Assembly: GCA_903918885.1 (NCBI GenBank) | Contig: CAIXFY010000040.1 | Span: forward strand, 1 to 64,000 | DNA from: an uncultured Verrucomicrobia subdivision 3 bacterium | GTDB taxonomy: Bacteria > Verrucomicrobiota > Verrucomicrobiia > Limisphaerales > UBA11358 | Direction: 5' to 3' | Length of the DNA stretch: 64,000 nt | Shown: piece after piece, positions 1 through 64,000 of the stretch | How the letters are laid out: every line of letters begins with the position of its first letter | Position numbering within the stretch: the first letter of the stretch is position 1 | Made by a program: the position numbers and the translations under genes | Notes under the pieces: model-generated | The model's input: only the letters and a program-made list of their open reading frames with translations | The model's database searches: none | What the model was told of the DNA's origin: nothing

Positions 1-363
1 CCGCCGGTGAAGGCCATCAGCGACCAGTTTGCTGCGAGCAAGAGCGTCATCGAAAAAGCGTTGATGGTGCAAGGCAAGGAAATCCAGCTCGTGCAGCGGC
101 ACAAGGCGGAAGAAGACATCGCCGTGGCCGCGGCTTCGATTCTGGCGCGCGATGAATTTGTGAAAGGCATCGCCAAGCTGGAGTCGCAGTTCGGGATGAA
201 ATTTCCGAAAGGCGCGGGCGAACTGGTGGACAAGGTAGCGAAGGAATTTGTGCAGACGCGCGGCGCGGGCGAGTTGCAAAAAGTGTCCAAGCTACATTTC
301 CGCACGGCGCTGCGGGCGCAGGGTTTGCCGGAGCCGCCGAAGACGGAGTGGCGGAAGCGGTAA
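1..363 (+). CDS. rnhC: Ribonuclease HIII, C-terminal part (5' end outside window)
   Basis: Frame is open from base 1; HKAEEDIAVAAASILARDEFV and downstream residues are typical of the RNase HII/HIII C-terminal catalytic region. Confidence 0.8.
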   Translation, partial: PPVKAISDQFAASKSVIEKALMVQGKEIQLVQRHKAEEDIAVAAASILARDEFVKGIAKLESQFGMKFPKGAGELVDKVAKEFVQTRGAGELQKVSKLHFRTALRAQGLPEPPKTEWRKR

Positions 364-391
364 GACGCGAGAATATTTCACAACAATTTAT

Positions 392-589
392 ATGAACGAA
401 TCTATCCAATGGCCGAGTGGCGAATTTACGATTGAAGAATTGGTGAGCTTGAATCCGGCTTTTCCGCAAGCGGTGGTTCGGAAAAAACTTTCTGAAGCGA
501 TGGCGGCGAAGACGGTTATCCAGACGCAGAAGGGCGACCGGAAAATCAAAGGCAAGTTTCAAGCGGTGACGACTCCGGCCGCAAACTAA
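392..589 (+). CDS. Small conserved-looking hypothetical protein (65 aa)
   Basis: ATG at 392 inside the longer 248..589 ORF; MNESIQWPSGEFTIEELVSLNPAFPQAVVRKKLSEAMA looks protein-like whereas the upstream part overlaps rnhC out of frame. Confidence 0.5.
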   Translation: MNESIQWPSGEFTIEELVSLNPAFPQAVVRKKLSEAMAAKTVIQTQKGDRKIKGKFQAVTTPAAN

Positions 590-740
590 CGCCATGGCAA
601 AACCGAACTTCATCGAGCTGCTGGCTGCAAATTTCGCCAAATTTATTTCCATTGCGTGACTGACACGCATTTCGCGTGAACAACGCGCGGTAGATTGAAT
701 TCTCCGTCGGCGAATCATTGGTTTTAAAGGGAAATCTCAC

Positions 741-1139
741 TTGGCACGAGTCATGCAATTGACTTTTGGCAGAACCATTAACCCGGAGAAATTTATGATG
801 CCGGTTAAAATTCAGTGCGGTTGCGGCCAGCGGTATGCTTTCGATATCGCGCCTGTCTGTGGCCGGATGCCCGGGCGTATTAGCTGTCCGGTCTGCGGGA
901 TGGACGGCACGCGCGTGGCCAACGAAATCATTGCCTACAATCTGGCTGTAGAAATGTCCCAGCACGACGCTGGCAAGCGAGCTGTGATGGCGTGCGCGGT
1001 CATCGGGTGCATGATTGCTGGCCTTGCCGGAATCATCAAAGCGGTCAACATGGCTGGCGGCTTTGATGTGCTGTTGTGTCTGTTGGGAGCGACGGTTGCG
1101 TTCGGCATGGCGCTGTGCGTTTATTTTTGGAAACGGTGA
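741..1139 (+). CDS. Hypothetical membrane protein with N-terminal CxC...CPVC zinc-ribbon-like motif (start may be 795 or 798)
   Basis: IQCGCGQRYAFDI...ISCPVCGMDG followed by two hydrophobic segments. Confidence 0.5.
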   Translation: MARVMQLTFGRTINPEKFMMPVKIQCGCGQRYAFDIAPVCGRMPGRISCPVCGMDGTRVANEIIAYNLAVEMSQHDAGKRAVMACAVIGCMIAGLAGIIKAVNMAGGFDVLLCLLGATVAFGMALCVYFWKR

Positions 1140-1188
1140 TATTTGAAAAGTTTGAGCCGGTTCGCTCCGCCTGATACCATCGTGCGAA

Positions 1189-1968
1189 ATGGCCAAACCA
1201 AAATTCATCGAGTTGCCCGGCTGCGATTTGATTCCCATCATTTACGAGGATCGCGCGGTGCTGGCGATTGACAAGCCGCGCGGCTGGATGCTGGTGCCGG
1301 ATTCGTGGCGCAAGACGAATTGGAACTTGCAGACGGCGATTGATTCGTCCATTCGCGCGGATGATTTCTGGGCGAAGTCGCGCAACCTGACTTACCTGCG
1401 CCACGTTCACCGGCTGGATGCGGACACGAGCGGCGTGATGCTCTTCGCCAAAAGCGTGGGTGCGATGGAAGCGATGGGCGATCTCTTTGAATCGCGGCGG
1501 ATGGAAAAAACCTACCTCGCGGTGGTCGTCGGTGTGCCGAAGGAAAACGAATGGACTTGCACGCTGCCCATCGGCCCGGACCCGAAAAATTTCGGGAAGA
1601 TGCGCGTCGATTATTCCGAGGAAGGCAAGGAAAGCGAAACGCATTTTCGCGTGCTGCAAGCGAACGACCGGTTCACCCTCATCGAGGCGAGTCCGCTGAC
1701 GGGGCGCACGCACCAGATTCGTTTGCATCTCGCGGAGTCCGGCTCGCCAATCATGTGCGATGAACTTTATGGACGGGTGGAAAAGGGTTTTCGCCTCGGC
1801 CTGCGCGCCGTGCGGCTGGCTTACAAGGATTCGTTCACACGCCGACCAGTGAACATCATCGCACCGGCGGAAGAGTTTCTGCGGGAATTTAATTTTAAGC
1901 TGACGCCGGAATTGCAGTCGGCCAAGTGGGTGCGTCGCGCGTTCGTGCCGAAGGAAAAAGCAAAATAA
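1189..1968 (+). CDS. RluA-family RNA pseudouridine synthase
   Basis: YLRHVHRLDADTSGVMLFAKS (HRLDxxTSG catalytic motif) and GRTHQIRLHL. Confidence 0.9.
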   Translation: MAKPKFIELPGCDLIPIIYEDRAVLAIDKPRGWMLVPDSWRKTNWNLQTAIDSSIRADDFWAKSRNLTYLRHVHRLDADTSGVMLFAKSVGAMEAMGDLFESRRMEKTYLAVVVGVPKENEWTCTLPIGPDPKNFGKMRVDYSEEGKESETHFRVLQANDRFTLIEASPLTGRTHQIRLHLAESGSPIMCDELYGRVEKGFRLGLRAVRLAYKDSFTRRPVNIIAPAEEFLREFNFKLTPELQSAKWVRRAFVPKEKAK

Positions 1969-1971
1969 AAT

Positions 1972-2039
1972 CATCCGCAGATGGCGCGGATTGCCGCAGA
2001 TTAAAATTCATCTGCGTGAATCTGTGAAATCTGCGGATG
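1972..2039. repeat. Inverted repeat between convergent genes, possible bidirectional terminator
   Basis: CATCCGCAGAT ... ATCTGCGGATG arms with internal GCAGATT/AATCTG repetition. Confidence 0.6.
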
Positions 2040-2048
2040 TAAATCTGT

Positions 2049-2672
2049 TTAGTTCGCGTAGTGAACGCTGCAGCCGTAGGGCTTGGTCGCCGAAACGGTC
2101 ACCGTTTTGCCCGCGAGCAGTTCGTCCACGGCGGCGCTGACGTAATTCTTCGCCGTGCGCGGATCGCCAAAAGGCTTCGGATTGTTGTCCATCGCGCCGT
2201 CGTAGGCGAGCGTCCCATCAGCGGCGATGACGAACATGTGCGGCGTGGTTTTCATGCCGTAAAGATGGCCGATGGTTCCGGCGTTGTCGTCAATCCACGC
2301 GGTTGCGGCGAATTTCTGTTCCGTCCACAATTTCTGCGCGGCTTCCGGCGCGAGGTAGCCAAAATTCTTTTTGTTCACCGAATCCACCACGAGCCAAACG
2401 ATGCCCTTGGCAGCTAGGTCAGTTTGCAACGCTTGCATCGCACCGGTTCCGTAGTGATGCTGGCAGAACGGGCATTGCGCGTTGTAGGATTCAAGGATGA
2501 CGATTTTCCCTTTGAAATCCGAGAGGTGAATGGTTTTGCCGGTGATGTCCGTGCCGGTGAAATCCGGCGCGGGTTTGCCGATTTCCACGGCGAAGGCGGC
2601 GGTGGTCAGAACCGTAGCGGCGAGCAGAGCGAATAATTTTTTCATGCAGAGAATAGACGCAACTCGCGCCAT
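2049..2672 (-). CDS. Thioredoxin/redoxin family protein, exported
   Basis: Signal-like N-terminus, IGKPAPDFTGTDITGKTIHLSDFKGKIVILESYNAQCPFCQHHYG, C-terminal PYGCSVHYAN. Confidence 0.8.
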   Translation of the reverse strand: MARVASILCMKKLFALLAATVLTTAAFAVEIGKPAPDFTGTDITGKTIHLSDFKGKIVILESYNAQCPFCQHHYGTGAMQALQTDLAAKGIVWLVVDSVNKKNFGYLAPEAAQKLWTEQKFAATAWIDDNAGTIGHLYGMKTTPHMFVIAADGTLAYDGAMDNNPKPFGDPRTAKNYVSAAVDELLAGKTVTVSATKPYGCSVHYAN

Positions 2673-2685
2673 TAAAGTTCAAAAA

Positions 2686-4788
2686 TTAATTCGCCGCGCG
2701 GTCGAGCGCCGAAAGGACGATGTTCGGCGTCAGCACTTCCGGCAGGACGATGGGCGTTTTATTTTGGGGCGGATAAATCAGCACCAGCGGCACACCGGCG
2801 CGATTGAAGCGGTTGAGTTCCGTCGTGATGCTGTCGGGAAAATGCGTGTAGTCGGCGAGCAATGTCACGACGTTGAGCGACTTGATTTTGTCGCGCACGG
2901 ACGCGGTTTCAATGCTGGTGCGCTTGTTGACTTGGCAGGTCAAACACCAGTCGGCCGTGAAATCTACCAGCACCGGTCGACCCGTCGCGCGCGCTTGAAT
3001 CAACGCCTCGGGACTCCACGGCAGCCACGCGATGCCGTCAATGTCATGCGCCAGATTATTCGTCTTGCGCGGCGCGAGTGGTTCCCGCCAGTGCAATTCG
3101 CTTTCCAGCGCAAACGCATAAGCGGCGATGAGCAGGGCGAGAACCGTGAGGCGGGCAAAAAATTGATGCTTTCTTCCGCGCTGGACAAATTCGCCGAAAA
3201 TCCACATGGCAAACGCCAGCATCACAAGAAACACCCCCAACCACAGAACGCGGTCGCCGTAATTTTCCGCCGCAAGGTTGAAGAGCCATACCACCGTCAG
3301 CAGCATCGGAAACGCCATGGCCATTTTGAATTTCTCCATCCACGCGCCGGGCTTCGGCAGAAATTTTAGCCACGCCGGATTCCAGCTCAACAGCACATAA
3401 GGCGAGGCCAACCCGGCCGCGACGGCGGCGAAAACCAGCAGGATGACAGCGGCGTTCTGCGCAAACGCAAAGCCCAGCGCGATGCTCAGGAACGGCGCGG
3501 TGCAGGGCGTCGCGAGCGCGGTGGCCAGCACGCCGTTGAAGAAGGCGCCGGGAATTCCGTGTTTGGAAGAAAGTTCGCCCGCGCTGTCCAACGCGCGCCC
3601 GCCGAGGGTGACTTCAAAAATTCCAAACAGGTTCATCGCCACGAGCGTGACGAGTGTGACGAGGCAAACGAGAAAAACGGGATTGCCAAATTGCATGCCC
3701 CAGCCTGCTTTGTGGCCGGCGGCTTTGACGCCAATCACCACCGCCGCCAGTGCAAGAAAGGAAACCAGCACGCCGAGCGCATAAACCAAACCCAGAACCC
3801 GGACATGCCGCGGATTGCTGCGCGACTCGTTGACGAAGCCGAGGATTTTGAGCGCGATGACCGGCAGGACGCAGGGCATGATGTTGAGAATCAGGCCGCC
3901 AATGAAGGCGTAAATCAGCATCCGCCAGAGTGGCTGGGCTTTTTGCGGTGACACGCTGCCAGCAGTTGCCGTCGGCGGCAGGTTGCCGATGACAATTTTG
4001 GCCTCATGCGCGCCGTCAGCTGCAACAAACACGCCGGAAATTTCACGCGGCCAGTCGCCGGAGAATTTTTTTACCAGCTTGCGCAAACAAACTTCGCCGG
4101 TCGGGGTGGAGAAAATTTCCGTTCCGCCCTGGACTTCAAAATTGTCGTTGGCCGCCGGGAAAAAATCTGCGTCCTCCGAAATTCCGCTCCATTTGAAATC
4201 GAGGATGCGCGTATCGCCGTTGGTAGGTTTTTCCCAAAAGGCTTGCGCGGAAAAACCATCTTTACTGACCGGGATATTGGTCTGCCAGACGGCCAGTTGC
4301 TTGGCTGTGGCGGAAGCTTTGGTTTCCGTGCCGATGTTTAGTGTGCCTTGAATTTCCGCGCTGGCCGGGATGCAGGTGTCTTTGCATTCCAGCCACGAAA
4401 CTTTGGCAGAAATATTTAGCGATCCAGGTGCAAGTGTTTTATCGAGCGTTAACGGCACGAGGAGCATGACTTCATCTTCATATCCGTAAGTCGTGACATC
4501 CACCGGCGGCAGTTTTTTGGGCAACGGCCATTGGATTTCCCCAGCGGTGATACCTTCCGGTAGCGTCCATTTGATTTCGGTGGCTTGACCGGCAGAGCCG
4601 GCGTTCTTCCAGTAGGTATGCCAGCCGGATTCCATTTTCAAATACACGCCCGCCAGCACGGTTGCACCCGGCGTGGCGGATTCGACACCTAGAACTAATG
4701 TCGCCGTGGTGTGCGAGGCACGCACTGATTGATCCGTCATCGCGCACAGAAAGATCAAAATGGAAATTATTGGGCGCATAGTTTGCAA
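2686..4788 (-). CDS. DsbD-like protein-disulfide reductase / cytochrome c biogenesis transmembrane protein
   Basis: N-terminal DsbD-alpha-like region, NIMPCVLPVIALK and LATPCTAPFL transmembrane motifs, C-terminal thioredoxin DFTADWCLTCQVNK. Confidence 0.87.
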   Translation of the reverse strand: MQTMRPIISILIFLCAMTDQSVRASHTTATLVLGVESATPGATVLAGVYLKMESGWHTYWKNAGSAGQATEIKWTLPEGITAGEIQWPLPKKLPPVDVTTYGYEDEVMLLVPLTLDKTLAPGSLNISAKVSWLECKDTCIPASAEIQGTLNIGTETKASATAKQLAVWQTNIPVSKDGFSAQAFWEKPTNGDTRILDFKWSGISEDADFFPAANDNFEVQGGTEIFSTPTGEVCLRKLVKKFSGDWPREISGVFVAADGAHEAKIVIGNLPPTATAGSVSPQKAQPLWRMLIYAFIGGLILNIMPCVLPVIALKILGFVNESRSNPRHVRVLGLVYALGVLVSFLALAAVVIGVKAAGHKAGWGMQFGNPVFLVCLVTLVTLVAMNLFGIFEVTLGGRALDSAGELSSKHGIPGAFFNGVLATALATPCTAPFLSIALGFAFAQNAAVILLVFAAVAAGLASPYVLLSWNPAWLKFLPKPGAWMEKFKMAMAFPMLLTVVWLFNLAAENYGDRVLWLGVFLVMLAFAMWIFGEFVQRGRKHQFFARLTVLALLIAAYAFALESELHWREPLAPRKTNNLAHDIDGIAWLPWSPEALIQARATGRPVLVDFTADWCLTCQVNKRTSIETASVRDKIKSLNVVTLLADYTHFPDSITTELNRFNRAGVPLVLIYPPQNKTPIVLPEVLTPNIVLSALDRAAN

Positions 4789-4865
4789 TTTAAATGTTTT
4801 GCGTTACGGCGCTTAATCTCTCAAATCATCCTTAAATTTCGCCATGTCGGTAGATGAAATTTTTT

Positions 4866-7001
4866 TTATCTCTGCCGCTGCCGTCGACTGGTCAAAAGCG
4901 AAACTGCTGTGATGGCCACACAAGTAAATCCAAAAACGTCGCCGTGGCGATGATAATAGGTTGATGCGGATTTTTCCGTTTCCGCCTGCAAGGGGATTTC
5001 CATCAGCTGGACGCCCGTCGCATATTCGCTTCCGGCAGCGTCGCGGAAAATTTCTTGCGCGCGTCCGTGCGCATCAATCCAGCCGGTGACGCCATTGTTC
5101 GCGCAGCGGACGAGCGGTAGACTGTTTTCCACCGCGCGAAAAACTGAGTTGGCCAAATGCTGCCATTGTTCCGCGCTTTCGCCGAACCAGCCGTCGTTCG
5201 TTAGATTAACCAGAAAATCTAGTCCATGAGCCGATGATTTGCGCGCTACACCGGGAAAAACATCTTCAAAACAAACCAGCGGCGCGGCGGAAAATTCTTC
5301 ACCAGCAAACACCACCGACTGGTCACCAGGCGTCCATCCATCGGTGATGGGCGTGAACCATTTCAAGAAGGGCAGCCAGCGCACGAGCGGAATGTATTCA
5401 CCAAAAATGACCAACTTTTGCTTGTGATAAACGCCTGCACATTTTCCATTCGGCAAGACGAGAAAAGCTGAATTAAAATAATTCGTCGCGGCCGGATGAA
5501 ACTCCGCATCATCGCCGTTGAAGATGATGGCGACTCGGTTCGACTGCGCAAACTGGCTGATGAGGTTGTAGACGCCGTCGAACATCGGCACGGCGGATTC
5601 CGGCCAGAGCAGCAAGTCCGGCCGGTTCGTCATTGCCCGTTGCGAAACGGCTAGGAGTTCGGAAAATCTTTTTTCATCTTCGCTGGCCGACCAAATGAGC
5701 GTCTGCGGAATACTCGGTTGAACGGCGACGACGCGCAGAGTTTTTTCGGGCGCGATTGAAGTTCGGTTGATTTGGAAAAGTCCGCCGACGAACAGCAGCA
5801 CGATGACAATCATCGGCAAAACAATTTCCGCCTGCCAGATATGGCGTTTGGTAGGGTTGCTAAAAATCATTTCTGCCGCCGAATAAATGGCGAGCGAAAA
5901 CCAGACGACGAGAAACGACACACCATAAACGCCGGTCACCGCTGCGATTTGGATGAGTGGCACGAGCTGGTATTGCGACACTCCAAGAAAACTCCAGGGA
6001 AAACCGCTGAACAACCAGCCGCGCAACAATTCCAGCGCCACCCACGCCGCCGCGCCCGTGAGGGTCCAGCGCAAACGCGATAACCAACTGGAATTGGAAA
6101 ATTGAAAACGGGAAACAAACCAAGTCCACCCTCCGGAAAACAAGGCGACATATGCCGATAACGCCAGCCAGCCCAAAATCGGTAGCCCTGCAACCGGCAT
6201 GTAAAGCAGCCAGTAAAGCGAGGCCAGCCAAAATGCCAGTCCGCCAGCGTAACCTGCGCGAAAGGCGTCCGCACCGTTTTTGCCGCGCGCGGCGAAGAGA
6301 ATCAGCGCCGGGCAAATCCACGCAAATCCGGCGAGGCTGAATTTCGGGAACGCGCTCGCTAACAGCAATCCGGCGAGAATGGCGACCAGATAACCGCTGC
6401 GCCAAAATAATTCTGTGTAAACGCTTTTGGCGATGGCTAGCGGCGAATAGCCCTCGCAAAAAGTCGGGCCAAGCGCGGTGCAATTGGCGGCTTCGCGTAA
6501 AACGGCGTGGCTGGCGTTCACGACGACGGCCTGCCGCGCACCGCGCCACACCGCGAAGTCGGCGGTGGAATTGCCCGCGTAGTCGAAATTGCGCTCGCCG
6601 AACTTTTCCGTGAGCGCGCGGAGTTTGTTCTCGCTGCGCAGATTTATTTTCCCGTCGCTGGCCAGAACTTCGTCGAACAGTCCGATGTGTTCGGCAATGG
6701 GTTGCGCCATCTGCAAATCCGACGCGGTGGCGAGAATGATTTTGCGACCGGAATTTTTTTCCGTGCGGAGCCACGCGCAAAATTTTTCGTGGTAGGGCAG
6801 GGTGCCGGGATCAATCTGGACGCGGGCGGCGAGCTTTTGTTTCAGTTTAGCGCGTCCGCGCGTCCACCAGAGCAAAATTTGGAAAATTGCGAAAGGATTC
6901 CGTCGCAAAAGACGCGCGAGCGACTCCCACATCATGTCGGTGCGGATGAGCGTGCCGTCGAGATCGACGACTAAAACTGGTTTGGTGTCCAGATGAGTCA
7001 C
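4866..7001 (-). CDS. lnt: Fusion protein: N-terminal HAD phosphatase domain + apolipoprotein N-acyltransferase
   Basis: HAD motif VLVVDLDGTLIRTD and GNSTADFAVW; Lnt region with LLLWPESAVP, YHKQKLVIFGEYIPL, VCFEDVFPG (Glu/Lys/Cys triad context). Confidence 0.88.
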   Translation of the reverse strand: MTHLDTKPVLVVDLDGTLIRTDMMWESLARLLRRNPFAIFQILLWWTRGRAKLKQKLAARVQIDPGTLPYHEKFCAWLRTEKNSGRKIILATASDLQMAQPIAEHIGLFDEVLASDGKINLRSENKLRALTEKFGERNFDYAGNSTADFAVWRGARQAVVVNASHAVLREAANCTALGPTFCEGYSPLAIAKSVYTELFWRSGYLVAILAGLLLASAFPKFSLAGFAWICPALILFAARGKNGADAFRAGYAGGLAFWLASLYWLLYMPVAGLPILGWLALSAYVALFSGGWTWFVSRFQFSNSSWLSRLRWTLTGAAAWVALELLRGWLFSGFPWSFLGVSQYQLVPLIQIAAVTGVYGVSFLVVWFSLAIYSAAEMIFSNPTKRHIWQAEIVLPMIVIVLLFVGGLFQINRTSIAPEKTLRVVAVQPSIPQTLIWSASEDEKRFSELLAVSQRAMTNRPDLLLWPESAVPMFDGVYNLISQFAQSNRVAIIFNGDDAEFHPAATNYFNSAFLVLPNGKCAGVYHKQKLVIFGEYIPLVRWLPFLKWFTPITDGWTPGDQSVVFAGEEFSAAPLVCFEDVFPGVARKSSAHGLDFLVNLTNDGWFGESAEQWQHLANSVFRAVENSLPLVRCANNGVTGWIDAHGRAQEIFRDAAGSEYATGVQLMEIPLQAETEKSASTYYHRHGDVFGFTCVAITAVSLLTSRRQRQR

Positions 7002-7165
7002 GAAGAAAACCTTGGTTTCAAAACATTTGGCTGGTTTACCGGCGCATGGGCGGTCGTATTTTTAGACAAGATCGCGTCAAAGTCCATAGTGATTGGTATG
7101 CCTACGCCATCACTTGAGGGTTTGCGTCTGGCAAACGGGTCGTGGCAAAACTTTCTGCCGCCCGC

Positions 7166-9205
7166 TCACTGGGTAATCGCCCCGCGCATGGCGGCGAAAA
7201 GATTCTTGCTGGATTCCTGCGCGACGGGCGTCTTGGATTTTGAATCGGACGTTTCGATGAGTTCCTCCGGCAGTTCCTTCAGAAACGGGGAAGGGTGACA
7301 CGGCAGCAACTGGCCGTATTTCTTGCGTCCGCCGCAATGGCTGATGGCCAGCGTCTGCATGGCGCGCGTTACGGCGACGTAAAATAATCTGCGTTCCTCA
7401 TCCATTGTGCCTTCCACTTTCGAGCGCGTATGCGGCAGCAATCCGTCCTCCAAGCCGACGACGAAAACGTGCGGAAATTCCAAGCCTTTGCACGAGTGCA
7501 TGGTGATAAGCGTGACAGCGTCCTGGGTGTTTTCTTTTTCCTCCTCGCGATCGCTGTCCAGTGTGATGTTCTCCAGAAAATTATCCAGTCGTTCCACTGG
7601 CGCATTGCCCGCCCCGTCCATCGTGGCCATGAGTTCCTTCAAATTGCGGACGCGCGCCTCGGACGCTTCGGGAGTTTTTTCCAGTCGGCGCAGTTCGGCG
7701 AAGTAGCCGGCCTCGGTCAGGAAATTATCTGCCCACGTTTGCAGGCGAAACTCATTCGCGGTCGTCTGCAACTCGCCTTGCCCACGCTCGATAAATTCCA
7801 CAAACGCCTCGATGCTTTTGCGCGTGTTCGTCTGAAACGTCGTCGTCACCAGCGGATTTTTCATCGCGGTGAAGACGGAACATTTCCGGTCGTGGCTCGC
7901 GCCGAGCAGCCGTTCCATCGTCACGTCGCTCAAGCCACGCGCGGGGGTGTTGGCGATGCGCAACAGGCTGATGTCGTCGTGCGGATTGACGAAGGTTTTC
8001 AGGTAGGCGAGGAAATCCTTGATCTCGCGCCGGTCAAAAAAGCTTTGTCCACCGATGAGATGATAGCGGACATTGGCCGCGCGTAACGCGGTTTCCAGCG
8101 GGCGCGATTGCTGGTTGGTGCGGAACAGGATGGCGCAATCTTGCCACGGAATCCGATAGGCGAGCCGCTTAAACTCAATCGCCGCCACGACTTCGCGCGC
8201 CTCGTCCTCGTCATTGCCGAAAGTGTTCAGCAGAATTTTTGCGCCCGCGCCTTTGCTCGACCACAAATTTTTACCGCGCCGCTGGACGTTGTTTTTGATG
8301 ATGGCGTTGGCGGCGTTGAGAATGGTCGTCGTGCTGCGGTAATTCTGTTCGAGCTTCACCACTTTGATCTCGGGAAAATGCTTTTCCATGTTCAGCAGGT
8401 TGGCGACTTCCGCGCCGCGCCAGCCGTAGATGCTCTGGTCGTCATCGCCGACGACACAGAAATTCCGATGCTCCTGCGTCAGCGAATGCACCAGCTCGAA
8501 CTGCGCGGCGTTGGTGTCCTGATACTCGTCCACCATGACGTATTGGTATTTGGCGCGGCAGGCCGCGAGCGCATCGGGATGTTCACGGAAGAGACGCAGC
8601 GTGAGCAGAATCAAATCGTCGAAATCCACCGCGTTGCAGGCGTGCAGAGCGGATTCGTAGCGCTTGGCAACGTGCTCGGCCAGCGCACGGACACTCGGGT
8701 CGCCAAAAGCTCGGTTACTGCTTTCGCCACCGTTCTTAAACTTACTCAACATTCCCAGCACCGCGCCGGGATCGGTCTTTTCGCCCTTGGCGGAAATGGC
8801 GGAAAGAATTTTTTTCACCGCCGCGAGCTGCTCGGATTCGTCGTAGATGACGAAATTCTTTTTGTAACCCAGCTTGTCAATGTGCATCCGTAAAATGCGG
8901 ACGCAGAGCGAGTGAAAGGTGCAGATGGTCGGGCGATTTTCTTTGTCGGCTTTGGCCTTTGGACTTTGGCCTTTGGACTTTGGCAACAGCTTGTTCACGC
9001 GTTCCTGCATTTCGCGCGCGGCCTTGTTCGTGAACGTCACTCCGAGAATATTTCCCGGCGCGATGCCTCGTTCCACCATGTGAGCGATGCGAAAGGTGAT
9101 GACGCGCGTCTTGCCCGTGCCCGCGCCGGCGAGGATTAATACCGGGCCGCGGATGGTCTCGGCGGCCTGGCGTTGCTGCGGATTGAGGGTGGACAGATTC
9201 AACAT
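7166..9205 (-). CDS. UvrD/PcrA/Rep-family ATP-dependent DNA helicase
   Basis: LNPQQRQAAETIRGPVLILAGAGTGKTRVITFRI, VDEYQDTN, GDDDQSIYGWRGA, VTLITMHSCKGLEFPHVFVVG. Confidence 0.95.
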   Translation of the reverse strand: MLNLSTLNPQQRQAAETIRGPVLILAGAGTGKTRVITFRIAHMVERGIAPGNILGVTFTNKAAREMQERVNKLLPKSKGQSPKAKADKENRPTICTFHSLCVRILRMHIDKLGYKKNFVIYDESEQLAAVKKILSAISAKGEKTDPGAVLGMLSKFKNGGESSNRAFGDPSVRALAEHVAKRYESALHACNAVDFDDLILLTLRLFREHPDALAACRAKYQYVMVDEYQDTNAAQFELVHSLTQEHRNFCVVGDDDQSIYGWRGAEVANLLNMEKHFPEIKVVKLEQNYRSTTTILNAANAIIKNNVQRRGKNLWSSKGAGAKILLNTFGNDEDEAREVVAAIEFKRLAYRIPWQDCAILFRTNQQSRPLETALRAANVRYHLIGGQSFFDRREIKDFLAYLKTFVNPHDDISLLRIANTPARGLSDVTMERLLGASHDRKCSVFTAMKNPLVTTTFQTNTRKSIEAFVEFIERGQGELQTTANEFRLQTWADNFLTEAGYFAELRRLEKTPEASEARVRNLKELMATMDGAGNAPVERLDNFLENITLDSDREEEKENTQDAVTLITMHSCKGLEFPHVFVVGLEDGLLPHTRSKVEGTMDEERRLFYVAVTRAMQTLAISHCGGRKKYGQLLPCHPSPFLKELPEELIETSDSKSKTPVAQESSKNLFAAMRGAITQ

Positions 9206-9478
9206 CGGGCGCGGAGTTTAATTTGCCACCGGATGAACGCAAGCGCAGGAATCTTTTTTGCCGCAGATGCACGCCGATGAAACATGAATTTTTTTACAGC
9301 CCCCCAACCATGTGTTTCGAAAGGTTTCGATGCAAATGTAAAACCATTGTAAATTCAGGGCGTTGTTGTGTTTTTTATCTATGGGCATCTGTGCCCATCT
9401 GAGGCTCAAAAAATATTCCCTTCCAAAAAAAATATGTTGCGCAACGGGCGGCGCGCGGCTTAAAGATTGACGCAACGC

Positions 9479-12271
9479 ATGGGCAAAGCACTCATCATCG
9501 CGGAGAAACCTTCCGTCGCCAGCGACATCAGCAAGGCGCTCGGAAAGTTTGAAAAGCACGACGACTACTTCGAAAACGAACATTATGTCGTTACGTCAGC
9601 CGTTGGTCATTTGCTGACCATCGTGCCGCCGGAAGGCGTCGAAGCCGCGCGCGGCAAGTGGACTTTCAAGTGTCTCCCCGTCATTCCGCCACACTTTGAT
9701 CTCACGCCAATTGAGAAGACTGCGCCGCGTTTGCGCGCCGTTGCGAAACTCATCAAACGCAAAGATGTCACCTCGCTCATCAATGCGTGCGACGCCGGCC
9801 GAGAAGGCGAATTGATTTTCCGCAACATCGTTCGCTACACGAAAGCAGCGCAGCCGATCTCGCGCCTTTGGCTGCAATCAATGACACCTGCCGCGATTCG
9901 CGAAGGTTTCGCGTCGCTCAAGACCGATGAGTCCATGCAGCCGCTCTCGGACGCTGCGACCAGCCGCAGCGAGGCCGATTGGCTTGTGGGAATCAACGGC
10001 ACGCGCGCCATGACGGCGTTCAACTCCAAGCTCGGCGGATTTTTCAAGACGACGGTTGGCCGCGTGCAGACGCCGACGCTGGCGATTCTTGTGGAGCGTG
10101 AGGCGAAAATCCGTGGATTCAAGCCGCGCGGTTATTGGGAAGTCATTGGCACCTTCGACGCGGCGGCAGGAAATTATACCGGACGTTGGTTCGATGAAAA
10201 ATTTTCTAAGTCCGACGACGACGAACAACTCAAAGCGGAACGTCTGTGGGACGCAGCGAAGGCTGAGGAAATCAAAGCCAAATGCCTTGGCAAGCCCGGC
10301 ATCGTCACTGAAGAAAGTAAGCCGACGACTTCGATGTCGCCGTTGCTCTATGATTTGACCAGCTTGCAGCGCGACGCGAACTCGCGTTTTGGCTTCAGCG
10401 CGAAGAACACGCTCGGTCTTGCTCAGGCGCTTTACGAGAAACACAAAGTCCTGACGTATCCGAGAACGGACTCGCGCGCTCTGCCGGAAGATTACATTCC
10501 CACGGTCAAGAACACGCTAGCGATGCTGGAAGGCGTCACGGGCTACTCAAGTTTCGCCGACCAGATTCTCAAAGCCGGTTGGGTGCATCCGAACAAGCGC
10601 ATATTCAACAACGCGAAAGTCTCGGATCACTTCGCGATCATCCCGACGCAGCTCGCGCCAAAATCGTTGAGCGAGCCGGAGCAGAAACTTTACGACCTCG
10701 TCACGAAACGCTTTCTCGCGATTTTTTATCCGGCGGCAGAATTTTTGGAAACGAACCGCATCACGCGTGTCGAAGGCGAACCGTTCAAGAGTGCGGGAAA
10801 AGTTTTGGTGTCGCCCGGCTGGCTCACGGTTTACGGCAAGCAGTCGGACTCCGACGAAACGCCGAGCCTCGCGCCGGTGAAAGCAGGCGAGACGGTCAAG
10901 ACCGCAAACATCGAGGTCAAAGAAAACGTCACCAAACCACCGGCAAGATATTCGGAAGCCACGCTGCTCTCGGCGATGGAAGGTGCGGGCAAATTGATTG
11001 ACGACGACGAACTCCGCGAAGCGATGAGCGAGAAAGGTCTCGGCACGCCGGCGACGCGCGCGGCGACGATTGAAGGTTTGATTTACGAAGATTACGTCCA
11101 CCGCACCGGCCGCGAATTGCAGGCGACGGCGAAAGCGTTTTCATTGATGGAACTGTTGAATGGTCTGGGCATTCCTGAATTGACCAAGCCGGAGTTGACG
11201 GGCGACTGGGAATTCCAGTTGAAGGAAATGCAGCGGAAAAAAGTCAGCCGCGAGCAATTCATGGCGGGCATCGCGGAGATGACGCGCCGCATCGTGGACA
11301 GCGCCAAGAAATTTGAATACGACACCATTCCCGGCGACTTCGGCGTGCTGCAGGTGCCGTGTCCGAAATGCGGCGGCGAGATTCACGAGCGCTACAAACA
11401 GTATCAGTGCGTGAAGTGCGACTTCGCGTTTTGGAAAACGCTGTGCAGCCGGATGTTTGAGCCGGAGGAAGTTGAGAAAATCATCACGGACAAAATCATC
11501 GGCCCGCTGCAAGGCTTCCGCAGCAAGCAGGGTTTTCCCTTCGCCGCCGTGCTCAAGATGACCGCCGAGCACAAGGTGGAATTCGATTTCGGTAATGGCC
11601 CGAAGGAAGGCGAGTCCGCCGAGCCGGTGGATTTCACGGGCAAGGAAGCGCTCGGCAAATGTCCGAAGTGCGGCGCCAATGTCTATGACAACGGGATGAA
11701 TTACGTCTGCGAAAAACAGACCGGCCCGACGCCGCCGTGCGATTTCCGTTCCGGCAAAATCATTTTGCAGCAGGAGATCGCGCCGGAGCAGATCAAGAAA
11801 TTGCTCGCCGAGAGCAAGACGGATTTGCTGAAAGGTTTTATCTCCAAGAAAACGAATCGCAAGTTCGAGGCGTTCCTCGTCGTGAAAGACGGCAAGACCG
11901 CGTTCGAGTTCAAACCGCGCGAAGGCAAGGGGCGGCGCAAGAGCAGCGAACCGCCGCCGAAGCTGGATTTCACCGGCCAGTCCGTGGTGGGCAAATGTCC
12001 GAAATGCGGCGGCCAGGTGTTCGATGTCGCGCCGGGCTACGTCTGCGAAAATTCGCAGCGCGCGGAAAAGCGCTGCACTTTCAAGCCCATCGGCAAGACG
12101 ATTTTAGAACAGCCGATTGACGCGGTGCAGGCGGCGAAAATTCTCAAGGACAAGAAGAGCGACGTGCTGGAAAAATTCATCTCCAAATCCGGCAAGCCGT
12201 TCCCAGCATTCCTCGTCATGGACAAGAAGGGAAAAATCACTTTTGAGTTTCCGACGCGGGACGACGAGTAA
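9479..12271 (+). CDS. topB: DNA topoisomerase III with three C-terminal zinc-ribbon/extension modules
   Basis: MGKALIIAEKPSVASDISKALG, TYPRTDSRALPEDY active site, LGTPATRAATIEGLI; repeated CPKCGG modules at the C-terminus. Track ORF starts at 9467; 9479 is the more natural start. Confidence 0.93.
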   Translation: MGKALIIAEKPSVASDISKALGKFEKHDDYFENEHYVVTSAVGHLLTIVPPEGVEAARGKWTFKCLPVIPPHFDLTPIEKTAPRLRAVAKLIKRKDVTSLINACDAGREGELIFRNIVRYTKAAQPISRLWLQSMTPAAIREGFASLKTDESMQPLSDAATSRSEADWLVGINGTRAMTAFNSKLGGFFKTTVGRVQTPTLAILVEREAKIRGFKPRGYWEVIGTFDAAAGNYTGRWFDEKFSKSDDDEQLKAERLWDAAKAEEIKAKCLGKPGIVTEESKPTTSMSPLLYDLTSLQRDANSRFGFSAKNTLGLAQALYEKHKVLTYPRTDSRALPEDYIPTVKNTLAMLEGVTGYSSFADQILKAGWVHPNKRIFNNAKVSDHFAIIPTQLAPKSLSEPEQKLYDLVTKRFLAIFYPAAEFLETNRITRVEGEPFKSAGKVLVSPGWLTVYGKQSDSDETPSLAPVKAGETVKTANIEVKENVTKPPARYSEATLLSAMEGAGKLIDDDELREAMSEKGLGTPATRAATIEGLIYEDYVHRTGRELQATAKAFSLMELLNGLGIPELTKPELTGDWEFQLKEMQRKKVSREQFMAGIAEMTRRIVDSAKKFEYDTIPGDFGVLQVPCPKCGGEIHERYKQYQCVKCDFAFWKTLCSRMFEPEEVEKIITDKIIGPLQGFRSKQGFPFAAVLKMTAEHKVEFDFGNGPKEGESAEPVDFTGKEALGKCPKCGANVYDNGMNYVCEKQTGPTPPCDFRSGKIILQQEIAPEQIKKLLAESKTDLLKGFISKKTNRKFEAFLVVKDGKTAFEFKPREGKGRRKSSEPPPKLDFTGQSVVGKCPKCGGQVFDVAPGYVCENSQRAEKRCTFKPIGKTILEQPIDAVQAAKILKDKKSDVLEKFISKSGKPFPAFLVMDKKGKITFEFPTRDDE

Positions 12272-13029
12272 TGCCGCTCCACTTCAAACAACTCGGCCAT
12301 GGCGAGCCGCTCGTTTTGCTACATGGTCTGTTCGGTTCCGGCGACAACTGGTTCGGCGTCGCGCCGAAGCTGGCGGAGAAATTTCACGTCTACGCGCCCG
12401 ACCTCCGCAATCACGGCCATTCTCCGCATCACGCGGAGATGGATTATCCGCTCATGGCCGCCGATGTGGAGAAATTTTTCGCGACGCAGAAAATTGAAAG
12501 CGCGGGCGTCATCGGTCACTCGATGGGCGGCAAGGTGGCGATGCAGTTCGCGCTGGAATTTCCGGCGCGCGTAAAAAAACTCGTCGTGGTCGACATGGCG
12601 CCGCGGGCTTACGCGCGGGTGCATGATAAAATCTTTGGCGCGCTGCTGGCGCTGGACTTGGCGTCATTCCAGACGCGCCAGCCTCTCGAAGAGGCCCTCG
12701 CGTCGGAAATTCCGTCGCTGAACCTGCGCAGGTTCCTGCTGAAAAATCTCAGTCGCGACGACCACGGAAAGTTTGCCTGGAAGATGAACCTGCGCGGCGT
12801 AGCGGAGAATTATTCGCGTCTGGGCGAGGTGCTGGCGGCGCAGCCTCCGTTTCCAGGCCCGGCGCTATTCATCCGTGGCGGCAAGTCGGATTACATCAAC
12901 GCGGCGGATGAGATCGAAATCCGGCGGCTGTTTCCGTCGGCGGAGATTCAAACCATCGCGAGGGCCAATCACTGGGTTCACGCCGACGTGCCGGAGGAAT
13001 TTCTGCGGCTGGTGCTGGAGTTTCTTTGA
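12271..13029 (+). CDS. Alpha/beta hydrolase (YbfF-like esterase)
   Basis: LVLLHGLFGSGDNW, GHSMGGKVAMQFAL nucleophile elbow, C-terminal NHWVHADVPEEF; TAATG overlap with topB. Confidence 0.85.
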   Translation: MPLHFKQLGHGEPLVLLHGLFGSGDNWFGVAPKLAEKFHVYAPDLRNHGHSPHHAEMDYPLMAADVEKFFATQKIESAGVIGHSMGGKVAMQFALEFPARVKKLVVVDMAPRAYARVHDKIFGALLALDLASFQTRQPLEEALASEIPSLNLRRFLLKNLSRDDHGKFAWKMNLRGVAENYSRLGEVLAAQPPFPGPALFIRGGKSDYINAADEIEIRRLFPSAEIQTIARANHWVHADVPEEFLRLVLEFL

Positions 13030-13043
13030 ATGGCGATTGAATT

Positions 13044-13162
13044 GGTGGGGCGAGCGTCCCCGCGAGCCGCCAAAATGAAGTGTAGTGTCGAGGCTGTGCC
13101 TCGAATCGTTGAGCCATAGGCTCAACCCTACAACCGGCGGCTCGCGAGGACGCTCGCCCACC
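13044..13162. repeat. 119-bp palindromic element (27-28 bp terminal inverted repeats, nested inner hairpins)
   Basis: GGTGGGGCGAGCGTCCCCGCGAGCCGCC ... GGCGGCTCGCGAGGACGCTCGCCCACC; inside, GAGGCTGTGCCTC and TGAGCCATAGGCTCA. Confidence 0.85.
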
Positions 13163-13179
13163 AGCCAAAGTTGGTTGAT

Positions 13180-13211
13180 AAATTCTTTCGTGTGTTTCGT
13201 GTGTTTCGTGG
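13180..13211. repeat. Short 9-bp tandem repeat TTTCGTGTG
   Basis: TTTCGTGTGTTTCGTGTGTTTCGTGG just upstream of the recombinase coding start. Confidence 0.7.
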
Positions 13212-13225
13212 TTAAACATCTGCCT

Positions 13226-14233
13226 GTGGAAACGCCGCCAAGCACATCCCCTCCAGAAATCCGCGACAAGTGGATTGAGAAATTTCTGGCGCACCTCGCG
13301 ACGGATCGCGGCGTGTCGGTCTATACGCAGCGGAATTACCGGCAGGCGCTGATTGAGTTTGCGCGCTGGTATTTGACCGAGCGTTCGCCGTCCGCCTTCG
13401 CGGATGAATCCGCTTCGGCGCGACACGCTGTCGCGTGGGAAAAACTTCAGCGCGATGATTTCCGCGCTTACCTGCGTTATCTGGGCCGGAATAACTTGAG
13501 CCGAGCAGCCACGGCGCTGCGGTTCTCGGCGCTGCGGACGTTCTATAAATTTCTCATGCGGCACGGCGCCGTCGAAAGTTTGCCGATTAAAAATCTTTCC
13601 CTGCCGAAAGCACCGAAGCGGTTGCCGAAGTTTCTGACGATTCAGCAGATGGCGGATTTACTGGCGGCGCCGGCAAAGTTGCTCGCATCTCAGAAAGATA
13701 AAAAGGGGGCAGGGCGTCCGCTCTCGGCGGAGGTCTACCTGCGTGACATTGCGGTGCTGGAGACGATCTATTCCGGCGGCCTGCGCGTGAGCGAACTGTG
13801 CGGCCTACGCGTGGACGACATTGATTTCAGCGAGCAAATCATTCGCGTGCGCGGCAAAGGCAAAAAGGAACGGCTCGTGCCGGCGGGCGAACCGGCGTTG
13901 CGCGCGATTCAAACTTACTGGGATTCGCTGATGCAACCGCCACTGGGCGTGCAGCCGGTTTTCCGTGCGGACACAAAAAAGGCCGCGCCATTGTCGCCGC
14001 TGCAATTAGCCAGACGGTTGAAAAATTATCTCATCGTCGCCGGCCTTGACCCGGCGCTGACGCCGCACAAGCTGCGGCACAGCTACGCGACGCATCTGCT
14101 CGACGCCGGCGCGGATTTGCGGAGTGTGCAGGAACTGCTCGGCCACGCGCACCTCATCACGACGCAAGTTTACACGCACGTCACGACGGAGCGGTTGAAG
14201 CGGGCTTACGACGCGGCGCATCCGCGCGCGTGA
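13226..14233 (+). CDS. XerC/XerD-like tyrosine recombinase
   Basis: LETIYSGGLRVSELCGL, LTPHKLRHSYATHLLDAGADLRSVQELLGHAHLITTQVYTH. Track ORF from 13085 starts inside the palindromic element; in-frame GTG at 13226 (or 13208) is more plausible. Confidence 0.9.
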   Translation: METPPSTSPPEIRDKWIEKFLAHLATDRGVSVYTQRNYRQALIEFARWYLTERSPSAFADESASARHAVAWEKLQRDDFRAYLRYLGRNNLSRAATALRFSALRTFYKFLMRHGAVESLPIKNLSLPKAPKRLPKFLTIQQMADLLAAPAKLLASQKDKKGAGRPLSAEVYLRDIAVLETIYSGGLRVSELCGLRVDDIDFSEQIIRVRGKGKKERLVPAGEPALRAIQTYWDSLMQPPLGVQPVFRADTKKAAPLSPLQLARRLKNYLIVAGLDPALTPHKLRHSYATHLLDAGADLRSVQELLGHAHLITTQVYTHVTTERLKRAYDAAHPRA

Positions 14234-14342
14234 GGTTTGTGGACGGAAGTAAAACGACAATTTCTGCAAAGTAAATTCAGTTGAGTTTTGCCGCCGCTTT
14301 CGCAAAATAAAGCGTGAGGATTTTTTCCTGAATCAGAAGCGG

Positions 14343-16019
14343 ATGGCTTTTTCTTTTTCATTTCGACCGAAGCTCGTTGACACGCTGAAAAATTATTCGG
14401 CGCAGATGTTTTCTGCCGACCTCACGGCCGGTTTGATTGTCGGCATCGTCGCGCTGCCGCTGGCGATGGCGCTTGCAATCGCGTCAGGATTGAAGCCGGA
14501 AATTGGAATTTTTACGGCGATTGTCGGCGGACTTTTGGTTTCGTTGTTCGGCGGTTCGCGCGTGCAAATCGGCGGCCCAGCGGGCGCGTTCGTGCCGTTG
14601 CTCGCGCCGATTGTGCTGCTACACGGGCCGGAAGCGCTGGTGGTTTGTGCGCTAATGGCGGGCGTGATTTTGTTTGTGCTGGGCGCGTGCAAGCTCGGCA
14701 CGATGATTAAATATATTCCGTTCCCAGTCGTGACCGGTTTTACGAGTGGAATTGCAATTATCATTTTAAGCACGCAAATAAAAGACTTTTTCGGATTGCC
14801 GCAAAAACTGCCGCCGGATTTCATTGGCAAGCTGCGCGCACTGGCGGAAAATTTTTACCCAAACTGGCCGACGGTTTTTCTGGCGACAGCGGCGACACTG
14901 TCAATCTGGTTCTGGCCGAAAAAATTGGGACGCCGTTTGCCGGGATCCATCGCGGTCATAGTGTTGGCGTCGCTCGCGGTGAAATTTCTTCACTGGGACG
15001 AGCTGGCTGGAATTCAAACTTTGTTCTCGCAGTTTGGCGAAATGCCGCGCGGGTTGCTGATGCCACACTGGCCGTCGCTGTCGCTCGATGCGTGGCGCGC
15101 GCTTGTGCCGGCAGCGTTGACGGTCGCGGTGTTGGTCGCGATTGAATCGCTGTTGTGCGCGGTAGTGGCGGACGGCATGATTGACGACCGGCATGACTCG
15201 AATCAGGAATTGATGGGGCAGGGAATCGCGAATGTGGTGGTGGGAATTTTTGGCGGGATGCCGACGACGGGCGTGATTGCGCGCACAGCGACGAATGTGC
15301 GCAGCGGTGCGCGAACGCCGGTGGCGGGGATTATTCATTCGCTGACGCTGCTGGTGATTTTGCTCGTGGCCGCGCCGCTGGCAAAACACATTCCGCTGGC
15401 GGCGTTGAGCGCGGTGTTGGTTGTAGTGTCGCTGCGCATGGGCGAGTGGCATCAGTTCAAGCGGTTGACGAAATGGCCGAAGAGTGATGCAATCGTTTTT
15501 CTGTGTGCGTTTGGATTGACGGTGGCGGTGGACTTGCCGACGGCGGTGGGCGCGTCGCTGATTCTGGCCTCGGCACTGCTAGTGAAACGGCTGGCACAAA
15601 CGGCGCACGTCGAGGCGGACGCGGAAGTGACGCAGGGCAACTCACTGGGGCAACAGACGGAAGGGAAAATTATTCCGAACGGTGTCATGGTGTTCCGCGT
15701 TTTTGGCGCGTTCTTTTTTGGCGCGGCGGACAAGCTGGAAACTTCCTTGCGCGACGCGGGGCAATTGCCAGAAATTTTAATTTTGCGCATGCGCGACGTG
15801 CTGGCACTGGATGCGACGGGTTTGGATGCGCTGGAAGATTTGCTCGAAAAATTGCGGCGCGACCGGAAGGATTTGATTTTGTGCGGACCGCATTCACAGC
15901 CATTATTTGCACTTGTCCGGGCAGGATTTATAGAGCGGATTGGGCAGGAAAACGTCTGTGGCGACATGGAAAGCTCGTTGGCAAGGGCGCAGAAGCTGAT
16001 TAAGCAAAAGAAAATTTAA
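14343..16019 (+). CDS. SulP-family anion transporter with C-terminal STAS domain
   Basis: ADLTAGLIVGIVALPLAMALAIASGLKPEIGIFTAIVGG; C-terminal LILRMRDVLALDATGLDALEDL STAS signature. Confidence 0.93.
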   Translation: MAFSFSFRPKLVDTLKNYSAQMFSADLTAGLIVGIVALPLAMALAIASGLKPEIGIFTAIVGGLLVSLFGGSRVQIGGPAGAFVPLLAPIVLLHGPEALVVCALMAGVILFVLGACKLGTMIKYIPFPVVTGFTSGIAIIILSTQIKDFFGLPQKLPPDFIGKLRALAENFYPNWPTVFLATAATLSIWFWPKKLGRRLPGSIAVIVLASLAVKFLHWDELAGIQTLFSQFGEMPRGLLMPHWPSLSLDAWRALVPAALTVAVLVAIESLLCAVVADGMIDDRHDSNQELMGQGIANVVVGIFGGMPTTGVIARTATNVRSGARTPVAGIIHSLTLLVILLVAAPLAKHIPLAALSAVLVVVSLRMGEWHQFKRLTKWPKSDAIVFLCAFGLTVAVDLPTAVGASLILASALLVKRLAQTAHVEADAEVTQGNSLGQQTEGKIIPNGVMVFRVFGAFFFGAADKLETSLRDAGQLPEILILRMRDVLALDATGLDALEDLLEKLRRDRKDLILCGPHSQPLFALVRAGFIERIGQENVCGDMESSLARAQKLIKQKKI

Positions 16020-16090
16020 AAAGTTATTGACAGGCAACCCAAAATTGTTAGTTTGCGCTGGTCAGAGCCGTAAAAATTCAATTACCGAAG

Positions 16091-16131
16091 CCCTCTCAAA
16101 TTCGGAAGAAAGCGAGAGGGTTGGTTTTTTG
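16091..16131 (+). terminator. Possible rho-independent terminator upstream of tRNA-Thr
   Basis: CCCTCTC ... GAGAGGG stem followed by TTGGTTTTTTG. Confidence 0.5.
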
Positions 16132-16171
16132 TCGTTTTACGAGTCGGGTTTGAACAAAGGTTTTTTTGGAT

Positions 16172-16247
16172 GCCCAAGTAGCTCAGTTGGTAGAGCACGT
16201 CCTTGGTAAGGACGAGGTCATCAGTTCAATCCTGATCTTGGGCTCCA
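16172..16247 (+). tRNA. tRNA-Thr (GGT)
   Basis: GCCCAAG/CTTGGGC acceptor, GCTCAGTTGGTAGAGC D arm, CGTCC TTGGTAA GGACG anticodon arm, ATCAGTTCAATCCTGAT T arm, CCA encoded. Confidence 0.95.
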
Positions 16248-16284
16248 TTAAACAAAAAACGAAAACAGCAACACACGAAATCAC

Positions 16285-17472
16285 ATGGCCAAAGAGCAAT
16301 TTAATAGAACGAAACCGCACGTCAATGTCGGCACCATCGGTCACGTCGACCACGGCAAATCCACGTTGACCGCCGCCATCGTTGCGGTGCAGCACCGCAA
16401 GGGTCTCGCGCCGGCGATTGACTACGCGACGATTACCAAAGGCGGCACGGTTCGTGACGAAACGAAGACCGTGACCATCGCCGTTTCTCATGTCGAATAC
16501 GAATCTCCCAAGCGCCATTACGCGCACGTCGACTGCCCTGGCCATGCTGACTATGTGAAGAACATGATCACGGGTGCTGCGCAGATGGATGGTGCGATTC
16601 TTGTGGTGAGCGCCGCTGACGGCCCGATGCCGCAGACGCGTGAGCACATTTTGCTTGCTCGCCAGGTCGGTGTGCCGAGCATCATTGTTTGCTTGAACAA
16701 GGTTGACTTGGCTGACGCCGACCTACTCGAGCTCATCGAAATGGAAATTCGCGACCTGCTCACGAAGTATGGTTTTCCCGGCGACAAGACGCCGATCGTT
16801 CGCGCCTCCGCCACCGCCGCTTTGGCCGGCAAGCCGGAAGGCGAAAAGGCCATTGCTGATTTGCTCGAAGCGTTGGACACGTTCATTCCTGACCCGACTC
16901 GCGAAATCGACAAGCCGTTTTTGATGTGCGTCGAAGACGTGTTCACCATTGAAGGTCGCGGCACGGTCGTGACTGGTCGCGTGGAACGCGGCATTCTCAA
17001 GAAGATGGAAGAAGTTGAAATCGTCGGCCTCAAGGAAACGCGCAAGACGACGGCGACGGACATTGAAATGTTCCGCAAGCTGCTTGATTCCGCGAGTGCT
17101 GGTGACAACGTCGGTGTGCTGCTCCGCGGCACGACGAAGGACGACGTGGAGCGCGGCATGGTTTTGGCCAAGCCGGGTTCCATCAAGCCGCACACCAAGT
17201 TCAAGGGTGAAGTCTATGTTTTGACCAAGGATGAAGGTGGCCGTCACACGCCGTTCTTTACGAATTACCGTCCGCAATTTTACTTCCGCACCTCGGACGT
17301 CACGGGCACGCTCACGCTGCCGGCGGGTGTCGAGATGGTGATGCCGGGCGACAACGTCTCGGTGGAAATTGAATTGCAGAAGTCGGTCGCGATGGAAAAA
17401 GGTCTCAAATTCGCGATTCGCGAAGGTGGCCGCACCATCGGTTCCGGCATCGTGGTGGAAGTCGTCGCTTAA
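16285..17472 (+). CDS. tuf: Elongation factor Tu
   Basis: [80 protein letters not shown]. Confidence 0.98.
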
Positions 17473-17487
17473 TTGCGAGCAGGTTTC

Positions 17488-17524
17488 GGGAGCGCGGAGT
17501 TTGAACCTCCGTGCTCCCTTTTTG
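17488..17524 (+). terminator. Hairpin plus T-tract after tuf
   Basis: GGGAGCGCGGAG TTTGAA CCTCCGTGCTCCC followed by TTTTTG. Confidence 0.65.
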
Positions 17525-17554
17525 TCCGTAGATACTGCGGTGGTTTTGACGGTT

Positions 17555-17630
17555 ACGGCAGTAGCTCAATTGGTAGAGTAGTGGTCTCCAAAACCATTGG
17601 TTGCAGGTTCAAGTCCTGCCTGCCGTGCCA
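17555..17630 (+). tRNA. tRNA-Trp (CCA)
   Basis: ACGGCAG/CTGCCGT acceptor, anticodon loop CTCCAAA, T arm GCAGGTTCAAGTCCTGC, 3' CCA. Confidence 0.95.
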
Positions 17631-17640
17631 GTCTGCGATC

Positions 17641-17730
17641 GGAGAGGTGGCAGAGTGGTCTATTGCGGCGGTCTTGAAAACCGCTGTAGGCGAAAGCCTA
17701 CCGGGGGTTCGAATCCCTCCCTCTCCGCCA
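17641..17730 (+). tRNA. tRNA-Ser (TGA)
   Basis: GGAGAGG/CCTCTCC acceptor, anticodon loop CTTGAAA, long variable arm TAGGCGAAAGCCTA, 3' CCA. Confidence 0.95.
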
Positions 17731-17794
17731 GCATTCGTTGGAATGCCGGAGAAAAATGATTTGAGATGCGGCTCGAAGAAACAGAATAAATTTT

Positions 17795-18046
17795 GTGAAC
17801 AACTGGACACACATTGCAATCTGGGCGGCGGTGATCGGCGGACTGTTTGGCCTGCTCTGGTGGCAGGGGCAGATTCAGCGCCTTGCCGTTTACGTGCAGG
17901 AAACTCGTGAAGAACTCAAAAAGTGCTCTTGGCCGAATTGGGTAGAACTGAAGGGTTCGACCGCGCTCATCACCATTATGGTTGCTTTACTCGGCGCGTT
18001 CGTCGTGCTCGTGGATCGCGTTTTGTTCGCCATTTTCATCCGTTAA
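17795..18046 (+). CDS. secE: Preprotein translocase subunit SecE
   Basis: YVQETREELKKCSWPNWVELKGSTALITIMVALLGAFVVLVD; position before nusG. Confidence 0.93.
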   Translation: MNNWTHIAIWAAVIGGLFGLLWWQGQIQRLAVYVQETREELKKCSWPNWVELKGSTALITIMVALLGAFVVLVDRVLFAIFIR

Positions 18047-18058
18047 AAATTAAATTTC

Positions 18059-18604
18059 ATGCGCAACCAGTGGTTCATCATCCAGACGCTTTCCGGCCAG
18101 GAAAACAAGGTCAAGGACAGCATCGAAAAACGCGTCAAGACGGACGAGATGGAGGAATACATCAAAGAAGTCCTCGTGCCGATGGAGAAGGTTGTCGAAG
18201 TGCGCAACCAGAAGAAGACCGTCACCAACCGCAAGCTCTGGCCGGGTTATGTTTTTGTGGACATGGTGCTGCTCGACGACGAGAAGCGTGTCATTGAAAA
18301 GCCGTGGTATTTTATTCGCGAGACACAGGGTGTGATTGGTTTCCTGAGCGATCCGCCGCAACCAACGCCGACGGAAGAAGTGGACGCCATCAAGGTGCAG
18401 ATTTCCGTCTCGGAAGACACGGAAAAACCGAAGGTGAATTTTGCGGTTGGCGAAACGGTCAAGATCAACAACGGCCCGTTCTTGAATTTCAGCGGCGTGA
18501 TTCAAGAAATTGATCCCGAACGCGGCAAGCTGAAGGTGGAAGTCAACATTTTCGGTCGCAATACGCCGGTCGAACTCGAATACTGGCAGGTAGAAAAATC
18601 GTAA
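18059..18604 (+). CDS. nusG: Transcription termination/antitermination protein NusG
   Basis: QWFIIQTLSGQENKVKDSIEKRV, KLWPGYVFVDM, VGETVKINNGPFLNFSGVIQEID (NGN + KOW). Confidence 0.97.
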   Translation: MRNQWFIIQTLSGQENKVKDSIEKRVKTDEMEEYIKEVLVPMEKVVEVRNQKKTVTNRKLWPGYVFVDMVLLDDEKRVIEKPWYFIRETQGVIGFLSDPPQPTPTEEVDAIKVQISVSEDTEKPKVNFAVGETVKINNGPFLNFSGVIQEIDPERGKLKVEVNIFGRNTPVELEYWQVEKS

Positions 18605-18614
18605 TTAAATTTTT

Positions 18615-19040
18615 ATGGCAAAGAAAATCACAGGACAGATTAAATTGCAGATTCCGGCCGGTCAGGCCAATCCCGCGCCGCCCGTCGGCCCCGCGCTCGG
18701 TCAGCACGGCGTGAACATCATGGGATTCTGCAAGGAATTTAACGCCGCGACCAAGAACGACGCCGGTCTTGTCATCCCCGTGGTCATCACGGTTTACCAG
18801 GACAAGTCGTTCACGTTCATCACCAAGTCGCCGCCGGCTTCGATCCTTTTGAAAAAAGCCGCCGGAATCACCGCCGGTTCCAAAGTTCCGAACAAGGACA
18901 AGGTTGGCAAGGTCACGCGCAAACAGATTTTGGACATCATCAAGATGAAGTCCAAGGATATGCATGCCAACTCGGAAGAGGCGGCCGTCCGCATGATTGC
19001 GGGCACGGCGCGTAGCATGGGTATCGAAGTGGTTGGTTAA
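18615..19040 (+). CDS. rplK: Ribosomal protein L11
   Basis: [35 protein letters not shown]. Confidence 0.98.
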
Positions 19041-19098
19041 CAATTAAACAACAACCGCGGGAGAATCTTCAAGATTCGTTTGCACCGCACCAAAACAA

Positions 19099-19788
19099 AT
19101 GCCCAGTAAGAGATTCAAAAAGGCGCTTGAAGTCGTGGACGGCAAGAAAGCCTATCCGCTCAAGGAAGCCGTTGGCGTGCTCGCCAAATTCCCGAAAGCC
19201 AAATTTAACGAAACTATTGACCTCGCGTTCCGCCTCGGAGTGGATCCGAAGCAGTCCGACCAGATGGTTCGCGGCACGGTTCCGTTGCCCCACGGCAGCG
19301 GTAAGACGGTGCGCGTGCTGGTGTTCGCCAAAGGCAACGCGGCGGATGCTGCGAAAGCTGCGGGTGCGGAAAATGTCGGTTTTGAAGACATGATCGCCAA
19401 ATGCAACGGCGGTTGGTCTGATTTCGATGTCGCGATTGCGACGCCGGAAGCGATGATTGAAGTTCGTAAGCTTGGCAAAGTTCTCGGACCACGCGGCCTC
19501 ATGCCGAATCCGAAAACCGGCACCGTGACGGAAGACACGGCGAAAGCGGTGAAAGAAGTCAAAGCCGGCCGCGTCGAGTTCAAGGTGGACAAAGCAGCCA
19601 ATGTTCATGTCATCGTGGGCAAGGCTTCGTTCAAGCCGGAACACATTGAGGAAAACGCCCGTGCCGTCATCGAGGCCGTCGCCAAGGCGCGCCCGAACAG
19701 CATCAAGGGAACCTACATTAATTCTTGCACGCTCTCGGCGACCATGAGTCCGCCCGTCCGTGTGGATGTCCGTGAATTCGCAAACTAA
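19099..19788 (+). CDS. rplA: Ribosomal protein L1
   Basis: GKVLGPRGLMPNPKTGTVTEDTAKAVKEVKAGRVEFKVDK. Confidence 0.98.
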   Translation: MPSKRFKKALEVVDGKKAYPLKEAVGVLAKFPKAKFNETIDLAFRLGVDPKQSDQMVRGTVPLPHGSGKTVRVLVFAKGNAADAAKAAGAENVGFEDMIAKCNGGWSDFDVAIATPEAMIEVRKLGKVLGPRGLMPNPKTGTVTEDTAKAVKEVKAGRVEFKVDKAANVHVIVGKASFKPEHIEENARAVIEAVAKARPNSIKGTYINSCTLSATMSPPVRVDVREFAN

Positions 19789-19803
19789 CCGAGGAAATTT
19801 ACC

Positions 19804-20283
19804 ATGCGTGCTGAAAAGAAATTATTGACGAGTGAATATGTCGCCCGGTTGAACGGTTCGCCGTTCTTTATCGTGGCCGGCTATCAGGGTTTGAAGGTCG
19901 CGCACCTGAACGAATTGCGCAAACGCCTCATCGCCGCCGGCGCGGAGATCCACGTGGTGAAGAACACCGTGTTCAACGTCGCCGCGAAGGAAGCGGGCGT
20001 CGGTGAATTGAACGGTTCACTGGCCGGACAGATTGCCGTCATCACGGGCAAGAAGGACATTTTCATCGCCGCGAAGGTTTTGAAAAACTTCGCCGCCGAA
20101 TTCGACAAACTGAAGCTGAAGTTCGGCTACCTGAACAACCAGCGCGTTGAGCAGGCGACCATCTTGGCTTACGCCGATTTGCCGAGCCTCGAAGTGATTC
20201 GCGCCAAATTGTTGGGCTTGCTCAACACGCCGGCGTCCATGCTGGCGCAGGTCATCAAGGCGAAATCGGAAAAGGCGGAATAA
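19804..20283 (+). CDS. rplJ: Ribosomal protein L10
   Basis: Order between rplA and rplL; GLKVAHLNELRKRLIAAGAEIHVVKNTVFNVAAKEAG. Confidence 0.94.
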   Translation: MRAEKKLLTSEYVARLNGSPFFIVAGYQGLKVAHLNELRKRLIAAGAEIHVVKNTVFNVAAKEAGVGELNGSLAGQIAVITGKKDIFIAAKVLKNFAAEFDKLKLKFGYLNNQRVEQATILAYADLPSLEVIRAKLLGLLNTPASMLAQVIKAKSEKAE

Positions 20284-20289
20284 ACAATT

Positions 20290-20313
20290 TCCGTCCGCCA
20301 AAACGGCGGACGG
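20290..20313 (+). promoter_or_regulatory. Intergenic hairpin between rplJ and rplL (possible attenuator/processing site)
   Basis: CCGTCCGCC AAAA CGGCGGACGG, no T tract. Confidence 0.4.
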
Positions 20314-20418
20314 ATTAAACCAACAACCACAACGTAAATCGTCGGTTCGCAGGCTGTGAACTGAAAACTGCTGAAGCCGAGGCAGACGACGAGACGAATA
20401 GAAAGCAAAAGTAAAACT

Positions 20419-20805
20419 ATGGCAGACCTCGCAAACATCGTAGAAGAATTGAGCAAGCTGACGGTTATCGAAGCCGCAGACCTCGTGAAACAACTTGAAA
20501 CCAAATGGGGCGTTTCCGCCGCCGCGCCCGTCGCGGCTGCTGCTGCCGGTGGCGCTGCTGCCGCTGGTGCCGCTCCGGCTGAAGCCCAGACCACGTTTGA
20601 TGTGATCCTCGCTTCGGTTCCGGCCGACAAGAAGATTGCCGCGATTAAAGCGGTTCGTGAAGTCAAGGCCGGCATGGGTCTCGCTGAAGCCAAGGCTTTG
20701 GTGGAAGGCGCTCCGAAGACCGTGCTCGAAGGCGCGAACAAGGCTGACGCTGATGCCGCCAAGAAGAAGCTCGAAGAAGCTGGCGCGAAAGTGGAAGTCA
20801 AGTAA
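20419..20805 (+). CDS. rplL: Ribosomal protein L7/L12
   Basis: [69 protein letters not shown]. Confidence 0.98.
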
Positions 20806-21008
20806 TTTGTCCGTTTTTGGGGCGGCGGCGCGAATGCCGTCGCCCATTTTCCACCCGCGAAAGGCGGGACAATTTGATTCATTTATTCCGGTAAAATAAT
20901 TGGTTAAAGGTTTGGCAAGCTGGCCGTTTAAGACGGCGGGCTTGCCTTGTGTCGTTAGATAAAAATTCCGGTTCGGCGTGTTGCCGAGCCAAACAGAGAA
21001 AGACAAAA

Positions 21009-24000
21009 ATGCCATCGCGAGCCACAGAACGTATCAACTTCGGCAAAATCAAGGAAATCGTCGTTCCGCCGAACATGATCGAATTGCAGACAAATTCCTA
21101 TGCGGAATTTTTGCAGGCCGATTTGACGCCCTCCAAGCGCCAGAAGCACGTCGGTTTGGAATCAGTTTTCCGGGAAGTCTTTCCCATCGTCAGCTATGAT
21201 GGCAAGGTCACGTTGGACTATGTGTCCTACGAGATTGGTGCGCCGAAAGTGGACTGGCTCGAATGCCTTCGCGAAGGCACGACCTATGGCGCGCCATTGC
21301 ACGTTACGTTCCTGCTCAAGGACGAAGAGAAGGGCGCGAAGGAAGAAAAAGTTTTCATGGGCGAACTTCCGCTCATGACGCCGCAAGGCACGTTCTGCAT
21401 CAACGGCGCGGAGCGCGTGGTTGTCTCGCAGTTGCACCGCTCGCCGGGCATCGCGTTTGAGGCGACCCAGCATCCGAACGGCAAAACGCTCCACAGCTTC
21501 CGCGTCATTCCTGATCGCGGCTCCTGGTATGAAGCCCAGTTCGACACGAGCGATTTACTCTACGTTTATCTCGACCGTAAAAAACGCCGCCGGAAATTTT
21601 TGACGACGACGTTCTTCCGCGCGCTGTCGTTCCTCGACCATCGCGACAAGGAAAAAGCCACGAAAGGCAAGGACACCGGCGGCCTTACGCGCGGCACGGA
21701 CGAGGAAATTTTGAAGCTGTTCTACACCATCGAGGAATTGACGGTGAAGGAAGCGGAGAAAATTGAAGATTTGCAGAACCGCGTGTTGGTGCAAGACGCC
21801 GTGGACGAAGAGAAGGGTCTCGTCGTGGCGCGCGCGTTCGAGCCGCTGTCCAAGGCGGTTGTCAAACAGATTGCCGAGCTGGGCATCACCAAGATCAAAG
21901 TTGTCGATACCTCGGTGGACGACGGCAACATGATTAAGTGCCTCAAGAAAGATCCAGCCAAGAATGAAGAAGAGGCGTTGAAGGATATTTACCGTCGTTT
22001 GCGCCCTGGCGATCCCCCGACCGCCGCTAATTCCCGCGCGTTGATCTTGCGTTTGTTCTTTGATGAAAAGCGCTATGACCTCGGTCGCGTTGGCCGCTAC
22101 AAAATTAATCAGAAGCTGGGCATGAAGGGCGACAGCCGCATTCTGCTCAAGGAAGATTTGGTGGCAGCGACGAAGTATTTGCTCAAGTTGAAAAAGGGCG
22201 AAGGCTCCTTGGACGATATTGATCACTTGGGCAGCCGGCGCATCCGCACGGTGGGCGAATTGCTTTCCAACCAGTGCCGCGTGGGTCTTTCCCGCACGGA
22301 GCGCTTGGTGAAGGAACGCATGACGCTGTTCGATCAGACCATCGAAGCGATGACGCCGCAGAAGCTCATCAATCCGAAGGCGCTTTCTGCCGTAATCCGC
22401 GACTTCTTTGGCCGGAGCCAATTGTCGCAGTTCATGGATCAAATCAATCCGCTCGCCGAACTCACGCACAAACGCCGCTTGTCGGCTCTTGGACCAGGGG
22501 GTCTTTCGCGTGACCGCGCGGGCTTTGAAGTCCGTGACGTTCACCCGTCGCACTACGGCCGCATTTGTCCGATTGAAACGCCGGAAGGACCGAACATCGG
22601 CCTCATTGCGTCGCTCGCGACGTTCGCTCGCATCAATGAATTCGGCTTCCTCGAAACGCCGTATCGCAAAGTCGAGAACGGCAAAGTAACCGAGAAGATT
22701 GAATATCTCACCGCTGACCGCGAAGAACAATTCACGGTCGCGCAGGCGAATTCGGCGATGGATGACAAGGGTCATTTCACCACCGAACGCGTCGTCTGCC
22801 GTCAGCGCGGCGAGTTCGTCGACGTGGAACCGGCGCATGTTCATTACATGGATGTGTCACCGAAGCAGCTCGTTTCGATCGCGGCGTCGCTGATTCCGTT
22901 CCTTGAACACGATGACGCGAACCGCGCGCTGATGGGTTCCAACATGCAACGCCAAGCCGTGCCGCTCCTCGTTACCGAGGCGCCACTCGTGGCCACCGGT
23001 CTTGAAGACCGTGTCGCCCGTGATTCGCGGGCGGTGCTCGTTGCTGGCGAGACCGGCAAGGTCGCGTCGGTCAACGGCGATCAAATCATAGTCACGTCCA
23101 ACGGCGAGCTGCCCGAAGGCAAAAAGAAAATTAAACACGACCCGGAAAATGGCATTTCCATTTACCCGGTTCGTAAATTCATGCGCTCGAATGCGGCGAC
23201 CTGTATCAACCAGAAAATTCTGGTGGAGAAGGGCGACCACATCAAAAAAGGTCAGGTTCTGGCGGACGGTCCCTGCACGCAGGGCGGCGAGCTGGCGCTC
23301 GGTCGCAATGTGCTCGTGGCGTTCATGCCGTGGAATGGCTATAACTTCGAGGACGCGATTCTCATCAGTGAGAAAATCTGCAAGGAAGACATCTTCACTT
23401 CGATTCACATTGATGAATTTGAAGTAGCGGCTCGCGATACGAAACTCGGACCGGAAGAAATCACGCGCGACATCCCGAACCTCGGCGATGAAGCGTTGAA
23501 AAATCTCGGCACGGATGGCGTTATTCGCATTGGTGCAGAAGTGAAACCCGGCGACATTCTCGTCGGCAAAATTACGCCGAAGTCCGAAACCGAACTCGCC
23601 CCGGAAGAACGTTTGCTCCGCGCTATCTTCGGCGAAAAAGCGGCGGACGTGAAGGACACTTCACTGAAGGTTCCGTCGGGAACTTATGGTGTCGTTATGG
23701 ACGTGAAAGTCTCGTCCAAGAAAGACGGCGAAAAGACCAGCCGTTCTTCCACGAACGAGGAGAAACGTCACGCGAAGCAGATCGAAGACGATCACAAGAA
23801 AAAATTAAACGACTTGCAAGATCAGTTGACGGAAGCGCTGAGCAACATTCTGCTCGGCGAAAAAATTCCGCTCGACGTGGTGAACAGCGAGACCGGCGAG
23901 ATCATCATTCCCGCGAACCGCAAGATCACGAAGACGCTGTTGCGCAAGCTCGCGACGGTTTACGATCGTATCGAGATTGATCCTTCGCCGATCCGTAACA

Positions 24001-24911
24001 AGATTAGCGAAATCATCGGCCAGTTCCGTAAGAAATTCGACGACTTGCAGATGCAATACGACGAAGAAATGGAACGCGCTGAAGCTGGCGAAGGTGGCGA
24101 AAGCGGCGTGGTGAAATCGGTCCGAGTTTATGTTGCCTCGAAGCGCAAACTCTCGGTCGGTGACAAGATGGCCGGTCGCCACGGTAACAAAGGTGTCGTC
24201 GCGAAGATTGTTAAGGAAGAAGACATGCCGCATCTCGCGGACGGAACGCCGGTGGAAATCGTTTTGAATCCGCTGGGTGTGCCGAGCCGTATGAACGTCG
24301 GACAAGTCTTGGAAACACACCTCGGTTGGGCGGCGAAATTCCTCGGCTTGAAATTTGCGACGCCGGTGTTTGACGGCATGAAAGAAAAGGACATTCGCGG
24401 CTACTTGAAGCAGGCTGGTTTGCCCGAACACGCCAAGACTCATTTGACGGATGGACGCACGGGCGAACAATTCGATCAGGAAATTGTCGTCGGCTACATC
24501 TACATGATGAAGCTCGGCCATTTGGTCGCGGACAAGATTCACGCCCGCGCCGTTGGACCGTATTCGCTCGTCACCCAGCAGCCGCTCGGTGGTAAAGCGC
24601 AATACGGCGGTCAGCGCTTCGGCGAAATGGAAGTGTGGGCGATGGAAGCCTACGGCGCCGCTTACACGTTGCAGGAATTGCTCACCGTCAAATCCGACGA
24701 TGTGCAAGGCCGCACGCGCATCTACGAAAGCATCGTCAAGGGCGACAACTCGCTGGAGGCCGGTATTCCGGAATCCTTCAACGTGCTCGTCAAGGAAATG
24801 CAATCGCTCGGTCTCGACGTCAAGGTTGGTTACTCCAACCCGATTGAACACGCTGGCAGTGACAACGCGCAGCAGGCTGCGGTTGCCGCACTGGCATCAA
24901 ACGAACCCTGA
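21009..24911 (+). CDS. rpoB: DNA-directed RNA polymerase subunit beta
   Basis: [22 protein letters not shown]-type region ([26 protein letters not shown]), [39 protein letters not shown]. Track ORF starts at 20949; [13 protein letters not shown] start at 21009 preferred. Confidence 0.98.
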
Positions 24912-24937
24912 ACGAAACTTTGCTGAATTAAAATCGT

Positions 24938-27900
24938 ATGACCACTTCCAAAGAAAACGCCCGCGAGATTCTCGGCCTCGAAAAAGTCAACCAGGTTGAC
25001 TACGTCGGCATCACGCTCGCGTCGCCTGACGCCATCCGCTCGTGGAGCAAGGGCGAAGTTAAGAATCCCGAAACGATCAACTACCGCACGTTCAAGCCGG
25101 AAAAGGGAGGCCTTTTCTGCGAACGCATTTTCGGTCCCGTCAAGGACTGGGAATGTTCCTGCGGCAAGTATAAGCGCATCAAACATCGCGGCGTCGTTTG
25201 CGACCGCTGCGGTGTGGAAGTGACGATGTCCCGCGTGCGCCGCGAGCGCATGGGTCACATCGAGCTCGCCGTGCCGGTGCAGCACATCTGGTTCTTCAAG
25301 TGCATGCCCTCGCGCATCGGTTTGGCGCTGGATATGACTGCACGCCATTTGGAACGCGTCATTTACTACGAGGATTATCTCGTCATCGATCCCGGCACGA
25401 CGCCGCTCAAGGCGAATCAGTTGCTTACGGAGGTGGAACTCCGCGAAGCGCGTGAAACCTACGGCGCGGAAGCGTTCGTGGCCAAGATGGGCGCCGAAGC
25501 CGTTCGCGAAGCGATGGAACGCGTTGACCTCGTCAAACAGGCCGACGAACTAGCGATTGCGATGACGGAAACCAAGAGCAAACAGATTCGCAAGAAATTA
25601 GCGAAGCGCATCAAGCTCTTGCAAGGTTTGCACTCATCGAAGAGCCGTCCGGAATGGATGATTCTCACGGTGCTGCCGGTGATTCCGCCGGACTTGCGTC
25701 CGTTGGTTCCGCTCGAAGGCGGACGTTTTGCTACGTCTGACCTCAACGATCTTTACCGCCGCGTCATCAACCGGAACAATCGTCTCCGCACGTTGCTCCA
25801 ACTCAAGACGCCGGAAGTCATCATCCGCAACGAGAAGCGTATGTTGCAGGAAGCTGTGGACGCGTTATTCGACAACGGCCGTCACGGTCGCCCGGTCACC
25901 GGCGCGGGCAACCGCTCGCTGAAATCTTTGAGCGACATGCTCAAGGGCAAAGGTGGACGTTTCCGCCAGAACTTGCTCGGCAAACGCGTGGATTACTCAG
26001 GTCGTTCCGTCATCGTGATTGGACCGGAACTGAAGTTGAACCAGTGTGGATTGCCGAAGAAGATGGCGCTCGTTTTGTTCGAGCCGTTCATCATCCGCCG
26101 CTTGAAAGAGCTCGGCTACGTTCACACTGTTCGCAGCGCGAAGAAAATGATCGAGCGCCAGACGAAAGAAGTATGGGACGTGCTCGAAGAAGTGACGAAG
26201 GGACATCCGGTTCTCTTGAACCGCGCGCCTACGTTGCACCGTTTGTCCGTCCAGGCGTTCGAGCCGCAGCTCATCGAAGGCGAAGCGATTCGCATTCATC
26301 CGCTGGTTTGCACTGCTTACAACGCCGACTTCGACGGTGACCAGATGGCCGTTCACGTGCCGCTGTCGGTGGAAGCGCAGATGGAAGCGCGCCTGCTGAT
26401 GATGGCGACGAACAACATCTTCTCGCCCTCGTCCGGCAAGCCGATCATCACGCCCACGCAGGACATCACGCTCGGTTGCTATTACGTCACGGCGGAACCG
26501 CGCAAGCCGATGCCGGCGGACGTGAACACGCTGCCGTTGTTCGGCTCGAAGGAAGAAGTTATATACGCTCATAGCGACGATGGTGTTAAAACGCATGATC
26601 GTATTCGTCTCGCGAATCCTGACCTCGGCAAGAAAACCGCGTTCGGCAACGCCGAGAAGAAGGTCATTGAAACGACCGTTGGCCGTGTATTGTTCAGCGA
26701 AATCTGGCCGTCGGAACTTGGCTTTCACAACAAGCCGGTGAAAAAATCCGACCTCGGCGATTTGATCTGGAAGTGTTACAAGAATGCCGGGCACGACAAG
26801 ACCGTGGTCATGTTGGACAAGCTCAAAGAAATTGGTTTCCGTGAGGCGACCAAGTCCGGCGTGTCCATCGGTATCGACGACATGATTGTCCCGAAAGAGC
26901 GTGACGAGGAAATTCGCAACGCTCACGGTCAAATCAAGGAAGTCGAGAAACAATATCGCAAAGGTGTCATCACCTCCGGCGAACGTTACAACAAGATTGT
27001 AGATATTTGGACGCATTGCACGGACAAGATTTCTGGCGTCATGTTCGATACCTTGAAGGCGAATCAGGGCAAGAAGGAATACAACCCCGTCTATTTGATG
27101 GTGGATTCCGGCGCTCGTGGTAACAAGCAGCAGGTGCGTCAGCTCGCTGGTTTGCGCGGCCTTATGGCCAAGCCCAGCGGTGAAATCATCGAGAAGCCGA
27201 TTCTCGCGAACTTCCGTGAAGGTCTGTCCGTCTTGGAATATTTCATCTCGACGCACGGCGCGCGCAAAGGTCTCGCGGATACGGCGCTCAAGACCGCCGA
27301 CTCCGGTTACATGACCCGCAAACTGGTGGACGTTTCACAGGACGTGATTATTCAGGAAGCGGATTGTGGAACGACGAACGGCATTTGGGTTTCCGCTGTA
27401 TTCGAAGGCGAAGACGAAGTGGTCAAGATTTCCGACCGTTTGGTTGGACGTTTTGCCTGCGACGACATCGTCAATCCGACCAGCCCGAAGGAATTCCTCA
27501 TCAAGGCCAACGAAGAGCTCGACGAAATTAAAGCCAAGGCGATTGACGTCGCCGGCATTGACCGCGTGCGCATTCGCTCGGTGCTCACTTGCGAAAGCAA
27601 ACACGGCATCTGCCAACACTGCTATGGCCGCAATCTCGCGACCGGCGCGGTGGTCAAACTCGGCGAAGCCGTCGGCATCATTGCCGCGCAGTCTATCGGC
27701 GAACCGGGCACGCAGCTCACAATGCGCACGTTCCATACCGGTGGTGTGGCGGCGGGCGTGTTCAAGCAGCCGCAAATTAAGTCCAAGCACGACGGTATTC
27801 TCAAATACAACGAGCTGCGCTCGGTCGAGCTCGAAGACGGCAACAACATTGTTTTGAACAAGAACGGCTCCATCCAAATTCTCGGCGAAGACGGCCGCGA

Positions 27901-29083
27901 ACTGGAAGTCCACACCATCGTCATCGGCGCGGTCATTTCCGTGAAGGACGGCGGCAAAGTCAAGAAGGGCGATACCTTCGTCCAGTGGGATCCGCACAAT
28001 GTGCCGATTCTTTCCGAGAAGCCCGGCAAAGTGAAATTCCACGACATCATCGAGGGCGTCACCATGAAACAAGAAGTGGACGAAGCCACTGGCGAAGAAG
28101 CCATGGTTATCATCGACCACAAGGAAGATTTGCACCCGCAGATCATCATGTCCGACGACAAGGGCGAAGTCGTGGCGAACTACCCTATTCCTTCCGGCGC
28201 ACACATTGTTGTCAACGAAGGCGACAAGATTGTTCCCGGCACACTCATTGCCAAGACGCCGCGCAAACAGGCCAAGACCCGCGACATCACGGGCGGTCTC
28301 CCGCGCGTGGCGGAATTGTTCGAAGCGCGCCGCCCGAAGGACGCGTCCGAAATCTCCAAGATTGATGGCATCGCGGACTTTGGTCCGAGCGTGCGCGGCA
28401 AGCGTTGCGTGCTCATCACCGACGCGGTCACGAAGTTGCAGGAAGAGCATCTCATCCCGATCGGCAAGCACGTCATCGTCTTCAAGGGCGACCTGGTCAA
28501 GAAAGGCCAGCAGCTCACCGAAGGCCCGATGGACCCGCACGAAATCCTCGACGTTTGCGGTCCGCAGGAATTGCAGGAACACTTGGTCAGCGAAGTGCAG
28601 GAAGTTTATCGTCTCCAGGGCGTGACGATTAACGACAAGCACATCGAAATCATTGTCCGCCAGATGCTGCGCAAAGTGCGCGTCACCGAAGCCGGCGATA
28701 CGCAATTCCTCTGGGGCGAACAGGTGGACAAGCTCGAATTCGAAGCCGAGAACGAAGCCGTGGAAAAGAAGGGTGGCAAGCCGGCGGAAGCCGTGCCCGT
28801 GCTGCTCGGCATCACCAAGGCCTCGCTCGAAACCGACAGCTTCCTCAGCGCCGCGTCCTTCCAGGACACCACGCGCGTGCTCACCGAAGCCGCGACGCGT
28901 TCCAAGATCGACTCGCTGCGCGGGTTCAAGGAAAACGTCATCATGGGCCACATCATCCCGGCGGGCAGCGGTTTCGACCGCCACCGCAAGACCACCATCC
29001 ATCCGTTGGTGGAACTGCCAGAAGAACCGGCCATCGAAGAATCCGCCGAAGCCGCGGAATCCGAAAATCCGCTGCTGGCCTGA
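24938..29083 (+). CDS. rpoC: DNA-directed RNA polymerase subunit beta'
   Basis: [40 protein letters not shown] catalytic motif, [22 protein letters not shown]. Confidence 0.98.
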
Positions 29084-29099
29084 TTAAAATTAAAACCGC

Positions 29100-29138
29100 A
29101 AAGGCGTCCGATGAAAATCGGACGCCTTTTTGTCTTTT
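29100..29138 (+). terminator. Rho-independent terminator after rpoC
   Basis: AAGGCGTCCGAT GAAA ATCGGACGCCTT TTTGTCTTTT. Confidence 0.85.
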
Positions 29139-29156
29139 AAAATTTTCTAGAATTTT

Positions 29157-29183
29157 GGCGGGGCGAGCGTCCTCGCGGGCCGG
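29157..29183. repeat. Solo arm of the GGYGGGGCGAGCGTCC repeat family
   Basis: GGCGGGGCGAGCGTCCTCGCGGGCCGG closely matches the arms of the 13044..13162 element. Confidence 0.6.
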
Positions 29184-31739
29184 TCAGGGCTTCACCACGG
29201 CGACGACCGCCGATTCCGGCTTGAGATATTTTTGCGCGACGCCCTTGATTTGTTCCAGCGTCACCGCTTTGTATTTCGCGTCATCCAGTTCGTTGCGCTG
29301 CCAGCCGAGACCGTAGAGTTCGTCCAATGCGCTGGTCATGGCGAGGTGGCCCAGGTCGGCGCGGGAGATTTTCTTGCCGCCGATGATCTTGGCCTTGGCG
29401 CGCTTCAATTCCTCGGCGGTCAGGCCTTCCGTGCGGAGCAGTTCGGCTTCCTTGAGCAGTTCTTTTTCCACGAGTTCGGCCTTGGCCGGTTCCGTGCCGG
29501 TGTAAAAGGCGAAGTAGCCGGGCGCGACGCCGCTCATCGTTTGCGCGCCGACGTAATACGCCAGACCGAGCTGTTCGCGGATGCGGAGGAACAGCCGCGA
29601 GCCGAGGTCGCTGCAGCATTCCTGCAAAATCTCCAGCGCGTAGCGGTCCTCGCTGAACATCGTCGCGCCGGGAAAGCCGATGACCAGCACGGCCTGTTTC
29701 TTGTCGCGCGTTTCGGTGACGCGTTGGATGGTAGGGATCGCAGTCCCCTGCGAGCCGCCGGACGGCGCGCACGGAGTGGCGCGCCCTACCTGCTTCCAGC
29801 CGCCAAACGCCTTTTCCACCGCCGCTTTCACGGCGTCGGTTTTCACGTCGCCGAAAATGGCGAGGACGCAATTGTCCGGCGCGACGAGTTTTTGGTGGAA
29901 TGATTTCAGGTCGGCGACGGAAACTTTTTGCACGCTGGCTTCCGTGCCAATCGGGTCGAGGCCGAAACCGATTGCGCCGAACAGCGCCCGCCGCATCGCG
30001 AGGCTGCAACTTTTCAGCAAATCGTCGCGCCGCGCGGCGATGCCGGCGAGTTGGACTTCGCGTTCGCGTTCCAATTCGTCGGCGGGAAAAATCGGATTCA
30101 GCAAAACATCGCTGACGAGCGCGAGGCCGGTCGCAAAATCCTCGCTCAAAACTTCCGCGTTCACGCCGAAGCTCTGGTTGCCGCCGTAGCTGTCAATGTG
30201 TCCGCCGACGCTTTCGATTTCCGTCGCGATTTGCTCCGCGTTGTGCGTGGGCGTGCCCTTGAGCAGCAGTCGGGCGAGCAGGGAGGTGATGCCGTTGTTC
30301 GCCTCGTTTTCGGCCAGCACGCCTCCTTGCAACACCGCGCGAAATTCCACGAAGGGCAGGCGATGATCTTCCTTCACGAGCAGTTTCAGGCCGTTCGGCA
30401 ATTCGATTTTTTGAATCGGATGTTCAACATTCGTTTCCGCGTGCGCGGCGACCTTGGGCGTGTGACCTTCCGGCAACAGCGCGTAAAGCGTGCGGTTCTC
30501 GGTGGAAAGATAAGTGCGGGCGACGCGCTGGACTTCGGCGGCGGTCACGCGCTTCACGGCGGCGAGATAGCGCTCGGAGAAATTCAGGTCATTCGCGGCG
30601 AGCCAGTTGCCGCCAAGATTTTGCGCCTGGCCTTCCATCGTCTTGCGCGACGACAGCGTGGCAGAAATGAATTGTTTCACCGCCTTCGACAATTCCTCGG
30701 CGGAAACCAGATTGGTTTTCACCTTTTCAACTTCGGCGAGAATCGCCTCGCGCGCGGCGGAAAATTGTTCTCCGTCCACCACGGCGCTCACGCCGAAAAG
30801 TCCCGGCAAACCGGGGCTGTAAGTCCACGCGTCCACGTGATGCGCGACACCTTGCTTTTCGCGCACTTGCTGGTGCAGACGCGAACTGCGGCCGCTGCCG
30901 AGCAGCACGGCCAGCACGTCGAGAATCGGAATGTCCGCGTGCCGCAATTCGGGAATGTGCCACGCGAAATGGACGTGCCCGAGTTCCACGTTGGCTTCCT
31001 CGATGATGGTGCGTTCGCCGATCTGTTTCGGTTCGAGCGGCAAAACCGCCGGCGGAATGGCGCGCGCTTTCGTTTTGGCGTAAGCGGTTTTGATTTGCGC
31101 GACGACCTCGGAATTTTTCACGTCGCCGGCGACGACGTAGAAGACGTTGTTCGGCGCGTATTTTTCGTGATAGTAATTGCGGATGTCGTCCGGCTTGAGT
31201 TCGTTGAAAATATCGGGGTAGCCGATGATGGTGAAGCGGTAGGGGCTTTTAACGTAGGCGACTTCAAACAGGCGGCGGCTGGCGCGGCTGGCGGGATTGT
31301 CCTGCCCCATGTCCATCTCGCGGCGGATGACGTCCATCTCCTTCGCTAATTCATCCGGCGGCAGCGTGGCGTGCTGCATGATGTCGCACAAAATATCAAT
31401 CACCTTCACCGCGCCGGTGTTTGGCGCGTCAATGTGATAGACCGTGCGATCAAAACTCGTGTAGGCGTTCATGTAACCGCCGGCTTCCTGCACTTCCTGA
31501 TCAATCCGGCTGCCGGGGCGCGTCGTTGTGCCCTTGAACAACATGTGTTCGAGGACGTGCGAAAGTCCCGCGCCGAGCCAGCGACCCTCGTGGACGCTGC
31601 CAGCGCCGCACCATGCCTGCGCGGACACGACCGGCGCGTTGTGATCTTCGCGCACGATGACGGTCAGGCCGTTGTCGAGCGTCGTGAGCGTGACGCCGGG
31701 GGGAATGGACGGAATCTCGGTATAAATTTTTTCAGCCAT
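29184..31739 (-). CDS. M16 family metallopeptidase, two fused M16 units (first with HxxEH)
   Basis: LSHVLEHMLFKGT (inverted zinc motif), second unit lacks it; duplicated M16 architecture. Confidence 0.92.
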   Translation of the reverse strand: MAEKIYTEIPSIPPGVTLTTLDNGLTVIVREDHNAPVVSAQAWCGAGSVHEGRWLGAGLSHVLEHMLFKGTTTRPGSRIDQEVQEAGGYMNAYTSFDRTVYHIDAPNTGAVKVIDILCDIMQHATLPPDELAKEMDVIRREMDMGQDNPASRASRRLFEVAYVKSPYRFTIIGYPDIFNELKPDDIRNYYHEKYAPNNVFYVVAGDVKNSEVVAQIKTAYAKTKARAIPPAVLPLEPKQIGERTIIEEANVELGHVHFAWHIPELRHADIPILDVLAVLLGSGRSSRLHQQVREKQGVAHHVDAWTYSPGLPGLFGVSAVVDGEQFSAAREAILAEVEKVKTNLVSAEELSKAVKQFISATLSSRKTMEGQAQNLGGNWLAANDLNFSERYLAAVKRVTAAEVQRVARTYLSTENRTLYALLPEGHTPKVAAHAETNVEHPIQKIELPNGLKLLVKEDHRLPFVEFRAVLQGGVLAENEANNGITSLLARLLLKGTPTHNAEQIATEIESVGGHIDSYGGNQSFGVNAEVLSEDFATGLALVSDVLLNPIFPADELEREREVQLAGIAARRDDLLKSCSLAMRRALFGAIGFGLDPIGTEASVQKVSVADLKSFHQKLVAPDNCVLAIFGDVKTDAVKAAVEKAFGGWKQVGRATPCAPSGGSQGTAIPTIQRVTETRDKKQAVLVIGFPGATMFSEDRYALEILQECCSDLGSRLFLRIREQLGLAYYVGAQTMSGVAPGYFAFYTGTEPAKAELVEKELLKEAELLRTEGLTAEELKRAKAKIIGGKKISRADLGHLAMTSALDELYGLGWQRNELDDAKYKAVTLEQIKGVAQKYLKPESAVVAVVKP
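29730..29790. repeat. 61-bp palindromic repeat inside the M16 peptidase gene
   Basis: GGTAGGG...GCAGTCCCCTGCGAGCCGCCGGACGGCGCGCACGGAGTGGCGCG CCCTACC; shares most of its sequence with 48150..48206 (opposite orientation). Confidence 0.85.
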
Positions 31740-31805
31740 TTGTCTGGCGTGAAAAATAAACCGGATTCGCCCCGGGGCAATTCAATTCACGGGCTGGCGG
31801 CGGAA

Positions 31806-32252
31806 TTATTCGACGGGAGTCTTGGTTTCAGCCTTGAGTTTGCTCGCGGGCCAGAAGGGTTTTATGAAGGCGTCGGTAAAATCATAGCCGTCCTGAAAAT
31901 CATCGCGGTTGTCTTTTTCGGTTTTTGCAAGCAGACCGATTTCGACCATGTTGAAAACGATGTCACCAAAATCCTTGCAGTTGCGGACGCCCCATTCTTC
32001 GAACACCGTGGCCGTCATCGGGCCGAACTGCTGGAGCGAATATTGCCGGATGCCGTCGAGCAGTTCCTGGCCGGTGACGTGGCGCACCTTGCCCTGGTTT
32101 TTCGTGCCGATGAGTTTCTGGGTGAAGTCGAGCGCCTCGCGCATGAAGCCGTAGGCGTCGCGATGGAACCGTTCGTCCTTCGCGAGGATTTGCTCTACCG
32201 CTTCGTCAAAATTGACTTCTTGCATATCAGTTTTTCGCCGGCAGACCCGCAA
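31806..32252 (-). CDS. Conserved hypothetical protein, Minf_1886-like family (start may be 32225)
   Basis: VEQILAKDERFHRDAYGFMREALDFTQKLIG...HVTGQELLDGIRQYSLQQFGPMTATVFEEWGV. Confidence 0.75.
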   Translation of the reverse strand: MRVCRRKTDMQEVNFDEAVEQILAKDERFHRDAYGFMREALDFTQKLIGTKNQGKVRHVTGQELLDGIRQYSLQQFGPMTATVFEEWGVRNCKDFGDIVFNMVEIGLLAKTEKDNRDDFQDGYDFTDAFIKPFWPASKLKAETKTPVE

Positions 32253-32358
32253 TCGCCGCCGGATGCGCGGCGCGATAATACTTCACCGCCAGTCCGGTCA
32301 GGAGCAGGCCGATGACGATGCAAATGACCAGTTGTTCCTGCTTCGTCAGCCAGTTCAT
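32227..32358 (-). CDS. Small single-pass membrane protein (43 aa), resembles the N-terminal TM segment of ComEA-type proteins without the HhH part
   Basis: MNWLTKQEQLVICIVIGLLLTGLAVKYYRAAHPAAIAGLPAKN. Confidence 0.45.
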   Translation of the reverse strand: MNWLTKQEQLVICIVIGLLLTGLAVKYYRAAHPAAIAGLPAKN

Positions 32359-32487
32359 TGCCGGCAATGTAGCGCAAAATCCGCCAACGGCAAACAATGC
32401 ATTTACGATTTGCGATTTCGGAATTACGCGGCAAACTCGGCTCCGCCGGTCATTCGTAAAACGAAAATTCCAAATCATAAATCTGGC

Positions 32488-33243
32488 ATGGCAACCATCG
32501 GCCGTTTTTCCAAAGGCGAAGAAATCTTTTACGCGAAAGTCGTGAACGGGGAAATTTTCCGCGCGCACGGTGACGTCTTTGGCTCGCCGTCGTTCGATGC
32601 CCAGCCGACGCCGCGCGCCGGCCTCCAAACGCTCGTGCCGGTGGTGCCGGGCAAAATCATCGCCGTCGGGTTGAACTATGCCGACCATGTGCGCGAGATG
32701 AAGCGCGAGTTGCCGCAGGAGCCGCTGTTTTGGTTCAAGGCCACCACCTCGCTGCTGTCGCATGGCGGGGAGATTGAAATTCCGTTTCCCGAACACCGCA
32801 CGGATTTTGAGGTGGAACTCGCCATCGTCATCGGCAAAAAAATCCGTAACGTCACACCGGCACAAGCATCAAATTATATTTTCGGCTACACCGCCGCGCA
32901 GGACATCAGCGACCGGCACATCCAGAAAGCTGACGGCCAATGGGCGCGCTGCAAATCGTTCGACACCTTCACGCCGCTTGGGCCGTTTATCGAGACGCAG
33001 CTTGATCCGGCGGAACTCACGATTCAGCAGTTTCAAAACGGCGAGCTGCGGCAAAATTCCAACACGCGTGAACTGATTTTCAAGCCGGCGGAAATCGTCA
33101 GCTTCGTTTCCACCAACATGACGCTGCTGCCCGGTGACGTGATTCTCACCGGCACGCCGAGCGGCGTCGGATCCATCAAATCCGGCGACAAGCTGGAAGT
33201 GCGGATTCAGGGTCTCGCGCCGCTCGTCAACACGGTAAAATAA
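32488..33243 (+). CDS. Fumarylacetoacetate hydrolase family protein
   Basis: KIIAVGLNYADHVREM, DFEVELAIVIGKKIRNV, VILTGTPSGVGSIKSGDKLEVRIQG. Confidence 0.93.
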   Translation: MATIGRFSKGEEIFYAKVVNGEIFRAHGDVFGSPSFDAQPTPRAGLQTLVPVVPGKIIAVGLNYADHVREMKRELPQEPLFWFKATTSLLSHGGEIEIPFPEHRTDFEVELAIVIGKKIRNVTPAQASNYIFGYTAAQDISDRHIQKADGQWARCKSFDTFTPLGPFIETQLDPAELTIQQFQNGELRQNSNTRELIFKPAEIVSFVSTNMTLLPGDVILTGTPSGVGSIKSGDKLEVRIQGLAPLVNTVK

Positions 33244-33402
33244 TCACTCAATTTCCCAAAAACTACGGTTTTCAAGCAAGTCAAACCATAGTTATTCACA
33301 ATTAGTAGCGGCACAATTACGCTTGCGCACAACATATTGTGGTTTTCTCTTTACACGAACCGTCAGCTTTGGTTGGCTAGTCCCAACAAATTTACACGAA
33401 CC

Positions 33403-36400
33403 ATGTATCTTAAAAATCTCACGGTTTTCGGCTTCAAATCCTTCGCGGACAAGACGGCGCTGAACTTTCAGCCCGGCGTCACCGCCATCGTCGGGCCAAA
33501 CGGTTGCGGTAAGTCCAATGTCTCCGACGCGATTCGCTGGGTGCTCGGCGAACAGTCGGCGAAGGCGTTGCGCGGCGGCGAAATGGCGGATGTGATTTTC
33601 AACGGCACGGACGGTCGCAAACCGATGGGCATGGGCGAAGTCTCGCTTACACTTGGAGGCGTTGGCGAAGAATCTTTGAAGGCGGCGGGTGTGGAAGTTT
33701 CTTACGACGAAGTGACGCTCACGCGCCGGATTTTCCGCGACGGCGGCAGCGAATATTTTTTGAATCGCACGCCGTGCCGGTTGAAGGACATTCAGCAGTT
33801 GTTCATGGGCACCGGCGTCGGGCGCACGAGCTACAGCATTTTGGCGCAGGGTCACATCACGCAGATTCTTTCCAGCAAGCCGGAAGACCGCCGGATGATT
33901 TTCGAGGAAGCCGCCGGCATCACAAAATTCAAATCGCAGAAAAAAGAATCGCTGCGCAAGCTGGAATACACCGAGCAAAATCTGTTGCGCATCGCCGACA
34001 CGATCAAGGAAGTGAAGCGGCAAATCGGTTCGCTTCAGCGCCAGGCCGGCAAGGCGCGGCGCTACAAACAAATTTCGCAAGAACTTCAGCATTTAGAAAC
34101 CCAGTTGGCGCGGCATCAGTTTGATGTCTTGCAGGGCGAGATTTCCGAGCGCCAGACGGCGGTGGAAAATCTTCGCAACGAAATCGAAACCGGCTCCAAC
34201 GATGTTCTCCGTTTTGAGAATGAAATTTCCCAACTGCGCGCGTTGCTGTCCGAACTTGAACACGAAGTCGCCACGCAGCAGCAGCGCGGATTGGAATTGA
34301 AATCCGAAATTGACCACCACGACAGTCGGATTCATTTCAATCAAGAGCGCATTCTCGAGATCGAGTCGCAAAACATGAAGGCGCTGGAAGAGATTGCACA
34401 AGCCGAGGAACGGCATCGCGCGGCGCAGGAAGATCTCGTGACGATTACTGCCAGTCTCGCCACTGCAGAAGCGGCGCTGACCCAACACAAAGAGGCTTTG
34501 CAGACGAAGCAAAATGCCTTGCGCGAAGTTGAAGAAAGTTTGCGCCAGCGTCAAGAATCTCTGCGTCAGGCGCAGGCGGCGGCGTTTGCGGCCGCGCAGG
34601 ATTTGTCCCGACTGCGCAATGAACTTTCGGCGCTCGATCTCCAAAAACAGGGTAACATTGTTCGCTTGGAAAAACTTTCTGCCGAGAAATTTCAGCTCGA
34701 AGAAGAGCGCGTCCGGCTTGAAGTCCGCTTGCAGGAATTTACCGCGAGCGTCGAAGTGGAAAAACTAAATGTCGCCACCACGCGCGGTTCGGTCGAGCAG
34801 CGCCAGAATCGGCTGCGCGAATTGCAGTCGGAGATCCACGCGTCCTCGCAGGAGCAGGACAAATTTTTGCAGCAACAGACCGAGAAGCGTTCGCGTTTGA
34901 CTGTATTGGAGCAACTTGAAGGTTCGCACGAAGGTTTTGATGCCGGCGCGGTCGCGGCGTTGCGTCAGTCGCGCTCGGTTATCGGTTCGCTGGCGGATCG
35001 GATTCGTGTGCCGGATCAATTTGTGACCGCCGTGGAAAATGCGCTTGGCCACAATTTGCAACTGGTGCTTACCGAGCAGCCGTCGTCCGCACAGGAAATT
35101 TTGGCGGAACTCAATACGAACAAGTCTGGTCGCGCGAGCGTGGCGGCGCTGGCCATCCAGCAATACGCGGATGAGAAGCAGCTTTCGTTTGCCGGTGAAA
35201 TGGCGCCAAGCGAAAAAATCGAAGCGCAGATTGGTTTGCAGCAAGGTCAAATTGTTCACGCGATGAGCGTGATCCACGCGGAGCCGAATGTGGAACCGCT
35301 GTTGAAATCGTTGTTGGGCCGCACCTTCATCGCGGCTGACCTCGGAACGGCGACAGCGCAAATTCAGAACGGTCACGCAGGCTGCGACTTTGTGACGATG
35401 GGCGGCGAATTGCTGAACCGTCACGGCATTTACACCGGTGGTTATTTGAACAAAGGCAACAACGGCAAAGCGCCGTCGTCCATTCTTGGCCGCAAAAATC
35501 AGATTGTGGAATTGCAAGCCGAGTTGAACGAATTGCAAGCGCGCGTGGCCGAAGCGAGCAAAAAACGCGGCGCGCTGTTGAGCGAACAGACGGAATTGCA
35601 GGCGAGCCTGCAGCAGGCGCAGACCGAGTTACGGCAGCAGGAAGTGTCCATCGCCACGCGCGAAGGTGAGTTCAATGCGCTGAATAATTCCAATCGCCTC
35701 CTGCACCAGAAGATTGACACCGTCGTGTTCGAGGTCGAAAGCCTCGCCGCGCAGGAAGCGGAAGGTTTGCAGAAACGCGAGGCGTTGGCTGCCCGTTTGA
35801 ATGAGTTGGAAGCCCGCGAGCGAATCGCTCAAGAGCAGGTTGTTGCGCTGACGGCGGAACTCGAAAATCTTCGCCAGTCGCGCGATGCGGCGATGGCGGC
35901 GCTGTCTGAAAGCAAGGTGGCGCTCGCGTCGGACGAGCAACTCGCGTCGTCTTTCCGTCTGCAAACAACTTCGCTAGGTCATCGCATCGCCGAATTGGGA
36001 CAGCTTGTTGAATCGCGTCGGAACGAGTGTTCCTCGTTCCTCGTGCGCAAGGAGCAGGCGCAGACGGAGATTCAGGAATCGCAGGCCAGGATTGAAAGTT
36101 TGCAGCACGAGCGCGCGCTGGTCAGTGCGCAGACTGCTGAATTTTTGGGCCGGAAAAATTCGCAGGAAGCCGAAATTTCTCAACGTGATGAGGCGTTGCG
36201 TTCACAGCGCAGCCGGCTGATGGAATTGCAGAATGCCCGCGGCGCGCTGGATGTGGAGCTGGCGCAGAAAAATATGTCCGTGCAAAATCTGCGTGAGAAG
36301 GTGCAGCAGAAATATCACCTGAATATTGACGACATCCGCAGCGAGTGCATCACCATCACGCACGCTGACGAGGGGCAGCCGCAGGTGGAAACTTTGACGC

Positions 36401-37137
36401 CGGAACAGATGGCCGCAGCGGGCGCGGCCACGGATTGGGCGGCGGTCAGTGAACAGGTGCAGGCGTTGCAGCAGAAAATTGATGAAATGGGACCGGTCAA
36501 TCTCGTGGCCATCGAGGAATACGAGGAGACCGAGCAGCGTCATCAATTTCTGACGCAACAGCACGATGATTTGGTGAACGCCAAAACGCAGTTACTAGAA
36601 ATCATCAACCGCATCAACACGCAGACACGGCAGATGTTTCTGGAGACGTTCGAGAAGATTCGCGACAACTTCCGCGCGATGTTCGTGGACGTATTCGGTG
36701 GCGGCAAGGCGGACTTGATTTTGTCCGATGAAAATGATGTGCTGGAATCCGGCATCGAAATCGTCGCGCGTCCGCCGGGCAAACAATTGCAAAGCATCTC
36801 GCTGCTATCCGGCGGCGAACAAACAATGGTCGCCGTGTCGCTGCTGTTCTCAATTTATCAGGTCAAGCCGAGTCCGTTCTGCGTGCTGGACGAATTGGAC
36901 GCGCCGCTGGATGAGTCGAACGTCATTCGGTTTGTGAAGATTTTGCAGCGTTTCATCGCGCATTCGCAGTTCATCATCATCACGCACAACAAGCGCACTA
37001 TCGGCATGGCGGATGTGCTTTACGGCGTGACGATGCAGGAGCACGGTGTGAGCAAAATCGTGAGCGTGAAATTCCACAAAGCGGACGAACAGCAGACGCA
37101 GCTATCGGCGGGAAGCTTGGAGACGGCGGTTGCCTGA
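33403..37137 (+). CDS. smc: Chromosome segregation protein SMC
   Basis: MYLKNLTVFGFKSFADKTALNFQPGVTAIVGPNGCGKSNVSDAIRWVLGEQSAKALRGGEM; coiled coils and hinge; LLSGGEQTMVAVSLLFSIY...VLDELDAPLDESN. Confidence 0.97.
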   Translation: MYLKNLTVFGFKSFADKTALNFQPGVTAIVGPNGCGKSNVSDAIRWVLGEQSAKALRGGEMADVIFNGTDGRKPMGMGEVSLTLGGVGEESLKAAGVEVSYDEVTLTRRIFRDGGSEYFLNRTPCRLKDIQQLFMGTGVGRTSYSILAQGHITQILSSKPEDRRMIFEEAAGITKFKSQKKESLRKLEYTEQNLLRIADTIKEVKRQIGSLQRQAGKARRYKQISQELQHLETQLARHQFDVLQGEISERQTAVENLRNEIETGSNDVLRFENEISQLRALLSELEHEVATQQQRGLELKSEIDHHDSRIHFNQERILEIESQNMKALEEIAQAEERHRAAQEDLVTITASLATAEAALTQHKEALQTKQNALREVEESLRQRQESLRQAQAAAFAAAQDLSRLRNELSALDLQKQGNIVRLEKLSAEKFQLEEERVRLEVRLQEFTASVEVEKLNVATTRGSVEQRQNRLRELQSEIHASSQEQDKFLQQQTEKRSRLTVLEQLEGSHEGFDAGAVAALRQSRSVIGSLADRIRVPDQFVTAVENALGHNLQLVLTEQPSSAQEILAELNTNKSGRASVAALAIQQYADEKQLSFAGEMAPSEKIEAQIGLQQGQIVHAMSVIHAEPNVEPLLKSLLGRTFIAADLGTATAQIQNGHAGCDFVTMGGELLNRHGIYTGGYLNKGNNGKAPSSILGRKNQIVELQAELNELQARVAEASKKRGALLSEQTELQASLQQAQTELRQQEVSIATREGEFNALNNSNRLLHQKIDTVVFEVESLAAQEAEGLQKREALAARLNELEARERIAQEQVVALTAELENLRQSRDAAMAALSESKVALASDEQLASSFRLQTTSLGHRIAELGQLVESRRNECSSFLVRKEQAQTEIQESQARIESLQHERALVSAQTAEFLGRKNSQEAEISQRDEALRSQRSRLMELQNARGALDVELAQKNMSVQNLREKVQQKYHLNIDDIRSECITITHADEGQPQVETLTPEQMAAAGAATDWAAVSEQVQALQQKIDEMGPVNLVAIEEYEETEQRHQFLTQQHDDLVNAKTQLLEIINRINTQTRQMFLETFEKIRDNFRAMFVDVFGGGKADLILSDENDVLESGIEIVARPPGKQLQSISLLSGGEQTMVAVSLLFSIYQVKPSPFCVLDELDAPLDESNVIRFVKILQRFIAHSQFIIITHNKRTIGMADVLYGVTMQEHGVSKIVSVKFHKADEQQTQLSAGSLETAVA

Positions 37138-37156
37138 ACAGTTTTTAGAGCAGGGC

Positions 37157-37190
37157 GGGGCAGGATTTATGTCCTGCCCCGTTTGCTTTT
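37157..37190 (+). terminator. Rho-independent-like terminator after smc
   Basis: GGGGCAGGA TTTATG TCCTGCCCC GTTTGCTTTT. Confidence 0.7.
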
Positions 37191-37327
37191 CGCATGTTCG
37201 TGCGGTGGACAAATTCTGCTTTCCGGCCGAGACTGCCTGACAAGCCCCGACTGCGTTTAATTGGTCAATCGCAAGCTGCGATGCCGGTTTGGCTGGTCGT
37301 TTTGGGTGATACTGAAATTAATTTGCC

Positions 37328-40300
37328 ATGAATAAACCCCGTTCGTTTCGATCAGCCTTCGCAGTTGTTTTTTTTGCCATTTTGTTTTTTGCAGTGACGC
37401 TGGCAAACGCCGCCATCGTCACGGTTGGCAATGTTACCAATGTCACGTTCACGGCGGACGCGACCAATGGGAATGTCACCGCGAACTTCTGGATTGATAA
37501 CGGCGGCGAGGCGGCGGTGACGCCGGTGGCGGCGGATCTGGTGCGAGTGCAATATTACTTCACCAGCTTGTGGAGCAAGGAGGAGCCGATGATCGCCAAG
37601 CGGATGAGTTTGTGGGCGACGATTTCCAACAGCGTGGCCTTCACCGATCAAGGGGCGACTTATTTGATCTCGACGCCGCAGCTTGATGTTGTGGTGACGA
37701 AGAGTCCGTTCAAGGTGGATTTCAAAGACAAGAGCGGTTTTTATCTTTTGCGCGACGATCATTCGGAATTTGATTCCAGCTATGGCTACACCGGTCAGAG
37801 CGGCTGGAGTTCGGGCGGTTTCAAAATCAAATCCATCAAGACGTTGCCAGCCAATCAGTCGTTTTTTGGCGTCGGCGAATACGGCGGTCCGTTGAACCGC
37901 CGCGGCAATGAGTTTGAGTGTTGGAACACCGGCACCTACAACTGGAGTGAATTCAACAAACCGGAATATTTGAACACGCCGTTCTTCTACGGAGTGCAAC
38001 CGTCCAGCGGTTCAACGAACGCTTTTGTTTACGGCATTTTTTTCAACAACCCCTGTCGGCCGTTATTCAAGTTTGGCACGCAGTTCAGTGGCAATGCCTA
38101 CTCGTTTGAGGCGGGCGACGGGCAGTTGGATTATTTTTTCTTCGGCGGCGGGACGAGCCATTCGATGACGGCGGTGCAGGATCGCTATTCCGAATTGACC
38201 GGCCGGCCGGCCATGCTGCCGAAGTGGGCCTTCGGTTATCAGCTTTCACGTTTCAGCTACGACAATCAGAGCTGGGTGCAATGGCTGGCGGACACGGCTC
38301 CATCCAACAATATTCCGCTCGACGCGGTTTATCTCGATATTGATTACATGCGGAAGGATGCCAATCAAAGTTCCATCACAGCGAACAACTTGAATCAATT
38401 GACCATGAATACCACCAAGTTCCCGAATCCCGCCGGGATGATTTCCTACTGTAGCGCCAAGGGCGTGAAAGTGGTTCCGCTGATCGAACCCATCATGGAA
38501 ACGCAGGATGCGTTTTACAGCGAAGCAAACGCCGCCCTGCATTTCATCAAGAATAACGACAGCAGCACTTATCAGGGCAGCATTTATCTGGGGCCGGTTT
38601 CGTTCTTCGACTTCTCCAGCACGCCGATGCGGACTTGGTGGCAGGGCAAAATCACCAACTGGCTGAACAACGTGCCGTTCGCCGGCATTTGGAACGACAT
38701 TGACGAACCCGAAGGCAGTGATGGCATTCCCAGTAACGCGCTGCTCTGGTGCGACGGACGCTACGGCACTTCGACGACCGACTCGCGCCGCCAATGGAGC
38801 AACGAAAAAAATTATTTTGGCCTGCGCTGTGCCTCGACGAGCTACGGGGCAATGCTCCAAAAAAGTCCGGACAAACGCCCGTTCGTGTTGAGCCGTTCCG
38901 GCAACTGCGGCCTGCAGCATTACGCTGTCAGTTGGAGCGGCGACACCGGCGCGGATTGGACGCACGCGCGCACTATCATTCGCTTTGGTTTGAGCGCGAT
39001 GATTTCCGGTGCGGCGTGGTATGGGCACGATCTTGGCGGATTCATTGGGCCGACCACGCCCGAACTGCTCACCCGCGCGCATGAGTGGGGCGCGTTCCTG
39101 CCATTCTTCCGCAATCATTCGCAGGGCGATACTTGGCCGAATGGCGATCAGGGTCGTGAGCCGTGGCGTTACAGTGATCCGTATCAAAGCGCCATGCGCA
39201 ACAGCATTCAGTTCCGCTACAAACTGCTGCCGTATCTTTACACGCTCGCCTATAACTGCAGCCAAACCGGCGAACCAATGAACGAGCCAACGGTCGCCAA
39301 ATATTATTCTGACAACAACACCACTTCGCTGAACGACTACGATTTTCTCGTCGGTGATTATTTTCTTGTCGCGCCAGTCTATGTTCAGGGCGCCACGACC
39401 CGCTCGGTCTATCTGCCCTACGCGCCCGGCGTGGGTTGGTATAATTGGTGGAATAACACGCGCTACGACGGCGGCAACACCGTGACCGTCAACGCCACGC
39501 TCGGGCAAGTCCCGCTGTTCGTGCGGAGCGGCGCAATCATTCCGATGGGTCCGACGATGCAAAACACGACGCAGCCGAACGCCGGTTTTCTCGATGTGAA
39601 TTGCTGGCCGGAGGGCAATTCGTCATTCACGCTTTATGAAGATGAAGGCGAAGGTTGGAATTACACGAACGGCGTCTACGCCTCTGTGAAGTTTGATAGT
39701 TCGCGAACGGCGACCAATTGGGATTTCACCATCGGTGCGCGGCAAGGCAGCTATAATCCCGGCCACACAAACTTCAATATCTATTGCTACAACCCCGGCA
39801 CTGTGCAGGAGGTGTTGCTCAACGGTTCTACACTTGCGCCAGCGGCTAGTTTCGCGGCTCTGGCTTCCGCGCCGACCGGTTGGGCGATGACCGCGGACGG
39901 CAAGCTCGCGCTCAAGCTGATTGATGCCGGCACTGCACAATCGGTGCGGGTAAATTGGACTACCAACAATAGTCAAGTTTCAACGGCTTACAACGCCATC
40001 ACCGTGGCCGGCACGTTTCAAAATCCAATTTGGAATGAGAAAGCCAGCAACATGGTGCAGGTGACTTCCCATATCTGGCAGTATGAAGCAAATTTTTCCA
40101 ATCAGACGAATTTGCAATTTAAGTTTGTGGCCAATGGCAATTGGTCAACTAACTGGGGCGAAAATCCCGGCACGCAAACGCAAGTTACCGTTCCGCTGGT
40201 TGGCTCCAGCAAAATTTTGGGAACATCCAACATCGTCGCCAACGGCACGTTCAATGGCGTTTACCGTTTCACTTTCAACGACCAGACGCTTACCTATAGT

Positions 40301-40879
40301 CTTGTGCCGCTGCTCGCTAGCCCCTATGCCACCATGACCGTAGCGAGCGATATTGCGGGATGGAACGCGGGCTTAAACAACATGACTTTGGTTACGAATG
40401 ATTTTTGGCAGTATGACGCGGCGTTTTCGACGGCGACCAACCTCCAGTTCAAATTCACCGCCAACGGAGTTTGGACGAGTGCGAATTGGGGATTAAATTT
40501 GCAGACGCAAACCAATCCGCCGCTGGCCGGCACGGGAATCAGTTTCAGTACGAACAACATTTCCGCGAGCGTCACCGGCAATGCGGTTTATCGCTTCACT
40601 TTCAATGACGCCACGCTGGCCTACACGTTGCAGCAGTTGACCATTTCACCGGCGGGGCTGACGGCGCAAATCATCTTGAGCAACCAAGCCTGCGCATTTT
40701 CCTTCACCAACGCGCCGGGTGCGCCGTTCACCGTGCTGGCCAGCACCAATTTGAGTCTGCCCTTGAGCAACTGGCTGGTGTTGGGCAAGGCGATTGAAAG
40801 TCCGCCAGGCGCCTATCAGTTCACGCATCTGGCTGCTTCTAATTCCCCACGTTTTTTTTATCGTCTGCGCTCGCCCTGA
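37328..40879 (+). CDS. Secreted glycoside hydrolase family 31 enzyme with two C-terminal ~100-aa repeat modules
   Basis: Signal peptide; AGIWNDIDEP (nucleophile region), RPFVLSRSGNCGLQHYAVSWSGDTGADW; repeated FWQYDAAFSTATNLQFKFTANG modules. Confidence 0.92.
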   Translation: MNKPRSFRSAFAVVFFAILFFAVTLANAAIVTVGNVTNVTFTADATNGNVTANFWIDNGGEAAVTPVAADLVRVQYYFTSLWSKEEPMIAKRMSLWATISNSVAFTDQGATYLISTPQLDVVVTKSPFKVDFKDKSGFYLLRDDHSEFDSSYGYTGQSGWSSGGFKIKSIKTLPANQSFFGVGEYGGPLNRRGNEFECWNTGTYNWSEFNKPEYLNTPFFYGVQPSSGSTNAFVYGIFFNNPCRPLFKFGTQFSGNAYSFEAGDGQLDYFFFGGGTSHSMTAVQDRYSELTGRPAMLPKWAFGYQLSRFSYDNQSWVQWLADTAPSNNIPLDAVYLDIDYMRKDANQSSITANNLNQLTMNTTKFPNPAGMISYCSAKGVKVVPLIEPIMETQDAFYSEANAALHFIKNNDSSTYQGSIYLGPVSFFDFSSTPMRTWWQGKITNWLNNVPFAGIWNDIDEPEGSDGIPSNALLWCDGRYGTSTTDSRRQWSNEKNYFGLRCASTSYGAMLQKSPDKRPFVLSRSGNCGLQHYAVSWSGDTGADWTHARTIIRFGLSAMISGAAWYGHDLGGFIGPTTPELLTRAHEWGAFLPFFRNHSQGDTWPNGDQGREPWRYSDPYQSAMRNSIQFRYKLLPYLYTLAYNCSQTGEPMNEPTVAKYYSDNNTTSLNDYDFLVGDYFLVAPVYVQGATTRSVYLPYAPGVGWYNWWNNTRYDGGNTVTVNATLGQVPLFVRSGAIIPMGPTMQNTTQPNAGFLDVNCWPEGNSSFTLYEDEGEGWNYTNGVYASVKFDSSRTATNWDFTIGARQGSYNPGHTNFNIYCYNPGTVQEVLLNGSTLAPAASFAALASAPTGWAMTADGKLALKLIDAGTAQSVRVNWTTNNSQVSTAYNAITVAGTFQNPIWNEKASNMVQVTSHIWQYEANFSNQTNLQFKFVANGNWSTNWGENPGTQTQVTVPLVGSSKILGTSNIVANGTFNGVYRFTFNDQTLTYSLVPLLASPYATMTVASDIAGWNAGLNNMTLVTNDFWQYDAAFSTATNLQFKFTANGVWTSANWGLNLQTQTNPPLAGTGISFSTNNISASVTGNAVYRFTFNDATLAYTLQQLTISPAGLTAQIILSNQACAFSFTNAPGAPFTVLASTNLSLPLSNWLVLGKAIESPPGAYQFTHLAASNSPRFFYRLRSP

Positions 40880-40880
40880 C

Positions 40881-42320
40881 TCACCACGAATAATGCACGG
40901 TGTAAGTCACGGTCTTCTCTTCGTCCGGCTTCACCGGCACGAGAAACTCAATGGTCTGTGAATCTTTCTTTTTGAACTCGTCCGACTTCGCAGTGATTTC
41001 CCAGTTGCTCCAGCGGTAGAGATGCTCCACCACGCGGATTTCCACGGCGTCGGTCTTCTTGCGGTTGCGCAGCTTGATCTCAAAGGTTTCATCCATCCAC
41101 TTATCGCCGCGATCCGCTTTGAAGTCCGCCTGTTTACGTTCGCCGACGAGGTCGAAAGCGTTGCCGGTGGTGATGCGGACGGTTTCGTTGCGCGGCGTGT
41201 GGTCAATGGTGTTCTCGCCGACGAATTGCAACTGGCCATCGGCATCGCGGCGATAGAAGCGTAGCTTGCCAGCGGGCAGGGCGATGCCGAGCTGGTTCGT
41301 CTCGGCGTTTTTGAATTCGCGCTGGACGATGATCTTGTTGTTGTCGATTTGTGTTCCGTAGCTGCGGTCATAATTTAATCCGTAAAATTGATAGCCTTGC
41401 GCGCCGTCATAGACGTAGATGGTCGGCGCCGACATTTTTTCCGCGTGGACAAACTCAACCTGCTTCGTCTCGTGATCGTGGAGCGTGGTGGCGCGCGCGA
41501 TGGAGTAGAGATGGAATTCGTCGAAGGCTTTTTCGGAGACGGCAGGCGCGGCTTCGTCCATGGCCATGGCGCGGGCGGCTTTATACATGACCATTCCGCC
41601 TCTGGCCGAAGGCGGCTGAATTTTATTCACGTCACCGGCCATCAATTTAATTTTCGCATTCTCAAACGTCTTGCTGCTGTTGTTGTTCATCGTGATCCAG
41701 CCGACGAGGTCGCAGAGATCGCCTTTCTCCGGCGAGACGAGGTTGTAGCTCGCGCTCCAGTCGAAGCCAGCGGTGACGTAGCCGACTTCCGCGTCGAACT
41801 TGCCAGACTTGTCGGATTGCAGCAGCCAGTCGAAGGCGGGCTTGAGAATCGTGTCGCTGCCGAGATCGGGAAACAACGGCTGGCCGGGTAAGGTGAATTG
41901 CAATTTGCCATTCACCTCGATGATGGGTTGCGTGAACGCGCCGCCGGGCACGAAACCGCTGCGGATAACTTTGCCGGGAATGAGTTCGGCGATTTGCGTG
42001 CTGTCCTTCATCCGCACCTTTTCAAAATCAATCGTTTTGCCCTCGAACAGTGAGAGCAGCAGTTCCTGCGAGACGGGATCGTTGCGGTAATTCTGTTCGA
42101 GGATTTGCAGGGAATGTTTGCCCTTCGGGTCGCGCAGAATGACGGAGTCCGGCTCCACCTGCGCGGTGGCGCCGGAGTAAACGACGGCGTTCGCGCCGGG
42201 CTTGAGGTCGAGCGGCACGGTATCGCGCACGACGGCGAAGTTCTGGTTGTAAATGGTGAGCGCGGGTTCGGCGGTGGCGGAAAGCGCGGCGGCGAGGAGC
42301 AGGGTGGCGATAGTTTTCAT
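40881..42320 (-). CDS. DUF4139 domain-containing protein
   Basis: Signal peptide; LTIYNQNFAVVRDTVPLDLKPGANAVVYSG ... VRITTGNAFDLVGERK...VKPDEEKTVTYTVHYSW. Confidence 0.8.
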   Translation of the reverse strand: MKTIATLLLAAALSATAEPALTIYNQNFAVVRDTVPLDLKPGANAVVYSGATAQVEPDSVILRDPKGKHSLQILEQNYRNDPVSQELLLSLFEGKTIDFEKVRMKDSTQIAELIPGKVIRSGFVPGGAFTQPIIEVNGKLQFTLPGQPLFPDLGSDTILKPAFDWLLQSDKSGKFDAEVGYVTAGFDWSASYNLVSPEKGDLCDLVGWITMNNNSSKTFENAKIKLMAGDVNKIQPPSARGGMVMYKAARAMAMDEAAPAVSEKAFDEFHLYSIARATTLHDHETKQVEFVHAEKMSAPTIYVYDGAQGYQFYGLNYDRSYGTQIDNNKIIVQREFKNAETNQLGIALPAGKLRFYRRDADGQLQFVGENTIDHTPRNETVRITTGNAFDLVGERKQADFKADRGDKWMDETFEIKLRNRKKTDAVEIRVVEHLYRWSNWEITAKSDEFKKKDSQTIEFLVPVKPDEEKTVTYTVHYSW

Positions 42321-42455
42321 AGTTTGTTAGTCCGTTGGCTGGCGAATGCGTTCAATCTCCACTTTGTGTGCCGACTGTAAAGCAAATTTGCCAGCCGTTC
42401 CGGCAAAATAAAATTCTTCGTTCCGGCGTTCCTTTGCTGTTAAAATTTCCGCCAC

Positions 42456-44171
42456 ATGAAGTGGACACAAACTTTGATTCCTACGCTCCGCGAAGCCCCG
42501 GCTGATGCGGAAATCGTTTCGCACAAACTGTTGCTGCGCGCCGGCCTCATCCGCAAGCTCGCGGGCGGCGTCTATACTTTTCTGCCGCTCGGCCTGCGCG
42601 CCTTGCGCAAGGTGGAAAAAATCATCCGCGAAGAAATGGATCGCGCCGGGGCGATTGAGGTTTTGATGCCCGCGCTCCAGCCGAAAGAAATTTGGGAGCA
42701 AAGCGGTCGCGCGGAAACGGCCAAAGACGTTTTGTGCAAAGTCAAAGACCGCGCCAACCGTGAATGGTTTCTCAGCCCGACCGCCGAGGAAGTCATCACC
42801 ACGCTCGCAGCAGGTGAAATTAATTCGTATCGCCAACTCCCAAAAAACTTTTATCAGATCAGCACCAAGTTCCGCGATGAGATTCGCCCGCGCTTTGGCC
42901 TGATGCGCGCGAAGGAATTCATCATGAAGGACGCCTATTCCTTCGACACGACGGACGAGAACGCGATGGCGAGCTATCACAAGATGTATGACGCCTACAA
43001 ACGCATCTTTGCGCGCTGCGGCTTGCAGGCATTTCCCGTCGAGGCGGACACCGGTGTGATCGGCGGCAATTACTCGCACGAATTCATGGTTCCCGCCGAG
43101 ACCGGCGAAAATGATGTCGCTTATTGCGAAGCGTGCGGCTACGCGGCGAACATTGAGAAGGCCACCAGCGGCATCCCGAAAACAGCGGCGCGTGAGATTG
43201 GCGCGGCGATTGAAAAATTTGCCACGCCCGGCGTGGTGACGATTGAGGCGTTGAGCAAAGAACCTTACAAAGTTCCCGCCAACCGCCAGATCAAGACGCT
43301 GGTTTACATCGCCGACTCGAAGCCGGTTTTGATTTTGATTCGCGGTGACGACCAATTGAACGAAACCAAGTTACTCGCGAAAACGGGCGCGGTTGCGGCG
43401 CGTCCGGCGACGGTTGAAGAAATCGTGGCGTTGCTTGGCGCAAAGCCGGGTTCGCTTGGCGCTGTGGTGAATGTTCCGGCCGATGTCAAAGTCTTTGCCG
43501 ACGAGCGTTTGCAAGGCGCAAACGACATGACCACCGGCGCGAACGAGGACGGTTTCCATTTGAAGAATGTCTCCATCGAACGCGACATCAAAGTGACCGC
43601 GTGGTTTGATTTGCGCACCGTCAGCGCGGGTGAACCGTGCGCCAAGTGCGCCAAGTCGCTGAAGATTCGCCGCGCGATTGAAGTTGGCCACGTCTTCAAG
43701 CTCGGCACGAAATACAGCGAGAAGCTCGGCGCGACGTTCCTCGACGTGGACGGTTCGCGCAAGCCGTCAGTGATGGGCTGCTACGGTATCGGCGTCACGC
43801 GCACGTTGCAGGCGATCATTGAGCAGGGGAACGACAAGGACGGCGTCATCTGGCCGTTGAGCGTTGCGCCATATCAAGTTTGTATCACGCCGCTCGCCGT
43901 TGCGCCGGAGAGCGAAGCGATGAAACTGGCGGAGAAATTTTATGCGGAACTTACTGCCCGCGGCGTGGATGTGATCCTCGATGACCGCGACGAGCGCCCC
44001 GGCGTGAAGTTCAAAGATTCCGAACTGGTCGGGTTTCCCATCCGCATCGGCATCGGCGAAAAATCGCTGGCCAAGGGCGAAGTGGAAATCAAACCGCGCA
44101 ACGGCGCACTGCAATTGGTGAAGATTGAGGAAGCAGTCAAAGCCGTTTTGCAACTCGTCGCCGCCGCTTAA
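42456..44171 (+). CDS. proS: Prolyl-tRNA synthetase
   Basis: GVYTFLPLGLRALRKVEKIIREEMDRAGAIEVLMPALQP, KFRDEIRPRFGLMRAKEFIMKDAYSF, MGCYGIGVTRTLQAIIEQ. Confidence 0.97.
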   Translation: MKWTQTLIPTLREAPADAEIVSHKLLLRAGLIRKLAGGVYTFLPLGLRALRKVEKIIREEMDRAGAIEVLMPALQPKEIWEQSGRAETAKDVLCKVKDRANREWFLSPTAEEVITTLAAGEINSYRQLPKNFYQISTKFRDEIRPRFGLMRAKEFIMKDAYSFDTTDENAMASYHKMYDAYKRIFARCGLQAFPVEADTGVIGGNYSHEFMVPAETGENDVAYCEACGYAANIEKATSGIPKTAAREIGAAIEKFATPGVVTIEALSKEPYKVPANRQIKTLVYIADSKPVLILIRGDDQLNETKLLAKTGAVAARPATVEEIVALLGAKPGSLGAVVNVPADVKVFADERLQGANDMTTGANEDGFHLKNVSIERDIKVTAWFDLRTVSAGEPCAKCAKSLKIRRAIEVGHVFKLGTKYSEKLGATFLDVDGSRKPSVMGCYGIGVTRTLQAIIEQGNDKDGVIWPLSVAPYQVCITPLAVAPESEAMKLAEKFYAELTARGVDVILDDRDERPGVKFKDSELVGFPIRIGIGEKSLAKGEVEIKPRNGALQLVKIEEAVKAVLQLVAAA

Positions 44172-46552
44172 TTTTCGCTTTTGTCCAGACAGTCGCGGAC
44201 GATTTTTACGAGTTCAGCGTGGCCGTAAGGTTTCTGAATGAAGCTGGCGTTGGTGCGTTGGAGCAGTTCCTGACTGACGTCGTCGGAGGTGTAGCCGCTC
44301 ATGAAAATGATTTTTAGGTGCGGCGATCCGGCGACCAGTCGTTCGGCGAGTTCCACGCCGGATACGCCTTCAGGCATGACCATGTCGGTGAGCACCAGAC
44401 TGATTTTTCCGGCGTGACGATTCCAGACTTCGAGCGCTTCGCGACCGGAACCGGCTTCCAAAATGGTGTAGCCGGAGTCTTTTAAAATTTCGCGGGCGAG
44501 TTCGCGCAGCATGGGTTCATCTTCGACGATCAAAATGGTTTCGCTGCCACCAATCGCGGGCAAAATGACCGGTGCTTCAATCGGATTTATTTCCGCCGGC
44601 GCTTCAGCTTTGGCCGGGAGGTAGACAATGAACGTGGTGCCGCGGCCAAGTTCGCTGCGGACATCCACCCAGCCGTTATGCTGGCGGGCGATGTTGAAAA
44701 CGGTGGCGAGCCCGAGGCCGGTTCCTTTGCCAACATCTTTGGTCGTGAAGAATGGTTCAAAAATCCGCGCACGCGTGGCGTCGTCCATGCCGCAACCGTT
44801 GTCGGTGACTTCGAGTTTGACGTAATGTCCGGGACTGATGTCCGTCGGCAGACAGGCATCGTCTGGTGAAATAATGGTTTCTGAAATCTCCATCAGCAGG
44901 ATGCCGCCGTTCGGCATGGCGTCGCGGGAATTGCTCGCGAGATTCATGACCACCTGTTCGATCATGCTTTGGTCGGCATAGACGAGCGTCCGCGTCTGTG
45001 GGCTTTGGAAACGCAGTTCGATGGTTTCACCGACGAGGCGCTCTAGCATTTTGCTCGTGCTGCCGACGACTTCGCGGAGGTCAAGCAGCCGCAATTGCAT
45101 GACGTTTTTTCGGCTCGTCAATAACAACTGGCGCGTGAGCTGTGCCGCGCGGTCGCCGGCGGAATAAACCTGCGTGAGTGAATCTTTAACCTCCGGTGTG
45201 AGCGAACCTTCCGTCAACAGTTTGCTCGTGTGCCCCTGGATGACGGTCAGCATGTTGTTGAAATCATGCGCGATGCCGGCGGCGAACTGGCCGAAGGTTT
45301 TCATCTTTTCCGACTGGAGCAACTGCGCCTCCAGATTCAGCCGCGTCGTGATGTCCTCGCCGTAACAATGCACCACGCCGCCGGAGGGCAGCGGCTGAAA
45401 AGTCCACGCCACCGTGCGCCCGTTCATCTTGGTGAACAGCCCGGAATCGCCGCGACCGGAGGCCAGGCAATCCTTGACCACTTGCGAAAAGGTTTCCGGC
45501 AAAATGTCCTTCGGATGTTCCTGGCCGAGCGCGGCGGCGAGCCGCTCGGCGGCGTCGTTGAAATAATTTACCGAGCCGTCGCTTGCGACTTCCAACGCCG
45601 CGTTCGGATTTTCCTTAACGAACGCCGCGAGCTTCTCCGTCTCGGCCTCGGCGCGGATGCGTTCGGTGGCCATGCCGACGACGTTGGCGACGGCGAGCAG
45701 GAACTGGATGTCGTCCGGCGAAAATTCCCGCTTGTGCGTCGTGTGCGCCGCGAGCGCGCCGAACGGCTTGTTGCGCGTGGGAATCGCCACCGCCGCGCCG
45801 CTGACCACGCCGAGTTCTTCGAGCAACGGCGAGCGGCTGAAGTTGGTTTCCTGACTCCAGTCGTTGACGACCGCGACCTCGCCGGTCTCCGCCGTCCACG
45901 ACATTTGCGACAGTTTTTTATTGAAGGCAATGGTGTTGCCGGAAGATTTTGGCGTGAGTCCGTAAACGGCGAGCGGCTGCAACTGGCCGTCCGGCATACG
46001 CTGATACAACATCGCGTATTCGACTGCAAACATCTCGGCCACGCGATAAACGGCCTGCTCGTAAATCACGCTCAAATCGCGGTTCGTCAGCGCGCACTGG
46101 CCCACGGCGGAAACGGCGGTCTGCTGCATCGCGCGGTTGAGAAGTTTTTGGTCGGCCGCATCGCGCTCTTTTTGCCGTTGTTGGAGCGTGGCGGCCATGT
46201 CGTCGAATTTTTGCGCGAGCTGGCCAATCTCGCCCTCGGCGTCTTCGAGACCCGACCGCGCCTTCAGATTGCCGCTGGCCAGTTGCATCACCGCGCGGGT
46301 GAGGGCGCGCACCTGCCGAAGAATAAAATGTTCGCCGCCATACCATGCGGCGATGAGCGCCAGTAAGCCGACGAAGAAGCTTTCCCACGGCACGCTCAAG
46401 GTATAGTGCTTTAGCCAGTCTGGGGCGAACCGCCAGAACCAATCCTGATTGATGATGTAGGTCAGCACCAGCGCCGGAGAAATCCAAAGGAAAACGCTCG
46501 TCACCAGCTGCATTCGCAAGCTGGAGAATGTTTTTGCGAGCTTAGTGATCAT
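44168..46552 (-). CDS. Hybrid sensor histidine kinase (TM, HAMP, GAF, PAS, HisKA, HATPase, receiver)
   Basis: GIAHDFNNMLTVIQGH H-box, NLASNSRDAMPNGG N-box, GKGTGLGLATVFNIARQ, C-terminal receiver ILIVEDEPMLRELAREILKDSGY...LVLTDMVMPEGVSG. Confidence 0.94.
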   Translation of the reverse strand: MITKLAKTFSSLRMQLVTSVFLWISPALVLTYIINQDWFWRFAPDWLKHYTLSVPWESFFVGLLALIAAWYGGEHFILRQVRALTRAVMQLASGNLKARSGLEDAEGEIGQLAQKFDDMAATLQQRQKERDAADQKLLNRAMQQTAVSAVGQCALTNRDLSVIYEQAVYRVAEMFAVEYAMLYQRMPDGQLQPLAVYGLTPKSSGNTIAFNKKLSQMSWTAETGEVAVVNDWSQETNFSRSPLLEELGVVSGAAVAIPTRNKPFGALAAHTTHKREFSPDDIQFLLAVANVVGMATERIRAEAETEKLAAFVKENPNAALEVASDGSVNYFNDAAERLAAALGQEHPKDILPETFSQVVKDCLASGRGDSGLFTKMNGRTVAWTFQPLPSGGVVHCYGEDITTRLNLEAQLLQSEKMKTFGQFAAGIAHDFNNMLTVIQGHTSKLLTEGSLTPEVKDSLTQVYSAGDRAAQLTRQLLLTSRKNVMQLRLLDLREVVGSTSKMLERLVGETIELRFQSPQTRTLVYADQSMIEQVVMNLASNSRDAMPNGGILLMEISETIISPDDACLPTDISPGHYVKLEVTDNGCGMDDATRARIFEPFFTTKDVGKGTGLGLATVFNIARQHNGWVDVRSELGRGTTFIVYLPAKAEAPAEINPIEAPVILPAIGGSETILIVEDEPMLRELAREILKDSGYTILEAGSGREALEVWNRHAGKISLVLTDMVMPEGVSGVELAERLVAGSPHLKIIFMSGYTSDDVSQELLQRTNASFIQKPYGHAELVKIVRDCLDKSEN

Positions 46553-46600
46553 CGCGCCGCGCGGGAATGTAGCTTAAAGTTTGCCGGATAAAAATGTTTT

Positions 46601-47248
46601 TCAACCCGCTTCTGCCAGCGCCGCCGACCGTCCGCGCGGCAGCCGACCGAGGTGGAAAATAAGAAATCCATGCAGCCACAGCTGCAGTTCCTTGGTTTGT
46701 GGCTGACTCATTTTTAACCGTGCTAAACCGGCCCAGTCATTTTCCAGCAGCGCCACGGTGATTTTTTTTGCGCCGGGCGTCAGGCGCGATTCATCCAATT
46801 CCGGCATCAGCCCCAGCTCGCGCAACAGTTTCAGTTCCAGCGCCAAGATGTTTTGCGTCTGCGGCGAATGATCGCATAGCCATTGCAAAAAGGTGCGCAC
46901 CACCTCAAAGACTTCCGGCAACGGCGACTCAGTTTCCGTCGCTTGCTCAATAAACGCGGTGAGGTAGCCAGCCTGTTGCAACTTCAAAATGTTCTCGCGA
47001 ATCGCGCCGTGCGTCTCACGCAATTTCACTTCGCGCAATGCGTGCAATTCCGAGTGGCGGCTGCGGGTGAAGGAAAAATCGGCGGCGTAAAACAAATCCA
47101 ATTTTCCGGCGAACGGAGATTTTGGCCGGCGCGCACCCTTGGCCGCCGTAGCCACGCGGCCCAAATCTGGCGTCAGCCAGTGGACAATCAGGCTGGTCTC
47201 TGTCAGCGGTCGCGTCCTCAGAATTATGCCGCTGGCGGACTCGGTCAT
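46601..47248 (-). CDS. recO: DNA repair protein RecO
   Basis: GIILRTRPLTETSLIVHWLTPDLGRVATAAKGARRPKSPFAGKLDLF. Confidence 0.87.
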   Translation of the reverse strand: MTESASGIILRTRPLTETSLIVHWLTPDLGRVATAAKGARRPKSPFAGKLDLFYAADFSFTRSRHSELHALREVKLRETHGAIRENILKLQQAGYLTAFIEQATETESPLPEVFEVVRTFLQWLCDHSPQTQNILALELKLLRELGLMPELDESRLTPGAKKITVALLENDWAGLARLKMSQPQTKELQLWLHGFLIFHLGRLPRGRSAALAEAG

Positions 47249-47910
47249 TTGGTTTTGGGCGGAAGTTGTTCCGGCGAAATCGAGCCGAGGCTCACGATAT
47301 ATTTGATGCCCTCGGCCACGCTCATGTCGAGCTTAGTCACGTTCTCCTCCGGCACGAGAATCAGAAATCCGCTTGTCGGATTCGGCGTGGTCGGGATAAA
47401 AACGCCGACCAGATTTTTTCCAGACTTCTGCTGGACTTCGCCTTTGGCCTCGTTGGTTATAAAACCAACGGAATAATTTCCCGGCCCCGGAAATTCCACC
47501 AGCACCACGGTCTTGAATGAATTTTTATTCCCCGAAAAAGCTTCGTTCACCTGTTTGATCGCGCCGTAAAACTTGTTGAAAATCGGCACGTTCATCATCA
47601 CCGTGTCGAGCCATTCAATCATGCGCTTGCCGATGTAATAGCGTGCCAGTAGGCCGACGCACGAAATCAGCACCGCTGCCAGCACCAGTGCCAGCAGGCT
47701 CCAATACCAAAACATCGCGCCGGACTGGCCATTTTCGTAAACTTCCTTCGGGCCGAGAATATATGGCAGAAAAAACAGCAGCGTGTCCGTGAAGCTGGAA
47801 ATGGTTCCGAAAATCCACTTCACCGCCGCGAGCGTGATCAGCGCCGGCAGGGTCACGGCCAGACCGGTGAAGAAACTCGCGCGCCAACCGGCAAAAAAGG
47901 TTTTTCTCAC
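47245..47910 (-). CDS. DUF502 family membrane protein
   Basis: FFTGLAVTLPALITLAAVKWIF...VVLVEFPGPGNYSVGFITNEA...VFIPTTPNPTSGFLILVPEENV. Confidence 0.88.
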   Translation of the reverse strand: MRKTFFAGWRASFFTGLAVTLPALITLAAVKWIFGTISSFTDTLLFFLPYILGPKEVYENGQSGAMFWYWSLLALVLAAVLISCVGLLARYYIGKRMIEWLDTVMMNVPIFNKFYGAIKQVNEAFSGNKNSFKTVVLVEFPGPGNYSVGFITNEAKGEVQQKSGKNLVGVFIPTTPNPTSGFLILVPEENVTKLDMSVAEGIKYIVSLGSISPEQLPPKTK

Positions 47911-48416
47911 GCGCCGATTTTAACCGTGCGCGAAACTTGTGCGAGCGAAAACCGTTTTTCCAAATGGCGCATCAGTCGGTTTTCCTCGCGCTTCATCTCG
48001 CGTCGCAACGCGGGCTTCAAATCGTCATAGCCGAGCAGATGCAAAACGCCGTGGACGATGTAACGGACCAACTCGGACTGCCAGGTCGTCTTGAATTCTT
48101 TCGCTTGCGCCACGGCCACGGTCACGCAGATGAAAAGTTCGCCGTGGATGGTGGGGCGCGTCACTCCGTGCGCGCCGTCGGCGGGCAGGGGACTACCCGC
48201 CCTACCTTCAGCATGGTCAAACGTAATCACGTCCGTCGCGCCTTCATGCTGGAGAAAGGTTTCATTCACCAGCGCCATTTCCCGCGCGCCGACAAGGTTG
48301 ACACCAAGTTCTGCCTCCGTGGTTTTTAATTCAGCCAACAGCGCTTCCGTGATTTCCTTAAGTCGGCCCGGATTAATTTTTTTCTTCCGCTGGCGGTTGG
48401 CGATGACGACGCTCAT
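47907..48416 (-). CDS. ybeY: Endoribonuclease/rRNA maturation factor YbeY
   Basis: MALVNETFLQHEGATDVITFDH, HGVLHLLGYDD; upstream of phoH-like gene order. Confidence 0.9.
   Translation of the reverse strand: MSVVIANRQRKKKINPGRLKEITEALLAELKTTEAELGVNLVGAREMALVNETFLQHEGATDVITFDHAEGRAGSPLPADGAHGVTRPTIHGELFICVTVAVAQAKEFKTTWQSELVRYIVHGVLHLLGYDDLKPALRREMKREENRLMRHLEKRFSLAQVSRTVKIGA
48150..48206. repeat. 57-bp palindromic repeat inside ybeY
   Basis: GGTGGGGCGCGTCACTCCGTGCGCGCCGTCGGCGGGCAGGGGACTACCCGCCCTACC; inverted relative to 29730..29790. Confidence 0.85.
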
Positions 48417-49384
48417 TTCTCCTCCGTTTTGCCCGTGCCGCGATGATGTTCGTAAGCCGCGATGATGCGCTGCACCAACGGATGCCGCACCACGTCGCGC
48501 TTGGAAAACTCAATGATGGCAATGCCTTCCGTGTGTTTGAGCGCGCGATGCGCCTCCGCGAGACCGGATTTTTTGTGCGCTGGCAGATCAATCTGCGTTT
48601 CGTCACCCGTGATGACCGCCTTCGAGCCGTGACCGAGCCGCGTGAGAAACATCAGCATCTGCTCCGTCGTGGAATTCTGCGCTTCATCCAAAATAATGAA
48701 CGCGTTGTTCAGCGTCCGCCCGCGCATGTAGGCGAGGGGTGCAATCTCAATCGTCGCGCGTTCCATGTGCTTGGCGATTTCCTCGGCGGGCAGCATGTCG
48801 TGCAACGCGTCGTGCAGCGGCCGCAGATACGGCGTGATTTTTTCGTAAAGGTCGCCCGGCAGAAAACCCAGCGCCTCGCCTGCCTCGACTGCGGGGCGCG
48901 TCAAAATAATCCGTGAAATGCCGCCGTCGCGCATCGCTGCCAACGCCATCGCCACCGCGAGATAAGTTTTGCCCGTGCCCGCTGGCCCGATGCCGAAAGT
49001 GATGTCGTGTTTGCGAATCGCCTCGATGTAATTTTTTTGGCCGACCGTCTTGGCGGTCACGCCGGCCTTGCGTTCATGCGTTTGCACGCGGTCGCCGACC
49101 ATGGCTTTGAGCGTCGCCCCACCTTCAATTTTCACTACATTCAGCGCGTGAGTGAAGTCGCGGTTCTTCACTGGTGAACCCGCCTTTAACATGCTTTCCA
49201 GCGAGGCGAAAAGCTGCTTGGCGCGCTCAATCCCGTCCGCCGTGCCGTCCAGCTTGATCCAGCCTTCGCGCGAAGTGGCTTTGACAGACAACTCCGTTTC
49301 CAGCGACTGCAAATTGCGCGGCTCGTGATTAAACAGTTGCTGTGCGAAGCGCGGGTTTTCGTAATGAAGCGTTTCAGTGGCCAC
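48413..49384 (-). CDS. PhoH family protein (predicted ATPase)
   Basis: FGIGPAGTGKTYLAVAMA, RPAVEAGEALGFLPGDLYEKITPYLRPLHDAL, FIILDEAQNST. Confidence 0.95.
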   Translation of the reverse strand: MATETLHYENPRFAQQLFNHEPRNLQSLETELSVKATSREGWIKLDGTADGIERAKQLFASLESMLKAGSPVKNRDFTHALNVVKIEGGATLKAMVGDRVQTHERKAGVTAKTVGQKNYIEAIRKHDITFGIGPAGTGKTYLAVAMALAAMRDGGISRIILTRPAVEAGEALGFLPGDLYEKITPYLRPLHDALHDMLPAEEIAKHMERATIEIAPLAYMRGRTLNNAFIILDEAQNSTTEQMLMFLTRLGHGSKAVITGDETQIDLPAHKKSGLAEAHRALKHTEGIAIIEFSKRDVVRHPLVQRIIAAYEHHRGTGKTEEK

Positions 49385-49393
49385 AATTTAAAA

Positions 49394-49879
49394 TTATTTC
49401 CCTAGTTCCGCTCGCAGTTTTGCCGCCACGTCCAGCAATGCCTCCGGCACGACGCTCGTTTGCGCGATGACCGGCATGAAGTTCGTATCGCCGTTCCAGC
49501 GCGGCACGACGTGAATGTGCAGATGCTCCACGATACCTGCGCCAGCGACTTTGCCGAGATTAATGCCCACGTTGAAACCGTCCGGCTTCATCACCGCCTT
49601 GAGCGCATTGGTGCAGCGACGGACGAGTTTCCAGAGGTCAGCGCCTTCTTCATCCGTCAGCCCGTTCAAATCCGCGACTTCCTTGTAAGGCACAATCATC
49701 AGATGGCCACCGTTGTAGGGATAGCGGTTGAGCAGGGCGTAGCAGGTGCGGTCGCGGGCGATGACGAGGTTGCCCGCGTCGTCGCTGGACTGGGCGATGC
49801 TCGTGAACAGGCTCGCGTCGAGCTTGGGTTTCGGCGCGAGAATGTATTCGATGCGCCACGGCGCGTGGAGTGAGTCCAT
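49394..49879 (-). CDS. HIT domain protein
   Basis: LLNRYPYNGGHLMIVPY, VEHLHIHVVPRW (HxHxH). Confidence 0.92.
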   Translation of the reverse strand: MDSLHAPWRIEYILAPKPKLDASLFTSIAQSSDDAGNLVIARDRTCYALLNRYPYNGGHLMIVPYKEVADLNGLTDEEGADLWKLVRRCTNALKAVMKPDGFNVGINLGKVAGAGIVEHLHIHVVPRWNGDTNFMPVIAQTSVVPEALLDVAAKLRAELGK

Positions 49880-49944
49880 GGGGAAAATTTAAAACTCGTG
49901 GCAAATAAGGAAAGCAGGAAAACAGGAATCTTTTCCGGTCAAAA

Positions 49945-50199
49945 TCATTTCCGCCGTTGAAACAAATAGCGTGCAAATGAAATCAGCCCGGAGAATTTGT
50001 AGTTCGGATCCACATATTTCTCGATGACGTAGAAGGCAAAGTAATAAAACCGGCAGAAACTCCAGATAGCCATCGCGAGCAACGCGCCTTTGGACCATTT
50101 CGGATCGTCCAGAAGCAATAGAACGACGCAGACAATGCCGATGACCAGAAACAAAATCCCCTTGAGCTTGATCCAAAATGGATTCGACAGGTCTTTCAT
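49945..50199 (-). CDS. Small hypothetical membrane protein (84 aa)
   Basis: MKDLSNPFWIKLKGILFLVIGIVCVVLLLLDD; start immediately follows lpxB with overlapping ATG/TGA region. Confidence 0.65.
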   Translation of the reverse strand: MKDLSNPFWIKLKGILFLVIGIVCVVLLLLDDPKWSKGALLAMAIWSFCRFYYFAFYVIEKYVDPNYKFSGLISFARYLFQRRK

Positions 50200-51341
50200 G
50201 GGAACAAGCTCAACACCGCCGCCGCCGCGCGTCCAGTCGCGCCCGGTTCGCCGAGCGAGGCGATGATTTTTGCGAGCTGTGCTTTGATTTGTGTCCGGTG
50301 CGCTTCGTCTTGCAATAAATCCAGCGCGGCGCGTGAAAGATTTTCCGGCGTCGCCTCGTTCTGGATGAATTCCGGATAAACCGGCTCGCCGGCTAGCAGG
50401 TTGGGCATCGTCAGCGATTTCACTGTTACGATGCGCTTGGCGATCTGGTAGGTGAGCCACGAGGTTTTGTAGAGGGTCACCGTTGGCACGCCAAAGAACG
50501 CGCACTCCATCGTCACCGTGCCCGTCGAGGCGATGGCGACATCCGCCTCCGCCAGCGCCCACGGCAATTCGCCGATTTGGATTTCCAGATTCGCGCCGAG
50601 TGATTTTGCGAGCGACACCAAAGCCGGATTCGGCAAAACCATTTTCGCCTTCGCCGCCGGCAGCTTTTCCTGAATCAACTTCAGCGCGTCCAGCATCACC
50701 GGCAAATGCCTTTGCAATTCACTTTTGCGGCTGCCGGGCAGCAGTAGGATTTTTGGCGCAGCGGAATTGTCCGGCTTCTGCATTCTTAATTCTTCCTTCT
50801 GCATTCGCTCCACCATGGGATGACTGACGAATTCCACGCGCAGTTTGGGCACGCGCTTGGCATACCAATCCTTCTCAAACGGGAAAATGCTCAACAGCAG
50901 ATCATAGTCGCGTGCCAGCTTGTTCGCGCGGCCGGGACGCGACGCCCAGACCTGTGGCGAGACGAACTGGACGATTTTCGGATTCCACTTGGAAAACGGA
51001 TTCTCGCGGACGTATTTCTTCACCGCTTGACCGAAGCGCAGGTTGAACCCGCCATAATCCACGCCGATGACCACGTCTGGCTGGCGTTCAATCGCCAGCG
51101 CCAGCAGTTGATTGAACAGCCGCCGGAACTTCAAAATATTTTTCAGCACGTCCGTGATACCGATGACCGAGTGCTGGGTCAGGTCGAAAGCCAAGTCCAC
51201 GCCGGCGGCGGACATCTTGGCGCCACCCGCGCCGAAAAACTGCGCGTCAGGCAACTGCCCGCGCAGCGCGGACACGAGTTCCGCTGCGAGCAAATCCCCG
51301 CTCGCCTCACCGGCGATGAGCATGAAGGTTTTTGGTTTCAC
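50196..51341 (-). CDS. lpxB: Lipid-A-disaccharide synthase
   Basis: MLIAGEASGDLLAAELVSALR, FFGAGGAKMSAAGVDL, KIVQFVSPQVWASRPGRANKLARDYDLLLSIFPFEKDWY. Confidence 0.95.
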   Translation of the reverse strand: MKPKTFMLIAGEASGDLLAAELVSALRGQLPDAQFFGAGGAKMSAAGVDLAFDLTQHSVIGITDVLKNILKFRRLFNQLLALAIERQPDVVIGVDYGGFNLRFGQAVKKYVRENPFSKWNPKIVQFVSPQVWASRPGRANKLARDYDLLLSIFPFEKDWYAKRVPKLRVEFVSHPMVERMQKEELRMQKPDNSAAPKILLLPGSRKSELQRHLPVMLDALKLIQEKLPAAKAKMVLPNPALVSLAKSLGANLEIQIGELPWALAEADVAIASTGTVTMECAFFGVPTVTLYKTSWLTYQIAKRIVTVKSLTMPNLLAGEPVYPEFIQNEATPENLSRAALDLLQDEAHRTQIKAQLAKIIASLGEPGATGRAAAAVLSLFP

Positions 51342-51353
51342 GGTTTAAGTTTT

Positions 51354-51380
51354 GCCACAGAGGCACAGAGACGCAGAGAA
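51354..51380 (+). repeat. Left arm of 27-bp inverted repeat flanking the EVE-nuclease-like gene
   Basis: GCCACAGAGGCACAGAGACGCAGAGAA. Confidence 0.85.
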
Positions 51381-51382
51381 AC

Positions 51383-52528
51383 CTAATCGCCATTTTCTGC
51401 AGCAAAATACTCAGCGCTTTTCAAAAGAAAATCCGGTTTCAACGAAGAGGCCAAGCCAAGTTTGCGAATGCCATCAAGTTTTTCCGTTAGTTTTCCGAAA
51501 CCAAGGAAGCCGCAAATTTCCGCCACAGGCTTTTCTTTAAGTGAAAAAGTTGGCCGCAGGATTTCTTGTTTAACTTTTTCACGGCGTTCGTCTGGTGCAA
51601 CGAGGAATAGATTGATTTCAAGATTTGGCTGGAGTGCCAGCAGGTCGCTCATGCGGAGCAAGCCAGAATAAACGCTGGTTGTGCATTCGACTTCGAAAGC
51701 TGCAACAATCGAATTTCCCTTTAGCCACAATACGTCAATAAGCTCAATGGTGCGGTTCGTCGCCTCATTGAACTGCGTCGGCAATTCGTCAATCACATTT
51801 GGAAGTTTGCCAAGTTCTTTGCCGTTCCAGCTTCGTGAGCGATCATTACGCGCGACCCAAATTTCAAAGCCCATCTCCGCACCCAGTGTCATCAAGTGAT
51901 GCTGGATTTCAGTATGACGTGTTGTTGAAGTTTTTGTTTCAGCTTTATCAATGATTCCGGGCAGTTCTAAACTTTCGGCTTCTTCAGAATCTGGGACTGA
52001 AACAACAGTGGAAATCGTCTGCTTGCCTTTCAATCTTTCAGCTTTAAAAAATGGTTTGCGAGCCAGCTTCTTTGCGTCAAATGGACGAGAGATTGGAGAT
52101 TTTTCCGCTTCACGCAGAAGCTTAAGAATCAAATCGCCGTCTTCTTTTGGACGAAAAATCTTCGGACTGACTCTAACAAATCCCTTGAATTTGCCGCTGT
52201 CCGCTTCGGACTGGTAGAATCCAACCTTGCCTTTGAGTTCGTTCATTGGAACTCCGTTGGCGGGAGACAGCAGAACAATCGGCTTTACATCAACTCTTGA
52301 TGGAAATTCAGCATCTTTCCAAATGCGCGATTTGTTGTCGCTCTGGCCGATAACTTCAAGGGCGCCAACCCAACGCATTACGCCGGTTAGATAGCAAAGC
52401 AAAACATCTCCTGGCTGAATGCTCTGAACGGTCTTTCTCATCCTGTGGGTGAAGCCGGAAACAGAAGCGCCAGACTTTTGAAACTCTTCCCAAGTCGTTC
52501 CGGTGAACAAGTCCATCCAGTAGTTCAT
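51383..52528 (-). CDS. EVE-like (modified-base reader) domain fused to a putative PD-(D/E)XK-type nuclease domain
   Basis: N-term MNYWMDLFTGTTWEEF...VQSIQPGDVLLCYLTGVMRWVGALEVIG (EVE/PUA-like); C-term IELIDVLWLKGNSIVAAFEVECTTSVYSGLLRMSDLLALQPNL. Confidence 0.7.
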   Translation of the reverse strand: MNYWMDLFTGTTWEEFQKSGASVSGFTHRMRKTVQSIQPGDVLLCYLTGVMRWVGALEVIGQSDNKSRIWKDAEFPSRVDVKPIVLLSPANGVPMNELKGKVGFYQSEADSGKFKGFVRVSPKIFRPKEDGDLILKLLREAEKSPISRPFDAKKLARKPFFKAERLKGKQTISTVVSVPDSEEAESLELPGIIDKAETKTSTTRHTEIQHHLMTLGAEMGFEIWVARNDRSRSWNGKELGKLPNVIDELPTQFNEATNRTIELIDVLWLKGNSIVAAFEVECTTSVYSGLLRMSDLLALQPNLEINLFLVAPDERREKVKQEILRPTFSLKEKPVAEICGFLGFGKLTEKLDGIRKLGLASSLKPDFLLKSAEYFAAENGD

Positions 52529-52567
52529 AATTTAAATTTTATCAGTTAAACATTTGCCGCCAAGAAA

Positions 52568-52594
52568 TTCTCTTCGTCTCTGTGCCTCTGTGGC
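52568..52594 (-). repeat. Right arm of 27-bp inverted repeat flanking the EVE-nuclease-like gene
   Basis: TTCTCTTCGTCTCTGTGCCTCTGTGGC = reverse complement of 51354..51380 with one mismatch. Confidence 0.85.
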
Positions 52595-53625
52595 TACTTT
52601 ATCTGCTGAATTTGCCTTGTGATTTCAAACGCCAGGTCCAAGGCTTGTTTGGCGGATTCGCCGCTGACCTTCGGGGTTTGCTTCTGTTCGACGCAGTGGA
52701 CGAAGTGTTGCAGTTCCAGCTTGAGCGGTTCGTCTTTCGTGATGGGCACTGGCTCGCGCACGATTTTTTTGCCGGCAAATTCGCTGACGATGGCGGAGTC
52801 TTTGCCGATGCCGAGCTTCGCCGCCATGAGTTTCTTGATGAACGGCGTTTCCTGTTCGCCATCGCGGGCGACGCGGTAGACGTAGCCTTCCTGCACGCGG
52901 TAATCGAGTGAGATGTAGCAGGGATTCGTCGGGCCGCTGAAGACGCGGATCTTGCGCATCCGCTCCGGGCTGACGCGGCTGGCGGTGAGGTTGGCCACGC
53001 AGCCGTTGGCAAATTTTAAGCGCACGTTGGCGATGTCCTCGCTCTTACTCAACACGGGAATGCCCACGCCATCCACGCTGGTCACGGGCGATTTCACGAA
53101 CGCGAGCACGATGTCGAGGTCGTGGATCATCAAATCCAGCACCACGCCGATGTCGGTGGAGCGGGCCGGGAAGGGCGACAGGCGGTGGCATTCGATAAAC
53201 TTCGGTTCGGTGGCGATGGTTTGGAGAAAAGTGAAAACGGGATTGAACCGCTCGACGTGACCGACTTGCAGGACGAGATTATTTTTCTGGGCGAGTTCGC
53301 ACAGTTCGGCGGCCTGCGCGGAATTGTCGGTCATCGGCTTCTCAACGAGAACGTGTTTGCCGGCGGCGAGCAACTGTTTGGCGATTTCAAAATGCGTCGT
53401 CGTGGGAGTGGCAATGTTCATCGCGTCGCTGGCGGCGGCGGCTTCGGCGACGGACGTGAAGACGCGGAGCTTATGTTTCTCCGCAATCTTGCGGGCGGTT
53501 TCCGTATGCGCGTCGAAAATGCCGGTGAGTTCCACTGCGCCGGCGGCGTGGAGTTCGGAGTAGATGCGGGCGTGATGTTGACCGAGCGAGCCGGTGCCGA
53601 GAACGGCGACTTTAATCTTTGCCAT
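52594..53625 (-). CDS. Gfo/Idh/MocA family NAD-dependent oxidoreductase
   Basis: KVAVLGTGSLGQHHARIYSEL, GKHVLVEKPMTDNSAQAAEL, VGHVERFNPVF. Start MAKIKVAVLG at 53625 preferred. Confidence 0.92.
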   Translation of the reverse strand: MAKIKVAVLGTGSLGQHHARIYSELHAAGAVELTGIFDAHTETARKIAEKHKLRVFTSVAEAAAASDAMNIATPTTTHFEIAKQLLAAGKHVLVEKPMTDNSAQAAELCELAQKNNLVLQVGHVERFNPVFTFLQTIATEPKFIECHRLSPFPARSTDIGVVLDLMIHDLDIVLAFVKSPVTSVDGVGIPVLSKSEDIANVRLKFANGCVANLTASRVSPERMRKIRVFSGPTNPCYISLDYRVQEGYVYRVARDGEQETPFIKKLMAAKLGIGKDSAIVSEFAGKKIVREPVPITKDEPLKLELQHFVHCVEQKQTPKVSGESAKQALDLAFEITRQIQQIK

Positions 53626-53669
53626 TCGCGGAGTTTGCCAGTGAATTGGTCTGCGGAAAATCAAAATTG

Positions 53670-53755
53670 CTCACGCAAAGACGCGAAGGCGCAAAGTTAA
53701 ACCTAGAAACTACGGCTGCTTCAAAGAACTTCGCGGCTTTGCGCCTTTGCGTGAG
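53670..53755. repeat. Imperfect inverted repeat in promoter region between divergent Gfo/Idh and plsY genes
   Basis: CTCACGCAAAGACGCGAAGGCGCAAAG ... CTTCGCGGCTTTGCGCCTTTGCGTGAG. Confidence 0.8.
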
Positions 53756-53798
53756 ATTTGGTTTTGAACTTTTGGCGTTGGACTCATAGACTGCGCGC

Positions 53799-54458
53799 GT
53801 GCCAATTCTCGCTTACATTCTGGTTGCACTCGGTGCGTATCTGCTCGGCTCGATTCCGACCGGCTTTCTCGTGGCGAAGGCGAAGGGCATAGACATCCGC
53901 AGCGTGGGCAGCGGCAACATCGGCGCGACCAACGCCATGCGCGTGCTGGGCAAACCAGCAGGGATTTTCGTGCTGCTCGCGGATGCGGCAAAGGGATATG
54001 GTGCGTGTTATCTAGGGGTAATATTTTGCTCGTTTTATATTCGCTGGCATTATGGAGCGATGTGTATTCCAACTGGTGAACAAGTCGAACATACACTCCT
54101 CACTACCGGCATTTTCGCCGTGCTCGGCCACAACTACACCTGCTGGCTTAAATTCAAAGGCGGCAAGGGCATCGCGACAACGGCCGGCGTTTACCTCGCC
54201 CTCGCGCCGTGGGCGCTGCTGATTGCGTTGGCGGTTTTCATCCTCGCGATTGTGCTGACGCGGTATGTTTCCGTCGGCTCTATCGCGGGAGCGATTGCGC
54301 TGCCGACGACGGTTTGGTTAATGATGCCGCAAAATATTTTTCTCGGCATCGTCACGACGGCGCTCGGCGCGCTGGCGATCTACAAACACAAGTCCAACAT
54401 TCAACGGCTCATCGCCGGCACGGAAAACCGGCTCGGCCAAAAAAAGGAATCGAAATGA
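53799..54458 (+). CDS. plsY: Glycerol-3-phosphate acyltransferase PlsY (GTG start)
   Basis: LLGSIPTGFLVAKAKGIDIRSVGSGNIGATNAMRVLGKPAG, GHNYTCWLKFKGGKGIATTAGV. Confidence 0.95.
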   Translation: MPILAYILVALGAYLLGSIPTGFLVAKAKGIDIRSVGSGNIGATNAMRVLGKPAGIFVLLADAAKGYGACYLGVIFCSFYIRWHYGAMCIPTGEQVEHTLLTTGIFAVLGHNYTCWLKFKGGKGIATTAGVYLALAPWALLIALAVFILAIVLTRYVSVGSIAGAIALPTTVWLMMPQNIFLGIVTTALGALAIYKHKSNIQRLIAGTENRLGQKKESK

Positions 54459-54514
54459 AAAATATCCATCGGGAAAAATTAGCGAGCGGTGCAAGCGGTT
54501 TCTCTTTGCAAAAA

Positions 54515-54578
54515 GTCCCCCTCATCCCGGCCTTCTCCCCCAGCGGGGGAGAAGGTGTCCGCAGGACGGATGAGGGGG
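54515..54578. repeat. Palindromic intergenic repeat (CCCCCTCATCC...CCCCAGCGGGG...GGATGAGGGGG)
   Basis: CCCCCTCATCCCGGCCTTCTCCCCCAGCGGGGGAGAAGGTGTCCGCAGGACGGATGAGGGGG between plsY and gpsA. Confidence 0.8.
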
Positions 54579-54636
54579 CGCTCGGTGAACCTTGCGTTAG
54601 CTATTATTGCTCGCATCATCTATGGAGGGCTGAGAA

Positions 54637-55614
54637 ATGAGAATCTGCGTTTTGGGCGCGGGCGCGTGGGGTGCGGCGCTGGCCAAAGTCCTCCACGAAA
54701 ACGGCAACGCCGTGACGCTGTGGGACATCAACGCCGCGCTGCTGGCGGAACTCCAATCCGGCCGCAGCGAAAAGCTTTTGCCCGGCGTCGCGTTACCGAC
54801 GGATTGGAAGACGGAGCCAGATTTTGCCAAAGCCACGGGCGGACGCGAAGTGCTGGTGCTGGCGATTCCCTCGCAATTTTTCCGCGACGTGGCGGTGAAG
54901 CTGAAAGGTCATCCGGGAATTTTCGTCAGCGTCACCAAAGGCATCGAGTTTGAAACGGGCGAGACGATGAGCCGGATTTTGCGCGAGCAGGCACCGGCGG
55001 ATCGAGTGGCGGCGCTGTCGGGTCCAAGTTTCGCGCGCGAGGTGGCGCTGGGGATTCCGACTTCCATCGTCTGCGCGAGCGAGAGCGAAGGCACGGCGAA
55101 AATCGTCCAGGGACTTTTTCACCGTCCGGAATTTCGCATCTACCGCAACACCGACATCCTCGGCGTGGAATACGGCGCGGCGCTGAAAAACGTCATCGCC
55201 GTCGGCGCGGGCGTGGGCGACGGCCTCGGTTACGGCGACAACACGAAGGCGGGTTTGGTGTCGCGCGCGTTGTCCGAAATGCGCCGGCTCGGCGTGGCGT
55301 GCGGCGCGAAGCCGGAGACGTTCAACGGCTTGAGCGGCATGGGCGACCTGATGCTGACGTGTTTTTCCAAGCAGAGCCGCAATCGCGATTTGGGCGAGCG
55401 CATTGGGAAAGGTGAGACGATTGAACAAATCATCGCGTCGCATCCGAAGCTGGCGGAAGGTTATCCAACGGCGCGCTCGGCGCATCGGCTGGCGAAGGAG
55501 AAAGGCGTGCCGACGCCGATCATTGACGAGGTTTACGCGATGCTTTACGAGGGTAAAAATCCGAAGCAAGCCGTGCGTGATTTGATTTCCCGCGCGTTCA
55601 AGGCGGAGGATTAG
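54637..55614 (+). CDS. gpsA: Glycerol-3-phosphate dehydrogenase [NAD(P)+]
   Basis: VLGAGAWGAALAKVLHENGNAVTLWD, GIEFETGETMSRIL, GVEYGAALKNVIAVGAGVGDGLGYGDNTKAGLVSRAL. Confidence 0.97.
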   Translation: MRICVLGAGAWGAALAKVLHENGNAVTLWDINAALLAELQSGRSEKLLPGVALPTDWKTEPDFAKATGGREVLVLAIPSQFFRDVAVKLKGHPGIFVSVTKGIEFETGETMSRILREQAPADRVAALSGPSFAREVALGIPTSIVCASESEGTAKIVQGLFHRPEFRIYRNTDILGVEYGAALKNVIAVGAGVGDGLGYGDNTKAGLVSRALSEMRRLGVACGAKPETFNGLSGMGDLMLTCFSKQSRNRDLGERIGKGETIEQIIASHPKLAEGYPTARSAHRLAKEKGVPTPIIDEVYAMLYEGKNPKQAVRDLISRAFKAED

Positions 55615-56774
55615 CCGATGGTGGGCTTGAGCGGCTGCGAGCGGATGATTTCGCGGTTGAGACGTTGAAACCACGGCTGCGGTTTCACGGTCGGCGCGCT
55701 TGTTAGCTTGCGCTGGCGCGAATTGAATTCCAGCCATACCACCCAAATTGAAATCGCGGCAATCACGGACAGGCCGAGAAAAATTTGTTGCACGCCGGTC
55801 ATCGGAAACATCTGGATTACCGACGCGGCGCAGACGACGAGTGGCAGGTGCAGCGCAAACACTGCCAGCGAATGTCTTCCCCACAACGCTGTTTGTTCCA
55901 TTAGCGCTGCGGGCGGGCGCGGATTCCACGCCACGAGGAAAACTACCCACGCGGCGAAATTCAGCAGCCGCAACGGGCCGAGCGTCCATTTGTCCATCCA
56001 CAGGTAAATCGCGGGATTGATGTCTGCGCTCGGAATAATTCCATGTCGCGCACACAAGCCAGCCAGCACGACGACACCAGCCGCAATGAAGAAAAACTTT
56101 TTTGGTTTGGGTGAAATAATTTCGCGGCGGAGTGAAGTTTCGCCGAGAGCGACACCGGTGAACCAGAGAAATTGCCACGCCAGCAGGTTAAACGAGCCGC
56201 CGCGAACGGGCAGTGTGTTGGCCGGAAAATGGATTTCTGGAAATTGCGCCGTGATCCAGCCGAGGAATGAAACCGCCAGCACGACGCCCCAACCGCGCCG
56301 CCGCGCGGCAACCAAAACAAAAGGCGTCGCCAATAGCAGCACGACATAGAGCGGTAGGATGTCGAACAGCGGTGGTTGGTGCAGCAGAAGCGGGATTAGC
56401 AACAGGCTACCGAGCGGATGCTGGAGAAAATCGTGGAAATGATTCGCGAGCGGCGCGACCTGCCGCGCGTAAGCCCACGCGATGAGCGCCACTGGCAGCA
56501 GCACGGCCAGATGCACGATGTAAACGAGCTTGGCGCGGTTCCAGATGCGGCGGGACATTTCGGTCCAGCCGTTTTTCAAGTAGGTTTTGCCATAGACCAC
56601 ACCCGCGAGACACGCGCTCAAGAAGATAAAGCCCTCGGCGGCGCTGGTAAATCCGAACGGTTCCTGCAAGGCGTGGGAGAGTGGCGACGGCACATGAACG
56701 CCGGCCATGATGACCAGAAACATTCCCCGCACGGCATCTAGCCGCATGTCCCGAACTTTCAGACTGGTGTTCAA
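55611..56774 (-). CDS. OpgC-like multi-pass membrane acyltransferase family protein
   Basis: RDMRLDAVRGMFLVIMAGVHVPSPL...TSAAEGFIFLSACLAGVVYGKTY and repeated TM segments. Confidence 0.8.
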   Translation of the reverse strand: MNTSLKVRDMRLDAVRGMFLVIMAGVHVPSPLSHALQEPFGFTSAAEGFIFLSACLAGVVYGKTYLKNGWTEMSRRIWNRAKLVYIVHLAVLLPVALIAWAYARQVAPLANHFHDFLQHPLGSLLLIPLLLHQPPLFDILPLYVVLLLATPFVLVAARRRGWGVVLAVSFLGWITAQFPEIHFPANTLPVRGGSFNLLAWQFLWFTGVALGETSLRREIISPKPKKFFFIAAGVVVLAGLCARHGIIPSADINPAIYLWMDKWTLGPLRLLNFAAWVVFLVAWNPRPPAALMEQTALWGRHSLAVFALHLPLVVCAASVIQMFPMTGVQQIFLGLSVIAAISIWVVWLEFNSRQRKLTSAPTVKPQPWFQRLNREIIRSQPLKPTIG

Positions 56775-56871
56775 AAATTCCTTGTTTTGGAATTAGAAAA
56801 TTAACTACTCCTCTTAAGGACCTCTTTTCTACGCCGGGAACCGGTCGGCGTCAAATCAAAACCGGTTCCAT

Positions 56872-57771
56872 TCAGCCAACCGGCTTTTGCCACGCGCTCA
56901 TCGGGAAGCGTTCGCCGCAATCGAGGCACTGCGTCAAATCATATTGCGCGCCGCATTGCGGGCAGGCGGCATGGGTGGCAAAGGTGTCGAAGGCGGTTTT
57001 GCACTGACCGCAGCGCCAGAGTTCGCCGAGCGGTGGCGCGGTGCGGCACGACGGACACGCGAACCCTTCGCGGCGTGGAATCTTGGCAATCTTTGCCAAA
57101 GCGCGCGCCTGCATGAGTCCACCCCAGCAGTTCAGCGCAATGAAAACCGCCATGATAATCAGCCAAGTATCGCCCGCCCAAACCGCCACGGCGATTAATC
57201 CGACGACGCCTACGATGCCAATCACACTTGCGGCCATCAGGCTGTTCGCCCGCCCGAACGGAAACCACAGCAGCGCGCGCAGGATTTGGCCGCCGTCAAG
57301 CGGATAGACCGGCAGCAGGTTGAAGGCGAGCAGCACGGTGTTGATGATCGTGACGTTGCGCAACAGCAGAAACGCATCCGGCGCGGCGTCCGCCCAGCCG
57401 TGATGTTTGCCAAAATAATACAGGCCGAAGAACAACGGCGTGAGCGCCACGTTCACCAGCGGTCCCGCAGCGATGCTCCACAACATCGCGCCCGGGCGTT
57501 GTGGTGGGTTGACATAGGCCACGCCACCGAGCGGCCAGAGGACGATGAGGTTGGCCCCGCCGCCGACCGAGCGGCACGCGAGCGCGTGGCCGAATTCATG
57601 CGTCAACACAATCAGGAACAGCGACAAAATTTCCAGCGCGCTCCAGCCGTAGTTGGAATACGCGTGCGGCCGGCTGGTGAAATAAAAAAACGCCACAAAC
57701 CACGCCCAGTGCAGATACACGTCCACCCCCAGCAGGCGGAACAATTTTACTGAGCCTTTGCGCGTGGGCAT
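56872..57771 (-). CDS. Site-2 protease family (M50) protein with C-terminal zinc ribbons
   Basis: VLTHEFGHALACRSVG (HExxH-like HEFGH), NLLPVYPLDGGQILRALLW, C-terminal CPSC..CGQC..CPQC..CLDC cysteine pairs. Confidence 0.9.
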   Translation of the reverse strand: MPTRKGSVKLFRLLGVDVYLHWAWFVAFFYFTSRPHAYSNYGWSALEILSLFLIVLTHEFGHALACRSVGGGANLIVLWPLGGVAYVNPPQRPGAMLWSIAAGPLVNVALTPLFFGLYYFGKHHGWADAAPDAFLLLRNVTIINTVLLAFNLLPVYPLDGGQILRALLWFPFGRANSLMAASVIGIVGVVGLIAVAVWAGDTWLIIMAVFIALNCWGGLMQARALAKIAKIPRREGFACPSCRTAPPLGELWRCGQCKTAFDTFATHAACPQCGAQYDLTQCLDCGERFPMSAWQKPVG

Positions 57772-58373
57772 CAGAGCGCTCCCTTGATGAGTTTGAGCAG
57801 TTCCGCGTGCGACTCGACGGCCTTGAACTGCGGAAATTCTTGCTTCACCTTTTCCGGCGCGTGGATGAGGAAACCCGCGTTCGCCTCGCCGAGCATCGCG
57901 GTGTCGTTGTAGGAATCGCCGGCGGCGACGACGTGATAGTTCAGCGACTTCAGCGCGGCGACGGATTTTTGTTTCTGGTTAGGCTGGCGCAACTGGTAGC
58001 CGGCGATGCGGTCTTTTTCCACAATCAGGCGATGGCAAAAAAGCGTCGGCCAATTCAACTGCTTCATCAGCGGCTGCGCAAATTGCTCAAACGTGTCGGA
58101 CAGAATGATGACTTGCACCAGCGAGCGCAGTTCGTCGAGAAATTCTTTTCCGCCCGGCAGCGGTTGGAGCGTGCCGATGACTTCCTGAATGTGTGAAAGA
58201 TTGATGCCGTGCCGGTCGAGGATACCGATGCGGTAATTCATCAGCTTGTCGTAATCCGGCTCGTCGCGCGTGGTGCGGCGGAGTTCCGGGATGCCGGTCT
58301 TCTCGGCGACGGCGATCCAGATTTCCGGCGTCAGCACGCCTTCCATGTCCAAAGTCACGATGGCTTGTTTCAT
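57771..58373 (-). CDS. thrH: ThrH-like HAD phosphatase (phosphoserine phosphatase / homoserine phosphotransferase family)
   Basis: MKQAIVTLDMEGVLTPEIWIAVAEKTGIPELRRTTRDEPDYDKLMNYRI; AAGDSYNDTAML. Confidence 0.88.
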   Translation of the reverse strand: MKQAIVTLDMEGVLTPEIWIAVAEKTGIPELRRTTRDEPDYDKLMNYRIGILDRHGINLSHIQEVIGTLQPLPGGKEFLDELRSLVQVIILSDTFEQFAQPLMKQLNWPTLFCHRLIVEKDRIAGYQLRQPNQKQKSVAALKSLNYHVVAAGDSYNDTAMLGEANAGFLIHAPEKVKQEFPQFKAVESHAELLKLIKGAL

Positions 58374-58440
58374 CGGCGCAAAGTTTTTCAGAAACCGGCC
58401 AGACTGTCGAGCCGGGACGATTTGTCCATCCAGCATGGAT

Positions 58441-60165
58441 TTATTTCAACTCCGGATGCGCAGCAAGCAGACCAGCTAATTCTTTTTCCGCAGCGGATAA
58501 ATTCTTTTGCCAGCGCAAGGCCTCGCGCAGTTGCGCGGCGGCCTCGGGAAATTTTTCCATTTGAATGAGCGTCTGGCCGAGGCGGAAATGGCCGTTCGCG
58601 AATTCTGGACGGATTCTTAACGCGCTCTGAAAACACTGCGCGGCTTCCGGCCAATGTTTTTCCTGGAGAAAATAAACGCCGACGTTTAACTGCGCATCAG
58701 CGTTGTTCGGGTCATAGTGCGCGGCGGCGACGAGGTGTGGAAAAGCCTCGTCCTTTTTACAAAAACCAATCAGTGCGAGGCCGAGGTTGTATTGGCTGAT
58801 GGGATAGCGCGGTTCGATGCGCACGGATTCGCGGTAAAGCACGAAGGCGCGGAGGTCATCGCCCTTATTTTCAAACGCCTTGCCCAGCGTGTTGGCGGCG
58901 ACGTAGTTGTTTTCGGTCACCTCAACGGCGTGGAGAAACAGCGTGATGCTGTTGCGCCAATAGGAAATCTGCAGATCCGCCGTTAGCACGCAACCAATCA
59001 CCGCGCCGCCGCCGAGAATCAGGAGAATGGTTTGGCTGTGCGGTCGCGCGAGGCAGATTTCCGTAACCCCCCAGACGCCCACGATGAACAGGCCGATGGC
59101 CGGGAAATAGGTGTAACGGTCGGCCATGGATTGTGCGCCGACTTGCACCAGACCGATGACGGGCACAAGTGTGCCGAGAAACCAGAACCAGCCGACGGCC
59201 ACCCACGGTTTACGCCGGAGCAGCATCACGGCCAGCGCGGAAATTACTGCTATCAACAAAACCGAGCCGATAATTATCAGTGTCGGCCAGCGGTAGACGT
59301 AGGGATAAACGATGGCCAGATCGGTCGGCCAAAAAAGTTTTGAAAGGTAGCGCACATAGGCGACGGGGACATTGCCGAGGCGACTGGAAAATTCGACGGG
59401 GCTCATTGCGCCAGCTTTGCGTTGAACAAAAAATGTCACCGCGCAAAGGCCGAAGGACAAAATGAAAAACGGAATTTTTTCGAGCAGGAGTTTTTGCAAA
59501 TTCTGAATTCTGAATTCTGAACTCTGAACTCTGCCCAACGGCCACACGTCCAGCAGCAGCAAAGTGAACGGCAGTGTCACGGCCATCGGTTTGGCGAGCA
59601 GGGCGCAGACGCAAAAAAACAAGGCGGCGGCGTAACAAACTTTGAATTTTGAATTTTGGGCTTTGGAATAATTGGCATAGCTCGCGTAGCTGATGATGGT
59701 CAGCAGCCAGAAAAACGCGCTCAACACGTCCTTCCGTTCGGCAATCCACGCGACCGATTCCACATGCAGCGGATGCCACGCAAACAGCGCGGCCACCATG
59801 GCGCTGCGCCACATTGCGCCGGTGGCGGAGCGTAGAAATGCGAATAACAACAAAGTATTCGCGATGTGAAAAAGGACGTTCATCAAGTGATGGCCGCCTG
59901 GGTCCACGGCAAAAATCTGGCAGTCTACCATGTGCGAAATCCATGTGAGCGGATGCCAGTTGGCGACGTGGATGCCGTTGAACGCCCAGACGAGTCCGTG
60001 CCACGTCAGGCCGGCGCGCGTGACGGGATTGTCGTAAATATATTCATCGTCATCGAAGTTGATGAAGGAAAAATCGGTCGTCGGCCAGTAGAGCAACAGC
60101 GTTCCGAGGGTAAGCAAAAGGCCGACCAACGTGAAAAGTCTTTTATCCGTTGGCTCTGAAGTCAT
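58441..60165 (-). CDS. Multi-pass membrane protein with C-terminal TPRs (TMTC / O-mannosyltransferase-like)
   Basis: DFSFINFDDDEYIYDNPVTRAGLTWHGLVWAF...WHPLTWISHMVDCQIF...HPLHVESVAWIAERKDVLS; TPR region at C-terminus. Confidence 0.85.
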   Translation of the reverse strand: MTSEPTDKRLFTLVGLLLTLGTLLLYWPTTDFSFINFDDDEYIYDNPVTRAGLTWHGLVWAFNGIHVANWHPLTWISHMVDCQIFAVDPGGHHLMNVLFHIANTLLLFAFLRSATGAMWRSAMVAALFAWHPLHVESVAWIAERKDVLSAFFWLLTIISYASYANYSKAQNSKFKVCYAAALFFCVCALLAKPMAVTLPFTLLLLDVWPLGRVQSSEFRIQNLQKLLLEKIPFFILSFGLCAVTFFVQRKAGAMSPVEFSSRLGNVPVAYVRYLSKLFWPTDLAIVYPYVYRWPTLIIIGSVLLIAVISALAVMLLRRKPWVAVGWFWFLGTLVPVIGLVQVGAQSMADRYTYFPAIGLFIVGVWGVTEICLARPHSQTILLILGGGAVIGCVLTADLQISYWRNSITLFLHAVEVTENNYVAANTLGKAFENKGDDLRAFVLYRESVRIEPRYPISQYNLGLALIGFCKKDEAFPHLVAAAHYDPNNADAQLNVGVYFLQEKHWPEAAQCFQSALRIRPEFANGHFRLGQTLIQMEKFPEAAAQLREALRWQKNLSAAEKELAGLLAAHPELK

Positions 60166-60166
60166 A

Positions 60167-60982
60167 TCACAGCCAAGCGGATTCGTGCTGGCGCTGGTTA
60201 AAGCGGCACGTCTCGGTATAGCCGACGCTACGCGCGAGTTCCACGGCGGCTTCAAAATCCATGCCGACTTCCTCCGGCGCGTGCGCATCCGAGCCGAAGG
60301 TGATGTGGACGCCTTTTTGAAAAGCGATTTCCAGCAGGTCGCGGCACGGATAAATCTCTTTGCAATCCTTCCGCAGTCCGGCGGTGTTGAGTTCGATGGC
60401 GCAATGTGTTTTGGCCGCCGCGTCCAGAAACTTTTCGTAGAGCGGCGTGCAATCCTGCTGCGGGCGGATGCCGAACTTTTTCGGCAAATCGGCGTGGCCG
60501 ATGATTTCAAACAACCCCGAGGCCGCCGCCAGCGTTAGCCGGTCGAAGTAAATTTTCCAGACCTCGAAGGCGTCGCGCTTTTTCCACTCGGACAGCTTGG
60601 CTGGATTATCAATGTCCCACGAATCCGAGACGTAATGCACGCTGCCGATGAAATAATCCCACGGATGCCGCGCGGCCAACTGGCGAATCCAGTCCTCATG
60701 ACCGGGTAGATAATCCACCTCCAGCGCGAGGCGGATGGTGAGTTGCGGAAATTCCTTTTGCGCGAGTTGCACCTTGGCAACGTATTCATCGAGCTGCCGG
60801 TCGAACATCCGCCAGTTGTCAAATTCGTCGCGCGGCATGGGCGAATGGTCGGAGAAGCCGATTTCCGTCAGGCCGATTTCCACGGCGCGACGCGCGTAAT
60901 CCACCGGTTCACCAACCGCGTGGCGGCAGAGCGGCGTGTGCATGTGCATGTCGGCGGGCATCGGCATGACGGGGAGTTTCAA
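60167..60982 (-). CDS. PHP-domain histidinol-phosphatase (HisJ-type)
   Basis: ADMHMHTPLCRHAVGEPVDYARRAVEIGLTEIGFSDHSPMP, HVTFGSDAHAPEEVG-type (VHITFGSDAHAPEEVG). Confidence 0.9.
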   Translation of the reverse strand: MKLPVMPMPADMHMHTPLCRHAVGEPVDYARRAVEIGLTEIGFSDHSPMPRDEFDNWRMFDRQLDEYVAKVQLAQKEFPQLTIRLALEVDYLPGHEDWIRQLAARHPWDYFIGSVHYVSDSWDIDNPAKLSEWKKRDAFEVWKIYFDRLTLAAASGLFEIIGHADLPKKFGIRPQQDCTPLYEKFLDAAAKTHCAIELNTAGLRKDCKEIYPCRDLLEIAFQKGVHITFGSDAHAPEEVGMDFEAAVELARSVGYTETCRFNQRQHESAWL

Positions 60983-61077
60983 GATTCAGTCCGCAAGTTT
61001 CAAGTTTTGTATTCAATCAAAAAGCCGGAACCGATTTTTCATTCCAGTTTTATTTACATGAGGGGCAGTAGCCTAAT

Positions 61078-61161
61078 TTGGAGTGCGGCGACATGTCGCC
61101 GCTTTCCGACTGGGCGACATGTCGCCCAGTTCCAAAGCGCGGACATGTCCGCGCACTCCAA
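61078..61161. repeat. 84-bp multi-hairpin palindromic element with three GACATGTC-centred hairpins
   Basis: TTGGAGTGC GCGGCGACATGTCGCCGC CTGGGCGACATGTCGCCCAG GCGCGGACATGTCCGCGC GCACTCCAA order of palindromes (some overlap). Confidence 0.9.
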
Positions 61162-61278
61162 GTTAATGCACTGCCTCTGCCCGCAGAGGCTTGACAGTTT
61201 TTCCGAATCCTGCTGTTATCGTCACGTCTCTGGGAATTGGGTATGGTCACCTTAAATAACTTCTTGGCTCCGGCGTTG

Positions 61279-61328
61279 GCTCGCCGGTCACGGCTCGCCG
61301 GTCACGGCTCGCCGCTTTAGCGGCGAGT
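61279..61328. repeat. 14-bp tandem repeat (CTCGCCGGTCACGG) followed by hairpin CTCGCCGCTTTAGCGGCGAG
   Basis: Read directly: GGCTCGCCGGTCACGGCTCGCCGGTCACGGCTCGCCGCTTTAGCGGCGAG. Confidence 0.85.
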
Positions 61329-61377
61329 AGCGCGGCAAAAAAGTTTTCTCTTTTTCAAGCCAATTCCCGTCGCCCCG

Positions 61378-61667
61378 AAACGTCCCTCGTTTTACCCCGG
61401 TTTGCGTCCGTCGCCATGGCGCGATCCTTGGTTTGCCTTGATTGGAACCAACCCGCCCCGCGCGACCTTCGTTTTACCTCGGTTCGTCCGAGTCACCGCC
61501 GCCCGACGCTCGTCTTGCCTTGTCCGCGTCCAAATCAGGGTGGCGCGACGCTTTTTTCGCCCCGATTTGCCCAAATCCACCCCGCCCGACGCTCGTTGGG
61601 AGCCGATGGGCGCAAATCTGGGTCAGCCAACCGTCGTTTTGCCCCGGTTGGCCGCAATTTTTGCCGG
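61378..61667. repeat. Degenerate tandem array, 7 units, period 41-42 bp
   Basis: Unit starts at about 61378, 61419, 61460, 61501, 61543, 61584, 61626 (GCSCGAYSCTCGTTTTGCCCCGGTT-like). Confidence 0.75.
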
Positions 61668-61763
61668 TTGCCGCAGAAACCGTCAAAAATCGTTCAAATC
61701 TGCGAAAAAAACGTCGTAAATCACTAACTAACCAACCACAACCATCAACCCCCATAGTATATT

Positions 61764-62683
61764 ATGGCATCCAACATCCTGCCCAGCGGACTCCAAGACC
61801 TGTTCACCCTCGCCGAAGACATGGCCGACGGGCTGCATGCCCACGAAGCCGCCATCGGCATTAAACAAAACACCGAATTAGTCTTCCGGACTGACCTGAC
61901 CGCCGCCATCACCGCGCAGGCGAACCACGTCGCCGCGCAGACTGCGAAAGTTGCCTTGAGCACCGCCGTGACCGTGGCGGATTCCAACGGCAAGCCTTCA
62001 TCAGCACCGCCCGCAACGTCCTCGCCACCTACCTCGGCAACGGTTACAGCCAGGCGTGGGACGCCACCGGCTTTCCCGACCAATCCACCGCCGTTCCCGG
62101 CACGCAGGCCAAACGGCAGGTCCTGCTGCAATCCCTGCAAAATTATTTTACCGCCAATCCCGCGCAGGAAAATCCGCCGTTGAACATCACCGCCGCCCGC
62201 GCCGGAAATTTATTCGCCGCGCTCTCGGACGCCCGCAGCGCCGCCAACGACGGCAACACCGACGCCGGCCAAAAAAAGAACCTGCGCGATGCCGCCGAGA
62301 AAACTTTACGCAACCGCATGAGCGGATTGGTGAGCGAACTCGGACAATTGCTGGAAGACACCGACCCGCTGTGGCTGGCGTTTGGCTTGAACGAGCCGGG
62401 CGCGACGAATCTGCCGGACGTGGCCGACAGCCTGATTTTGACGGCGGGCGGGGCAGGGGTGGTGCTGGCGGATTGGAGCGATGCCTCCCGCGCCACGCGC
62501 TACCGCGTGTTCAAGCAAATCGTGGGCGTGGATGCCACCTTTGTTTCCGCCGCGACGGTGACGGACAGCGATTACACGTTCACCGGTTTGCTCAGCGGCA
62601 AGACCTTGAAAGTGCAGATCATCGCCGCCAACGACGCGGGACAGGCTGCGCCCAGCACGGCGGCGGAAATTGTCGTGCCGTGA
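61764..62683 (+). pseudogene. FN3-like domain protein gene interrupted by a single-base frameshift near 61993-61997
   Basis: 61764 frame reads ...AVTVADSNGK; continuation AFISTARNVLATYLGNGYSQAWDATGFPDQSTAVPGTQAKRQVLLQSLQNYF...LNITAARAGNLF is in the frame of the 62180..62683 ORF. Confidence 0.75.
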
Positions 62684-62752
62684 ATGAGGGAAGGCAGAAT
62701 TATAAATGAAGAATGCAGAGGTAAAAAAGCGAAACCCCGTCTGGTTTCGGCC

Positions 62753-62773
62753 TTCTGCATTCTTCCTTCTGCC
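62753..62773. repeat. Intergenic heptanucleotide repeat (TTCTGCA TTCTTCC TTCTGCC)
   Basis: Read directly; matches heptamers inside lpxB. Confidence 0.8.
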
Positions 62774-62855
62774 TTGGAAATTTACAGGCCCGTAGGGCTG
62801 GCATATTTGTAGAAATGAAATTGCAAAATGAATCCAGCACCGTAGGAGCGATATC

Positions 62856-62909
62856 TGTAGCGTCGGTCTATGACCGACGAACCGACGGCGCTCACAGAGC
62901 GCCGCTACA
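62856..62909. repeat. 54-bp palindromic element TGTAGCG...CGCTACA with two inner hairpins
   Basis: TGTAGCGTCGGTCTATGACCGACGAACCGACGGCGCTCACAGAGCGCCGCTACA. Confidence 0.85.
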
Positions 62910-62951
62910 ATGCGATGCCGCCCACCAATGCAAATCAGGATTGACGGGCAA

Positions 62952-64000
62952 ATGAAAACTGAAACCATCGAAAGGAATCTGAACATGAAACGCGCGTGGG
63001 TCAAACTTCTGGTCGTGGGGTTGGGCGCGGGGTGTCTGCTCCTTTCAACATTCCGCTGTCAAGCCTTTGCCTTGCTTGGCCCGGTTCAGCCATGGATGCA
63101 GGCAACGAAAGGAGTCGTCTTGCCAGGTGACATTGGCGGGCCAATGGACATTACCAATGGCTATCGCTGGAATGTGCCGGTAGTGACTTACGGCTTCGAC
63201 AAATCTTTTTTGGATTTCTTTGGCACGAACGGCGTTGCGGCGGTGAAAGGCGCGATAAAAATCCTCAACGACTTGCCACCGGCTTCACAAATTATTCTGA
63301 CCAATTATCCATTTAATACGCTGCAAGTAAATAATTCAGCCCAAGCGCAAGTGCTTTTGGATTTGAAGTCGTGGGCGCTTTCGTTGCTGTTGGAACAGTT
63401 GGGGCTGGCGCCGCCGACGCGAAATATTTATGTGGTTAAAAATTGGAATCCATTTTTTTTCAACAATGGAAACGGAAATATTTATATCGTTGGGATGCCA
63501 ATTTTTTACGAATCAGATAATGGCATTGATCCGGCGGCTTGGTCGGGATCTCCCGGCTATGTCCCTTATTTTATAAAGGGACTAAATTTTGATCCTAAAA
63601 CCTTTGCGGCGAGTGATTCCATAAACAACACCGAATATGGAGGGAACATAATTATTCAAAATTCTTGGCCGCAATACATTCAGCCATACTCCGTTAATCC
63701 ATTAGCCCATGTATATGCTGCCGCGGCAGACAACAGTGCGGCCGCGGGAGATTTTTATACTGGATTGACTTACGATGACGTTGGGGGATTGTGCTATTTG
63801 CTCTCCACCAATAACGTCCGCTATGAAAACCTGTTGTCCGGCGTGCAAGGCGCTGGCACAAATTCAGCCTCATTCGTGAACGGAGCATGGCGCCCAGGTG
63901 TGGACAAAATTACATTTGTCCTTCAGACAACGGGTTCATTGGCTGGCACATTCCTACGGATGACAAATCAGTTCATCGACACTTACATCACCAATGGCAA
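62952..64000 (+). CDS. Secreted protein of unknown function, 3' end beyond window (start may be 62985)
   Basis: Open frame to the window end (not in the track because no stop): MKTETIERNLNMKRAWVKLLVVGLGAGCLLLSTFRCQAFALLGPVQPWMQATKGVVLPGDIGGPMDITNGYRWNVPVVTYGFD...; signal-peptide-like N-terminus. Confidence 0.75.
   Translation, partial: MKTETIERNLNMKRAWVKLLVVGLGAGCLLLSTFRCQAFALLGPVQPWMQATKGVVLPGDIGGPMDITNGYRWNVPVVTYGFDKSFLDFFGTNGVAAVKGAIKILNDLPPASQIILTNYPFNTLQVNNSAQAQVLLDLKSWALSLLLEQLGLAPPTRNIYVVKNWNPFFFNNGNGNIYIVGMPIFYESDNGIDPAAWSGSPGYVPYFIKGLNFDPKTFAASDSINNTEYGGNIIIQNSWPQYIQPYSVNPLAHVYAAAADNSAAAGDFYTGLTYDDVGGLCYLLSTNNVRYENLLSGVQGAGTNSASFVNGAWRPGVDKITFVLQTTGSLAGTFLRMTNQFIDTYITNG

Follow-up and report, generated by a model that had tools for sequence, protein, structure and literature searches.

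GTAG-tagged REP doublets in frame inside conserved genes of Verrucomicrobia subdivision 3

REPINs are pairs of inverted REPs dispersed as a unit with predicted hairpins, and were defined in extragenic space, next to RAYT genes (PMC3116915). GTAG REP dimers are a related kind, and intragenic in-frame copies have already been reported in Opitutus terrae according to the main text of PMC3733652, which also assigns the Rickettsia palindromic elements RPE-4 and RPE-6 to a CGTC-tagged class. In-frame intragenic GTAG REP doublets are already known in Verrucomicrobia from that work, whose main text was not found to describe a strong single-frame bias, a prevalence of whole-codon gaps inside genes or the repeated occupation of one loop by unrelated repeats.

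In this study, a stretch of 64,000 nucleotides from an uncultured Verrucomicrobia subdivision 3 bacterium (hereafter the window) was analysed, in which a sequence-only reading had pointed to a 61-bp palindromic, mobile-looking block inside an M16 peptidase gene. The block represents a single copy of a REPIN-like REP doublet with GTAG tags. The features of GTAG REP dimers were found here, namely the end tetranucleotide, a stem-loop body, a head-to-head pair with a short spacer and many dispersed copies. The dimers in the main text of PMC3733652 likewise have outer GTAG, a hairpin body, a heterodimeric build and a variable spacer, and those of O. terrae lie in frame in conserved genes of the same phylum, but they belong to another order and another sequence family. 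The doublets resemble REPINs in pairing two inverted REPs with predicted hairpins, which would be dispersed together. They differ from REPINs in that 55 of the 97 located doublets (genus and named loci) lie inside genes and that the family brackets no RAYT in the loci read. The sequence-only reading had likened the block to Rickettsia palindromic elements, in a different lineage and with unrelated sequence. Both provisos hold, and the two share palindromic repeats that are read in frame within unrelated proteins, but the closest kind is the GTAG REP doublet or REPIN rather than the RPE. The doublets here end in GGTAGGG and CCCTACC, whereas RPE-4 and RPE-6 are CGTC-tagged (main text of PMC3733652); RPE-1 is a longer palindrome, and the Verrucomicrobia doublets are GTAG-tagged and mostly 57–107 nt. 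New here are the quantified single-frame bias, the lack of detectable peptide conservation, and the finding that unrelated repeats, 7-bp arrays among them, fill the same loops repeatedly.

Element architecture and copies in the host genome

The features of the two copies in the window are as follows.
29184 to 31739, minus strand: M16 peptidase gene, 851 aa, Pfam PF00675 and PF05193
29730 to 29790, plus strand: GTAG REP head-to-head doublet of 61 nt inside the M16 gene (M16 copy)
29730 to 29756: arm A of the M16 copy, diverged
29757 to 29763: gap of the M16 copy
29764 to 29790: arm B of the M16 copy
47907 to 48416, minus strand: ybeY, 169 aa, Pfam PF02130
48150 to 48206, minus strand: second copy, compact 57-nt doublet, frame +0, encoding GRAGSPLPADGAHGVTRPT

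The position, sequence, GGTAGGG/CCCTACC ends and translation previously given for the block were all exact in the window. The unit is indeed a palindromic block, but its architecture is that of two different REP hairpins placed head to head, GGTAGGGCGGGCAG-TCCT-CTGCCCGCC and GGCGCGCACGG-AGT-GACGCGCCCTACC, and not of one palindrome. Stretches around approximately 70 copies were taken and scanned for the two arms without gaps, thereby locating 97 doublets, in which the gap separating the arms varied from 0 to 53 nt. The standard compact doublet is 57 nt, or 19 codons. The outer ends are GGTAGGG and CCCTACC in most listed doublets, with G/C variants in diverged copies, and one-arm matches occur alongside the common doublets. 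The doublets fold as single strands better than shuffled sequences, with z values of −2.9 (M16 copy), −2.6 (ybeY copy), and −4.6 and −6.2 (longer copies). A target-site logo showed a mild preference for GAA before in-gene elements. No consistent direct repeat was seen at the ends of the listed copies, for which RsmB provided the only clean empty site compared, and an Rfam scan of 29000–30500 returned nothing near the gathering score.

The core common to the M16 block and the ybeY copy had been claimed beforehand, and the ybeY copy was its only further match in the window; shuffled sequences gave an expectation of 0. Seven full-length copies, plus longer and partial ones, were found in the genome of the host (2.46 Mb, 85 contigs, 91% complete), so the family extends beyond the two copies of the window; these genome-wide counts rest on the genome search and sampled stretches. 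All seven compact copies are in frame within conserved genes, which encode the M16 peptidase, YbeY, MnmE, Mfd, RsmB, a SpoU-type methylase and a di-haem cytochrome c peroxidase. Six of them are 57 nt long. Three longer forms, of 90, 91 and 107 nt, are located either beyond predicted genes or at a gene edge. Sequence alignments with PDB chains (5hxk, 7y7o, 1oz9 and 3gee) placed the inserts in loops of naturally varying length. The YbeY insert covers residues 71–89, in the loop preceding HGELFIC, and a search with the YbeY protein also matched unrelated genes of the host and other genomes through the doublet peptide.

The M16 copy is atypical and the most diverged in the host, with a length of 61 nt, six mismatches in arm A and a 7-nt gap. 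It is translated in frame on the minus strand as Q-VGRATPCAPSGGSQGTAIPT-IQ, corresponding to residues 651–670 in a loop of the second M16 half. Its frame is −1, and the loop around the doublet is replaced, which is no simple whole-codon insertion. The description as an in-frame, mobile-looking palindrome in a protein loop agrees with the seven host copies and with a loop that varies in length and sequence among M16 homologues. The gap expected in homologues at the insert was found only in part: the PDB match 5hxk_A has eight residues fewer there, but the loop is about 20 residues or longer in relatives, many of which hold different repeats. The M16 copy is therefore not merely 19–20 residues added to a gap-free homologue.

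Spread, reading frame and encoded peptide

The family was present in 39 of 49 genomes of the genus and in 49 of 196 genomes of the order (Verrucomicrobia subdivision 3 / Limisphaerales), and identical doublet DNA occurred in other families of the order, with ends and arms exactly conserved order-wide. These data show a family of many dispersed copies across the order, which sits in frame inside conserved genes. Most of the named records that contain the compact form carry the label Verrucomicrobia bacterium, subdivision 3 or Limisphaerales; one was labelled Akkermansia muciniphila and looks mislabelled.

In the isolate Centralia_MAG_180 (loci L083, L085, L087–L090, L093 and L097–L099), compact doublets lie between genes and within an outer, longer inverted repeat (AGAACCTATCCC / GAGATAGGCTCT), which sets them apart from gene-resident copies.

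Genes outside the named proteins were called with a home-made codon model trained on the window. Among the 55 intragenic doublets, 47 are in frame +0, which reads GRAGSPLPA(n)DGAHGVTRPT. About three readings per doublet are stop-free, and hence approximately one third would be expected for any one of them; the preferred frame was used by 44 of 51 distinct intragenic copies (P ~7e-15) and, when same-site copies were collapsed, by 33 of 40 distinct sites (P 2e-10). The rejected open reading GRARHSVRAVGGQRTARPT has a charge of +4.8 compared with +0.8 for the preferred reading. Whole-codon gaps were found in 38 of 46 intragenic copies versus 14 of 26 other copies of the genus set (Fisher p 0.013). 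The biases in frame and gap fit a filter by selection. The frame bias could instead come from an insertion-site preference, since GAA often precedes the element.

Refilled loops and the origin of in-gene copies

The loops of five host genes were compared in relatives, where they hold nothing, other palindromes or 7-bp tandem arrays. The M16 loop is occupied by TTCAACC, CAGAATT and ATTTCAA arrays and other palindromes, and the YbeY loop by GCGGAAA, AATTCGG, CAGAAGC and CAGAAGT arrays or by the doublet; the MnmE and Mfd loops are refilled likewise. RsmB provides a clean empty site, TRDWTGENLA, with no insert in G053 and about 20 other genomes at the place where the host has 57 nt. A 7-bp period was detected in 35 of 106 loops of at least 21 nt versus 2 of 847 same-length neighbouring segments (p 8e-34), and no other lag from 4 to 11 exceeded one loop. 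Perfect hairpin arms of at least 8 nt were present in 16 of 106 loops versus 14 of 847 controls (p 7e-9); in both comparisons the controls were segments of neighbouring sequence. The tested loops were all chosen for a host doublet, so the doublet frequency in them is biased and the 7-bp arrays of relatives are not. Tentatively, permissive loops may form a standing reservoir in which doublets, palindromes and 7-bp arrays swap in frame over short evolutionary time, with the resident repeat as a possible preferred target. Heptanucleotide STRR of cyanobacteria also consist of 7-bp tandem units at variable positions; the arrays here differ in lying in protein-coding loops and sharing sites with REP doublets. 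A literature search on heptamer arrays in coding loops yielded nothing relevant.

The host has two 148-aa Y1 (IS200-like) genes, neither of which is bracketed by the family, and a third Y1 match (G000:C46) is weak and forms no clear gene. None of 30 Y1-transposase loci of the genus, read at up to 1.5 kb of flank, was bracketed by the family. Copy number correlated no more than moderately with Y1 gene number, at Spearman 0.42 (p 0.003) for loose candidate counts and 0.24 (p 0.10) among the scored matches listed. A candidate RAYT bracketed by the family, the IS200-like gene of G009 (L117), was rejected; the nearby REPs are two in-frame doublets in the adjoining methyltransferase gene. Since no transposase is tied to the family, RAYT-driven movement is proposed by analogy with the known kind.

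The observations are probably best explained by a REPIN-like doublet that lands widely and whose in-gene copies survive as tolerated, whole-codon, stop-free loop inserts. The doublet would move as a small non-autonomous element, and copies in genes would last only where they comprise whole codons, offer a stop-free tolerable reading and fall in a permissive surface loop, the preferred reading being a near-neutral Gly/Ala/Pro-rich peptide. With persistence confined to permissive loops, the same loops would be used again and again by the doublet family, other palindromes and 7-bp arrays. On this view the inserts are best regarded as tolerated rather than functional. Doublets at the same site in different species have arms that are 85–100% identical, whereas the flanking 4-fold sites are 41–80% identical (41–66% in most pairs). 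Old shared insertions decaying neutrally do not fit such alike arms beside diverged silent flanks, and the shared sites require either repeated insertion or arm homogenisation. Concerted evolution, in which the insertions at shared sites are old and gene conversion has kept the arms alike, would account for this pattern and for a DEAD-helicase pair that shares the linker VEKP as though inherited. However, the YbeY doublet is patchily distributed and requires a minimum of five changes on a tree of four concatenated proteins; G053, the sister of the host on that tree, is empty or otherwise filled at YbeY, MnmE, Mfd and RsmB, and same-site pairs can differ in gap length (57 vs 75 nt), which makes this explanation rather unlikely.

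Replication errors, that is, template switching at hairpins and 7-bp slippage without a transposase at loops that merely tolerate the products, are a somewhat weaker candidate and are judged unlikely. The 7-bp arrays need no transposase and are at least as common as the palindromes in the tested loops, and G055, G007 and G015 have many copies and no Y1 match, G055 having the most candidate copies. The exact, order-wide conservation of doublet ends and arms is nevertheless as for a copied unit. Exaptation of the peptide as a linker or as a degradation or binding signal maintained by selection is highly improbable. The strong preference for one reading would suit it, and so would the ybeY copy of G002, a single striking case in which all six differences from the consensus are synonymous. 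Synonymous and nonsynonymous changes from the consensus, however, numbered 35:32 in intragenic copies and 25:26 in intergenic copies to which that frame was applied virtually (p 0.85), so that conservation of the encoded peptide was not detectable by this comparison and purifying selection on it was not supported; in relatives, these loops also hold unrelated peptides. That ordinary variable coding sequence resembles a repeat by chance can practically be dismissed. The loop is hypervariable in all relatives, but this explanation is refuted by seven copies in unrelated genes, by 0 matches expected from shuffles and by the recurrence of identical DNA in further families within the order.

If tolerated insertion is correct, essential proteins continually take up dispersed repeat DNA, with about 19 aa added to surface loops per doublet. 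The family offers a rich natural series of insertions that core proteins have tolerated, with dozens of genomes having empty sites, thereby allowing direct tests of how repeats become protein sequence, which frames survive and how loops are reused. Peptides of Verrucomicrobia proteins that look conserved, GRAGSPLPADGAHGVTRPT for example, are repeat-derived, and annotation and homology searches can be misled by them.

At the rsmB loci L183 and L185 (G042 and G040), the same-site arms are identical, the 21-nt linkers match at about half of their positions and the flanking coding DNA is 86% identical. The linker seems to change faster than all its surroundings.

Other repeats in the window

Three further 7-bp-type arrays lie in frame in genes on the minus strand of the window. 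A heptamer-type array at 50769–50805 encodes RMQKEELRMQKPD (residues 179–191) in lpxB (50199–51341). A (CTTTGGC/CTTTGGA) array at 8950–8984 encodes LPKSKGQSPKAKA (residues 74–86) in a UvrD-type helicase gene (7169–9205), and an (AATTCTG)5 array at 59499–59533 covers residues 199–211 of a TPR protein gene (58444–60129). A second palindromic family, GGGGCGAGCGTCC..CGCGAGCC, forms an intergenic doublet at 13042–13159 and a single copy at 29155–29182, immediately downstream of the M16 gene. In G056, a P-type ATPase-like gene carries a similar sequence in frame (L146, 1193–1321). An intergenic cluster at 61061–61596 combines a palindrome of three hairpins that has ACATGT cores with a tandem of GGCTCGCCGGTCAC and an array of degenerate 41-bp repeats.
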